A stretch of 64,000 nt of DNA from Azadirachta indica (lineage: Eukaryota > Streptophyta > Magnoliopsida > Sapindales > Meliaceae). Positions 1 through 64,000 of this stretch are shown in pieces. Positions within the stretch are counted from its first letter, which is position 1. The number at the start of each line of letters is the position of its first letter. The notes under the pieces are model-generated. The model ran no database searches. It was not told where the DNA came from and worked only from the letters and a program-made list of their open reading frames with translations. Position numbers and translations under genes: made by a program. The stretch covers positions 14,862,169 to 14,926,168 of the forward strand of contig CM040448.1 of the NCBI GenBank assembly GCA_022749755.1, read 5' to 3'.

Positions 1-939
1 TTGATCTTTATATTATCGATTACAAATTATTTTTTTTAAAAAATCATATATCAAATAAATAAATAATGTACATACTAATATATTTTATTAATTTTTATTA
101 TTTATTATTGTACTAATATAATCAAAATTATTATAAATATAAGTATATTATTTAAAAGAGTATATATATATATATATATATCAAGACATCAAATTTCAAA
201 CTTTTTATTTTATTAAAACAAATAACTTAATATTTTTTTTACATGTTTTAAAATAAAAATATATATAATTTATATTCAGATTTTAGTTAGATTTAGATTT
301 CAGTCATGTTTAGCATTCAAATGAAAAAGAAAAAAAACATTACCTAAATCTTGTTTACATTTATGTTTTGGGTGGGGTGCATGTATAGTATATAAGTGAA
401 AAACAAAAAACATTAACAATAGCTTTTATAATATTTTTAAAATGATATTGTTCTGAGAAAAATGTGTTTGGCAATTTGTATGAATAATATTTTTTTAAAC
501 TAAAAAATAATGAGAACAGTAACCTATTTATTTTGCATAAAAAATATATTCAATTTAATTTTAAAAGTAAAATTTTTTATCTGTTAAAATAAATTTTATA
601 AAATATGTAACCAAACAAGTCTATAATTTTTAACCATATGACTTAAATTTCTCGAGTTATGCATTAATTATATTTTCTAAATTATAATAAATCTGAAAAC
701 CTGAAATAATACAATAAAAATTTAAAAATTTGAGAAATTTAGACTTAACAAATGTAAAAAAACTGAAAAAACATATCATACTCCACCCCAAACAAAATAC
801 CTCTAACGTTAAGAAAGTAGCATGATTAATCAATATATATATAGGATAATTTTACATACCTCCCTAAGATTTATAAAAATTACAAATAGATAAAACATTT
901 GTAAAAGTTTATAGAACTTCCTTTATTACGATTCGGAAA
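1..939. other. AT-rich intergenic DNA, no gene seen
   Basis: I see no coding signal on either strand here. The sequence is strongly AT-rich and contains a short (TA)n run at about 165-181. Its right edge is where similarity to the second half of the NAC/PMEI duplication begins. Confidence 0.6.
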
Positions 940-3660
940 ACATTAAATGATTAAAATGATCTCATCGACATATGTTAATAAAATAATTCTATTATTTTTT
1001 ACCTAATCATTTTTTTTAAACTTGTAACTTATTAACTAAAATGTAGTATTTGAAATTTATGCATTTTTTAATTATTATTATTATTATTTGTGAATGCGGA
1101 TGTGTGCCCATGCGTGTGTTGTAGATTCCAGTTATTTGGGCCTAATGTTGAGCCCAAAATTATAAAAGTGCTCAAAATGGGGTTCTGGCACAATTGGGTG
1201 AATAAGGATCTCGGCAAGTGGGCCCGACTCATGACAAACCCAAGAAGAAAAGCATAGAAGCCGAGCCCAATTCATGGGAAGCCCGAAGAGCGAAGTTGAG
1301 AGGCCGAAAATTTCCCTTCCTATTGAGCTAAGAATTCAAATGGAGGCAGATGGAGGACCGCCTTACCAACTTCATACAAATTCAAACTTTCGCTAAAATT
1401 ATAGGAGAGACCTAATTGCAGTAGAAAAAAGAAAAAGTGTATAAGCAAAAGAAAACATAGAAAAGAGGGATTTTTTTAAGGTATTATAATAATATATAAA
1501 ATTATTTGAAATTAATTAATTATTGGATAATTATCTTAAAACTGTTCTACACATTTGATAACTATAGTTTATTGGCTTTGAGGTCTTGCTTATATATTAG
1601 AATTTAGACAACATAGTTTAGAGGATTTTGAAATTTAGATGATACTAATACCCATTGCTAATAGGAAAATCGTTTTGTATGTTTTTAAATCCAATAAAAT
1701 AACCTTAGAAAAAATCTCTCAAATATTGATTAAATTAACCTTCTTGTGTTTTGCTTTTGACAGATTTATTATTCTTTTACAACTCTCAAGCTAATGGGAA
1801 TGTCAGTTTTTTAATAAAAACACATCTTTTTTATTATAACAAAAATATTTTTATAAACCTGCGAAATTAAATTAAAATTATGAATGAAGTTACTTATGCC
1901 TATAATAATATGATATCAAGATTTGTTGCTATATGTACATGTCCTCTATATCTTATAATACATATAGTTATTGTAAAATTAAATAATTATTAACATTAAT
2001 TCTATTAAAACAATTTGATTCATTTAATTTTGCATTCTGTTAGGGACCCGTCATCATAAGAATCTAGACAACGTTTTGTGAAAGGATAATGAAATTTGTA
2101 AACAATTAATGGTGTTATACCCAATGCCAAGAGGAATAACCTTATATATGTTTTTAATCTTTCTTTTCAAAAAATAGAGTTAATATTCTTTTACAACTGT
2201 CATACTAATGGGAGTATTAATTTTTCTTTAATAAAATAATTTTTTTAATTACAACAAAAATATATGGAAATGAAATAGAAAATGTTCCTATAAAATACGG
2301 TTTCCTAATTCATTATGGAAACCCTATTGAGTTTAATTAATTAATTTGTTGTTGACACTAACTAACTAGCTGTATATACATATCATAGTTACCTATATTC
2401 TTCATTAGTACTACAAATTCAACTTCAAGAGATCATGTATCAGCTTTAAGCTCATTGTCAACAGAGCGTCATGCAAGTTACATTGCCTCTAGGTTGCAAG
2501 ATAATATTTGATTCTACTGATCAACAGATAATACTTGATTATCTGTTGAAAAAAGTTCTTGAAAATCTCCCCCCATCTGATTGGGTGATTGAATGTAATG
2601 TTTATGGAAACAGTAAAGTTTGGAAGAAATTTTTTGAAGAAAAAAAGGAAAACACGCTCTATTTTTTTACAAAGCTAAAGAAGAAGAGTGAGAAAGGTTC
2701 AAGATTTAACCGTGTAAAAGAATGTGGAACATGGAAGTTCAAAAGAATACCAAAATCTATTCCCTCAGTTGTGATCATCAAAGAAAGCACATAGGTTCGC
2801 GGAGGAATTTTACGTTTGTGTGGAAGAAAGGCAGAGATAAAGAAAAGGGAGTTCGATGGATTATGCACGAATACCGCTTGGATGGTTGTTTATGACTAAA
2901 TAAGGAAAGGAATAATAATTTTCGGGATGATTATGTTTTCTGCAGAATAAAAAGGAAAGAGAAGATCAAGGAAGATGATGAAAAAGAAGTAATGGCTTGT
3001 TGTTCTTCTAGTGATATAACGAGAGGGTGTCAAGGGAATATTATGTCTACAGTTGAGCTATCGGATAGTGTGTTGAATATTGCTGAGAGGTTTCATAGCA
3101 TAGTATCTGTAGAACGAACGAATATTGGGATTAATGGTGAAGGATTGATGTATTCTGAAGAGATTGATAATTCCAATCTCGGTTTGAGTTTAAAGGACCT
3201 AGAAGATGATTATTTTAAGGTTGATGAACTTCAACTACCAGGCTTTTAGGTTGAAAGGCTTATAAACATTGTGGAGGTTCAACTTGTAAATGTTATGGAG
3301 ATTCAGCTGGATACTATACTAGACTGGAATACCTTAGAAGATTTAGAGAAAATTCTTTCAGATTCGATGGTAGAAAATTTGGATCATGATCTTGGAAGAA
3401 CCCAAGGTGAATTGCAAGACATCATTGCTAAAAAGCCTAAATTTTCAAGAACTGTATGTTGACGTTCTTGTTATGTTTACCGTTATTAATTAACCAATTA
3501 ATTTCCACTATTGATTTTAATTTGCTAGTGTATATGTTAGTTTAATCAAATTATAATTATTTCTTCAACAGTAATTAATTGAACTCTCGTCTAGATGCTA
3601 ATTGGCGGTTAGGATTTCGTTTGTAATAAAAAATTAAATACAAGTTTCTTTAAAAATATT
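940..3660 (+). repeat. Segmental duplication, copy A (NAC block)
   Basis: This stretch is collinear with about 6170-8955 plus 10603-10738. Shared landmarks include the GT-rich tract near 1090-1125, the segment near 1190-1250 containing cacaattgggt, the purine-rich stretch near 1415-1480, the whole NAC-like reading frame, and the 3' flank with attggcggttaggatttcg (near 3600). The duplicated block probably also includes the PMEI-like fragment at 4803-5217, because its counterpart lies at the far end of copy B. Similarity was judged by eye; it is high over the coding part and lower in the flanks. Confidence 0.85.
2471..3462 (+). pseudogene. NAC-domain transcription factor-like pseudogene (NAC-A)
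   Basis: The first part encodes a recognisable NAC domain. Subdomain A is LPLGCKIIFDSTDQQIILDY, followed by WVIECNVYG, LYFFTKLKKKS and a GTWK motif. After 2794 the similarity continues in another frame with WIMHEYRLDG (subdomain D) and FCRIKRKEK (subdomain E), then an acidic C-terminal region. NAC proteins are plant-specific DNA-binding transcription factors. Relative to NAC-B there is a 1-nt deletion near 2735-2750, a TGA at 2893-2895 and a TAG at 3247-3249. An upstream ATG in the motif gatcatgtat is followed at once by a stop, so 2471 is the first usable start. It sits about 5.4 kb upstream of its duplicate. I consider it non-functional. Confidence 0.87.
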
Positions 3661-4752
3661 ATATATAATTAATATTTAAATATATATATGTGTGTTCGTG
3701 TGCATTTCTATCCTTTCTAAACCATGGAGAACTCATAATTGCCTGAAGAAAAGAAGAAACATTGGTCTCTAAAGCTTGTAAAGAACAAAGTAAGAATCAG
3801 TTTTAGGGTTGAAATGTTTTGGTCCAATTCCAATATTGAACAAAAGCAGTGACGAAAGCAAATTAAAGGAAAATTATTGGTCTAAGCATATATAAGAGAG
3901 GTCTCCATTTCCGCAGGCATATCTAAACCAAGATCGTAGTTGTATTGATGCTTACAGCCCTTGAAGCTATGCTAAAAACTTGGATGATGGATATATCTCT
4001 TCCATATAAACATATAATCGTTGATATTCTCCATTAATTTTCGTTCAAATCTGTTACTCTTATTAGCAGTTTTAAAAAATAATAAATTTTTTTTTAATAG
4101 TAACCACTACATGCTCTCAATTTTTAGAAATAATCACTATTCACAATCTTGTTTAAAAATAAACAACTCAATATTTTTTAGACGAAAATATTTCATGACT
4201 AAGTTTAAAAAAAATAGTTACAATAACTTTTGAATTGTTGCAGTAAATTCAAAAGTTATTTTCGAATTTAAACATTGGCGCTATAGTACTTGTGAGTTCC
4301 AATAATGATGCTACAATTCAAAGTAATTTTGAAGTTTAATATTGTGTTTGAAGTCGAAAGTAATACAACATTATTATAGAAACTCAAAGTCACTGTTAAA
4401 ACTCAAAGTAACTTTCGAATTTATTTTAACAACTTGAAAATTACTATAGTATAAACTCAATAGTTACTATTACTACTTTTGTTAAAGTTGGTTGGGGCAT
4501 AAAATCGTTCAAAAAATTTTGAGTTAGTCTTTTTTTAATAGAATAATGAACAATTTATTTCTAAAACCTGGAGTAAATAGTGGTTAAAATCCATATTTTC
4601 AAAAAAAAAAAATTTCCGAATTTAATTATACAATAACTAGTAAGAATGAAATTAGCTTACCTTTAATATACATGCTTGATAAACTAATTAATTTGGTAGG
4701 TTGGCAGTAATATATATGATTTTTTCTTAGTGCTATGTCTATATAATTGGGC

Positions 4753-4789
<37 letters not shown>

Positions 4790-4802
4790 GATTGCGTACT
4801 CT
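3661..4802. other. Non-coding spacer between NAC-A and PMEI-A
   Basis: This is AT-rich DNA with no convincing reading frame. A (TA)n microsatellite lies at about 4757-4782. The sequence around it (tgtctatataatt, then the TA run, then aaagcatgatt) recurs at about 15515-15570. This shows that the left flank of the PMEI-like fragments was part of the same duplicated block. Confidence 0.6.
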
Positions 4803-5217
4803 AAAATACAAACACTATGCATTCAGTGCATAAAATCCGACCCCGAAGGAGAAAAAGCCAACAACATAACTACAGATATTGCAAGCATCGTCATAAACTG
4901 CATCAGCAGTCACGCCGGAATCCTGATAAAAAAATGTCTCGGATATGGCTGCTGCGTATTCTTCTGAGAAGAAATTTGTTGCCGTTTGTGAACACTGTCG
5001 CAAAGGTTATACGCGCGCAAGGAAGAATTCGTCTACAGCAACTGCTAATCTGAAGAAGGGTGATTATGATAATGCCAATCATTTTGCGATCGTTGCTTTG
5101 GAAGATGATGATGTTTGAAGTTGTGAGCCGGGCTTGCAACCTTATGAATTGGGTATTGTTCCACCTGGCGCTTTTACCAAAATAGGGTTTATGAAGACCT
5201 TTCTGGAATTGCGATGA
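4803..5217 (+). pseudogene. PMEI / invertase-inhibitor-like pseudogene (PMEI-A)
   Basis: This is a GC-richer island in AT-rich DNA. One frame reads TLCIQCIKSDPEGEKANN and continues DIASIVINCISSHAG, which is the N-terminal part of the PMEI fold with the Cys pair typical of invertase and pectin methylesterase inhibitors. After a frameshift near 4940 it continues with KKFVAVCEHCRKGYTRARKN and NLKKGDYDNANHFAIVALED. It then meets an in-frame TGA and ends SCEPGLQPYELG, then FTKIGFMKTFLELR. This matches the helical-bundle C-terminus of the family. No signal peptide precedes it, because the 5' part present in PMEI-B is deleted. Apoplastic enzyme inhibition is the family role; this copy cannot encode it. 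Confidence 0.8.
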
Positions 5218-6169
5218 CAATTATTTATCGACAACTATAATATATGAAATAATTAATTTATATATCTAATATATAGTTTCATATTACATGGAACAAAATA
5301 TATATATAAAATATTGAAGAAGAGAGAAATAAAACAAGTACTATCATACTTATATATATATGAATTAAATCTTTTAATATTATTATTTATATATCTTCTT
5401 TGTTATATATATTGCTTGATTCAGAGAAAAATATCTGTGAATTTTTTTCCACAAAAAGATTTTATATCATAGCACTAAAGACTTGCTTTTAAATATTCGT
5501 ATTGTTAAACTCTCATCTAATATTTTATACCATATTGTTAATAACTTTAATTTGTTTATAGTTCTTTTCTATGAATTTGTATGTGTATACGAGAATTGGA
5601 CTGCACTGGATTGTAATAAATTAAACTGAATTGAATTATAATAAATTACATATAATAAGATTTAATATAGTATTATATTTGATGTCTTATTGTATTGTAA
5701 AATATCAACTATATAAAATGTTGAATTATTTTTCTAACATTTAAATTAAATCGATTTTTACCTATAAAGTCTTATAACATCCAAATTAGAAGCAAGCCAA
5801 ACTATTAAATTATCTTCAATCAGAATTCTATTAAATTATAAATTATTTCAAATTAAAATCTTATCATGATTAATTTTTTAAATAACCTAAGAAATTAATA
5901 AGTATATAAAAAAAAGAAGAAAGGGGTTTTTTTTTCTGATTAGTATCAGATAAAAAAATTTGATATAACAGTTGGCACGCTAATTTCTAATTTAAGGAGA
6001 ATCATTATAATAAGAAAACTTCATGGTATACCAAAAGATATATTTTATTTGTATTAATTGTATACATGATTTGATCTTAATAAAATATTTGAGTATTTAT
6101 TTTTTATTTATATTAATTATATACATGGTTTAATATATTTACTCTTGACAAAATATTTTAGTATTTTTT
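5218..6169. other. AT-rich spacer between duplication copies
   Basis: No gene or RNA is recognised. There are scattered near-repeats of attgtatacatg at about 6055-6130 just before similarity to copy A starts. The (TA) and poly-A/T character is like the window as a whole. Confidence 0.5.
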
Positions 6170-7646
6170 TTTTTAAATAATTAAAATAATCTCATCAATA
6201 CATATTAATAAAATTATAATCCTATTATTTATTACCCATTCACCTTTTTTTAAAACTCTTAATTTTTTTACCCAAATGTAATACTTGAAATTCATATATA
6301 TTTTTTTATTATTATTATTATTATTATTTGTGTATGTGCAGGTGTGTGCACATGCGTGTGTTTTAGATTCTAATTATTTGGGCTGAATGAGAGAACCCAA
6401 AAACATAAAAGCGCCTAAATAGGGTTTTGGCACAATTGGGTCAATGGGGATCTAAGGCAAGTGGCCCAAATTACCATAAGCCCGACAAGATAAGCAAAGA
6501 GGCGGGGGGCACAACTCATGGTCAGCCTGACAATCTAAGCAGAGAGGTCGAAAATTTCACTTCTTATTGAGCTAAGAATTTAAATTGAGGCAGATGGAGG
6601 ACCGCCTTACTAACATTGTACAATCAAAGTTTCACTAAAATTATAGGAGAGACCCAATTGCAGTAGCAAAAAGAAAAAGTATTTAAGCAAAAGAAAACAT
6701 AGAAAAGAGGGATTTTTTTTTAGGTATTAATAATATATGTAATTATTTGAAATTAATTAATTATTGGACAATTATCTTAAAAATGTTCTACATGTTTGAA
6801 ACTATAGTTTATTGGCTTTGAGGCCTTGCTCATATATCAGAATTTAGACAACAAATTTTAAAAGGATTTTGAAATTTGTAGAGGATACTATTACCCATTG
6901 CTAATAGGAAAATCGTTTTGAATGTTTTAAATCGAATAAAATACCATAAAAAAATCTCTCAAATCTTGATTAAAGTAACCTTCTTGTGTTTTGCTTTTGA
7001 CAGAGTTATTATTCTTTTCCAACTCTCAAGCTAATAGGAATGTTAGTCTTTTAATAAAAATACATTTTTTTTAGTATAACAAAAATATTTTTATAACCCA
7101 GCGAAAGTAAATTAAAATCTGGAATGAAGTTACCTATGCCTATAATAATATGATATCAAGATTTGTTGCTATATATACATGCCCTCTATATCTTATAATA
7201 TATAGTTATTCTAAAATTAAATAATTATTAACATTAATTCTATTAAAACAATTTGACTCATTTAGTATTACAATCTGTTAGGGACCCCTCATCATAAGAA
7301 TCTAGACAACTTTTTGTAAAAGGATAATGAAATTTGTAAACAATTAATGGTGTTATACCCAATGCCAAGAGGAATATCCTTATATATGTTTTTAACCTAT
7401 CATTTTAAAAAAAATAGAGTTAATATTCTTTTACAACTGTCATACTAATAGGAATATTAATTTTTCTTTAATAAAATAGTTTTTGCATTACAACAAAAAT
7501 ATTTGAAAATAAATTAATATGGAGATGAAAATAAAAAATTTTCCTATAAAATACAATTTCCAAATTCAATATGGAAACCCTATCGAGTTAAATTAATTAA
7601 TTTGTTGTTATCACAAATTAACTAGCTATATATGCATATCCTAGTT

Positions 7647-7937
7647 ACCTATATTCTTCATTAGTACTACTCCAAATTCAACTTCAAGAGATCATGAATC
7701 AGCGTCAAGCTCATTGTCAACAGAGCGTCGTGCAAACTATTTTGCCTCTAGGTTGCAAGATAATATTTGATCCTACTGATCAACAGATAATAACCTATAT
7801 TCTCATTAGTACTACTTCAAATTCAACTTCAAGAGATCATGTATCAACATCAAGCTCATTGTCAACAGAGCGTCATGCAAACTATTTTGCCTCTAGGTTG
7901 TAAGATAATATTCGATCCTACTGATCAACAGATAATA
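7647..7937 (+). repeat. 145-146 bp tandem duplication at the NAC-B 5' end
   Basis: Unit 1 is at 7647-7792 and unit 2 at 7793-7937, joined head to tail. Each contains the motif acctatattct, the start region gatcatg(a/t)atca and the first codons of NAC subdomain A through caacagataata. NAC-A has one copy. Because 145 is not a multiple of three, reading from the first ATG (7694) runs out of frame and stops at 7903. The second ATG (7839) leads into the long NAC frame. Confidence 0.9.
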
Positions 7938-8810
7938 CTTGATTATTTGTTGAAAAAAGTTTTTGAAAATCTTCCCCCATCTAACTGGGTGATTGAATGT
8001 AACATTTATGGTAACAATAAAGTTTGAAAAAATTTTTTTGAAGAAAGAAGGGAAAACACACTTTATTTCTTTACAAAGCTTAAGAAGAAGAGTGAGAAAG
8101 GCTCAAAATTTGACCACGTAACAGAATGTGGAACATGGAAATCGCAGAAGGATAAAAAAATATATTCCCTCAATTGTGATCATCAAAAAAAGCACATAAG
8201 TTATGGAAGGAATTTTACATTTTCATGGAAGAAAGGCAGAGATAAAGAAAAGGGAGTTCGATGGATTATGCAAGAATACTGCTTCGATGGTTGTTTATTA
8301 CTAAATAAGGAAACGAATAATAATTGTCGGGATGATTACGTTCTCTATAGAATAAAAAGGAAAGAAAAGATCAAGGAAAATGATGAAGAAGAAGTAATGG
8401 CTTGTTGTTCTTCCAGTGATATAATGAGAGGGTTTCAAGGGAATATTATGTCTATAGTTGAGCTATCAAATAGTATGTGGAAAACTGCTGAGAGGTTTCA
8501 TAACATGGTGTTTGCAGAGGGAGCGAATATTGGGATTAACGGTGAAGGATTGATGTATTTTGAAGAGATTGATAATTCCAATCTCTACTTCAATTTAAAG
8601 GACCTAAAAGATGATTATTGTAAGGTTGATAAACTTCAATTGCTTGGCTTTCAGGTTGAAAGGCCTGTAAACATTGTGGAGGTTCAGCCTGTAAACGTTA
8701 TAGAGGTTCAGCTGGATACTACACCGGACTGGAATATCTCAAAAGATTTGGAGAAAATTCTTTCAGATTCGATGGTAGAAAATTTGGATCATGATCTTGG
8801 AAGAACCTAA
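7839..8810 (+). pseudogene. NAC-domain factor-like gene with one internal stop (NAC-B)
   Basis: A 324-codon frame (stop included) runs from ATG 7839 to TAA 8810, interrupted once by TGA at 8025-8027. NAC-A has TGG (Trp) at that codon, so one G-to-A change explains the break. The frame encodes NAC subdomain A (LPLGCKIIFDPTDQQI), WVIECNIYG, LYFFTKLKKKSEKG, ECGTWKSQ, the subdomain D motif WIMQEY and subdomain E near YRIKRKEK. An acidic C-terminal region rich in D, E, V and L follows. The spacing between GTWK and the WIM motif is unusual, and the canonical VLCR is altered. It lies 146 bp upstream of a Mutator-type insertion. It may be a recent pseudogene, an unusual allele, or a truncated N-terminal peptide gene; I favour a recent pseudogene. 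Confidence 0.85.
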
Positions 8811-8955
8811 GATGAATTGCCAAACGTCATTGCTAAAAAGCCTAAATTTTCAAGAACTCTATGTTGATGTTCTTGTTAGGTTTACCTTTATTAATTAACT
8901 AATTAATTTCCACTATTGGTTTTAATTTGTTAGTGTATATGTTAGTTTAATAAAA

Positions 8956-10602
8956 GGGAGAATGCCTGATTGTCCCCTATTGTTTGACCTAATACCCCAA
9001 TACCCTCATTTTGTTTCCATAATAACTCAAATTTCCCTTCTGTTAATTTACAGAGTTAAATATAATAACATATTAATCCTTAAAGTTTAGCCTTTTAACT
9101 TAAATAGTCTCAATAGTTTTAAAAATACTCACAAAAATTTTTATTTATTAAAAAATAACAATAATACCCTTATATAATATTAATTCGGTAAAAAAATATT
9201 TTCAACTCCTAATTGAAAATAAATATTAAAATAATAATATATTTAATTTTATAACACATTAATAACTAAAATTTATTAATATATTGTAAACAAATATAAA
9301 TAAATACTAATCTATAAAAAAAATATATTAATATAATACAATATTTATAATTCATAAATAAATATTAATATATAAATAAAATATTATAATACAATACTTG
9401 TAATTATATATAATCATAATTATTGTACTAAAATATAATAATAAAATTTTACAATATATTAACAATTCAATATTACATAGGTAGTAGAAAATAAATAAAA
9501 GAAAATACATATATATTTATTATTTTATTTATTTATTTAGGTAATTACTATTAAATAATGATATAATCATTATTTTTTAATAAATTGAGCCTTTTAGATG
9601 TATTTTTAACTTCTAAATGAAAATAAATGTTAAAATAATAATATATTTTATTTTATAACATATTGATAACTAAATATTTATTAATATATTATAATTAAAA
9701 TATAAATTTATTTATTTTATAATGTATGAACAATTCAATATTAATCAGGTTAATGGATCAAATTTTAAGAACTTATATCTCAAATTAATTCTTTTTCAAA
9801 ATTTAAAATAATAATGAGTTTTATAACTTAAAAACAAAAAAAGATGTTTCGAACTAAAAGAATGGATTCCACAACTAAAAAATACTTCAAATTAAAAGTT
9901 TTTATAAAAATATACAATATGTAATAATATGATATAACATTATTATATCAATTTATATAAATAAATTTGTATATGTAACAGTAATGATATGATTTTTTTT
10001 TTTTTAAGATATATTGTTCTTCATATGTGTTAGTCAATATAAATAAATATTTTTATATTAAAAATTAAATAAAATATTATAAATAAAAATTTATCTAAAT
10101 TTTAAATTTTTTATACAAAATAAATTTATCTAAATATTAAATAAAATTGAAAGACCAGTTTTATAATTTTAAAAATAAATAAAAAAATAATAATATTTTA
10201 TTTATTTTTAAAATTATAAAATTGATCTTTCAATTTATGAATATCATATTAAATAGAAATTTAAAGTTTAAATAATTTATATTTAAAAGATAATTTATAA
10301 ATTAGTTATTAATGTGTTATAAAATTAAATAAATTATTATTTTAATATTTATTTTCAATTAGGAGTTGAAAATAATTTTTTACCTAATTAATATTATATA
10401 AGGGTATCATTATTATTTTTTAATAAATTAAAATTTTTATAGGTATTTTTAAAATTTTTAAGACCATTTAAGTTAATAGATTAAACTTTAGAAACTCTTA
10501 TGTTATTATACTTAATTTTGTAAATTAACAAATTATTATGAAAATAAGAGGGGGATATCGGGGTATTAAGTCAAACAATAGAGGAGAATCGAGCATTCTC
10601 CC
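8956..10602. mobile_element. Mutator-type non-autonomous element with long terminal inverted repeats
   Basis: The left end is gggagaatgcctgattgtcc and the right end is its imperfect inverted complement, finishing gagcattctccc. The inverted repeats extend roughly 350 bp inward with similarity by eye above 80%. The element is flanked by a 9-bp direct repeat, TTAATAAAA (8947-8955) and TCAATAAAA (10603-10611). The interior is AT-rich with no transposase reading frame. NAC-A flanking DNA near 3540-3570 has the uninterrupted site. Long TIRs and 9-bp target duplications are typical of Mutator-like elements, so I call it a non-autonomous MULE/MITE. Confidence 0.88.
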
Positions 10603-10738
10603 TCAATAAAATTATTATTATTTCTTCAACAGTAATTATATTAAACTCTTAGGTGCTAATTGGCGGTTAGGATTTCGGTTATAATAAAAAAATTAAATAC
10701 ATATTCCTTAAAAGTATTAAATACATATTCCTCAAAAC

Positions 10739-11451
10739 AATGTAGGAAATCAAAAAATTAGAAGCAAAAATAGAGGAAAAACAAAATTTTTGGAGCACAG
10801 AATTGCAAAATTTTTCTGAATAAATTTGAACACTCTAAATTAAGTTTTTCACGATAAATATAAAACGAATCAATTCAGTTTGATTCGCTTTAGTTCTAAG
10901 TTTGGTTCCTTGGTTTCACTTCGGTTCCATGCTTCGGCTTTCAAAAATTTTTTGAATATATTTATATGAGTTCTTAAGTTATATAATAATTATCAAAAGA
11001 AATAATTTTTAAATTTTATAATATTTTTTTATATTTTTACATAAATTTATTTAAACAAATGTAAATTTTTTTATATATTTATAATTTTATTAAAAGAAGG
11101 TATTTAAATAAAATTTTATAGTCAATTTTAATTTGAATTCAATTTTTAACTGAACTCGAATCGAATCGACTAATTCAAAATTAAATAAAGTTAAACTTAC
11201 TTTTAAAACTTAATTGAACCGAAGCAAACATTTCTATTTGATTCGGTTCGATTGGGCCATTTTACCCAGCCCTACACCTTATATACTTCTCACAAGAGAC
11301 CTTCATTTGTCTCACATTTATTTGTGGGTTGCAACTATGTTGAAATGCTAACAATACATAAGATATATTATACTTTCTACGTGAACAATATCCCGTAAAT
11401 AGTCACATAAACAATACTCAGAAACTCAACACATTAACATTAACATTAACA
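10739..11451 (-). repeat. Copia-1 left (3') LTR, truncated and interrupted
   Basis: The segments 10739-10860 and 11275-11451 match 15213-15510 of the right LTR. An example is the stretch ending in cacattaacattaaca. The segment equivalent to 15115-15212 is missing. The right end is a short (attaac)n run, so the exact border is ambiguous by a few bases. Confidence 0.8.
10861..11274. mobile_element. 414-bp insertion inside the copia-1 LTR
   Basis: The right LTR reads continuously from ataaata into cactttatatac. In the left LTR, 414 bp are inserted at that point, between TA dinucleotides. The insert is rich in the motifs ttcggttc and gaaccgaa and ends gggccattttacccagccc, a terminal style common in small plant transposons. 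I see no clear terminal inverted repeat and no coding capacity, so the class is uncertain. Confidence 0.7.
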
Positions 11452-11642
11452 TTAATATTCTCCCCTTTTAATACATTGTTCTTGAACTCCAATAGCTTAC
11501 TTTAGTTGTTGAGATTTTTCCTTTGGCAAAGATTTTGTGAACAAATTAGCAAATTGTTGTTCTGACCTGCAAAACTAAAGTTGAATCTCTCCATGTTTAA
11601 TTGCTTCTTTAATGAATTGATGCTTAAGTGCTATATGTTTGC

Positions 11643-14600
11643 TTATGTTGTAATGAACTGGATTCTTGGCCATTGCAATCGCTGATTTGTTGTCACAATG
11701 CAGTGATTGTTCCTTGTTCTTGCTTCTTCCCATGTCTTTAAGTATTCTCCCCAACCATATAGCATATCATGTTGCCAATAAGCCTGAAACATATTCTGCT
11801 TCAGTTGAGGATTAAGCAGCAGTTTGTTGCTTTTTTGAACACCAAGAAAACACACTTGAACAAAGAGAAACTACAAAGCCATTTGTGCTTTTCATGTTAT
11901 CTAAATGGCCACCCCAATCACTATCACAAAAGCCTATTAACTTAAACTTTTATGTTCTTCTAAAATTTGATTTCGAACTTTATGGTATCTTGAATGTACC
12001 TAAACACTCTTTTTGCCACTCCAAGATGAATATGGATTGGGTTGTTCGTGAATCTTGACAACAAGCTTATAACCAACATTATATCTAGCCTTGTTACAAT
12101 ACGATAAAGCAAGTTTTCAACCAAACTTCTATAATGAGTTGCATCTAGTTTCTTTCCTCCACCTTCTTTTTTTAATTTTTCATTCACAACAAGTGGTGTA
12201 GCTACAACATTGCATCCAAACCTTCTTTACTTCTTCAAAATATTTTCTGCGCACTTCTTTTAAGGTATAAACACATGCCATCTTTATCTTGGTGAATTTT
12301 TATCCCAAGAAGGTATATCAACAACACCATGTCACTCATTTCCTATCTTTCCATTATTTCATTTTTAAAGTCATTTTTCACTTCTCATTATTACCCGTAA
12401 AAGTCAAGTCATCAACATGAATGGCAACAATGAGAATGTCTAGCATACCTTGCTTCTTTATATACAATGCTGGCTTACTTTTGCTCTTTATAAATCCTTT
12501 TTGATTGATGTAGGAATTAATTTGACTATACCAGGCTCTTGGAGCTTATTTGAGCCCATACAATGCTTTCTTGAATTTATAGACTTTGTCTTCTTCATTC
12601 TTAACTACAAATCTACCAACAAAAACATTTTCTTCTAATTCTCCATTCAAGAAAGCTAATTTCACATCAAGTTGGTACAAAAACCAATCTTTTTGTTCCA
12701 CCAAGGCAATGAGAGCTCTAATGGTGTCAAGTCTTGCTTGAAAATCAATACCGGCTTGCTGTAAATAGTCTTTAGTAATCAATCTTGCTTTGTATCTTCT
12801 GGTTTTAAAGCTATATAATCTATAACCTTTTGAATGTAAGTTATAGCCAACAAAGATGCACCTCTCACTTGTTTCATCAAGGTTCTTTCTATTTTTTTTG
12901 GAACTCGAGATAAAACACATAAACAAAAACTTTCAAGTGCCTAATAAAAGGCTTTTTTTTTTTATTCCAAGCTTTTAAAGAAGTTTTGTTGGTCAAAGCC
13001 TAGGTTGGTGCTCTATTTATCAAGTACATAGTTGTATGAACTAATTCAGACAAAAAATTCTTATGTAAAGCTTTTCTCATGTAACATGGATTTTACCATC
13101 TCCATCATGGTTTGATTTTTCCTCTTGATTACCCTATTTTGTTGTAGAGTATAACCCACTATAAGTTATCTATCTACACTTTCATCTTCACAAAACTTGT
13201 TAAATTGATTTAAGGTATATTCTTTACCTCTATCACTTCTCCAAACTTTGATGAAATAACCACTTTATTTTTTAATAAAACTCTTGAACTTTTTGAAGAT
13301 TGTGATTTGTTTTAAATTTTTGTCTCATGAAAAACACCCATGTCATCCTTGAATAATTATTAATAAAGAGAATGAAGTATTTATTACCTCTATTAGATAT
13401 GGTATTCATTAGTCTACAAACATCGATATGAACTACCTCAAGCATTCGCTTTACTTTCCATGTTACTCCTTTTGAAAAAGATTGTTTATGGTGCTTTCTA
13501 ACTGCATATCTCTCACATACTTCTTATTTTTCTTCTACTTTTGGAAGGCCATCTATCTTATTTTTATACTGTAGCAGCTTCAAACTCCCAAAATTTAGGT
13601 GCCCAAATCTTCTATGCTAAAGCCAAGACTCACCCATGGTTTTAGTCTTTAATGTAACATCCTTTGCATACTGAAATTTTAACATAAAGCTTCTATTTTC
13701 TATCTTTATATCAGCCATAATCAGCTTCTCATTTTGTTTATCAAAAATCACGCAACCATTTCTTTCAAATTTCCAAAAATAGGTATTTTCTAGAAGTTGG
13801 CCAACACTCAATAAATTTTGTTTGAAGTCTGGTACTAACAACATAATTGAAATGTATCTAACTTCTCTCTTGGTTTGAGCTCTAATTGTGCCTTTGCCTT
13901 TGGCTTACACAAGAACACCATTTCCCATCTTCACTTATGAGCTAACAAAAGTATCCATTTTGCAAAAAATGCTCTCCTTTCTGGTCATATAATTTGTACA
14001 ACTACTGTGAAGAAGCCAAACTTCATTTCCTTATTTTAATGTACTTTGACATGTATAAAACAAGTTTGCTTCATCATCTTTCTCTTCTCCCAACTTGCTT
14101 GTTGAGTATTCTTGAATCTTCAATGTCTTTTTAGGTGCCTAAACTTCTTGCAATTATGGCATTGAGGTTTTCTCTTAAACCAATAATTTTCTTCAACAGG
14201 GCTACTCCTTTTACAAATTCCACGCTTTTGAAAATTTCCTTTGTCTCCCAGATTTCCATTAACACTTCTTCTACCTCTTCCTCTAAAATTCCAGCCTCTT
14301 CCTCTTCCTCTTCCTCTTCCTCTTGCTTGCTTTTCACCTCTAGATGACTCTCCTCTAACTTGGACATAAGTTTTAGATCCTGCATTAAGCCTAAATTGAA
14401 GGCATTGTCAGAGACTTTTTTGAACACCGTATCAATTTACGCCTAAATAATTTTAGTGAACCCATGGAATCTTGCAATGTTAAAGTATCTAAATCTTTAG
14501 AGTCTTTAATAACTGACAAAATGGGATAAAATTTTTCCACCATTAACCGCAAAACCTTCTCAATCAATTTTTTATTTTTAATTTTTCACCATAAATCTTC

Positions 14601-14975
14601 ATTTGATTCACTAACTCGGTATACCTATTACAAAATTCTTGCATTGTTTCATTTTCTTTCATTCTCACACGTTTTTTTTTAAATCTTTTCTAGGATTTTA
14701 AAGCTTAAAAGCTCTTACCTTCACAATCCTTTTGAATCCTCTAATAGAATTTTCCAAGCTTCCTTTGCTTTTGTTGTTGTTCTAAAGATTCTTGGGAATA
14801 CATTGTTGGAAATTCCTTGCTGAATTTTGCTAAGAGCATTTGCATGCCGTTCCTTCTTTAAATTTCTTTGTTCTTGTTCTGTAAAAGTAGATGTAAATCC
14901 GGGTTCAATAAATTTGGTTTTCATTAGATCGCAAAGATCTAATGAAATAAGAGTGTTTTCATTTTCACACACCAA
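11643..14975 (-). pseudogene. Copia-1 gag-pol remnants
   Basis: Fragments occur in retroelement order from right to left. They are a gag N-terminal region (14975-14721), a gag tail with an acidic low-complexity run (14427-14131), a GAG-pre-integrase segment with LVPDFKQNLLSVGQLL (13844-13617), a reverse-transcriptase segment with YQLDVKLAFLNGELEE and KALYGLK (12926-12546), an RT/RNase H linker (12187-11960) and an RNase H fragment (11855-11643). Stops and shifts separate them, and no YVDD motif survives. It cannot encode an active polyprotein. Confidence 0.85.
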
Positions 14976-15114
14976 AAATCAAAATTTCTCCATAAAAAAT
15001 TGAAACATAAGATTGCTGAATCCTGGGGTTTGAAGAGCTTGTGCTAGCTATTTTGTTTTTGGCTTAAATCTTCACTTTCTTTGCTTTCCACAACCTTGTT
15101 CTGATACTAAAAGA

Positions 15115-15510
15115 TGTTGGCTGTAATCTCAGCAAAATACCTCGATTTTATCTTGTTAACAACTCAAACTAATCACTCAAACATATGAATTAAAGAAGGA
15201 GAAGTTGCAGCAACCAAAATAATGCAGAAAATAAAAATTTGAAGCATAAATAGAGGAAAAAAATAATTTTCGGAACACCAAATTGCAAAAGCTTTCTGAT
15301 AAATTTGAGCACTCTAAATTATGTTTTTCACCATAAATACACTTTATATACTTTTTACAAGAGACTTACATGTGTCTCACATTCATTAGTGGGTTGGAAT
15401 CATGTTAAAATGTTTACAAAATACAAGATACATTATACTTTTTGCGTGAATAGCATCTCATAAATAGTTATGTGAACAGTACTTAGAAACTCAACACATT
15501 AACATTAACA
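15115..15510 (-). repeat. Copia-1 right (5') LTR
   Basis: This 396-bp LTR runs from TGTTGG to TTAACA and has short terminal inverted complementarity. It directly abuts duplication-copy-B flanking DNA (agtatgtctatataatt) that also occurs at about 4733. It is the more complete of the two LTRs. Confidence 0.85.
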
Positions 15511-16306
15511 AGTATGTCTATATAATTTGACAATATATATATATATATATATAAAGCATGATTAGATGTTATAACACATTACTAATATAATTAGTAATGA
15601 TTTGCCACAAGTCTTGTATAATTATCAAAAGATGGGATACTAGGTATTTTAAATAATTATTATAAGTTTTATTTAAAGTGGGAACATGTCTTTTATCAAT
15701 TAGATAATAAATTTTACAATTTATAAAATGACTGCTTATCGATTTCAATATCCATTTAATGAAAGTTATATTATTACTTAGATAAAATTTAGAAACAACC
15801 TAATATTATGTCATCTTTATTAAATCTTTAAAAGCACTTACCTTCTTTGTAGTTTTCTATTGACATTTCACCACCTCTTTTACAAAGAGAATAAGAAAAC
15901 TTGTTATGTGTCATTTTAATTTGCCCTATAGGGTAGGACCAACAACCTTTTTTTTTTCTTACACAAAATATTACATTAATTATAAACTGTTGGATATAAG
16001 TACATCAAACAGTTGAAATTACATCTAACCATATAATTAATACATAATTAATGCATCCCTAATTAATGCATATGTCAATAAGTAATATATAATTAATGCA
16101 TCTATAATTAATGCATATGTCAGATGCAATCTTAACTGTTAGCTGTGCTTATATTTAACGATTTACAATTGATGTAAGATTTTGTGTAAAAAGAAAAGAG
16201 CTGTTGATCCTACCCTTATATATACATATATGCGTGTGTATGTACGTATATTTGAAAGAGACCAATAGAAACAATATTCAATATTTTTACTAATAAAATT
16301 CTATTC
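15511..16306. other. Upstream region of PMEI-B
   Basis: This starts with the (TA)n-containing segment shared with 4733-4790, then has about 740 bp with no counterpart in copy A. It includes short repeats of ttaatgcat at about 16035-16110. It probably represents the ancestral promoter region that copy A has lost by deletion. Confidence 0.55.
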
Positions 16307-16515
16307 ATGGGTAACATTTCTCTTACTTATCTCCTCCATTGCCTTCTCTTCTTCTTCCTACTCCTCACTCATAATCTCATTCAAGGAGATGAAAAACTAA
16401 TTGAACAAAATATCAAGACACAGAAATACCAACATTATGCATTCAGTGCATAAAATTTGACCTCGAAGGAGAAAAGCCAACGCAACTACAATTATTGCAA
16501 GCATCGTTTATTGAC
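16307..16515 (+). pseudogene. PMEI / invertase-inhibitor-like pseudogene, 5' part (PMEI-B)
   Basis: The start ATG at 16307 opens MGNISLTYLLHCLLFFFLLL, a classic signal peptide, followed by a short charged stretch. The frame stops at TAA 16451-16453. Similarity to PMEI-A continues across it in another frame: TLCIQCIKSDPEGE in A corresponds to an LCIQCIKFDLEGE-like stretch here. Homology ends near 16515, in a sequence matching gcaagcatcgt of PMEI-A, so the C-terminal half of the domain is absent. The signal peptide agrees with an apoplastic inhibitor ancestor. It is convergent with the sugar-transporter pseudogene just downstream. Confidence 0.75.
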
Positions 16516-16857
16516 GTTGTGCTAGTAGCTTCTGTTATATGGAATTCATATGACAGAATTCTATATTGGAACATACATGATATATTCATTCATATTAGTA
16601 TCACGCTTCTAATTTTTACTATCAGAATAGTCATATAATTCATATTTCTAGAATAATATCGAATATATAGGCTTACAAAGGTAACTTAAATGTAAACAAA
16701 ATATTGTACTGATTATCACATCAAATTAAACAAGGAAATAAACCATAAAATGGAATCATAGTAAAATAGAAAAGATGATGATATTATTCTAACAAAATCA
16801 AGAAAATATCATGTTTGATTTTGCTAGATGAAATATCATTAACCTTCCCATTACACT

Positions 16858-19800
16858 TTACATACTAATTTGTTCACCCTCGTTCCCTACAATTCTCTTC
16901 CAAAACCAATGCTCTCTCCACACTTTATCCATCTGCTCAATTGGCACACTTTTAGTCTCTGGCAAAAGAAAATGCACAAATGCAGTCATCACTGCCACCC
17001 ATCGCCCAAAAAAGAAGAAAGCCCCTGAATTCAAATTGCAAACCTTCTCTATAATTGTTTCTCTAACAACCAAAATGAACAGAAAGTTCAATGCAGCTGC
17101 AAGGCTTTGCCCTGCTGATCTCATCTCCAGTGGGAAAATCTCAGTTGGAACTAGCCATCCCAATTGCCCCGAAGACAATCCAAACCCCGCAACATATATG
17201 CATATCAAAACTGCAACTATATGAGCATAGCTTTTGCTCCATTGACCATCGTCAACAGCCTCGGCTGCCATGATTCCTCCCACCATTATTTAACATAGTA
17301 ACATCTGTATTCCTCCGACTAAAAACAACACTTTCCTGCCAACTTTATCGACCATAAGCATCGATATGAATGTTGATGCTGTTCCTGCAACAACTATCAC
17401 AACTGCAAACATGCATGAAGGCTTTACATCTAGACCAGTTTCCTTGAAGAGACGTGGAGCATATAATACAGTGACACTCATTTCTGTAACGTGTCGGAAA
17501 AATGATATGGCTATTGTCATTACTGGTTGAGTCCCGTATTTTCTTTGTCCGATTTTCTTGTATGGGTTGTTAAGGGTTTCTGAAATGGAGCTTGCTCTGA
17601 TGAGATCTTCGAGTTCTGCTTTGACATCAGTGGTTCCTCGCACGCGTTGCAGTGTCCGCTCAGCCTTCTGGTGATCATCAGGGTGGCGTTGGCTAAGGCT
17701 GTTGGGTATTTCACGATGGAAAAGTGCTCCAAGGGATAGCATTGAATCAGGGACTGCGGACATTGCAAATGATATGCTCCAAGCCCCGTCGTCATTGATC
17801 TGTTCAGTGCCGTAGTTAATAAGTCTACCTGATAGAGTGCCAATTCCAATACTGAACTCGAAGGCATTAGTTGCTCCTCTCTGTATCTTGGTGGTGCCAT
17901 TTCTGAGAGAGATAATGGAACTGCCTGCAAATCAAACGCAGAATATCATGATTAGGTGGTTATGTATAGTACTGTAAACTTATGATAATACATGTTCTGA
18001 AAGATCACTTACTTGATAGGCAAAAACCAAACCCCCAACACCGATCAACGCACGGCCAACTATGATCATGTCGAAATTAGTTGCACCACCGCTGACGCAT
18101 CCACCAGCGAGGAACTCAGCACCGCTGGCCAAGATGGTTGGTTTGCGGCCAAAAGCACTGATGAGGAAGGCGGCAAGGAGGGAAGCACAGAAGCCAGCAA
18201 TATAGAGAGTAGAATTGAGGGTGTTTAATATTTGGCTATCATAATCGCCGTAATCGCTGTTATCCATCTCTTTGCTGAAGAATTTCTCTGAAAATTGCTT
18301 CATAGATGTCACTCCACCTTCAAATTAAATGGTAATTGTCACTTTTTCAATGAACATATCATATTATAAAATTATATTTAAATTTAAATGTAATTAGCTA
18401 GTATTAATTTTATTAATTGTTGTTTACGAGAATTTCGAATTATTGTGTAATTGGTAAACTTCACCCCAAACAGCTACAAACAACTAATATGCGGATGTTC
18501 TTATTTTACCGCAATTTTCTCTCAATTTTTTTTCTAACTTTTTCACCAAAATTTACTTCAACAATTCTGTATTTACATAATTTTGTCTATAAAATTTGGG
18601 AAAAAGGCTTATATTTTTAAAATTTGACCTCTTGAACTGATTAGTCACAATAATTTCAAAAATATTCATGAAAATCTTAGTCTATTTTAAAATGAGGAAC
18701 ATAAGCTTATTTAATTGTAATTATCTAAAAAAACACTCTTAGTTAAAACTATATATAAGAATGATGGATATTATTCTACAGCATATTGATAATTAAATAG
18801 TTATGCATATAGTATAAGTAAAATATAAATTTATTTATTTTACAATATATTAATAATCCAACGTTAATTATAAATTAGAAATTAAATATTTATTAATAAG
18901 ATTATTAATAAAATATAAATTTATAAATAAAATATTTTATTGTTATATTATAATCTACATAAAATATATTTATATACAGCCAAAATATATATAACAAAAT
19001 AAAAATAAAATATATTATTTATAAAATAAATAAAGTTATAATATATTAATAAATATTATAATATCAATGTGCTATAAAATAATATTATTATTTAGTTTAT
19101 TAATGAATTTTACATAAAAGTTTAATAGTTATTTTTTATAAATAACTATTATTATATAGGATATACTTGTCATTTTAAAATAAATTAGGTTTTTTATGTG
19201 TATTCTTGAAATCATTAGAATTAATCAGTCTGTTAGACCAAACTTTAGAAATTTATAAGTCTTTTTACCTATAAAAGTTATGTGAAATTTATTTATTAAT
19301 AATAGATAATTTATAATTGATAAAAACATTGTCATCCCTAAATTTTGTTAAAATAATAAATAACAATATATTTGTTCAATTTTAACAATTTTAATTTTGG
19401 TAGGGAGTTTTTCAAAAATTTTTAAAATAAAAGTGGCAAACGAGTTCAGTCAACATGACAGTGTTGTTAGTTTATATGAGTTGGGTCAAACTCACAATTT
19501 AAACACAAAAGCTCAAACAGCACAACAAATGGGTTGATAAGAAAGTAAGAATAATTAACTAAAATGTTTTAAAAATTAAAAAGCTAATAATGCACATAAT
19601 AATAAGAACTCTATAAAAATCAAATTTAGTCATATTTTGATAATTTTAGTTAATCAAAATCCTTTTTAAAATATTTACAAGTTTTAAAACAAGAAAAACC
19701 TAAAGTCAATGTGACACAATATGAATTTAAAGAGTATGAGTTTGACCGAACTAATTTATTAAAAATTAATTATAACATAAAATTAGGAATGGACTTTAGT

Positions 19801-20450
19801 TTCATAAACCTGATAAGTATGACATGACACATTTGTCATCTCAACTGAAAAACAACTAAAATTAATGATGTACTAAAATTACTAAAATATGTCCTAAATC
19901 ATGATTTTTTAAAAAAGTATAGTGATCAAAAGAGTTATTATCATATATATATATATATATATATAACAAACTTTTATTTATTTATTGTTTTTACATTTCC
20001 ACGTACCCACCTAAACCCCATTCTACACCACATATGAATTGAAATTAAAAAATAATTCACCCTTTTTGATCAAACATTCCTAATTTGTGTTTGCTAATTA
20101 ATTGCTACTTTTATGATGAAATTAATGAAGCTGCATTATTTTCTCCTAATTTAGATATATAAAAACATGTAAATAAATCTGACATATTATATTATGCAAA
20201 TTAGCCAAGAAAACAGTCAATTAATGAATCACAAAACCATGTAGCTAACAGAAGAGAATTGAAGTGAGATGATGAAAAAATATTAATTGTAGAAGGAATT
20301 AGGAAACTAAATTATATTAGAGATCACATATCTAGAAGTAAAACCTCCCATACAGGCCATCATACAAGACGACACAACAAATGAAGTCACCTTCCCTCTG
20401 TAATATTCCCATCTTACTCCACTCCCAATCTCCATCCCTGGTGCGGCCAT
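16858..20450 (-). pseudogene. STP/HEX6-type hexose-H+ symporter pseudogene
   Basis: This is a three-exon remnant of the sugar transport protein family, plasma-membrane major-facilitator proteins with 12 TM helices. Exon 1 (20450 to about 20328) encodes the N-terminus with SSCMMACMGG of TM1. Exon 2 (18317-18013) starts GGVTSM and contains AFGRKPTILASGAEF and IIVGRALIGVG; its donor is CAA/GTAAGT. Exon 3 (17924-16858) holds AVPLSLSEMAPPRYR, RVRGTTDVKAELEDLI, VDKVGRKVLFLVGG, GWLVPTEIFPLEMRSAGQS and HFLLPETKSVPIEQMDKVW. Breaks are a 2-nt insertion (gag/gag) near 17885, a TAA between MLLC and IMVGG near 17290 where Gln is expected, loss of the usual GIN after QVT-like HVTE, and a degraded exon 1 donor. 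Intron 1 is about 2 kb and carries a transposon relic. It is clearly STP-derived and non-functional. Confidence 0.88.
18600..19285. mobile_element. Old inverted-repeat element in STP intron 1, related to the 8956-10602 element
   Basis: The left part (gattagtcacaataatttc, then ttagtctattttaaaatgagg) is the imperfect inverted complement of the right part (aaataaattaggttttttat, then a segment with gaaatcattagaattaatc). Both resemble the TIR interior of the element at 8956-10602, for example the motif actttagaaa near the right end. Outer ends and target duplication are not visible. There is no coding capacity. Confidence 0.5.
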
Positions 20451-20457
20451 GGCTGCT

Positions 20458-20480
20458 GCTTGCTTGCTTGCTTGCTTGCT
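20458..20480. repeat. (GCTT)n microsatellite
   Basis: About five and a half tetranucleotide units lie just upstream (minus-strand sense) of the STP exon 1 ATG, within its presumed 5' UTR. Confidence 0.9.
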
Positions 20481-20580
20481 TCTCAACTCTACCACACAGA
20501 ACCAAACAACAGAGAACACAGAGAAAGAAAAGAGAAGAGAAAACTTGGAAATAATAATAATAAGCATGCCTCACTTGACT

Positions 20581-21559
20581 TCGATTGTATCTATATATAT
20601 AAATAGAAAAAACTTAGTGCTTGTATGGTTTAGTTTTCTCATTAGTTAAAAGGGTCTTTTTTACGATAAAAGTCTTTTTCAAACTTTTGGGTATTATTTG
20701 ATTGACATTAAAAAAAAATTTTAAGAATTAAAAAAAGTACTTTTTTTTTAGTGGTCAAAGTTTAAAATTTAAATTTTTTATAGTAGAGCGTCCTTAACTT
20801 CTTTCAAAAGATAGAGTTGTTTAAAACATTCTTATTTTATTTTAAAAATTGATATTATTTCTTTAAAATAAAATAATAAATATTTGTATATTACAATAAT
20901 TATTTAAATTTTTTATAAAATTATTTGTGACAATCAAATTATTAATAAATTTTATTAAAAATTCTTATTACAAAAGCTTTATGAGTAAAAAATTTATTTA
21001 AAAAAATTCTATTTAAAAAATTATATTAAATAGACCCTTAGAGGTGTCCCTATTTTTGACTTAATTGTATTTGTTTTTTAAGCATTGGATACAGAAGTTC
21101 TTAGGGAGAGGTAAATGGTGTTGACTGTTAGAATTGCAGAGTCTGTTTACGATAAACTAAGCTGTTTCATTTGTTTTAATTAAATAGTACTTACAATTGA
21201 TCCAATAATATTATGCGTAATTCAATGTGTTTTGTTAACTATAAATTGTTATTATTATGTTTTCATTTAACTATGAAAGAATAAGAATTAAATTATTTGA
21301 TACCATTAACTTTTGATGGTAACTGCTCATTTTTTTCAGTTGTATTTAATATTAATATATAATCCCATTGTGTAGTTTTCAAATCACTACACTTAAATCT
21401 CGAACCTACTATTAACATAGTTTTATTACATTTTATTAATTTCATTTTCAACTATAAATTAACTTATAAGACATTGACTTAAATTAATTTATTACATTTT
21501 ATTAGTTTCATTTTCAACTATAAATCAACAGACAAGACATTGACTTAAATCAATCATTT
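20581..21559. other. Non-coding DNA upstream of the STP pseudogene
   Basis: It is AT-rich. The motif ttcattttcaactataaat occurs twice, near 21440 and 21510, as part of a local 70-bp direct repeat (aagacattgacttaaat follows each). No gene is seen. Confidence 0.5.
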
Positions 21560-22160
21560 TATTACTCAAAGGGACCAATCAATTACTTTCCTTTGTAGTA
21601 GAAATTTTAACCATTATGAAATGTCATAATTGGATACAACATTTATATGTATATCTTTTTATGAGCTTATTATTTAAATTTTAGGTTTAGTTGGACTCTC
21701 AAATTTTACATTAAAATCTTATTTCAACGTGATACATTTTAAATTTTACATAGAACAAAATTGAGGTAAGAGTACATCCAATATATTATAATCAAATTAC
21801 TATTTTATTATTAATGTTAGTAATACGGATTCCTATAAAAATTTTGGTATATAAACTGATGTAATAATTGATATTTATATTATTATCACCTATTTTTTAT
21901 AAATTATTTTTTATTCTTTTTTTAAAAAAGTGTAGGATCATGTGATAACACAAACTTATGTAACTTTTTGAAGATCTTTTGACATATATATATATATATA
22001 TATATACTTAGGTCAAAATTTATTTTTTTTTTTAACAAATTTTTATTTTAGGAACTTTTATGAAATCATTGAAAAAAAAAGGGAACCTTATTGTGTAATT
22101 CATAGAATTGTTAGCTATGATTTGGTTTTAACAAAAATAAGGACTTGTTTGATATCCATG
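21560..22160 (+). repeat. Old dispersed direct repeat, unit 1
   Basis: This is similar to 22225-22570 and to 24700-25393. Shared landmarks are tttcctttgtagtagaaattt, a segment ending in aaattttacatagaa, then aatatattataatcaaattac, and gtcaaaatttatttttt. The copies are diverged and cover different parts of the unit. No coding function is seen. A (TA)n run lies at about 21984-22005. Confidence 0.65.
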
Positions 22161-22199
22161 CCAGAATACATATCGTCCAACGCGTAATAATGATACATT

Positions 22200-22570
22200 A
22201 TTCCTTTTATTACCACAAAATCCAATGAGACCAATCAAATGCTTTCCTTTGTAATAGAAATTTGAACCGATAAATCAATAAACAAGACATTGACTTAAAT
22301 ATACATTTGATAAAAATCTCCATTAGTAAGCAGAATCCTTTACTTTCCTTTGCAATCGTATTTTAATTATGAGATTAACGATAATATTTATGTGCATCTT
22401 CTTTTGGGTTTATTGTTTTAAATTTTACATTACATACTTGGATTCTGAAGTTTTACATTAAAATCTTAGCTTTAACTTGATGCATTTTAAATTTTACATA
22501 GAACAAAAGGGATGTAACAAAATATCCAATATATTGTAGCCAAATTACTTTTTTATTAGTAATATTAGTT
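22200..22570 (+). repeat. Old dispersed direct repeat, unit 2
   Basis: It contains the segments gaccaatcaaatgctttcc, gacattgacttaaat, attttacatagaacaaa and ccaatatattgtagccaaat. These match unit 1 at about 21570-21800 and unit 3 at about 24960-25260. The hAT-like element begins about 95 bp downstream. Confidence 0.6.
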
Positions 22571-22665
22571 GTTATGGGGTAAAACCAAATTGGACACATA
22601 GGAGTATGCAAGTTCACAAGATGTCAGTCGGCACCCTTTGAAACGATTCATTCGTGACAAAATTA

Positions 22666-24212
22666 TAGAGGTGGCAAGACAGGCAGGTTGCCCCGAGCAC
22701 AGCACAACTCAACCCTTGTGAATAGTTGTCGATGTGGCCCGACATTGTTCACGAGCTGGGCCGAGAAAAAAGGCCCATGAGCTGTACCATATTGTGCTAT
22801 TTATAGTAACCGTGTCGTGTTGGATGTATTATTACTGTTCACAGGTTGGGCTATGTTGGGCCACTATATTATCTAGACTACTATTCAGCCATAAACAGTA
22901 ACAATGGCGTACTCAATAGTAGTTACTGTTTATCATTAATAAAAAAATTGATTTTAAATAATAAAACAGAGCTTATAAAATTATTAAAATAAAATTTGAT
23001 ACAAATTTAATTACTTATGTAGTTTTAGATAATAAAAGCTACATAAAATTTTAAATTTAAATCTAAAAATGTAAAATTTTATATGAATAAAATATAAAAT
23101 TTTAATTTTATGCCTATATTAAATTTATATAGCAATTATATTATAATTTTGTTCAATTTCAATTTCAATCTATGTAAAATAAAAAGACTGGCAAGATTTT
23201 TCTTTTGTAAGTTTATAGTTTGTAATATTTATTTGTATTGTTAAATGTAATTTGTTATTTAGAAATAAAATGAAATGAAGTAAAAAGATTAAATGTAAAA
23301 AATTTGTACTTTGTAATTTGTAATATTGAAAAATAATAAAAAATGTCTCCACTACTTCCATTAATTAGTTATTTAGTTATAAAAAAAATTAAAGAATTAA
23401 TACAATTTACATAAATTTTAAATTGCTCAAATTTAAATCGAAAAAATAAAACATGTGAATTCTGAAAGGATAAAACATAAAATTTTAATTTTGACTGTTA
23501 TAAGCATATAGAATTTGCATAAACTTTTAAGAAAATTGTAAAATGACAATTGATTATTGCTTTGAAATTATTTTATAACTTTGTACATAACATTTTGTTT
23601 AGAAAAATAAGAGTATAATAAATTGATGATTATTAATATCTTTATATTATATTAGTCATAACTAAGTATGATTGATAATTGTATTATGTGTTCATAATTT
23701 TATATGAATGATTATTTAAAATATTTAATTATATTACGATCAAAATGTAATTAAGTTTCATATTTTATTATAAATTATAATTATTCATTCAAAATTTTAA
23801 TTTAATAATAAACAATAAATATCCTAAACTTATTATTTATTAAATACATTATGATTTTAAACTTGTTCAATTTTTTTTTTTAATTTAACAAATTATTTAT
23901 TATTCAACAAATGTTTATTGATTTAAATTAATTTTCAATTTTTAAAATATAAAAAAATTATATTAATGATAGTAATTTACTATTAATATTGGATCACTAT
24001 TCATGTCCATGTTCAAGCTTAACACTATTCACGGGCGGCTTATGTAGGCTTATGGGCTATGCTGGACTTGCCTTTCAATAGGTTGGGCTAGTGCGGCACA
24101 TGCTAGGTATATTGATTTTACTGTGCGGACTGTATTGGCTCGACAAGAGAGACTACGTGTGCTTAAATTTCGTGGGCCGTGTCAGGCTAACACGGCCCAT
24201 TTGCCATCTCCA
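22666..24212. mobile_element. hAT-like non-autonomous DNA transposon
   Basis: The left end is tagaggtggcaa and the right end is the imperfect inverted complement ttgccatctcca. Both sub-terminal regions are GC-rich with many ggcc, gggcc and cacgg motifs, unlike the AT-rich core. Flanks caaaatta and taaaatcc share AAAAT, a possible decayed 8-bp target duplication. This terminus and structure are typical of plant hAT derivatives. The core has no transposase frame. Confidence 0.7.
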
Positions 24213-24699
24213 TAAAATCCTACCTGACAATATATCCTAGATGAGGAAAAATCCTACCTCAAGTAATGTCAAAATATTTGTGTAAGGGGGTGTCATGTGG
24301 CCATAATCAATGGCCTACAAGATAAGAATAAAACAAGTGGGCCTTACTTTAGTTTAATGCTAGAAATTAAGGGATTTTGTCTCGTGCACCCATAAAATAA
24401 TATTAATATAAGAGGTTAAGTGAGAGAACACTTGACACTATTAGCATAACGGTGTTAAGTGGACAGTTGAAGTAGAGGCGAGATAAATTAGCTCCTAGGA
24501 GATTGATAGCAGGTCTTACCTAGTGCCTACAGTGCTTTTGGACCACAAAAGAGAGTGAATTGATTCTTAACACACGTCCAGAAAAAGATAAGGTAATCCA
24601 TGCCTTAAATGAGAGCTTGCCATGTGGCTAGTACTGTTGGATAAGGTTATGAGAACCAATTTCTACTTGCCACGTGTTCTAAGTTAAGTTGAAAGCTAA
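24213..24699. other. Non-coding spacer
   Basis: No gene is seen. The motif aaaatcctacct occurs twice (24215 and 24248). Base composition is higher in GC than the surroundings. Confidence 0.45.
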
Positions 24700-25393
24700 T
24701 GATGGCACATACTTATGTAACTTTTTAAAATATTTTGACATGTGTAACTTTTTGGTTATATACTTCGGTCAAAATTTATTTTTGCTTTCAAATTTTTGTT
24801 TTAAGAACTTTTATGAAATTATTGAGAAAAAAGGATCTTATTGTGTAATATATAGAATCGATTTACAATTTAATTTTAACAAAAATGAGGACTTGTTTGA
24901 TATTTATGCCAGCATAATAACAATGATATATTATTGCTTTTATTATTACAAAATCCAAGGGACCCATCAATTGCTTTCCTTTATAGTAGAAATTTACACC
25001 AATACAACACATTGACTCAAGTAAACATTGATAACAATATTCATAATAAGTAGAATTTTTAAATTCCCCTGAAAAATATTTATTTTAATTATGAGGTTGA
25101 TATAATATTTATATGTGTACCCTCTTTTGGATTTATTTTTTCAAATTTTATGCTATATATTTTAACTTTCAATTTTTACATAAAAATATTAACTTTAATG
25201 TGACATATTGTAAATTTTACATAGAAAGAAATGAAGGCAACCTAATATATTGTATTCAAATTATTATTATATTAGTAATGTTAGTGGTGTGGATTCCTGT
25301 AAATCTTTTGTATGTAATTGATTTTTATATTGTTGTCCTATAATTTTTATAAACTATTTTTTTACTTTTGTTTAAAAGAAAACTTAAGATCTC
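24700..25393 (+). repeat. Old dispersed direct repeat, unit 3
   Basis: This is the most complete unit and combines parts seen in units 1 and 2. The region acttatgtaactttttaaaa to about 24870 matches about 21950-22110, and 24960-25390 matches about 21570-21950. The copia-2 insertion lies at its right edge. The repeat continues after it at 29495 (ataacataaatttttctaat), matching about 21940-21970. Confidence 0.65.
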
Positions 25394-25398
25394 GTAAT

Positions 25399-25797
25399 TG
25401 TTGGATTTTAAACTTGATTTTCAAAATGGAAACCCAAAATTGAAGTTCAAATTGAAGCTCAAATCCAATTTCTAGAAGTAACCATAATTCACGTGTTTTG
25501 GTAAGATGTTAGATGAGTTTTAATGAAATGTGTTAGGTGAAAATTAATGGCTAAGATTTAATCATTAGTTTTGGTATACCTACCATATTAATGGTTAATA
25601 ATGCTTTCAGCTTTTTATAAATACCTCCTTGAATTTAGTTTTTTTTCTTCATCAATTCAAGAGTGAAGAAGTAAGTGAGTGAATGAATTTTAAGCTTTAA
25701 GAAAAAAGTAAGAGTGAGAAGTTGTTATGTGTGTTTGTAATAAGCCTTAAAAGAAATAATAGGAGTTGTATTATTTTGGTGCATAATTATTTCAATA
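25399..25797 (+). repeat. Copia-2 5' LTR
   Basis: It begins TGTTGGATTT and ends CAATA, three bases before the primer-binding site. It contains the TATA-like ttataaatacctcc (about 25615-25628), which is conserved in the 3' LTR as ctataaatacctcc and is the probable promoter of the element. Confidence 0.85.
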
Positions 25798-26252
25798 AAG
25801 TAGTATCAGAGTACAGTTTATGTTGTTAAATATGTTAGTGTAACATATCAAAGCAAAGCTCTCAGTGAGAGGAATACAACCCCACCAAAAATGTCCAGAT
25901 CCAAATTTGGACGCGCTGTCATGGGTCGTCAGAAGTTTGCTGTGCAAGAAAAGGAGTCGAAATAAATGAACTAAACTGATTGAACCAATTAAACTGAATC
26001 AAGTTGAACTGGACAAATCGAATTGAGTCAACTTTGAACCAATCCACCTGAACTGGATTGAAGCCAATTGGTTTGAGCCGTTGAAGAATAGAACAAGATC
26101 TAGTTAAATCGTTGAGCAAGTAAGTTTAACCGTTAACTTTGACCATTGACCAAACTTAAAATTTCTTATCAAATTCTTTCTAAAGTCTTTTGGCATTCCA
26201 AATCCATTCATGCAATTAAATTTTGTAAGTTCTTACTATATTAAGAGATATG

Positions 26253-29000
26253 ACAAATGAAGATATGACACCATTTTAAATTCCAATTCTCAACAAAAAC
26301 AATTATGATACTTGGAGCATTAAAATGAAGGCATTTCTTGGAGTATAAGATGTATGAAAAGTAGTGGAGAAAGGTTATAATGAGCCTGGAGATGACATCA
26401 CTATTGGCGCTTTGACCCAAGCATAAAGAGATGCATTGAAGGACTCAAGAAAGAGAGACATTTTGTCTCTTTATATCATTTATCAAGCATTAGATGATGA
26501 TGCTTTTAAGAAGATAACAAATGCAACCTCTGCCAACTAAACATGGGATAAACTTTAAACATCCTATAAAGGTGTCGAACAAGTATAAAGGTACTCTTCA
26601 AACCTTAAGAGGAGAATTTGAAGCTTTACATATGAAGAAAGGTGAATCGATTGTTGATTACTTCTCAAGAGTTAAAGCTATTTTCAATCAATTGAAAAGA
26701 AATGGTGAAAAGATAATTGAAGTGAGAATGACAGAGAAGATACTATGTTTCGTGGATTCCAAATTTGATCACATCATCAAAATAATTGAAGAAACTAAAG
26801 ATTTGGAAGAAATGACGATTGACCAACTCCAAGGATTATTGTAAGCCTATGAAGAAAAGATAAAGAAAAAGTAAAAGAGATCTCTGAACAACTCCTCAAG
26901 ATACAACTCAAAGAGAAAGAGGAAATTTAAAGTTACAAGAGAAACCAACATGGTCATGGTAAAAGCCGAGGTCAAGGACAAAATAGAGATTGTGGCCGTG
27001 GACGAGGTTGGAATTGCAACAATAACCATTCCAAAAACAATTATGAGAAAGGACAAAGCTCAACACAAGGCTATGGAAGGAGTAATCCAAATACAAGGTA
27101 CAACAAGTCTAAAATTAGATGTTACAATTGTCAAAAGTTTGGCCATTATGTTTTTGAATGTTGAGTTCGTTACAATAAAGCTGAAGAGAAGGCTAACTAT
27201 GTGGAAGAAAAGAATCGAAGAGATGAAACTGTCCTGTTAACATATAAGGATAATGATGGAGGCCAAGAAAATACATGGTACCTTAACATTAGGGCGAGCA
27301 GTCATATGTGTGGAAGAAGAAGCATGTTCGTAGAGCTAGACGAATTAATAGGTGGTAATGTTTCATTTGACGATGATTACAAAGTAACTGTGAAAGGAAG
27401 AGATAACATCCTTATATGATTGAAAGATGGTAGCATCAATTTATTGAAAACATCTACTATATGCCTAATATGAATAGTAATATTTTGAGTTTAGGCCAAC
27501 TCTTAGGAAAAGGCTTTGATATTCACATGAAATATTATAATCTTTTTATAAGAGATGGTAAAGGAAACTTAATTACTAAAGTAAAAATGTCAAAGAATAG
27601 AATGTTTTCTTTGATTATCCAAAATGATGTTGCAAAATGTTTAAAAGATTATTACAAAGATGCATCATGGCTATGACATCTTTGATTTGAATATCTCAAC
27701 TTTGGAGGACTAGAGCTATTGTCTAAAAAAGAGACAGTGAGAGGTCTTCCTTACATCAGTATTCGGACCAACTTTGTGAATGATGTTTGCATAGGAAACA
27801 ATTTAGGAAAAGCTTTCAGAGGAGTCTACCTTCAAAGTCAAGAAGCCATTGGAGCTCATTTATATCAATGTATTTAGTTCATTCAAGCCAAGTTCTTTTG
27901 GTAATAATGACTACTTTCTTTTCTTTATTGATGATTTTTCAAGAAAGACTTGAGTGTATTTTCTGAAGTAAAAGTTCGAGGCATTTAGAGTATTTAAGAA
28001 GTTTAAAATTACTATTGAGAAAAGGAGTGGACGCCAAATTAAAGTTATGAGAACTAATTATGGTGGAGAATTTACTTCTAAGGAATTCCAAGAGTTTTGT
28101 GAAGCAAATGGAATTCTACGTTTTCTAACTGTTCCGAGACCCCCCCAACAAAATGGTGTGGCTAAAAGAAAGAATAAAACCAATTTTGACATGGCACAAA
28201 ACATGTATAAAGCAAGAGATTGCCAAAAGAGTTTTGCGTCAAAATTGTAGTAACCGTTGTCTATTTATCAATCGATCTCCAACAGGAACCATATAAGGAA
28301 AAACGCCGTAACAAGCCTACAAGAAAGAGATCTTTAAGAAGTTCAAGATGGAAGATTACTAGTCGATTAGTACACCAATAAAGTATGGAGTTAAACTCTC
28401 AAAACATAAAGAAAAAGAAAAAGTATATCAAACTCTTTTCAAGAAATTAGTTAGATGTTTATGATATTTGATATGTACAAGGCTTGATATTCTCTATACA
28501 ACTAGACTTATAAATCGTAATATGGAAACTCCGCAACTACGCACTTTAAGGCTGCAAAGAGGATTCTCCACGCATTTTAGCTTGTTTTATTCAGCTTCAA
28601 GTGATTATAAGCTTGTTGGATATAGTGATATTGATTGTGCTTGAGATACTGATGATAAAAAAGGTACAACTAGTTTTGTATTCTTCATGGGAGATATCAC
28701 TTTCACCTGGATGTCGAAGATGCCACCAATTGTCATGCTCTCTATATGTGAAGCTGAGTATGTAGTGGCCACATCATGTGTTTGCCACACAATTTGGCTC
28801 AGAAACCTACTAAAAGAGTTGAGACTACCACAAAAAGAGCCAATAAAGATTTATGTTGATAACAAATCAGCTATGGCATTTGCAAAGAATCTTGTGTTTT
28901 ATGATCGAAACAAGCACATTAACACGTGTTACCACTACATAAAGGAGTGCATCACAAATAAGGATGTACAAATAGACTATGTGAAGTCCTAAGAACAAAT
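26253..29000 (+). pseudogene. Copia-2 gag-pol remnants, RT largely deleted
   Basis: The order is as follows: gag with ILNKNNYDTWSIKMKAFLG near 26290; the gag core at 26521-26844; a CCHC zinc knuckle (CYNCQKFGHYVFEC) near 27128-27170; a protease region reading NIRASSHMCG near 27290, where the catalytic DSGA-like motif is lost; a GAG-pre-integrase segment at 27461-27676; an integrase segment at about 27905-28190; and RNase H with WMSKMPPIVMLSICEAEYV at 28687-28992. In the integrase, RTNYGGEF replaces the usual D and NGVAKRKN lacks the catalytic E. The reverse-transcriptase palm is missing between about 28260 and 28430. Many stops are present. It is defective. Confidence 0.88.
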
Positions 29001-29092
29001 TGCGGATATTTTTACCAAACCTTTGAGGAGTGAAGACTTCATAAGGTTAAGGAAGCTACTTGGAATTACAAAATCAAGTTTAATTAGGGAGG

Positions 29093-29489
29093 TGTTGGAT
29101 TTTAAACTTGATTTTCAAAATGAAAACCCAAAATTGAAGTCCAAATTGAAGCCCAAATCCAGTTTCTAGAGATAAGCATGATTCATGTGTTTTTGTAGGT
29201 TGTTAGGTGAGTTTTAATATAATGTGTTCGGTAAAAATCAATAGCTAAGATTTGATCATTAGTTAGGTATACCTCCCATCAATGGTTAAAAATGCCTTAA
29301 TTTTTACTATAAATACCTCCTTCGATTTGTGTTTTTTTATCAATTCAAGAGTGAAAAAGTGAGTAAGTGAGTAAGTGAGTTGTAGGCTTCAAGAAAGAAG
29401 CAAAAGTGAGGAGTTTTTATATGTATTTGTAATAAACTTTGAAAGAAATAATAAGAGTTGTATTGTTTTAGTGCATAATTCTTTTAATA
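29093..29489 (+). repeat. Copia-2 3' LTR
   Basis: It matches the 5' LTR along its full length with scattered substitutions and small indels, and directly follows the polypurine tract. The number of differences could be used to date the insertion. Confidence 0.88.
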
Positions 29490-29494
29490 GTAAT

Positions 29495-30084
29495 AACATA
29501 AATTTTTCTAATTTTTTAAAAATCTCCTCACGTAGACTTTTACTTGCTTTAAAAAATCTTAATTCAAATAGTACACAAACAAACTAGATATAACTAGATT
29601 AAATAATTGATGAGTTTACTTCAAAGAGTAGTCGTACTATTTCATTTTGCATGACTCTATTATATATCATGAAGAGGGCCCTTTATTTGTAAAGCTTAAA
29701 TCCACATTCTTATTCTACAGATTAAAGGTTAGTTGTTGGTGAACTAGCTATACCCATCTTTTATTTATGGGATCAATATTAGCAAAGCAGTTTAGCCAAC
29801 CAGGAAAATTTAAAAGCTAATTAAATAGCAAAAAAATAATCAAACATGAATAAACAAAGTATTATTTTGTTTTACTCTAGTCTTTAACAAATGAGTAGAG
29901 TACCTGTTCTTGAATTATACTTCTTGCCTTAACAAGTTGAGCTTCAAGTTCAAGCTCTCTCCCAATTGCTTTAAACATAACATCATTCAAATGTAGCAAC
30001 CTTGATCCACTTATTATGCAGCTGTCCTTTCCTTTATTCTCTTTGTTATATTAAAGACACTCTGTCTAATGATCGTCACTTATC
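29495..30084. other. Non-coding spacer
   Basis: The first about 50 bp continue repeat unit 3. Beyond that I see AT-rich DNA without a recognisable gene. Confidence 0.45.
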
Positions 30085-30520
30085 TACATATTCAACCTCT
30101 TGAGCTTTAAGGTTATTTCAATGCAAACTGGGTTAGTGGGTCTATTGATTATAGCCTTACTATTGTGCTATGTTCTTTTTAGGAAATTTGCTCATTTCCT
30201 GGTTATGTAAGAAATAAACTGTTGTTGCACAATCTAACACTAAGGCTGAACATCGTACTCTTTCTAATACTACCTAAGAGGTTATTTAGCTACATTGATT
30301 GTTGCATGATATAGTTGTTCCTTCTGAAAGCCCAACTTCTCTCTTTTGTAACAGTTATAGTTCTATTTAAATTGTCCATAATAATATTTTTCATAACCGC
30401 ACTAAGCATATTAAGATTGATTGTCACTTTGTTTGTCAACATATCACCTAAGGCCACATTACACTTCATTCTATCTCTTTTACTGATCAAGCAATTGAAT
30501 TTTTAGGAAATTCCAAACTC
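30085..30520 (+). pseudogene. Ty1/copia RNase H fragment (copia-5)
   Basis: In shifting frames the sequence reads like the copia RNase H end: SWLCKK, then TVVAQSNTKAEHRTLSNTT, then LLHDIVVPSESPTSLFCNS, then NIFHNRTKHIKIDCHFVCQH and SISFTDQA. These correspond to the conserved KTEAEYRAL, DNQSAI and HERTKHIDIDCHFVRE blocks of the family. Several stops are present. No LTR can be assigned with confidence; a possible LTR end lies at 31236-31410. Confidence 0.75.
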
Positions 30521-30627
30521 AAGCTTGTCTTTATTACACCATCTTAAGTTTGCTAGATATTTCCATAAGTTCGTATCCAAATTCAAGCTCGTCTCTACTT
30601 CACCATCTAGAGTTTACTGGGGGCCAT

Positions 30628-30768
30628 GGCCCCGTCAGGCCCCTAAAGAGCTCCTGCACATAATAATTATAATACTTGATTCACGTAATCAAGGTCATAA
30701 TATTATCTTGATTATGTGAATCAAGTATTATTAGTATGTGAAGGAGCTCTTTAGGGGCCTGAGGGGCC
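30628..30768. repeat. Near-perfect hairpin (foldback) with about 65-bp arms
   Basis: The left arm runs from ggccccgtcaggcccctaaa through gagctcctgcacat to acttgattcacgtaatcaag. The right arm is its inverted complement with few mismatches, around a loop of about 10 bp (cataatatt). It is GC-rich at the base and AT-rich near the loop. It probably forms the end of an inserted foldback or MITE element that reaches to about 31236, where the sequence tctggatccactcctg resembles common plant transposon termini. Confidence 0.8.
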
Positions 30769-31235
30769 AGTGACCCCGCCGCCCCACTCTTCTCCACAAC
30801 ACCAACCCCCCTCCCCCTAGGCTCCATCAATTTTTTTAATGAATTATTAATTTTTTATAATCTTAATTGGAGCATATAAAATATATATTTGACCCCTAAA
30901 TTTTTATAGAAGTATGATATTTTTAGATTAAAATTAATTTGCTCTTTTTTTTTATATTTTTAATTATTAATACTTTACTTATGAAATAATATTTCAAATA
31001 TACCTAATTTTAAAAACAATAAAAAGAAAATTCATGCATTATCTAAATTGATTATATATGGGTTTGTATAAATATAACTATAAATTATAATTATGATAAT
31101 CTTATGACAAATTTATTATGATAATCTTATTTTTTAATATTTGAATTTTAAAATTTATTTATTAATTTTTTGAATTTAAAAAAATTAAATTATTATTTGG
31201 TCCCCCCAGATCTTAGATTCTGGATCCACTCCTGA

Positions 31236-31425
31236 TTATGTGCAATATATTTTTGTGATTGTTGCCATATATTTTGCTTGTGAATATTCTCTATTTATTG
31301 TGTATATTTCATTTAATTTATTGTTCGCATTGTAAAGTCTATATAAAAGCTACTTGTATTCATATTTTCATTCAAGAAAATACAAATATTTCATTTGTTT
31401 AACACTCTGCATCTTGAAAGTGAAC
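31236..31425 (+). repeat. Possible copia-5 LTR remnant
   Basis: The segment ends with a TATA-like ctatataaaagctac (31338-31352) and a downstream region like the transcribed part of an LTR, ending near tttaaca. It lies on the correct side of the RNase H fragment but is separated from it by the foldback insertion. There is no matching second LTR in the window. Confidence 0.35.
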
Positions 31426-32410
31426 CATACGCTCCTTCCAGCAGAAACGGCATCAACAACAAAACATATCAACAATAAGACCCTTAGAAGAACAATGACA
31501 AATGATATTGAAGACATTTACTTTTATGGAAGCCATTAACAAAACACGTTCATAAGTTGTCTGCATGCATGAGCAATTTCTCATGTCTTTCCATGGTGTA
31601 TCTTTATCAGCGTAGAAACTGGTGTCACATTGTCCACAAGCCAAAAAAATAACAACAATATCGGTTATCAGTTTTGTCTCCACTCTCATATTTAAGTAAA
31701 AATTAAATGTAAAACTTAAAAAAAAAAAAGGGGAAATAAACAACTTGTTCATTTTCAAAGAAATTTTCTTACGTCATTTAGACCTTTTTTTTAACTAAGG
31801 AAAATGGCGAATAACCTGTTTGATACCTAAGTTTGTTATGTGTGTCTATATATGTATGTGTGTGTGTGTGTAGAATATATACGTAGAAAAATACACTTGA
31901 AATGACAAAGGAATAATTGGATTAGATAATGAAAAGTCGTAGCAGTGAAAAAACAAACTAACCGCTTAATACTTGATAGCGAATACTATTCTGTTTTCCA
32001 TTATGTAGTTGTTGTACAAGCAAAATCATGTAGTACTTTTCAAAATTTTTTAAGTCTAATACTCTAGTCTAAAATATTGAAATATATTATGAGCAATGGC
32101 ACTGAATTGTCGATAATAAAAAAAAATTCTGTTTTATTATTTTAATTAAGTTTAAAGATTAAAAATGACAATATCCTAAATTTAAGATATCATTTTAGTT
32201 TTTTCAAAATTCGAGGGGTATGTAATACTTTCTAAAAATTTAGGATGTATTTATTTTTTCTCTAAACATAGGGATATATTACAATATCTTTTTTTTTCTC
32301 AATTTAATATTTTTGTTTTCAAAGTTATTAAATTACAAGGGTTGTATAAGGAAATTACGAGATAGCTATTAAGTGCAAATAGTTATCAAATAAAATAAGT
32401 ATTTCATTTT
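31426..32410. other. Non-coding spacer
   Basis: No gene is recognised. A (GT)n-like run is at about 31853-31871. Poly-A and poly-T tracts are frequent. Confidence 0.45.
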
Positions 32411-32673
32411 AGGAGAATGCTAATTACTCTCCTGTTTTTTAAGTTAATGCTCTTTTATTCCTATATTTTCTTTAATCTTCCATCACCTCCTTAAATTTCA
32501 ATTTTGTAATTTAATATTTCAAATATTTTTGATTTTACTATTATGTAAATCAATTGAACTGAAGGATAAAATCGAAAAAAAAGAAAATCAGATAAGTGAT
32601 GAGGTATTAGAAAAGATATAGGGGGGAGTGATGGAGTATTACCTTAAAATACAAGGGCAACAGGTATTCTCCT
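32411..32673. mobile_element. 263-bp MITE with terminal inverted repeats
   Basis: It starts aggagaatgctaattactct and ends acaggtattctcct, an imperfect inverted complement over about 45 bp. Its outermost bases resemble those of the large element at 8956 (gggagaatgc). Flanks atttcatttt and atttaattac share 7 of the first 9 bases, a possible decayed 9-bp target duplication. It is non-coding. Confidence 0.65.
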
Positions 32674-32943
32674 ATTTAATTACCCTATAATTTATCTATA
32701 TGTTATTTAAAATTTAAATAAAAACAGTGTGAATACTCTTCCATTTTACATTATCTAGTCTTTGTACATGTTGAAGTCTCGTGTTTTTCCTGAATTCTTT
32801 TCATTTTGCTTGCCCTTAACTTTAATATCAAATTTCACAATTGAATTTAGTCTTGGGGCCTTTCCTCTTTCTTTATTATTCTTTTAATAAATTATATCGC
32901 AGGAAAAGGATCTGTAAAAATCAAATGCATGAACTTTACATTA
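32674..32943. other. Spacer; expected copia-3 3' LTR absent
   Basis: On the minus strand the 3' end of copia-3 should continue here into a polypurine tract and LTR matching 36901-37664. I see no such similarity, so the element is truncated at about 32944. Confidence 0.5.
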
Positions 32944-35900
32944 CTACACTAATTGCCATTGTATGTTCCTAGAAATTTCATTTATTAACTTAGAACAGTT
33001 TATATATATATATTTGTTAAGTGCATCTCTCAACCAATGATATCTTACATGAATATGTTTTGATTTTACATGGAAAGAGGAATTCTTACTCAAATAAATT
33101 ACACTTTGATTATCACAAAATACTGCATATTGTTGTTGCTTGAAATCGAGTTCCTGTAAGAACCTCTTTATCCACAACAATTCTTTGCATGCTTCAATTG
33201 TTGAAATGAATTCTGCCTCTGTTGTGGAAAGTGCAACACATTTTTGTAGCCTTAATTGACATGATATAGCTCCACTTGAAAGTGTTATTAAGTAACCTGT
33301 AGTGGACTTTCGAGTATAAATATCTCCCGCCATATCTGAATCTGTATAGCCAACTAACACAGGTTCTCCACTTACAAAGGTGAGTTTGAAATCATAAGTA
33401 CCCCAAAGATATCTTATAATGCACTTCACTGCATTCCAATTCTCTCTTCCTAAATTGGATAAAAATCTACTAACAACACCAACTGCATGAGTTATATTCG
33501 GTCTTGTGCATACCATTGCATACATCAAGCTTCCAATTGTTGAAGTATAAGGAACTCTTTTCATGTCTTCTTTCTCTTTATCTATTGTAGAGGACTGTTT
33601 GGTACTTAACTTAAAGTGTGTAGCAAGAAAAGTGCTAACCACTTTAGTGTTGCTCATATTAAACCTTTCAAGTACCTTTTCAATGTAATGCTTCTGTGAT
33701 ATACACAACTTCTTAGTTGCTTTATCTCGATAAATTCGGATGCCAAGGATTTGTTTTGCTGGCCCTAAATCTTTCATAGCAAAGGATTTGCTCAACTGCT
33801 TCTTTAACCTATCAATTCTAGAAGTATTCCTGCCAACAATCAACATATCATCAACATAAAGCAACAATACAATAAAATCATCATCAGAGAATTTCTACAC
33901 AAACACACAGTGGTTAGAAGAAGTTTTTCGGTAGCCTTGCTCCCTAATAACTGATTCAAACTTCTTATACTACTGTCTTGATGCCTGTTTCAAGTCATAA
34001 AGGCTTTTCTTCAGCTTGCACACATAGTCTTCTTTTCTTTTTATTCTAAAACCCTCTGACTGCTCCATATAAATTTTTTTATCTAAGTCCTCATGTAAAA
34101 AAGCAATTTTTACATCCATCTGCTCAACCTTTAAGTCAAGACTAGCTGCTATGCCCAATACATGAATGGATGACATCTTGATAATTAGAGAAAAGATTTC
34201 ATCAAAGTCAACACCTTTCCTATGGCTAAATCTCTTGACAACCAATCTGACTTTGTATCGTGGTTACGAGGTATGTTCTTCTTGTTTTACTCTGTAAACC
34301 CATTTGTTCTTTAAAGCTCTTTTACCTTTAGATAATTTTACTAACTCAAATGTGTGATTTTCATGCAGTGACTTCATCTTGTATTGTATGGCATCAATCC
34401 ATTCTTTCTTGTGTTCACTTTCCATTGCTTCTGTGTAACATTCAGGCTCTCCCCTATCAGTTAATAACACATACTCACTTGTAGAATATCGTGTAGAGGG
34501 TTGTCGGTTTTTAGTGGATCTTTTAAGTAGAGCATCTAGCGAAGCCTCTAATATAGATGACTGATCCTGAACATCAACATCAACCTCAACCTGTGTATGA
34601 ATGTCAATATCACTTGTACTATGCTGGTTATCCAGGACTTTATTTGTAGGCTGTGGTGGAACATGTGTAAGAAGAACTGGATTCAAGTCTATCAATGCAT
34701 CACTATACTGAGGCATTGCTTTTTTTGACTTCTCAATATCTTGTATAGTTTGGTCTTCCATAAATACAACATCCCAACTTCTTACAAGTTTCTTTTGCAC
34801 TGGATCATAAAACTTGTAGCCAAACTCATCTTAACCCGTAGCCAAGAAATGCACACTGTCTTTTCTTAGCATTAAGTTTAGACCTCTCATCTTTGAGAAT
34901 ATGCACAAATACTTTACATCCAAAGACACGCAAATGATCATAAGCAACATCCTTTCCTGACCAAACTTTATCTAGAATATCAAAATCTAAAGGAACACAT
35001 GGTGTGAGATTCAATACATGTACAACTGTATTCAAAGTCTCCCCCCAAAAAGATATTGACAATTGTGCTTATGAAAGGAAACATCTCACTTTTTCAACTA
35101 GTGTTCTATTCATCCTTTCAGCTAACCCATTTAATTGAGGAGTTTTCAGAGGTGTCTTTTGATGATGAATTCCTAGTTGTCTGTAATACTCATCAAATGG
35201 TCCAGAATATTTATCCCTATTATCAGTTCTGATACACTTCAACTTCTTCCTAGTCTGTCTTTCAATTGAGGTTTGAAATTGTTTGAACACATTTAGTACT
35301 TGATCCTTTATCTTCAATGTGTAAACCACAACTTTCTTGAATGATCATCTACAAAAGTCACAAAATAGAGAGCACCACTAAGTGTTTTTTTTTTATAGGG
35401 CCACAAACATCAGAATGTACTAGTTCGAGTATACCTGATTTTCCAAAGGTGGAGATGTCTTGAAGGCAATTCTAGTTTGTTTCCCTGCCAAGCAATGAAC
35501 ACACTTCTTCAAAGATTCATTTTTCAACCCAAAAAGTATAGTCTTTTTGATCAAAACATTCAAACAATTCTTACTCATGTGACCAAGTCATCTGTGCCAC
35601 AACTCAATTGTATCTTCATTTTTCACTGTATTGATACTACTATCTGCAATCTTTGCTTGCATAAAGTACAATGAAGAACATTTCTTTCCTCGGGCCACAA
35701 TCATGAAACTTTTGCTAATCTTTCATTTACCATCACTAAAGTTGTTGGAGAAACCTTCATCATCAAGTTTACCTGCAGAAATCAAGTTCAAACGAATATC
35801 AGCAATATGTTTAACATTTTTCATATGTAACATCATATCATTATTGGTCTCCAAGCACACATCTCCCATGCCTATGACTTTAGCTAAGCCATTATTTCTC

Positions 35901-36853
35901 ATCTTAACATCTCCAAAATCACTAGATGTATAAGATGTAAAGAATTTCCTTCACGATGTAGCATGAATGGAGGCACCATTATTAATTACCCAGCTGGTCT
36001 CATGGTACACAAGGTTGACAACATCATCATCATACATAATAAGAAAGTCATCTGTAATAGTAACAACTCTGTCATCATTTTTCTTTCCCTTTCTTTTATC
36101 CTTCTTGTTGTCTCGCTTGACCTGTCGACAATACTTCTTTATATGCCCATTCAAACTACAATGATAGCATTCAATATTGGTAAACTTGTTGGTCTTGCTT
36201 TTACTGTTATCTTTGTTCTTTGGACCTCTATTCTTACTCTTCCCACTTTTTTCTGTGACTAAGATATCTAACTGTGAAAAACCCTGTAACTTTCTTCTAT
36301 CCTCTTCATTTAGAACATTATTTTTAGCTAATTCTATGGTGATAATACCATCAGGAATTGAGTTAAATAATGACAATTTAAATGTCTCTCACGAGTTTGT
36401 TAATGTGGCTAAAAGTCATAACCCTTATGCTTCATCTTTAAATTTGATGTTTATTCTAGCCAACTGATTAATGATTTCCTGAAATGCATTCAAGTGATAT
36501 ATCATGGGTTTTCCATCCTGATATTTCAAGTTCATCATCTGCTTTATCAAAAATAGTTTATTATTCCCAATTTTTCTGGCATACAACTCTTCAAGCTTAT
36601 TCCGCAAAGAACTTGCATCTATCTCTCCGTTGATGTGATTCAAAACATTGTCATCTATCCATTGTCTGATATACCTACACCCCTAATGATGAAGCAACTT
36701 CCATTGTACATTTATTTTACTATTGGGTTTTTGTTTCTCAAACATAGGTAAATAATAATCTTTCACATATAAAAGATCTATCATCTTTCCCTTCTATAAA
36801 TGATAATTCGCACTATTCAAATTAACCATTTTACTTGTATTACCTTCCATCAT
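32944..36853 (-). pseudogene. Copia-3 gag-pol, moderately decayed
   Basis: From right to left the domains are: a gag start at 36853; a UBN2-type gag core (36643-36425); a CCHC zinc knuckle CYHCSLNGHIKKYC (about 36165); a protease region WVINNGASIHATS (near 35960), in which the catalytic Asp is replaced by Asn; integrase with IRTDNRDKY and NGLAERMNRT (35329-35069); a post-integrase segment FGCKVFVHILKDERSKLNAK (35062-34826); RT N-terminal KNKWVYRVK (34800-34264); an RT segment with EQMDVKIAFLHEDLDKKIYM (34245-33970); then an intact YVDD box in LLYVDDMLIVG, YSK-type motifs and RNase H with ALSTTEAEFI and KHIHVRYHW (33867-32944). Only a few stops and shifts separate them. It resembles the TNT1-94 type. 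Confidence 0.88.
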
Positions 36854-36900
36854 TCAACACAAGTCATAAAACAAATATAATCAAAGCTCTGATACTACTT

Positions 36901-37664
36901 TATTGGGATATACTAATACAAACTAATTGCGAAAGTACAATAATTATTTTATCCCCTCTTGCGTGAAACTAATAGGAAACAAACAAATAGAGCAATAATC
37001 TTTGAGTACAAAATCAATTCTTGGACAGCAACCACATTATCAACAAAACAACTATAACACAATCAATTTTAACATGGAAAACCTCTCCAATGTGAGGAGT
37101 AAAAACCATGAGACCGTAGTTCACCCAAAAACTCCACTATAATCAAATAATAGGAATACACAATTTCTCTCTAAGTAGAACTAGAGGTACATATTCACAA
37201 CATTATCAAGATCACACAGTATTAGCAAAGAATCAAATTTTACAAAAAAATTAGAAAGAGTTCAAGAAAAACATCATCAAAATGGTAGCCTAATTTTCAA
37301 CTACAAATTTGGAGAAAGGGAGCTCCAAATCTGATCTCCACCGTTCAGAATTTAGTCCTCTGGTTAGGAAGCTGCTGGTAAAATTTCAACTTAATCGGAC
37401 CACAAATCGACCTTCAATCAGCCACTTGATCAAAATTATTTCGAGTTTACTATTCTGCCTCTCTCTCGTAAACAATATCTGCTCTCTCTAAAAATGATGA
37501 ACAGTGAACGTTTCCTTTTCTTAACACACACATATATATTGCAGCAAATTAAACATGAAACTCTACTTGAGAAAAGATTAAAAAGTCTTTGAACTAATTG
37601 GGTTTAATTATTGTTGAAGAGAAAATTTGAGCCATCTTCAAGTAGAAAGAAACCCAATCCAATA
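36901..37664 (-). repeat. Copia-3 5' LTR
   Basis: On the plus strand it starts TATTGGGATA next to the primer-binding site and ends CCCAATCCAATA, giving a short TATTGG/CCAATA inverted terminus. It includes a cacatatatattgc TATA-like segment (about 37527-37540). Its length is about 764 bp. There is no partner LTR in the window. Confidence 0.7.
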
Positions 37665-38244
37665 ATATTTTAATCAATTTACAACTGATGTTGAAACATA
37701 ATTTCAGTTTTCATTTTCGTCATATAATGTTTTCAGAAATGTTAATGTCATTTGTAATATGCTAGGGCTCAGCTTGAAATTCTCTTTAAATTTTCTTTTA
37801 CATGCTAAAGTCATTCATCAACTAGACAGGGAAAAATTATAAAATTAATTATTATACAATTGATGAACGCAAAATTACTTAATTGTTATTTTTTTTTTAA
37901 AAAAAGAGAGGGAGTTCAAAGAAACAAAGGACTAAATCTACCGAAAATGTTTTATTGCTTACCTGAAATAAACTGTATCACAAAAATTAACAAATATATA
38001 AAATTAATAAATTCCCAAATTGAAAATTTTGCTATATAAAACTGTAGAGGGAGAGCAGACAAGAGTATTATCCCAATTTTACAGAGTTTTGCATTAGCAA
38101 TGCATTTTTTATGAATAATATTAGTGCATCTTTAATTTCTTTATTTGAGAAAATAATAAAAAAATTTCTATGGTCCAAAATTGCAATGGTGATGTTGATT
38201 TGAGACGAAGTTTAAATGAAAACAAGTAATAATATTCCATGTCC
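37665..38244. other. Non-coding spacer
   Basis: AT-rich DNA between copia-3 and the tandem repeats upstream of the receptor kinase. No gene is seen. Confidence 0.45.
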
Positions 38245-38645
38245 AAAAGTCAAGTAATTATCTCCCAACGTAGGGGCTGGGGAATAATGTTTTTGGGTCA
38301 TCCTCAATCATCGACTTTGATCGCACGTGCTTCTTCTCTTCGAATATCTGAGAGAATTTAATACAGATTTTAATTCTAAAAGTCAAGTAATTATCTCCCA
38401 ACGTAGGGGCTGGGGGAATAATGTTTTTGGGTCATCCTCAATCATCAACTTTGATTGCATGTGCTTCTGCTCTTCGAATAGCTGAGAGAATTTAATACAT
38501 ATGTAAATTCTAAAAGTCAAGTAATGATCTCCCAACGTAGGGGCTGGGGGAATAATGTTTTTGGGTCATCCTCAATCATCTACTTTGACTGCATGTGCTT
38601 CTTCTCTCCGAATATCTGACACAGTTTAATACATATTTTAATGTT
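38245..38645 (+). repeat. Three tandem units of about 133 bp upstream of the receptor kinase
   Basis: Units start at 38245, 38378 and 38512, each beginning aaaagtcaagtaatgatctc or a variant and containing caacgtaggggctggggg, ttttgggtcatcctcaatca and tcttcgaatatctgag. Unit 1 contains the G-box palindrome CACGTG (in gcacgtgct), which the other two carry as gcatgtgct. They lie 0.6-1.0 kb upstream of the receptor-kinase start and may be part of its upstream region. Confidence 0.92.
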
Positions 38646-39077
38646 TTATTAAAATCGAGTTTCGTTCTCTGCAGCTGTAATTTGTTGACGAATTGCCTTT
38701 CCTAACACTGAAAAAAGAAAATTTTGCTACAACCAAATCACGTGAAACATGAAAATATATAAATTAATTTGACATATGTGAAACCTTTTTCACCATTTTG
38801 TTTTAGAGTTTTTTTTTTTTTTTTTTTTGGGGGGGGGGTTTGGCTTTGTAATCTGCTAATTTAAGCCTCTGTATTATAAATAAATACAGACTTTGAATTA
38901 ATTAATTAATTAATTAAATTTAAATAATGGAATATGAGCTTGATTAAACTCGTTATAAACATGCTGAGTAACGTTTGATATGTCCCAACTTAGGGGGTTG
39001 ATCAGGTGAGTAACGTTTTTAAGTGATTTTCATATCATTGACGCAAAAAGGGGCGAAGACTTGAACCCAGTGTGCTA

Positions 39078-39114
<37 letters not shown>

Positions 39115-39247
39115 GTCAGCAACGAAATTTACAAGCGCTGCGAATATTTGTGAGAATTTAAAAGTACATTTTAATAATCACATTCACCCATATATATGGT
39201 TTTATTAAAGTAGTGCTCTCGCATTCTTTAGAAAACAAAAATCAGAA

Positions 39248-42200
39248 ATGATGAACTCCAATAGTGAATATTCAAGATTGGCGATGATATCTGCTATTTC
39301 TCTTTTTTTTTTTATGTGGGGTTTGTACCGGTACTCATCACACGCTCGAATTAGAACGGGAGGCTTTAATTAAAAGTGGTTGGTGGGATAGCAACAGTAC
39401 TACTAGTATGATCACCAGCAACAACTCTTCCAATCATTGCAATTGGACTGGTATCACTTGCAACGCAGTAGGAAGCATCACCGACATAAACTTATTTGGT
39501 TGCGGAGTAACTGGGGAGCTTGGCCATCTCAACTTCTCTTGCTTTCCGAACCTAGCATCTCTTGATCTTTCCTCAAATAATTTGTTTGGAAGCATCCCAT
39601 CACAAATCAGTGTTCTTTCAAAACTCAAATCCCTTATTCTAGATGAGAATAATCTTGCAGGTGAATTATTACTAGTTTCATATGAAAATATTTAAGGGAT
39701 ATGTATTAACATTCTTTCTTTAATTATAGGTGCTATCCCTACAAAAATTGGGAGCTTAAAAAACCTAGAATATTTTTCTTTTTCTGACAGTAATTTCTCT
39801 GGAACTATTCCATCGTTAATTGGTGCTCTTTCAAAATTCAAATACCTTTATTTGACTAAAAATTTTGAAAACTCTCTTGCAAGCAAGTTACTAATTTTGC
39901 ATAAAAATATTATCCACAACATATATATATATATATATATTAACATTCTTTCTTTAATTATAAGCATTATCCCTGTAGAAATTGGAAACTTGAAAAATCT
40001 TAAATATTTTTCTTTTCCTTACAATAACTGGACTGGAATTATTTCATCACAAATTAGTGCTCTTTCAAAACTCAAATACCTTGTTTTGACTAACAACTCT
40101 CTTACGGGTGAGTTAATAATTTTGAAAACTCTCTTACAAGTAACTAACTTTGCATAAAAATTAATATTAACCAAAGGATATATATCCACATGTTTCCTTA
40201 AATCATAAATTGCATGTGTTGCAAGTGCTATCCGTATAGAAGTTTGGAGCTTGACAAATCTTGTATATCTCATTTTGGATGATAATAATCTCTGAGGACG
40301 CATTCCTTTACAAATTGGTGCTCTTTGGAAACTCGAATTTCTTAGTCTGCATAAGAATAATCTAACAGGTGAGTTATTAATTTTGCATAAAAGTTAATAT
40401 TAACCGAAGGATATATATTCACATGTTTCCTTAAATCATAAATTGAAGGTGCTATTTCTATAGATCTTTGGAACTTGACAAATCTTGTATATCTCATTTT
40501 TGGATGACAATAATCTGTCAGGCAGCATTCCATTACAAATTGGCACTCTTTCGAAACTCGAATATCTTATTTTGAGTGAGAATAATCTTACAAGTGACTT
40601 ACTAATTTTGAAAACTCTCTTACAAGTAACTAATTTTGCATAAAAATTAATTAATATTAACCAAAGGATATATATATTCACATGTTTCCTTAAATCATAA
40701 ATTGCATGTGTTGCAAGTGCTATCCGTATAAAAGTTTGGAGCTTGACAAATCTTGTATATCTCATTTTGGATGATAATAATCTCTCAGGACGCATTCCTT
40801 TACAAATTGGTGCTCTTTGGAAACTCGAATTTCTTAGTCTGCATAAGAATAATCTAACAGGTGAGTTATTAATTTTGCATAAAAGTTAATATTAACCAAA
40901 GGATACATATTCACATGTTTCCTTAAATCATAAATTGAAGGTGCTATTTCTATAGATATTTGGAACTTGACAAATCTTGTATATCTCATTTTTGGATGAC
41001 AATAATCTGTCAGGCAGCATTCCATTACAAATTGGCACTCTTTCGAAACTCGAATATCTTATTTTGAGTGAGAATAATCTTACAAGTGACTTACTAATTT
41101 TGAAAACTCTCTTACAAGTAACTAATTTTGCATAAAAATTAATTAATATTAACCAAAGGATATATATATTCACATGTTTCCTTAAATCATAAATTGCATG
41201 TGTTGCAAGTGCTATCCGTATAAAAGTTTGGAGCTTGACAAATCTTGTATATCTCATTTTGGATGATAATAATCTCTCAGGACGCATTCCTTTACAAACT
41301 GGTGCTCTTTGGAAACTCGAATTTCTTAGTCTGCATAAGAATAATCTAACAGGTGAGTTATTAATTTTGCATAAAAGTTAATATTAACCAAAGGATACAT
41401 ATTCACATGTTTCCTTAAATCATAAATTGAAGGTGCTATTTCTATAGATATTGGGAACTTGACAAATCTTGTATATCTCATTTTTGGATGACAATAATCT
41501 CTCAGACAGCATTCCATTACAAATTAGTGTTTTTTTAAAACTCAAATATCTTTATATCTATAATAACTCTCTTACATTTGAGTTATAAATTTCACGTGCT
41601 TCCTTAATTAAATTATACATTATATGTGCAATTCAATCACATCACATGTGAGTTACAAATTAAGATATATTTTGAAGATAGTTATTAATTATCTTAGTTG
41701 ACCTAATGGGCATGATTCAATCATAGGTACAATTCCACTTGAAATTGGGAAGCTGAAGAATCTAGTCTCTCTGTATCTGGGAAATAACAAACTAGCAGGA
41801 CATATTCCTTCAACTCTTGGTCATTTAAGAAATTTGACCTATTTGGACCTCTCTTGTAACCAACTCAACGGCTCAATTCCACTAGAAATAGGAAGCAAAA
41901 CCAGTACCCGTTCTCTAATTCTTTCCTCAAATCTACTTTCTGGTCAGATACCAATTAAAATTGGACAACTCTTCAACCTTGATGTTCTAGATGTCTCTAA
42001 TAACAGACTTACTGGTCCCATTCCATTAGAGATTGGCAGCCTTAGAAAGCTATCTCTTCTTAATTTGAGCTATAACTTTATTGGCGGAACGATTCCTGTC
42101 CTACTTGCGGACATGCCATCAATAGAATATGTTTATCTTAGCCACAATAACATTTCTGGCACCATCCCTAAATCTCTTGTAAATATACCTTACTTTGACT

Positions 42201-43590
42201 TGTCATACAATATGTTGGAGGGTGAAATCCCCCTGGATCTTGAATATACTCGCCAACCAGACCAATTTCTAGGCAACAAAGGTCTATGCAGTACTCACCT
42301 TAGCGGATTTCCTTCTTGTTCTATACAATATCCTCAAGCAACGGCTGCTTCTCCACCTACACCACCTCCTGCAATCCATGCCTTGAAAAAGAAGTCGAGA
42401 AAAATTATAACAATTCTCTTCATCACAATTTGTCTTCCTGCCACGGTATTTGTCATCTTAATTTTTCGATTCTTTCTACTCAAGCATAAGAATAAAGAAG
42501 ATAAACCCAACGTATCATCAATTAGTAAGAGTGGAGACTTGTTCTCAATATGGAATTACAATGGTAGGATTGTATTTGAAGATATAATTACGGCGACAGG
42601 GGACTTTGATATCAAATATTGCATTGGAACCGGAGGGTATGGCAGCGTTTACAAGGCACACCTATCCGATGGCAAAGTAATTGCTCTGAAAAAGCTTCAT
42701 CGTTCCGAAATAGAGGAATCGACTTTCGTTAATAGTTTTTATAATGAAATTCATGTATTATCCAACATAGTACATCGAAATATTGTGAAGCTTTATGGTT
42801 TTTGTTTGCACAAAAGATGCATGTTTCTCATTTATGAGTACATGGAGAGAGGAAGCTTGTTTTGTGCTCTACGCGATGATGATGAAGCTGTTGAGTTGGA
42901 TTGGAGAAAAAGAGTTAACATTGTCAAGAATATGGCACATGCTTTGTCCTACCTGCATCATGACTGCATACCTTCAATTGTTCACCGAGACATTTCGAGC
43001 AACAACATTCTACTTAACTCAGAATTTGAGGCATTTGTTGCTGATTTTGGCACGGCTAGGCTACTACATTTGGATTCATCTAATAGAACTATAATTGCAG
43101 GCACTTATGGATACATTGCTCCAGGTAATAAAACTTCTCTTTCTTATGCCATTCTGTTTGTTGTCAATAACACATACTATCAAGTGTCATATCTTTGGTA
43201 TATTTATCATTTTCTCTTCTTGTAGAACTTGCATATACCATGGTTGTGACAGAGAAATGTGATGTTTATAGCTTTGGTGTGGTGGCACTAGAAGTATTAA
43301 TGGGAAGACATCCAGGAGATCTTCTTTCATCAATATCCTCATCAGTATTTGATCAAAGGATAAGGTTAATTGATGTTTTAGACCAACGCCTCTCACCTCC
43401 AACTAATCAAAAGGTGGTTGAAGATATTGTTCTTGTTGCGACAACAGCATTTTCATGCTTGCAACCCAACCCCAAGTCCCGACCTACAATGCAACGAGTG
43501 TCACAAAAATTTCTCACTCAGAAGACAACTCCATTGGTGAAACCCATTCGAGAAATTTCCATCTCAGAACTTAGAAACAGAGAATTGTGA
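39248..43590 (+). CDS. LRR receptor-like kinase gene with amplified, partly broken LRR exons
   Basis: A plasma-membrane receptor kinase of the MIK2-like LRR type. Exon 1 (39248-39660) has a hydrophobic leader ([12 protein letters not shown]), an LRRNT with [10 protein letters not shown] and the first LRRs. The leader and LRRNT are in different frames across a poly-T tract near 39301-39313. It ends NNLAG with donor CAG/GTGAAT. LRR exons of about 144 bp (two LRRs each) follow at about 39730, 39965, 40226, 40449, 40718, 40941, 41210 and 41433. They are separated by short introns with gtgag or gtga-type donors, and several contain a stop or a 1-nt shift. Exon 41727-43124 and exon 43226-43590 are open and encode the last LRRs, TM and kinase. 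As written, the locus cannot give one unbroken protein unless damaged exons are skipped. It may be a recent pseudogene or an actively remodelled gene. Confidence 0.8.
39730..40107 (+). other. Diverged LRR exon modules 2 and 3
   Basis: Two module exons upstream of the amplified block. Module 2 (from 39730, after acceptor attatag) encodes [19 protein letters not shown] and [18 protein letters not shown]; its end has an extra aattttgaaa segment and an unclear donor. Module 3 (39965-40107) encodes [20 protein letters not shown] and [19 protein letters not shown] and ends with donor GGTGAG. They show the ancestral one-exon, two-LRR arrangement. Confidence 0.7.
40219..41577 (+). repeat. 492-bp tandem repeat comprising two LRR exons and two introns
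   Basis: Units begin at 40219, 40711 and 41203, exactly 492 bp apart; the third is partial. Each unit holds an exon encoding [20 protein letters not shown] and [16 protein letters not shown], an intron, a second exon from the motif gtgctatttctatagat, and a second intron ending ttgcaag. Units 2 and 3 look nearly identical, including introns, while unit 1 differs more (for instance ctctgagg, a stop, against ctctcagg). All units carry an extra T in tcatttttgg of the second exon, which shifts its frame. Confidence 0.95.
41727..43590 (+). CDS. Intact kinase-encoding exons of the LRR receptor kinase
   Basis: After acceptor tcatag (41726), one open frame gives several LRRs (for example [20 protein letters not shown]), a Cys-containing end ([16 protein letters not shown]), a TM segment ([19 protein letters not shown]) and a Ser/Thr kinase. 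Kinase motifs are the glycine loop [10 protein letters not shown] (about 42624-42655), ALKKL with the ATP-binding Lys, HRDISSNN (about 42983-43005; an RD-type loop) and DFGTAR (about 43042). The APE Glu codon is split by the intron 43125-43225 (CCAG/GTAATA ... TTGTAG/AACTT). Exon 43226-43590 encodes [20 protein letters not shown] and ends ISELRNREL. All catalytic residues I checked are present. No internal stop is seen here. Confidence 0.9.
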
Positions 43591-46500
43591 TTGTAGATCA
43601 TGAGCCTGTTTTGTTTATAGCACTCACGTTACTGAGGAGCTTCCTTTTCTTTTTTTTTTTTTGGCTTATGTAATCCTTAATATTTTCTTGAATCAAAATA
43701 AATTGAGAGTAGCTCATTAATTACAAGCTTCTGATGTTTTCTTTTTATGTATACTGAATGTGCTAGAAAATAAAATCAGAATTCGGAATTGATTTATAAA
43801 ATTTAAAAGATGAGTAGAGCTGTACTATTGCACTTTATTGTGCAAATAGGTATTTTTGGAAAGATCAATCCAAGAACAAGAAGAAAACAAATTGATCTTT
43901 ATGTCGGATAAGATAGTTATAATATATCTGGCTTCATTTATAGCCTGCCATCCGATTCTTATGCCCTGCAAGGAAATGCAAATTCTGGGAAGATGCAATG
44001 ATACAAGAATTGGAATAAAACTTACATTCTCAAAATTCAATCAATCTCCACATTGCAAATCATAAATTCTCCAAAATATAACTCCAAACTTTAAAATATG
44101 TATAATCAACATAAATCCAATCCCAAAAATCTCTTTAAAGAAAGTATTCTTTGCAAATTTAGGCAAGAATAGCTAACAAAATTCAAACCTCTTTACTTAC
44201 AATTCCAAATAAATATAGAGTAGTGAGAACAATACTAATTTATCTACAAAGGCACATCGCAATGCTAACTTCCAAAGTGAATCTAACATCCAACTACCCT
44301 AAGCACAAACTTAATCTGTAAAATATCAACTAACGAGGGGTGAGCCGCCTACTCGATAAATAAGTTTATGTATAAATTTTAATAATTAAAAATCATTTAA
44401 GCTACAAAACAATTATCTTTGAGAACTATTTAAAAGTAAACATTTATATATGAAATTATTACTCAAAGAAAAGCATTTGATAATATATAAGCATGATCTC
44501 AACTTTTAATAAAACTAAAAATACAATTCTTTATAAAAGCATTTAACCAAATATTTAACAAAATTATTTAACTGATATCTCGTAGTATCACTAGTATTTT
44601 AATGTCTGATTTATCATATTACAGTATAATAATATTTTAAAAATTCGATCATTAACAGTCATTAAGTGCACAATAGTTATCTAGCTAACTAGTCGATAAT
44701 AGTAACAAAAATAATTATGACGAATAATGAGTCAAAGTACAATTTACAAAATCTGGCATTTCATGTAAGGTAGCATAGATAACGTTGTTTTTTATATACA
44801 TTTCATACAAAATATTCAATAATTTGATAAACAATTTCTTAAAAATAAACATTTATCATCAAAATTATTTCTCATTTTGTTAGAAACCCTCTCATGCTTA
44901 TAATAGTTTTTAAAAACTAATAGAAAACATGTCATGCATAAATCTACTTATCTGGATCGAAGCAAAACTTTCACGATACCTCTAAGCATTCAAAGCTTTC
45001 AATCACCCTATTTATAACAATGTATTATTTTATTAAAATTATATTAATTCATTAATTTTAAACTGTGAACAACTTATTCTAAATCCTACTTTCTATATAC
45101 AATTCTTTTAACTATGTATGAAAAACTTTTATTACATTTTAAAATCCTTTGAATTGTTATAGTATAATCCTTGTTCTTAGAACTTTCTACACCTTAAATA
45201 ATAAAAGTTTTAGCATTTACTCAAGTCTAAAACTATTCATTATAAAGCCTCAAACTTTCATCTTTATAATCTATCTTTTTTGTTTCTTACCGAACAATCT
45301 CAATTCAATAATTTTGAACTCTTAATCTATTGATTGGATCAAGCTAAATTTTTACATAATTGTTGAGGACACGTACAAATACCTTGTATAAAAGTTTCGT
45401 AATATTTGGACAACAAAATCAACTTCAAAATATTTTCTTTTCGAGTAAAGGTAAATTGTCCTAAAATTTTCAAATTTGAGGTTCGTTGATTTAAAAATTC
45501 ATAACAATTTTTGTAAGCATATAAAAATCATAAAACTTTGCAGAATATAAATAGAAATACATTTAAGCAATATACCAATTTTTAGAATATTTTAAAATCA
45601 TTTGATTGGTCACATAAACATATATTTTCGGACCTACAACAAAAATTACTATTTTTTTAGAATAGTATGGTAATGTTTGAAAACTTATTGAAAATTAGTT
45701 TCTTAACTAATTGCAACAAAATAAATTCATTATTGAATGTAGTAATGAATTTAGTTGAATATCATGAAAAGATAGTTAATAAAACATACCAAAAAATCCA
45801 TGTTTTAATTATTAATAGATAGATTATTCAGACAACTTCGTAAAATTTAATCCTAATAACCATCAATTAATATCATTAAATCGATAATCCAATCAATCAA
45901 ACATGTGATATATAATTAAAAGCTTCTAAAATCATAAAAGAGACATAATCTAATATCCAAAAAAACTTACCTAGAAAATATTAGAATAGAGAATGGATTA
46001 AAACAATCTTTTTTCTTCTTTTCGATTTCCTCTTTTTTCCTTTTTCTTCTCTTTGATTTTCTCTTTTTTCCTCTTCCCTTTACTTTGCGCTCTCTCTCTT
46101 TTTAATTCATTGGCATAATAAGAACTCTGTTATAAACTCACTTAACCTAAACTTTATCATATATAAAATTACTCAACTTCTTTAATTTTTTCTTTTACAC
46201 TTTTAACTCACAATAAAATTCTCATTATCAAATAATTCCATTCTTTTAAAAAATAAGTGTGTTCATCCATAATATATAAGCTCCACCAAAAATAAATATG
46301 CTTATCTTATAAACTTTTGGTCATTGTATTATCACATAATACAGTGAGAATTCGGGCATTGCAAGTGGCACTAGTAAGTACCAATAAGAAATCATTCAGG
46401 AGAACTTATAATATATGCTCCTCGATATCACTATCTTCTAATAAAATGATAATGCTAAATTGATGTGTTAGATTCACTAAAATATTTCATTTATTTGTAT

Positions 46501-46790
46501 GCCGTGAGGGAGCACCCTTATGTGAAAATCTCGTAATTTTTTTAAAATTTTTTATTATAATATTTATATTTTAAACTCATATTTTTTATTTATATACAAT
46601 TTAATCTTTATATTTTATAAAATTTTTTATTTACTCCGTAATTTATTAATTATTTTTAAAATATTAGTCACAAAATTTTATCGTTTAAATATTTTAGTCC
46701 TTCAATTATTTTTTTTTTTACTCCAACCAGTTTGCATGACATATAAACCGATATATATAACTCTCTCTTTTTCTAATTAACTCAAAAAAC
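43591..46790. other. AT-rich intergenic DNA, possible decayed LTR
   Basis: No gene is recognised in about 3.2 kb. A long polypyrimidine tract (about 46010-46106, rich in cttttttcc and ctctctctc) is followed by sequence that, on the minus strand, could be an LTR-like leader. The regular AT-rich, low-complexity nature over 44.3-46.4 kb would suit an old solo LTR of a Gypsy element, but I cannot find paired ends. Confidence 0.35.
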
Positions 46791-46879
46791 TCAAATTTTA
46801 ATTAATTCACAACTGAGGTGAACATGGGAAAAACATCACTCAGCTCTCATGTAAACTTCGAACAGGAGCATTTCTTATT

Positions 46880-47660
46880 CCCATCACCAAATACAGAAAC
46901 AAACTCACCGTGATTCTCATTCCAACGTAAACTTATTTCCATTGCATTTAAATCTAGCTTCAGTAGCTTTCACTTAATGCGACACCGTTTTAGGTTTTAC
47001 TTTCTACATTCATCTTATCATCAGAAACTGTTTTTCTTATCATTACTTTCAATATAATCACTCTCTTCCCCATTCGACTTCGAGGTGGATTGTACCAAAC
47101 ACAAAAACCCAGAGCAGAATCGTCTGCACTCCCACTGCATTCACTCTCTTTGAAATTTGAACTTGACCCCGATTACGACTGGTGTAGGCTAAGAAGAACC
47201 GGGTACTGGTTAACAGCAAAAACGCACATAACAGGGACAATAGGCCCGGCCCATTTGAGTGCAAGGCCAGGTTTGCTGAAACTAGCATCCATTGATTACT
47301 CTGATCAGTCCAAACACCAGGAAATTCTATCATTAACACTAATTATGTATAATTTTAAAATCAATAATTAAAATACCTTTTCAACACTTTTATAAATATT
47401 AACTAAATATAATTTTCGGTAACAATTAACAGTACCACCCCGTGCCTTTCACGTGCACTTGAAATAAAACCGACCTAGCAAAATGGAATTTCAAAATCTG
47501 GGAACTTACTACGATTTACAACGGCTATAATAGTACTGTCTTTGGTGCCTAAATGTTAACGGCAATTAACGGCTATATCTGGTACCTGCGCGCCTAAATA
47601 ACACTTAATCGCAGTAGCTACTTCGCAAGTAATTCAGGGTTTTTCTAATCCAGTAGATTC
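46880..47660 (+). repeat. NAC-C upstream region, duplicated at 53660-54160
   Basis: Segments shared in order with 53660-54160 include acagaaacaaactcacc, atttaaatctagcttcagta, ccagagcagaatcgtctgca (against accagaatcatctgca), attttcggtaacaatta and actgtctttggtgcctaaat. The region precedes the NAC-C start by 130 bp, so it probably contains its promoter and 5' UTR. Confidence 0.7.
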
Positions 47661-47789
47661 TGGTGTTCCCGACTTCTCTTGTTCTTATTCATTCTTCAAT
47701 TTACCCATTAAAATTCACCTTTCCAATCCTTTGTGAGCTAGCTCTCTGATTTGTCCAAGGTTTTCCTTTCCTGGGAAATTTGAGCCACG

Positions 47790-48775
47790 ATGCCTAAAAT
47801 CGGGTACAGATTTCGTCCAACCGAATAAGAACTGATGGATTACTTCCTCTACAATAAGATTACCTAAAAACCCAGTTCTCAATGATGATGATTCAGTGAG
47901 AATGTGTGATCTTTATGGGGATCAAGAACCGTGGGATATTTGGAACTCTTATGGAGGAAACGATTTGCTGAAAAATGAAAAACTTTATTTTTTCACCCAT
48001 TTTAAAAAAAATACTCTTTATGGTTCAAGATATAATAGAAAGATCGGTTCTGGTGTACGGCAGGGTGAGGATGAAGCTAAGGAATTTAAGGCTTGTGGTG
48101 GGTCTGAACAGATATTAAGGTTCAAGAAGAGGTTTCGGTGTGAGAATGGTAAAAACTCCGAACAGAACGGTGGGTGGATCATGTACGAATTTACTATAAT
48201 GCACGTTGTTGAGGAGTCAATAATCACATAACGCAAGGGATCACGTTCTTTGTTGCATTAAAAAGAACGAGAAAGGACAATAAAAAGACAATGCCGATTT
48301 GGGTAAGAAGCAGAGGAAGTCGAAACAAATCTGTGACAAGAATAAGTCAGGACAGGGAGCAACAGGGAGGAAGAGAAAGTAGAAACAAGTAGCGACCTCC
48401 AACAAGAACGATGATAAGTGCGTTCCCAAGAAACGCTTAAAGGTTGAACAAATAGCAGTTTTGGTTCAACAAAATGAACCAATTGAGTTACCATTCGCCA
48501 ATAACATTCTGGAAGTTGTAGAATCTGAAAATGAGACACATACAGACAAAATTTCTAGCACATTTGATCTTGAAAACTTGTTCTCTAGTATCAATCCAAG
48601 TGGAGAAGTGGATTGTATAGAGTATCATATTCAGGAGGAGAAGAAGAAGCCTTGCAAGGACTTGAATATCAAGCGGATACAGAGCCAATGCTTGACTTTG
48701 AAGGGTTGTTCTCTAATATCGACCATGACTGACCAGATTTTTACAAGCACTGACTTCGAGTTTTTGGAACAGTGA
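47790..48775 (+). pseudogene. NAC-domain factor-like pseudogene (NAC-C)
   Basis: The ATG at 47790 opens MPKIGYRFRPTE, NAC subdomain A, and hits a TAA where family members have Asp or Glu before EL. The next codons read ELMDYFLYNKIT. After a shift, the frame 47896-48231 reads CDLYGDQEPWDIWNSYGGND, LYFFTHFKK, GSRYNRKIGSG and GGWIMYEF: subdomains B to D. A further shift gives a CCIKKNEKGQ-like subdomain E and then the C-terminal frame 48461-48775, with FDLENLFSSINPSGEVD and ending TSTDFEFLEQ. The C-terminal acidic pattern recalls NAC-A/B (LEDLEKILSDS). At least two frameshifts and two stops make it non-functional. Confidence 0.85.
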
Positions 48776-49295
48776 CCACTGACTATTCTGTCTTTGTTTT
48801 TTGTCTTTTAAATTTGATTTGCTAGTTTTTGTAAAATGTGTAGTTATAATCTTAACTTTTGTACAATTTTGCAAATGAAAATCGGCCTGTTAGAGCTTTT
48901 GCTCTATATGTTTATCTATTATCTGCATTCTATTTATTTAACATGTCAAATAAGTTTGTGTTTTCATAAAAGTCTAATAAACAAATTGAACATATATTTT
49001 TGAATTTACACGAGTCAAAAATTGAAACAAATCCTTGAAAAATAATGTAAGAGAAGGTCTGATCATCTTTATATTATCAATGGAGGATGAACAATAAAAT
49101 AACAACTCTTTTATAGTAGCCAAAGCATTTTCCAAAACACTTCCAATTGGCCAACTTTGTAGGAGCTAAGTTTGATTAGCTCAGCGGTAACTTAAAGACC
49201 TTTCCTTTCTGTTCAAGGTTCTCTTCAGGGCTTTTTCTTCTCTGCGTCTTAACTGCCCATCAATGGTATATCCATTTTGAATCATCAGCTGGCTT
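48776..49295. other. 3' flank of NAC-C, no gene
   Basis: AT-rich DNA with a poly-T and a possible NAC-C 3' UTR. Nothing else is recognised. Confidence 0.4.
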
Positions 49296-51440
49296 TTGTT
49301 AAGAAAATTGATTGCTTCTTGTAATGGTGAATGTAATCCATTTCGTTGCTTCATTGCTAATGAGCTCAAGAAAACACAAAAGGCTACAATTGGCAGAAAA
49401 GTTATACAAAGTGCATTTCTCTATGCATTGTTCCATAGTGCTCTCGGAGACTGGCCAACTTTTGTGATGAAGTTTGCAGATTATGAAGACCAATATCTTC
49501 TTAACGACATTATGTTCGCATTACAAATGTTTCATAAATTATTATTATTTTTTTTAAAGTTTTGGATTCTGCTCAGAGGCTCAAGAACATAGTAATGAGA
49601 AAATAAATACTGCCAAATTTCTTGTGTTTGCCAAAATCGGAAGCGAAGTCTGGGTGTATGAACTTCCAAATTTACTCATTCTGTTGCTTTTGTACTTATG
49701 AGGCCTGAAAATATGCGGTTTAATAGTCATCATTAAACGTCCCAAAACACTGGATTCAGAAGTGAATATCAAGCATTGAATAAAGAGAACAGACTCTAGG
49801 CGGTCAATCTGCAGTCACTGTGTTGGTACATGCTGCCAACTTCCTTAAAAGCAGATTGATTCTGCCGTTCTGCAATAAGATATGCATGGCACCAAATAAT
49901 TCACATAATCATACATCAGAATATAATTCTTATGAAGAGAACTCAAAAGGGCACAAGCCAACCAAATAGATGTTAAGTCATGGATGTGAAATGTAATAAA
50001 CAGATAGATGGAGAATTGTCCCATCAAAAAGTTCACACACGCACAAAACACACACACATATACATAATGTCAAGTGTAAATTTTTCCACCCAAAGAACCG
50101 TAACCTCATCCAACTCAATGCAATAATGGAATAGGCGCACTTGCCAGCAACAAAAACCATATGCACGAATCCAGAACCTCAGATGAGATGACAGGAAGTA
50201 AGCATCCCGTAAGAAAAGTCAATTTATTGAATTCATTCAAGTTGAGCCCATAGAGGATGCAGCTGCAGATTTGCTCCATGAGCATTACACCTTCACATGT
50301 CTTCCCACGTACATGGTAGTGTAGTTTCAGTACCTTGCCAATTCTTTCTATCTTTTCTTTTTACCCCCATTTTCTGACTTCCATTTAGCAGAATAGCACC
50401 TCAAATACACAGAAATGGCATAGCTAGTTTCCGTAAAATCTACCCTGCCTGCTACTTAGTTACCTTGTACCTTCAGGTTTTCATGAAGAGATTTGAAAAA
50501 AATTCATATTCTTTTCTATTTCTTTAGCGTAACTACTAAGCTTTCTAAACGTACTACTTGTTTCCGTGCCACACAATTACATCAATTAGATTAAAGAGAC
50601 AGCAATAAGGTCCCTAAATTGCACGTTTTACTGAGTAACAGATAAAGAGACTAACATGTCAATACAAACCTTTAAAATTTTTCTCAGAGGGTGGTATGCT
50701 TCATTACCACCATTCTCTTCACTTGCCTGAATATCCAAGTGCCATAAATGATTTTAGACTAAAATATGTCTTTCACCACAAATACATAGTTAATTTGTAT
50801 TGAGGTATGTTTTGCTTCAATAATATACCTGAAAAGTGTGCCTAATGAGGTTGTAGATTAAATCCACAAAGTATGCGTTGGCTCCTTCAACAAGAGAAGA
50901 TGCTAGCTCCAGTATGGAAGACCTTTTCAGAAAGCTAATATCCAGAACACAATGTCATCAATCTATCTACTACCAGGAGATTGCGCTAGAGATAGCTAAT
51001 GCAAATTGCACATCTCAATGTTGGATTCTCTAGGCCAATTGCTTTTAGAATAATGCTCAAACCATCAAATGCTTTCCTCTGTGAAGAAAATGTTCTCACA
51101 TTATATGATTTGTCAATTCTGAATCTATTCAGACGGCGAAACCCACTCTAAAGAAAAGGTGATTCTAATGGGAAATGTGATGTTTACACTTTCCGTATAT
51201 TCCTATTCGAGCTTTTGACTGGGCAGAGAACAAGTAAAGCAATTTTGTTGATGTTTTGAAAAGAATAGGTTCAACAAGATAGTAAGTCCTATGATCACTG
51301 GAGACGGATTACGCTCAGCAAAGGAGCAAAACTTAAAAGCTTTTACCGATCTAGCATTTAGTAGTCTTTTTGTATTGGCAGAAGATAGACCAACAATTGT
51401 AGCTCTAGCAAAACAGTCCGCTGATATTACATTGAATAGA
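49296..51440 (+). pseudogene. ZED1-related / WAK-like kinase remnant (two ends)
   Basis: At 49296 the frame reads LRKLIASCNGECNPFRCFIA, then NELKKTQKAT. This matches the juxtamembrane start of ZRK-type kinases (a KLIASCNGKxNPIRxFSAxEL-like pattern). At about 51165-51225 the sequence reads NGKCDVYTFRIFLFELLTGQ, the kinase subdomain IX region, and at about 51320-51420 EQNLKAFTDLAFSSLFVLAE followed by DRPTIVAL, the end of the kinase fold. The middle, with glycine loop and catalytic loop, is not recognisable in the intervening 1.6 kb. ZRK proteins are pseudokinase partners of the NLR ZAR1, but whether this belongs to ZRK or WAK-like proteins is not settled by these fragments. Confidence 0.6.
50570..50855 (+). 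repeat. Direct repeat, copy 1 (270-285 bp)
   Basis: It matches 52140-52405 in order: aattacatcaa, aataaggtccctaaatt, acctttaaaat, gtatgcttcatta, cacttgcctgaa, agatgattttaaac or a variant, and tgtgc(c/t)taatga. The copies are about 1.57 kb apart. Confidence 0.75.
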
Positions 51441-52139
51441 TCCTATAACATAATCTGTCTTAGTTTGTGTATCCAAGACCAGTACATCTTATTTCTGCAT
51501 TGTCTTTGTGAATCTACAAAGACTGGTGCATGTTTTCATTCCCGACCACATCCCTGCTCTGTTAGCAGGGCATGAAGTGCCAAATTCTTTTCATGCTCCG
51601 CAAAAGCAGTTCCAGTTTTGACAGCATGAAGATTCGGATCATCTATGTTTAAGTAATGCACGATGTTTTGTAGAACCAGTTATCAACGCTGCAATATAAA
51701 GACCACTCAATTTTATACAGAAAGAAAGCCTCGTGAAGGTCTAGAGAAAAGAAAAAATGGAGAAGAAAAGAAAAAATGGAGATGAAAGAAAAATGTAGGG
51801 GAAGAAAAGAAGAGGAACTCAGCAAGAGCAAGATGAATACTCTTATCTCACATCTATATGTTGCTCCCTTCTTTCATCATCCAGATGAACAGCAATTCCG
51901 ACAAGTGGGAAACCAAAGGCCTTATACTATCATTTTACTGCCAACAATTGTAGAAATAATATATTTCTCAAAACAATATAAGCTCAAATGAATTATCTAA
52001 CCTTCAAAGCATGAACCAGAAGAATGTGGAAAGATGCAAAACGAATCCTGGGGGATGCAACATCTGCAACAGATTAATGGCCAAGTAGGAAATCATTCAG
52101 CTCCTCATATCTGGTAGCAAAAAATCAAGCATGTTCCTG
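51441..52139. other. Non-coding DNA downstream of the ZRK-like remnant
   Basis: No gene is recognised. A purine-rich stretch at about 51740-51830 contains a 17-bp direct repeat (gaaaagaaaaaatggag, twice). Confidence 0.4.
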
Positions 52140-52405
52140 TGCCATACAATTACATCAAGGAGACAAAATAAGGTCCCTAAATTAACATAAAGAGTACCAA
52201 GGTGTCAATACAGACCTTTAAAATGTTGCTTAGCGTGTAGTATGCTTCATTATGACCAATCTTATCACTTGCCTGAACATCCAAGCGCCACAGATGATTT
52301 TAAACGAAAAACATATCTTTAATCACAAATGTATAGTTATTTTGTACCAAGGGTATATTTTGTTTCAATAATACACAGAAAAGTGTGCTTAATGAAGTTA
52401 ATTTG
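52140..52405 (+). repeat. Direct repeat, copy 2
   Basis: Partner of 50570-50855. Small indels and substitutions separate them. It may mark a duplication that included part of the ZRK-like locus, but no second kinase fragment is visible. Confidence 0.75.
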
Positions 52406-53659
52406 GAAGTTTATCCGAGTTGTGTGTAAACTAAAAGGCCAGAAAGTGCTGGTTCTTCAAGAGAAATGCGATTTTTAGCAGGAAAGGACCAATGTGATGA
52501 GATGCACAGATATATAGCTGATTTGGTTAAATAATACTGCAGTTCTCTAAATTCTCTAAATACAGTATGGTAGTAACTGCATGTTTGTTAGTGCCAAACA
52601 CATAAAAATATTTATTATCAACTTCTAATGCAGCCTATGCATGCATATATTTCTTGTACATTGTTCCAGCTAACCAAAAATGGAAATTTTTTAACAATAA
52701 TAGAACATCCCTATAGACTCTTCCAAAGGAAGTATAACTGGATTGTTCCACAAGGTTGATGCTTCTTGTTATGTCATTACATGAAAACTTAAAATGCTAC
52801 AGCAATTATTTCGAAAAGAAAAAAGAAGAGATTTGATGGAAAAGGATGAGATGCTAAGTATGAGAATATTTCTATTGCCTTACAGGTCATCTTTCTTCAC
52901 CTAAGAGTCTGCACTCAAATTTGAATGGCCTCTTCATGTGTTCACAAGCGCAAGATGCAAATTACAATGCTAGCTAGGATAAAAATTGACATATAAATCA
53001 AGCACTTTACACGAACAGCACAGTTTATAGCCTTTCAACATGTCAGATATGATTTTAGGACTTTCCTCCTAAGGAAATAAGACATCAGTGGAGTTCATAT
53101 TGAAAGAGAACAAACGGTGCACAGAACCACTGCTTTCAATTCAGATAACTTTTATGACCATGAATTAATGGACAAGCACCGAGCAATAGTTTCTAAAGCA
53201 TTGAATGCTGCTTCTGATGTTTTCTACTCCAATGCTTTTGCAGCATGATTTGCCCAAGGAAAACCACCTAATTAGTCATCAACTCAGTTAAATTAACTTT
53301 GAAGAACTAGCAGGCAGACACAAACTAAAGAGGGCAAGAGACACAAAAGTGCAATGTAATTATACTCATAAGGATGTCTACCGCAGAACTAGCAAGATTA
53401 ACTCGCAAAACATATAGACTATTAGCAATCCATGGTGGGAAACTTTAGCATACCCAGAATACATAATCAATTACATATCAGACCTATGGCTTCGAGATTC
53501 AAATATGCGTGCGCTAGAAAATCAATTCTTGAGAAATATAAGGTTTCCACAAGTGAATTTGAAATCTATAAACATGAGAAATCCCATAACCTCTTTTAGC
53601 CCACAAGCGGTTGCCAATCAAAAAAGTGCTAGACCTCATGAAAGAAACACTAACCTGCC
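52406..53659. other. Non-coding DNA
   Basis: More balanced in base composition than most spacers here, but I see no gene family signature. Reading frames are short and unsupported. Confidence 0.4.
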
Positions 53660-54160
53660 CTCAACCAGTACAAAAACAAACTCACCATAATCGTCCAGAC
53701 TTACTTCTATCACAATTAAATCTGGCTTCAGTAGGACTCTGTTTTAGATTTATTTTCTATATTCAACTTACACTCATATAATCAAAAACAGTTTTTTGAT
53801 ATTTTCAGTGTAATAACTCTTTCCCGTTCGAGGTAAACCAACTAGCACCAAACATAAAACCAAGACCAGAATCATCTGCATTCACAGAAATCAGCATCTG
53901 ATTGACTACCCTAAAATGTGAGTTCAAATACCGCAAATTTCCTATAATTTCCAAATCAATAATTAAAAAAATATTTTTAAAAGACAAAAAATAATTTTCA
54001 GTAACAATTAAATTAACAAATACCACACGTACCTGTCACATCCAATGGAAACAATTTAGGAAAGTTGTCAAAACGGCTGCAATGGTACTCTCTTTGGCGC
54101 CTAAATCTCACTCATTCCACAGCATCTACTTACATTGCAAGCAATTCAGTAGAGCTTCCT
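53660..54160 (+). repeat. Orphan copy of the NAC-C upstream region
   Basis: It is collinear with 46880-47660 with several deletions. Shared motifs include caaaaacaaactcacc, aaatctggcttcagta, cagtaacaatta, and ctctctttggcgcctaaatc. No NAC coding sequence follows it, so only the upstream part was copied or kept. Confidence 0.7.
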
Positions 54161-55456
54161 AATCCTGAGTAGCAATTCACCGTATCCACCATTTTGCAGC
54201 TTTGGTTCCTCCACGGGGATTCTCTAGTGTCTACACATATTAAGCTAAAATCGATAACTCAATGCATCAAATATAAGTATAAATGAATATACAAAGTATG
54301 ATTATATGTAACAACAGATTAGTAGGTGCATTGCGAAGATACCTTGGAATTATTTTGAGGAAAGAAATTGAAGCTGGGCTTTGTTTATAAGCTGATCTGT
54401 ACGTCTACATTAAGCAGGTACAACTCACATCATGAATAAATGTTATTGCTGGCATCAGCCCACGTCAACCCCATGTGGGCAAAGTATGTGTTGCAAGATA
54501 TTGTACATCCCTTTCTGGTTAAGTACTTTCACATTGAGTCTTTCAGCTCTCAACTCATAATATTTATTAAACAAATTATTTAATCAATTTCATGATGATT
54601 AATCCTTATTAATTAACAATATATAGAACAAGAAAACTGAAAGCCCTTAATTAACTAAACTAGGTTAAAGGTAAAAATATCACAATCATAATTGATTCAT
54701 TTATTTGTTGGTGAATGTTGATAAGGCTCTTATCCAAATCGTTTCTTTACGGAATTATAATATTATGGCTTTTCTTATTATTATTTAATAATGAGTAACA
54801 AAGGCACACATATATTCTAGGTCGCAATTTGTTACATTTGAAAATAGTTCGCATGATGGTAATCCGGAAATTTATGTAAAAATTTTGCCAAAATTATTAT
54901 GTGAAAATTCTGAAGCTTCATAGAAAGAATTAAGATCATGATCTTATTGATCAAGAAGACTTTAGCTCTCTTTTGGCGTTAGAATATTGGAAGATATTTT
55001 TGACTGGGTATGCAAGTAGGGTGATTGATAACGGGAGTTGTTGTTGGGCAGTGCTGTACCATCAGTTCAAGCGACTATCAATGGATTGAGGGAGACAATT
55101 GACAAGTATGGAGAGAGAGAGGGACTTAGAAATTGAATGTAATTTTGCTTGACTTACTTGAAGACTGACTTGCATTGCAAAATATCTTGAGTCCTTGTCA
55201 TTGACAACTATTATTTTATCATACAACCGCTCATTATTTACGAATTTTGGTACTCCATTAATAAGAAGCGCAGAACGCAGGTACACAATATATCAGTGTT
55301 ACAGTGTTGACATCAAAGAAATTAAAATTTTCGCTGCTCCCACGCTCACGCACAGCATCAAAGATCAAACTTCTCAATTTCCACAAGTGATGGCTTTACT
55401 TTAAGCAATTGGAGATAGCACATATGACTGGACCTTAACAATAACTGCATACTGCT
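54161..55456. other. Intergenic region upstream of the RLP gene
   Basis: No gene is recognised. The reading frames near 55062-55404 have no family signature. It ends at the presumed RLP promoter. Confidence 0.4.
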
Positions 55457-55464
55457 TATAAAAG
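55457..55464 (+). promoter_or_regulatory. Candidate TATA box of the RLP gene
   Basis: TATAAAAG lies 135 bp upstream of the RLP ATG (55599), in the context ctgcttataaaagcaacgc. Transcription would start about 30 bp further on, giving a 5' UTR of about 100 bp that contains the CTT repeat. This is a sequence-based guess without expression data. Confidence 0.55.
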
Positions 55465-55508
55465 CAACGCAGATTCACTACCATACTTACCAATAACCAA
55501 AACTACTG

Positions 55509-55541
55509 CTTCTTCTTCTTCTTCTTCTTCTTCTTCTTCTT
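55509..55541 (+). repeat. (CTT)n microsatellite in the RLP 5' UTR
   Basis: About eleven uninterrupted CTT units, located between the candidate TATA box and the ATG. Such pyrimidine repeats are common in plant 5' leaders. Confidence 0.93.
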
Positions 55542-55598
55542 CATCCTAGCTGCTTTGCTCATCTTAATTAGAGAGCTTAATAGAATTAAACATTATAT

Positions 55599-58500
55599 AT
55601 GGGGAACTTATCCCTATGTTTCTTTGCATTTATGTACTTAGTTTCTTCCTCCTTACCCTTTCACACTGCAGCATTTACTCACTTTCCTTCTTCATCTCTG
55701 CATCCGATCTGCCATGATCAGGAGCGCTCTGCCTTGTTGAAATTCAAAGACAGCCTTATCATTGATCAGTTTGCTTCTCTTGATCCTTCTGCTTATCCGA
55801 AGGTTGCTTCATGGGAGCCCGATAAAGAAAATAGTAACTGCTGCTTGTGGGACGGCATCGAATGCGATGAAGAAACTGGTCATGTTGTCGGGGTTGATCT
55901 CAGTAGTAGTTTTCTCTATTGTTCTATCAACTCTACCAGCAGCCTCTTCGACTTAGTTCATCTTCAATGGCTTAATCTTGCTGATAATAATTTCGATTTA
56001 TCTACAATTCCATCCGGGATCATTAACTTTACGACATTATCGCATCTGAACCTCTCTTTTTCTGGCTTTTCGGGTCAAATACCAAGGGAGATACTAGAGC
56101 TCTCCAAGTTGGCTTTCCTTGATTTATCATATAATGATGATTTGGAGCTCCAAAACCCCAATCTAAACGATCTTGTTGGGAATCTATTCAATCTGAATGT
56201 GCTTGATCTCAGTAGGGTGAAGATTTCCTCTCCAATACCGCCTGCATTGACAAATTTATCTTCCTTGACATTTTTATCATTTAGAAGGTGCGGATTGCAA
56301 GGTAAGTTACCGCACATATTTTCCGATTAATTAATCTTTAAGTTCTCAATAAAAAATCTTAAAGCATTATTCTCTCTCTTTTTTTTTTTTTTTCCTAATG
56401 ATCTCTAAGTCAAAGCTTAGAGAGAATTTATTAAAAATAAAAAGCATTATTCTCTTTACTTACATGTTGGAGCCACCTCCTTAATTTTCAGGAAAAATTC
56501 TGTCTTCACTTGCCGATCTTACCAAGCTCGAGCATCTAGACCTTTCATATAATGGATTTTCAGGTGAGCTGCCGGCTTCATTTGGTAATCTTACCCAGCT
56601 CAGTTATTTGTCAATTTCTGGCAACAATAACTCACCCATTCGGACCTCTTATTCATTGTCTTGGATTGCTAATCTTCAAAACCTCACCTATTTGGCCCTC
56701 TCAAATAGCAGTTTAACTGGTGAGATCCCGTCTGCGCTCATGAACCTAACACAGCTTACTAAGTTAGATCTGAGCTATAACCAATTAACTGGTCCAATCC
56801 CAGCTTGGTTGGTGAACTTCAACAAACTAAGATCACTTATCTTAGATTCCAATAAACTCTCTGGAAATATCCCATTTGCAATTAAAAACTTAACCCAATT
56901 GCAGCATTTGAGTCTTTTTTATCTAATAGATTGGAAGGCTCCATTCCTATTTCTATCTTTGAGCTCGAGGATCTTCAACAGCTTAGCCTTTCCTTTAACA
57001 ATTTGAGTGGCACAGTGGATCTAAGCATGTTCAATCTTCACTTGAAAAGTTTGGAAATACTAGAGCTCTCGTCAAACAACTTGTCATTGCTTACCGGAGC
57101 CACTGTTAATATCAATTCGCAGAAATTCACGACTATAGGATTCAGTTCATGCAACCTTAGCAATTTCCCATATTTTCTGCACAACCAAGATCAATTATTG
57201 TCGCTGGATCTTTCCTCCAACAAGATAGCTGGCCAAGTACCTGCATGGTTCCTGAATGTTGCTACAAATAGTTTGGAATATTTGAACCTTTCATCTAATC
57301 AATTGACAAGCTTTGGGCATAAGCTTAATGTTCTTCCATGGACTGGTCTAGATACTTTAGACCTTAGCTTCAATAAGCTGCAAGGACAACTCCCAGTTCC
57401 ATCGGGGCTCATGTTTTCCTATATTGTTTCAAACAATGAGTTGACAGGGCATGTTCCACCTCGATTATGCAATGCGAACAAACTTGGAGCTCTTGATTTG
57501 TCTTACAATAACTTAAGCGGCATGCTTCCAAAATGTTTGGGAAATTTCGGTCAGGAGTTGTCGATATTAAAACTGAAAGGTAACAATTTTCATGGAAGCA
57601 TTCCTCAAACCTTCATGAACAGTTCAAAGCTGATGATGATTGATTTAAGCAATAATTCATTCCAAGGAAGAATACCTCAATCACTAGCCAATTGCGTGCA
57701 GCTAAAATTTCTTAACCTTGGAAATAACCAAATAACTGATTTCTTTCCTTCTTGGTTGGGAACTCTTCCAGTGTTAGAGGTCCTCGTTTTAAAATTCAAC
57801 AAACTTTATGGAATAATAGAGGACCCCAAGACAGAACTCGAGTTTCCAAAATTGCGCATTATAGATCTCTCTCATAATAGATTTACAGGTAATCTTCCAG
57901 CAAAGTCCTTTTGGTGTTGGAATGCCATGAAAGACACCAATCCAAGTAAGCTAACATATTTGCATGAAACATTCTTGCCACCCTCTCATCCTGTGGGTCC
58001 CTTATTTGGTTCTTTCGATTATTCACTCATATTGAGTAACAAAGGCATAGACATGGAATATGAAAAGCTCTCAAATTTGATCACAGCAATAATTCTCTCC
58101 AGCAACGAATTTGTAGGAGAGATTCCAATATCAATTGCAAGTTTAAAAGGGCTTCGAACTCTCAACCTTTCCAACAACAATCTCGAAGGTCATATTCCAT
58201 CATCTTTGGGTAACCTTACTGTAGTAGAATCATTGGACCTCTCCAACAACAAGTTCTCGGGTGAAATTCCTCAACGGCTAGGAGAGCTTACAGCACTTGC
58301 AGTCTTTGATGTGTCAAATAACTATCTTACAGGACCAATACCTGGAGGAACACAATTCACCACATTCAATCGTAGTTCATTTGATGGAAATCCAGGACTA
58401 TGTGGAGAACCTTTGTTGAAAAAGTGTGAAAAATCTGAGACCCCGGAGGAAGAAGAACCACAATCAAAATCTCCATTTGCATTTAGTTGGAAAATAGTTG

Positions 58501-58640
58501 TAATTGGATATGCATGTGGAACAATAATAGGAGTGGTTCTTGGGCACATCTTCAGCACAAGGAAACAAGAATGGCTTGTAATGACTTTTCGACTGCCGCT
58601 AAAAACTACAGCTAGGAGGAAGAGGAGACGCAGGAATTAG
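55599..58640 (+). CDS. LRR receptor-like protein (RLP, Cf-9-like) with one intron and one frameshift
   Basis: Cell-surface receptor without kinase, a family that acts with SOBIR1-type adaptor kinases in immunity or development. Exon 1 (55599-56301) has a signal peptide (MGNLSLCFFAFMYLVSSSLP), an LRRNT with CHDQERSALLKFKDSL and CCLWDGIECDEETGHVVGVD, then the first LRRs. It ends GLQ before a good donor (AAG/GTAAGT). Acceptor ttttcag is at 56491, and exon 2 resumes as GKILSSLADLTKLEHLDLSY. A 1-nt deletion or 2-nt insertion near 56920 (agtcttttttatct) shifts the frame, and the similarity continues from 56931 in the next frame. The remainder encodes many LRRs, the island domain (SNKGIDMEYEKLSN), four closing LRRs, GNPGLCGEPLLKKC, a TM helix (VVIGYACGTIIGVVLGHIF) and a short basic tail. 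Apart from the shift it looks intact. Confidence 0.88.
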
Positions 58641-58666
58641 TTTTTCTATGAAAAACAGTTGGTATA

Positions 58667-58766
58667 NNNNNNNNNNNNNNNNNNNNNNNNNNNNNNNNNN
58701 NNNNNNNNNNNNNNNNNNNNNNNNNNNNNNNNNNNNNNNNNNNNNNNNNNNNNNNNNNNNNNNNNN
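58667..58766. other. Assembly gap (100 N)
   Basis: A run of exactly 100 N is the usual placeholder for a gap of unknown size. It begins 26 bp after the RLP stop and hides the left end of copia-4, including its 3' LTR and any target-site duplication. Confidence 0.99.
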
Positions 58767-61720
58767 TTTTCTTTAAGCTTTTCAAATCTGGTTTTAGGCA
58801 AAGTTTTAGTTAGAATATCTGCCATCTGTTCTTTAGACGTACATTGAATGAGGCACACTTCCTTATCCTTTTCTACTTCTCTCAAAAATTGAAACCTAAC
58901 CTTCATATGCTTAGTTTTCCCATGCTGCACTGGATTTTATGCAATAGCAATAGCTGACTTGCTATCACAAAAGATTGGACTAGCATTGGTCTGTTTGAAG
59001 CCTAAATCAATGAGTATTTTTCTTAACCAAATGCATTGATTTGCACCTACTGCAGCTGCAATAAACTCTACTTTAGCAATAGCAATCAACATCTTGCTTT
59101 TTAGAACACCAGGAAAACATTCCAAAATCAATTGAAAACACATAACCTGAAGTGCTTTTTCCATCATCAACATAATCAGCCCAATCATTGTCTATATAGC
59201 CAAACAAACTCGGTTCTCTTTTAGGTCTAAACCAAATACCAAAGTCGTATGTGCCTTTCAAATACCTCAACACCATTCGACCAACTCCAAAATGCACTTG
59301 ATTCATATTTTGCATAAATCTTGAAAGTAAACTAGCTGCAAACATAATGTCAGGTCTTATTGCAGTCAAATACAATAAACTTTCCACAAGGCTTCTATAA
59401 CGGAATGTATTAGCTCTTGCATCTCTATCAAACTTGGACAACTTTTGATTCACTATAAGTGGTGTGCTTAGAGGTTTACAATACTGCATTCGGAACTTCT
59501 TTAGCAGATTAATGACATATGATTGCTGTGACACAAAAATTCCTTCAGTGGTTTGATGAATTTTCAAAGCCAAGGAAGAACTTTATCTCACCTAAGTCTG
59601 TCATTTCAAACCTCTGATACAGCTGCTACTTGAAAACATTCACATCATCAATTTTGATACCAATTATTAACAAATCATCAACATATATTGACACAATTAG
59701 AGTATCAATAGAATGAGATGTTTTGATATAAAGAGTAGCATCATTACAACTCCTCCTAAAACCACAATCACAAAGAAATTCATCAATCTTGCTATACCAG
59801 GCCCTTGGTGCTTGTTTCAGGCTGTAGAGTGTCTTGTGTAGCTTATAGACTTTGTTCTCCTCTTCATTAATTTTGAAACCTTCTGGTTGCTCGGTAAAAA
59901 TCTCTTCCTTTAGATGACCATTGAGACATGCAGATTTGATATCAAGATGGAAGATTTTCCATCTATTTTTGGCAGCTAAAGTAATAAGCAATTTAATTGT
60001 ATTAAGCCTGGCAACAGGAGCAAAAATGTCTCCATAATCAGTACCTGGCTGTTGAGCATATCCTTTCACAACAAGCCTTGTTTTACGCTTGTGTATAGAG
60101 CTATCTGCATTAAACTTAATTCTATACACCCACTTTACACCAACAACTTGTTTATGCAAAAGCTTATCAACCAATTCCCAAGTTTTGTTCTTTTCTATCA
60201 TAGCAATCTCATCTCTCATAGCAGTATTCCACTCCTCACGATTGGATGCTTCCAAGAAGTTTGAAGGGCCAACCGTAGCAACATTGCACCTTACAAACAC
60301 ATTTGATAGACTACATATTCTTAGCACCAGGGAATCTGTTGTGCTTTGAACATTTGCTTCATCCTCTCTATTCATCTCTTGAACAACATCTCCATGTAAA
60401 TTTGAGCTTCTAACTTGTCCTGAAGAGGCTGGAATAATTTCAGCATCTGATTCTTGCCAACGCCATTTTGAGCTTTCATCTATCTTTACATCTCTACTAA
60501 GAACAACTTTCTTATTCTCTAAATCAAAAATTCTGTACCCCTTTACTTGATTGCTATAACCAAGAAAAATACCCTTTCTTGCCTTTTCAAAGAGCTTATC
60601 CCTCTTGACATTAGGTACATAGACGTAATATACTGATCCAAAGACTTTAAGGTGTTCAACAGAAGGTTTTAAGCCGCTCCAGGCTTTAATAGGTGTTTTC
60701 CCATCTACAACATAGGTTGGCAATTGATTTTGTAAGTATACTGAAGTGTATACAGCTTCTGCTCAGAACTTCTTAGGCAAGTTCTTCTCATGTAGCATGC
60801 TTCTTGCCATCTAGAGAAAAGTTCTATTCTTCCTTTCACACACTCCATTTTGGTGTGGTGAGTAAGGCACTGTCAATTGATGTTGAATTCCAGCATCTTC
60901 ACAGAATTTGACAAACTCATTTGAGATGTATTCCTTTCCATTATCAGTTCTTAACTTCTTCACCCTGAAACCACTTTGTGTTTCAACAAAAGACTTGAAT
61001 TTCTTAAAGTAAGAAAATGCTTCAGATTTGCTGTTCATGAAATAAACCCATGTCATTCTAGTCAAGTCATCAACAAACAAGATGAAATATTTGTTTTGGT
61101 TCAAGGATAGAGTTTGCATAGGCCTACACACATCTGAGTGCACTAGTTCTAGCTTCTCAGTAGCTCTCCACTTAGCTTGAGATGGGAAGGGAAACCTGTG
61201 GAGTTTTCCCATTTGGCAGTTTTCATAAACTTCATTACATATATTTACAGGAGACATATCATTTCTCTTACAAAAACTTCAAAGATCTGAAGTTTACATG
61301 ACCAAATCTCTTATGCCACAATCAAGACTCATCAATAACAGTTTTGCATGCAAAAGAAGTGTTTGAATGCCAATTAATAGTGAAGCTTTTATCAGTCATA
61401 GGCATAGCAACAACCTTATCTTCAAAAGAATTAGATATAACACATGACTTATCTTTAAAAAACAAAGAATATCCTTTATGCATCATTTGCCCAACACTAA
61501 GCAAGTTTTGGTCTAAATTAGGAACCAATAACACATTATTTATAAACTTGATCCCTTTTGAGGTTGGAATAGAAATTGTACCTTTTCCAACAGATTCAAT
61601 GATTTCACCATTTCTTAACCTGACTGGAATTCTGACTTAGGTATCCAAAGTGTTGAAAAATTCTGAGTTTGAAGTCATGTGATTTGTACAACCACTATCT
61701 AGTAGCCATGAAAGTTTATT
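58767..61720 (-). pseudogene. Copia-4 pol (protease to RNase H), a few stops and shifts
   Basis: From right to left: a protease motif WLLDSGCTNHMTS (near 61690-61715) with catalytic Asp kept; GAG-pre-integrase LVPNLDQNLLSVGQMM (61534-61322); integrase (61257-60811) with DVCRP, LRTDNGKEY and NGVCERKNRT, so the DDE residues are present; then two stop codons before the post-integrase and RT frame (60723-59626) with VFGSVYYVYVPNV, GVKWVYRIKF and YVDDLLI. A TAG and a shift near 59570-59625 separate RT from RNase H (59573-58767), with RPDIMFAASLLSRF and CTSKEQMADILTKTLPK. It needs only a handful of changes to be unbroken, which suggests recent insertion. Confidence 0.9.
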
Positions 61721-61839
61721 TGATGCTTCCCTTGACTAAACAGCCATAAATAAGTGATCTTCGGGTTGTTTTTCCTCTACTACATTTGCTTGCTGTTTTT
61801 GTTGGATATGTTGTGATGGAAAATGCTAATTTTGCTGCC

Positions 61840-62655
61840 TTTTTAGTTTGCAATGCTTGGCAATATGTCCAACTTTCTTGCAAACTCTACATTGAGCCTT
61901 CTTCCAACAACTAGTTTCATGATGATTAGTCTTCTTGCAGTGACTACAAGGAGGAAATCTTCATTTCCCTGACTCCCTTTGTTCAGCTTCACCAGCCTTA
62001 CCTCTATGGCTTTTATCACCAGATAGTCTCTTGTCATCCTTGGAGCTGAATGACCTTGTATACTTGGCTTGAAAGGCCTCCTCAGATTGGCTTTCTGATC
62101 TGACAAAAGTTCTTTGCTCTTGAACCCGTAGCTTGCTAATCAACTCTACAACAGTAAGGCTTTTGAGGTCATGAGACTCATCAATAGCTGATACTTTAGC
62201 CTCAAACTTTTCTGGGAGACTTATCAGCATCTTTTCATTACTTTGGAAGAGTAATCTTTGATTGTCTCTGCCTCTCTCATCTTTAAATTCTCAAACTCTC
62301 TTTTGAGAGTAAGCAACCTGACTGCCTTTACCCTGTCACTGCCTTCATTTTGTTCCTTCAGCTGATCCCACACTTCCTTTGCTGTCTCAAGGGCCATGAT
62401 TCCAGTGAAAACATGATCTGCCAAAGCTGAATATAACACAGTAAAAGCCTTGTCTTTCTTAAGCAACTCTTCCTCGCATTGCTTCATTTGTGCAATAGTT
62501 GGGTTTGCTCTAAGAGAAGGAGGATCTCTACCTGTCTCAACAGCATCCCACAAATCCAGAGACTTTAAGTCATACCTCATCTTGACTACCCAAATCTGAT
62601 AGTTTTCCCCTGTGAACATTGGTATAGCAAGGTAGGAAGTGTTTCCTGAAGCCAT
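61840..62655 (-). pseudogene. Copia-4 gag
   Basis: It starts at ATG 62655 (MASGNTSYLAIPMFTGENY), with the UBN2 gag domain and LKREFENLKMREAETIKDYS. A shift near 62225 joins it to a second segment (62230-61961) with LPEKFEAKVSAIDESHDLKS. Zinc-knuckle sequences, including CRVCKKVGHIAKHC, follow near 61860-61895 in another frame. The upstream extension of the frame to 62685 has no ATG before 62655. Confidence 0.88.
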
Positions 62656-62770
62656 AGCTCTCTCTCTGCTATCTATAACTCTCAAGTATTGTTTTGATTC
62701 AACCTTTTAGCACTCTGCTTCTCTTGCACTGACAGTCCCGTGAAGAACATTCAAGGGCTCTGATACCATT

Positions 62771-62991
62771 TGTTGAAAACAGCAAAGAAGACTGCTTATT
62801 CATTAAAACCAGAAAATATATACACATACAGACATATCCTTCCAAAGAGAAAAAAATCTCCTTGAATCATCATCAACCATATCTAATATTTTGACTTTTA
62901 CGACTAAGGAAACATATTCCTCAAAACATGGATTGCCATTCCTTTTCAACTAAACTAAATAAGATTCAAACATTTTAACTTTAACTTAACA
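62771..62991 (-). repeat. Copia-4 5' LTR (221 bp)
   Basis: On the plus strand it runs from TGTTGAAAAC to ACTTAACA, with TGTT/AACA termini, and abuts the primer-binding site with a 2-bp spacer. It is short for a copia LTR but within the family range. Confidence 0.85.
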
Positions 62992-63078
62992 TGTAAGGAG
63001 TACCAAAACAAAGTCTCATTACATCAACATTTAATAATAATCTCTCGGGATATTAATATAGTTAGCTGTTAATTCTTA

Positions 63079-64000
63079 GGAACACTGCTGTTTTGCTAAC
63101 CTTACGAAGCTTATCCATCTGAACATTGCTTTTAATGGCTTTCAAGGTGAGCTACCTGCTTCTATTGGAAACGTTAAGTCATTATCTTACTTGGATGTCA
63201 GCTACTACTCTTTTTCAGAGAAGATCACGCCTTCAACTGGTAATCGTACCGAGCTCAGTCACTTGGCAATTGCCGCAAACAATTTTTTTGGCCTAAATTC
63301 TTAATCCTTGTCATGGATTGCAAATCTGAAAAAGCTCACTGTTTTGGTCCTTCTGGATAGCAACATAACTGAAAAGATCCCTTCTGTGCTCATGAATCTA
63401 ACGCAACTTAACTGGTTATATTTGTATAATAACCAATTAATTGATCCAATCCCATCTTGGTTGATAAACCTCAACAAACTATCCTATATGTTCTTACATC
63501 ACAACCAAATGACTGACCATATCCCATTTGAAATTAAGAACCTAACCCAATTGCAATATCTGAGTCAAATCGATTGGAAGGCTCCATTCCTAATTCTATT
63601 TTTGAGCCCAAGAATTTACTTCATGCCACCTGAGTGAGTTTCCATATTTTTTTGCACAACCAAGATAAATTGACATCTTTGGACTTGCCGCCAACAACAT
63701 TGCTGGTCAAGCACCTCGATATCGTTCTTAAATGTAAGTACACGCTATTTGGATTACTTGAACCTTTCTTCTTCTAATCCATTGAGACAGGCTTCGAGCG
63801 GAATCATGCTGTTCTTCCATAGATGGCTTTGAAAACTTTTGACCTTAGGTTTAATAAGTTGCAAGGATCAAATCTGATGTTAATTGATCTAAGCAACGAT
63901 TCATTGCAGGAGAGAATACCTCAATCGCTTGCCAAGGGTTATTTTTCCTGTTTAATTGGCAAGTGTTCTAGAGTTAGAGGTTATCGTATATATTGAAATT
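63079..64000 (+). pseudogene. Truncated RLP paralogue, running off the window
   Basis: It resembles the middle of the RLP gene from about 56510 onward: LTKLEHLDL-like start, GELPAS-like segment, then SWIANLKKLTVLVLLDSNIT, IPSVLMNLTQLNWLYLYNNQ and IPFEIKNLTQLQYLS (63308-63570). The signal peptide and LRRNT are missing. After 63600 the similarity continues with stops and shifts, and about 250 bp corresponding to 57390-57630 of the intact gene are absent. It ends at ATATTGAAATT at the window edge. It is a pseudogene, probably from local duplication of the RLP gene. Confidence 0.85.

What the first reader, a model, noticed from the sequence alone, without database searches (positions are those of the whole stretch)
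40219..41577. Recent tandem amplification of a two-exon LRR module inside a receptor-kinase gene
Three units start exactly 492 bp apart (40219, 40711, 41203). Each carries two exons of about 144 bp, and each exon encodes two 24-residue LRRs. Units 2 and 3 look nearly identical even in introns, so the event is young. Because whole exon-intron modules are copied with the same phase, this mechanism could lengthen an ectodomain without breaking the frame. The copied unit, however, already carried a 1-nt insertion in its second exon.
Basis: partly seen in the sequence, partly recalled or inferred. Interest (0 to 1): 0.78.

Follow-up and report, generated by a model that had tools for sequence, protein, structure and literature searches.

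The report
Multiplying dead exons in plant receptor
A plant receptor gene, probably from the neem tree, carries a young and still changing tandem array of two LRR exons, but the copied exons are already broken, so the array most likely sits as dead weight inside an intron, while a related gene on another chromosome shows what looks like the same process lengthening an open receptor frame.

Summary
The array is real: three units 492 bp apart, each a 143-nt exon A and a 145-nt exon B with introns. Units 1 and 2 are 98.8% identical; the third breaks off near 41552.

The interpretation needs changing. The window recurs inverted 6.6 Mb away on the same contig (0.18% substitutions outside the array), and that copy has 7 A and 8 B exons against 3 and 3: the array changes fast, and one difference between the copies falls inside an intron. 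But all 11 B exons have stops in every frame, A exons cannot be chained, and the last B exon lost its donor. At these exon borders no open path holds more than one array exon; skipping the array leaves an intact 824-aa frame in the second copy. So whole array exons do not lengthen the ectodomain here.

The mechanism looks real elsewhere: a paralogue on C3 has a four-exon unit repeated about 2.6 times in an open 1069-aa frame, and two Melia proteins hold near-identical 48-residue modules. No RNA was available; 72-nt half exons, which do chain openly, are not excluded.

The parts
39248..39660 (+). Exon 1 (signal peptide, N-terminal cap, first LRRs). In the window one more T in the T-run (39303) than in the second copy puts the ATG out of frame; the second copy is in frame.
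39730..39886 (+). Module exon D (two LRRs); GT donor at 39887 gives exit phase 2, a GC donor at 39883 is an alternative.
39965..40107 (+). Module exon C (143 nt, two LRRs); entry phase 2, exit phase 1.
40108..40225 (+). Intron after C; 95-97% identical, gaps aside, to the introns after A1-A3, B1 and B2; in the second copy its 5' part is joined to an A-type 3' end.
40226..40368 (+). Array exon A1 (143 nt); in-frame TGA, stops in all three frames.
40449..40593 (+). Array exon B1 (145 nt, one extra T); stops in all three frames.
40718..40860 (+). Array exon A2; open only with entry phase 2, exit phase 1.
40941..41085 (+). Array exon B2 (145 nt, one extra T); stops in all three frames.
41210..41352 (+). 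Array exon A3; open only with entry phase 2, exit phase 1.
41433..41577 (+). Array exon B3 (145 nt, one extra T); stops in all three frames and TT instead of GT at the donor.
40178..41552 (+). Extent of the 492-bp tandem homology.
41727..43124 (+). Exon K1: remaining LRRs, a hydrophobic (transmembrane-like) stretch, first part of the kinase; open.
43226..43590 (+). Exon K2: rest of the kinase and stop codon.
40789..40860 (+). Possible 72-nt half exon (one LRR, phase 1-1, open) from a mid-exon AG in A2; an open 72-nt half of the same kind is present in each of the 6 array exons here (B3's has no GT donor).

Best explanation
The window holds one of two near-identical copies of a MIK2-like LRR receptor kinase gene. 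In several genes of this family part of the ectodomain is built from 144-nt exons (two 24-residue LRRs each) separated by short introns. Unequal homologous exchange seated in those introns adds or removes whole exon-intron modules (shown: the array, the difference between copies, one recombinant intron; inferred: the crossover itself). At this locus exon B was already broken before the pair A+B was amplified (shown: the same insertion in 11 of 11 B exons). The array therefore most likely behaves as an intronic satellite of dead exons between C and K1 and is spliced out, leaving a receptor with two modules (inferred from open frames; no RNA). In a paralogue on C3 what looks like the same process copied mostly open exons and lengthened an open frame.
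For: Array and identities. Second copy, inverted, on the same contig with 7 A and 8 B exons; outside the array 113 substitutions in 62,133 aligned bases. Its seven A modules (222 bp each) are identical, and B2-B5 are of one type apart from a small intron difference in B5, so its growth is very recent. Recombinant intron after C in the second copy: 5' part as in the window's C intron, 3' end as in an A intron. Frames; 5 open paths in the window and 10 in the second copy, none with more than one array exon; E1-D-C-K1-K2 is open from ATG to stop in the second copy, 824 aa. The annotated Melia relative P0001 has a single module, by eye. C and A2 introns differ at 4 of 80 aligned sites (38 gapped positions aside) while their exons differ at about 14 of 32 synonymous sites. 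C3 paralogue: 9 modules with AG/GT borders, unit copies 1 and 2 96.8% identical over 1,024 aligned bases, open 1069 aa. Pairwise dN/dS against paralogues L028 and L022 below 1: kinase part of K1 0.30 and 0.14, K2 0.35 and 0.19, whole K1 0.45 and 0.24, exon 1 0.31 and 0.53.
Against: Splice sites were set by analogy, not by transcripts. The D-C join needs a poor-looking GT donor. In the window copy exon 1 is also out of frame, so that copy as a whole may be a pseudogene. Each array exon holds a mid-exon AG from which a 72-nt half exon would be open and chainable, which would make the array coding. dN/dS is pairwise, averages over time, and L028 itself has a 1-nt deletion. The intron homogenisation does not hold for every pair: intron identity of D with C or A2 (0.81, 0.82) is about equal to the best of 100 shuffles (0.84, 0.81), and in L022 the M1-M4 introns are as diverged as their synonymous sites.
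Confidence: 0.75

Rival explanations
1. The array is coding as single-LRR half exons: the spliceosome uses the mid-exon AG (TCTCAG, TGTCAG, or TCTGAG in A1) instead of the 5' acceptor, giving 72-nt phase 1-1 exons that chain freely, so each unit adds 48 residues and the two copies differ in receptor length.
For: Open path D-C-A1h-B1h-A2h-B2h-A3h exists in the window, 907 against 787 residues counted from within exon 1; in the second copy 15 of 15 half exons are open, 14 with AG and GT, and all 14 together give an open frame of 1160 against 824 aa. Mid-exon acceptors are about as T-rich and pyrimidine-rich as those of A, B and K1, though poorer than those of D, C and K2. Between A2 and B2 the second halves show 4 synonymous and 8 other changes, the first 19 codons 1 and 12, a count inflated by the insertion.
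Against: The upstream acceptors (AG) of A and B are still present; the mid-exon AG can arise by a synonymous change; copies are so alike that the open halves are only two independent cases; the half counts are too small to show selection; the annotated Melia relative uses one ordinary module.
Confidence: 0.08
2. The whole window gene is a pseudogene and the array is simply decaying DNA (overlaps with the best explanation as far as the array is concerned).
For: Exon 1 frame break in the window, stops in the array, a nonstandard D donor.
Against: The second copy is open over 824 aa; K1 and K2 are open in both copies, which differ there by two substitutions; pairwise dN/dS of the kinase part of K1 0.14-0.30.
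Confidence: 0.3
3. The array exons are used one at a time in place of C (mutually exclusive splicing): D-A-K1 is open for every A except A1 of the window.
For: Open D-A paths: 2 in the window, 7 in the second copy.
Against: The A exons in the second copy are all identical, so the choice would add no diversity there; no RNA evidence.
Confidence: 0.05
4. The second locus is not a real duplication but the other haplotype placed wrongly in the assembly; the unit numbers are then allelic. This concerns the copies, not what the array does.
For: A published neem assembly reports 0.896% heterozygosity (PMC9069239); in the window copy there is a run of 100 N where the other copy has 10.2 kb, and the window begins directly after another run of N, though N may also mark withheld stretches.
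Against: The right end of the homology is a clean junction with no N near it on either side, and no near-identical second copy of the sequence beyond was found; block divergence (0.18%) is far below that heterozygosity; the same paper reports recent small-scale segmental duplication, Ks peak about 0.01.
Confidence: 0.4

Closest known systems
MIK2-like LRR receptor kinases (MDIS1-interacting receptor like kinase 2-like / At1g35710-like)
   Same: N-terminal cap, 24-residue LRRs, hydrophobic stretch, RLK kinase with one late intron; by my count 32 of the 120 listed hits carry one of these two names.
   Different: Several neem members carry 144-nt LRR exons split at the Gly codon (phase 1); the window member has an array of dead copies.
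Rice LRR-kinases with short LRR exons (PMC3050792; start of abstract, three passages and section 6 seen)
   Same: LRR exons of 72 or 144 nt encoding one or two LRRs; the authors propose exon duplication and shuffling; the commonest structure has one kinase intron splitting GAA/GAG between G and A, as K1/K2 here.
   Different: There the LRR introns are mostly phase 2 at the first Leu of the motif; here phase 1 at the Gly between LRRs in the relatives, and the array copies are nearly identical, introns included.
Tetrahymena 90-bp-exon LRR genes (PMC6564038; 12 passages seen, part of the abstract included)
   Same: Tandem arrays of equal-length LRR exons with one intron phase, young repeat units detectable at DNA level, exon number varying by ectopic recombination.
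   Different: 90 bp and phase 2, very many genes in ciliates; here 144 bp, phase 1, a few plant genes.
Prunus Ma TNL post-LRR exon repeats (PMC6141779; 7 passages seen)
   Same: Repeated exons inside a plant resistance gene formed by exon duplication and loss.
   Different: Post-LRR domain of an NBS-LRR protein, repeats conserved among orthologues.
LRR copy-number change by intragenic unequal exchange in Cf-2/Hcr2, RPP5 and flax L/M (recalled, nothing read here)
   Same: LRR number changed by intragenic recombination.
   Different: Not compared here.

Membership tests
LRR receptor-like kinase, MIK2-like | LRR ectodomain plus protein kinase domain | tested here: met
   Pfam LRR_1, LRR_8, LRR_4, LRR_14, Pkinase and PK_Tyr_Ser-Thr in K1
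LRR receptor-like kinase, MIK2-like | Nearest relatives are MIK2-like | tested here: inconclusive
   32 of 120 listed relatives bear the name, but among solved structures GSO1, ERL2, PEPR1, FLS2 and At4g26540 score above MIK2 (8weh, row 7); no family tree was built
LRR receptor-like kinase, MIK2-like | Complete open frame from ATG | tested here: inconclusive
   Second copy open over 824 aa when the array is skipped; window copy out of frame in exon 1
LRR receptor-like kinase, MIK2-like | Perceives a peptide ligand | not testable with these tools
   none
Tandem LRR exon array that extends a receptor (Tetrahymena-like) | Equal exons with the same intron phase | tested here: not met
   A 143 nt, entry phase 2, exit 1; B 145 nt, no open frame; met by 8 of 9 modules of the C3 paralogue, 144 nt phase 1-1, the ninth 165 nt
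Tandem LRR exon array that extends a receptor (Tetrahymena-like) | Copied exons open and chainable | tested here: not met
   11 of 11 B exons closed in all frames; only 72-nt half exons chain
Tandem LRR exon array that extends a receptor (Tetrahymena-like) | Introns of the copies nearly identical | tested here: met
   A introns 97.5-100%, B1-B2 introns 100%; the last B intron only 77%

The most novel reading that the evidence does not exclude
The array is still coding through 72-nt half exons entered at a mid-exon AG, one LRR each, phase 1-1, so that intron-seated exchange tunes receptor length in steps of one or two LRRs. With all usable half exons the two chromosomal copies would differ by nine LRRs (5 half exons in the window; 14 in the second copy, open frame 1160 aa).
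Probability: 0.08. Interest if true: 0.65.

Novelty: new member of a known kind. Interest (0 to 1): 0.4.

Why it matters
It gives a readable case of how LRR exon number changes in a plant receptor family: an array with an open frame (C3 paralogue) and a dead array (window) of the same kind of exon, with unit number differing between sequences only 0.18% apart. It suggests that amplification by intron-seated exchange does not need selection for longer proteins, since broken exons are multiplied too, and it makes the rate and the exchange point measurable in one species.

Tried and rejected
Rejected: serial inclusion of whole A and B exons. Rejected: chance repeat (six differences in 492 bases between units 1 and 2). 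Uninformative: the search with L029, flooded by a satellite-like repeat and not returning even its own place. A tree of 33 modules (47 columns) clusters the labels by gene more than shuffles do (12 changes, 0 of 200 shuffles as low), but 21 of 27 inner branches are open and the window's, C10 and C2 modules do not cluster; independent expansion in neem and Melia is suggested, not proven. Paralogue L028 was first taken as an intact reference but has a 1-nt deletion at the end of K1 (by eye), so it is no proof of function. Paper searches: the listings I saw (20 of 422, 12 of 1,280, 7 of 7, 8 of 17, 3 of 3, 6 of 343 and 2 of 2 papers) showed no title or abstract start on this array or on 144-nt phase-1 LRR exons in neem; most papers of subscription journals are not held. 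Not used: structure prediction, the search for related loci, the DNA search.

Full report
Observation. The 492-bp array is in the sequence as described. Tandem Repeats Finder gives period 492, 3.0 copies, 96% matches; the lag comparison shows near-unbroken match from 40178 to 41033, with 6 differences between units 1 and 2 and 4 between units 2 and 3 up to 41014. The third unit is truncated: exon B3 diverges in its 3' half (88.7-89.4% to B1 and B2) and homology ends near 41552. By splice-site analogy each unit has exon A (143 nt), an 80-nt intron, exon B (145 nt) and, in units 1 and 2, a 124-nt intron.

The gene. K1 carries LRRs, a hydrophobic stretch and most of a protein kinase, K2 the rest. 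The best protein match is a Melia azedarach receptor kinase at 83%. The genome held has 280.8 Mb in 21 contigs; a neem assembly of 281 Mb on 14 chromosomes is published (PMC9069239: abstract, sections 4 and 17 and passages seen). I infer neem or a close relative; no record names it.

A second copy. A search of the window's own genome with one unit found a second array on the same contig, within C9:8286675-8290313, minus strand. The window aligns there inverted along its length, the N run apart: outside the array 113 substitutions in 62,133 aligned bases, 0.18%, and 80 indel events. The window has 100 N at 58667-58766 where the other copy holds about 10.2 kb. Sampled pieces show that homology goes on to x=14961400 / y=8218741 and ends there in a clean junction without N; no second near-identical copy was found for pieces at 14812001, 14965001 and 14977001. 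On the left the window begins directly after a run of N, which may be a gap or a withheld stretch. Whether this is a segmental duplication or a misplaced haplotype I cannot settle; the neem paper reports both 0.896% heterozygosity and recent small-scale segmental duplication. With the rate used there (3.39e-9), 0.18% would be about 0.27 million years.

Array change. The second copy has 7 A and 8 B exons, the window 3 and 3. In the second copy all seven A modules (222 bp) are identical, and B2 to B5 form one type apart from a small difference in the intron of B5. There exon C is followed directly by a B exon; the intron between them has the 5' part of the window's C intron and the 3' end of an A intron, as one exchange within the intron would leave it. 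The introns of C and A2 are 95% identical over 80 aligned bases (38 gapped positions; best of 100 shuffles 86%), where about 14 of 32 synonymous sites of the exons have changed (Fisher p about 3e-6 on rounded counts). A and B introns of units 1 and 2 are 96% identical while the exons are 84%. So these introns were homogenised or exchanged after the exons had diverged. It does not hold everywhere: intron identity of D with C and A2 is about that of the best shuffles, and in L022 the M4-M5 introns are closer than their synonymous sites (0.05 against 0.14) but M1-M4 are not (0.20 against 0.19).

Frames. All 11 B exons are closed in all three frames. A1 of the window is closed; the other 9 A exons are open only with entry phase 2 and leave in phase 1. 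The last B exon in both copies has TT in place of GT. Walking all ordered combinations at these borders gives 5 open paths in the window and 10 in the second copy, none with more than one array exon. The path E1-D-C-K1-K2 is open from ATG to stop in the second copy, 824 aa. In the window one more T in exon 1 breaks the ATG frame. The annotated Melia protein P0001 has one module between exon 1 and K1, by eye; its DNA was not seen.

A weaker, bolder possibility. If splicing used the AG in the middle of each exon, 72-nt half exons of one LRR each, phase 1-1, would chain. In the window the longest open path rises from 787 to 907 residues counted from a point within exon 1. In the second copy 14 half exons with AG and GT give an open frame of 1160 aa. 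Because the copies are so alike, these are two independent cases (A and B), not twenty-one. I give this 8%.

Elsewhere in the genome. Other loci carry the same kind of exon. On C3 at 16.10 Mb (L022) a four-exon unit is repeated about 2.6 times; copies 1 and 2 are 96.8% identical over 1,024 aligned bases, copies 2 and 3 93.2% over 600. One exon type of the unit has lost its acceptor in all three copies, but the nine other modules have AG and GT borders and lengths of 144 nt (eight) or 165 nt (one), and with exon 1, K1 and K2 give an open frame of 1069 aa. A related locus on C3 at 19.01 Mb (L026), with upstream 3.2 kb 97.4% and downstream 3.4 kb 94.9% identical, shows only three modules. Melia P0121 and P0123 hold 48-residue stretches 92% and 98% identical within the protein. 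Among relatives, 40 of 120 (one search list) and 40 of 110 (new ids of the list) hold, in the first 900 residues, a 48-residue stretch at least 85% identical at a lag that is a multiple of 24; both lists are the best 120 of about 3,000. So near-identical LRR copies are common in this family.

Known kinds. Rice LRR-kinases have 72- and 144-nt LRR exons with phase-2 introns, attributed to exon duplication (PMC3050792). Tetrahymena has arrays of 90-bp LRR exons with phase-2 introns (PMC6564038). Prunus Ma has repeated post-LRR exons (PMC6141779). The present case is a new member of this kind, with phase-1 144-nt exons in relatives and dead exons at the window locus.

Noticed in passing
window 1-64000 and C9:8218741-8330457: The window lies in a block of about 99 kb that recurs inverted 6.6 Mb away; 0.18% substitutions over the part that the window covers; duplication or misplaced haplotype.
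   Followed up: partly
window 58667-58766: Run of 100 N where the second copy has about 10.2 kb of sequence, directly behind an LRR protein gene at 55590-58640.
   Followed up: no
window 38245-38642: A 134-bp tandem repeat, three copies, about 600 bp upstream of exon 1.
   Followed up: no
L022 4571-7486: Four-exon LRR unit amplification in a paralogue with an open 1069-aa frame.
   Followed up: yes
L022 and L026: Two related C3 loci with flanks 97.4% and 94.9% identical differ strongly in module number.
   Followed up: partly
window 40108-41432: Introns after C, A and B are more alike than the exons they separate (C against A2: 95% against about 14 of 32 synonymous sites changed); not shown for the intron after D.
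   Followed up: partly
window 12546-12932, 32944-36388, 59073-62706: Ty1/copia-like retroelement fragments on the minus strand, named by eye from the translations.
   Followed up: no
window 16858-17931: Fragments that look like a sugar transporter on the minus strand, named by eye.
   Followed up: no
L029: About 21 kb left of the window lies a satellite-like sequence with arrays on at least C1, C4, C5, C11 and C12.
   Followed up: no
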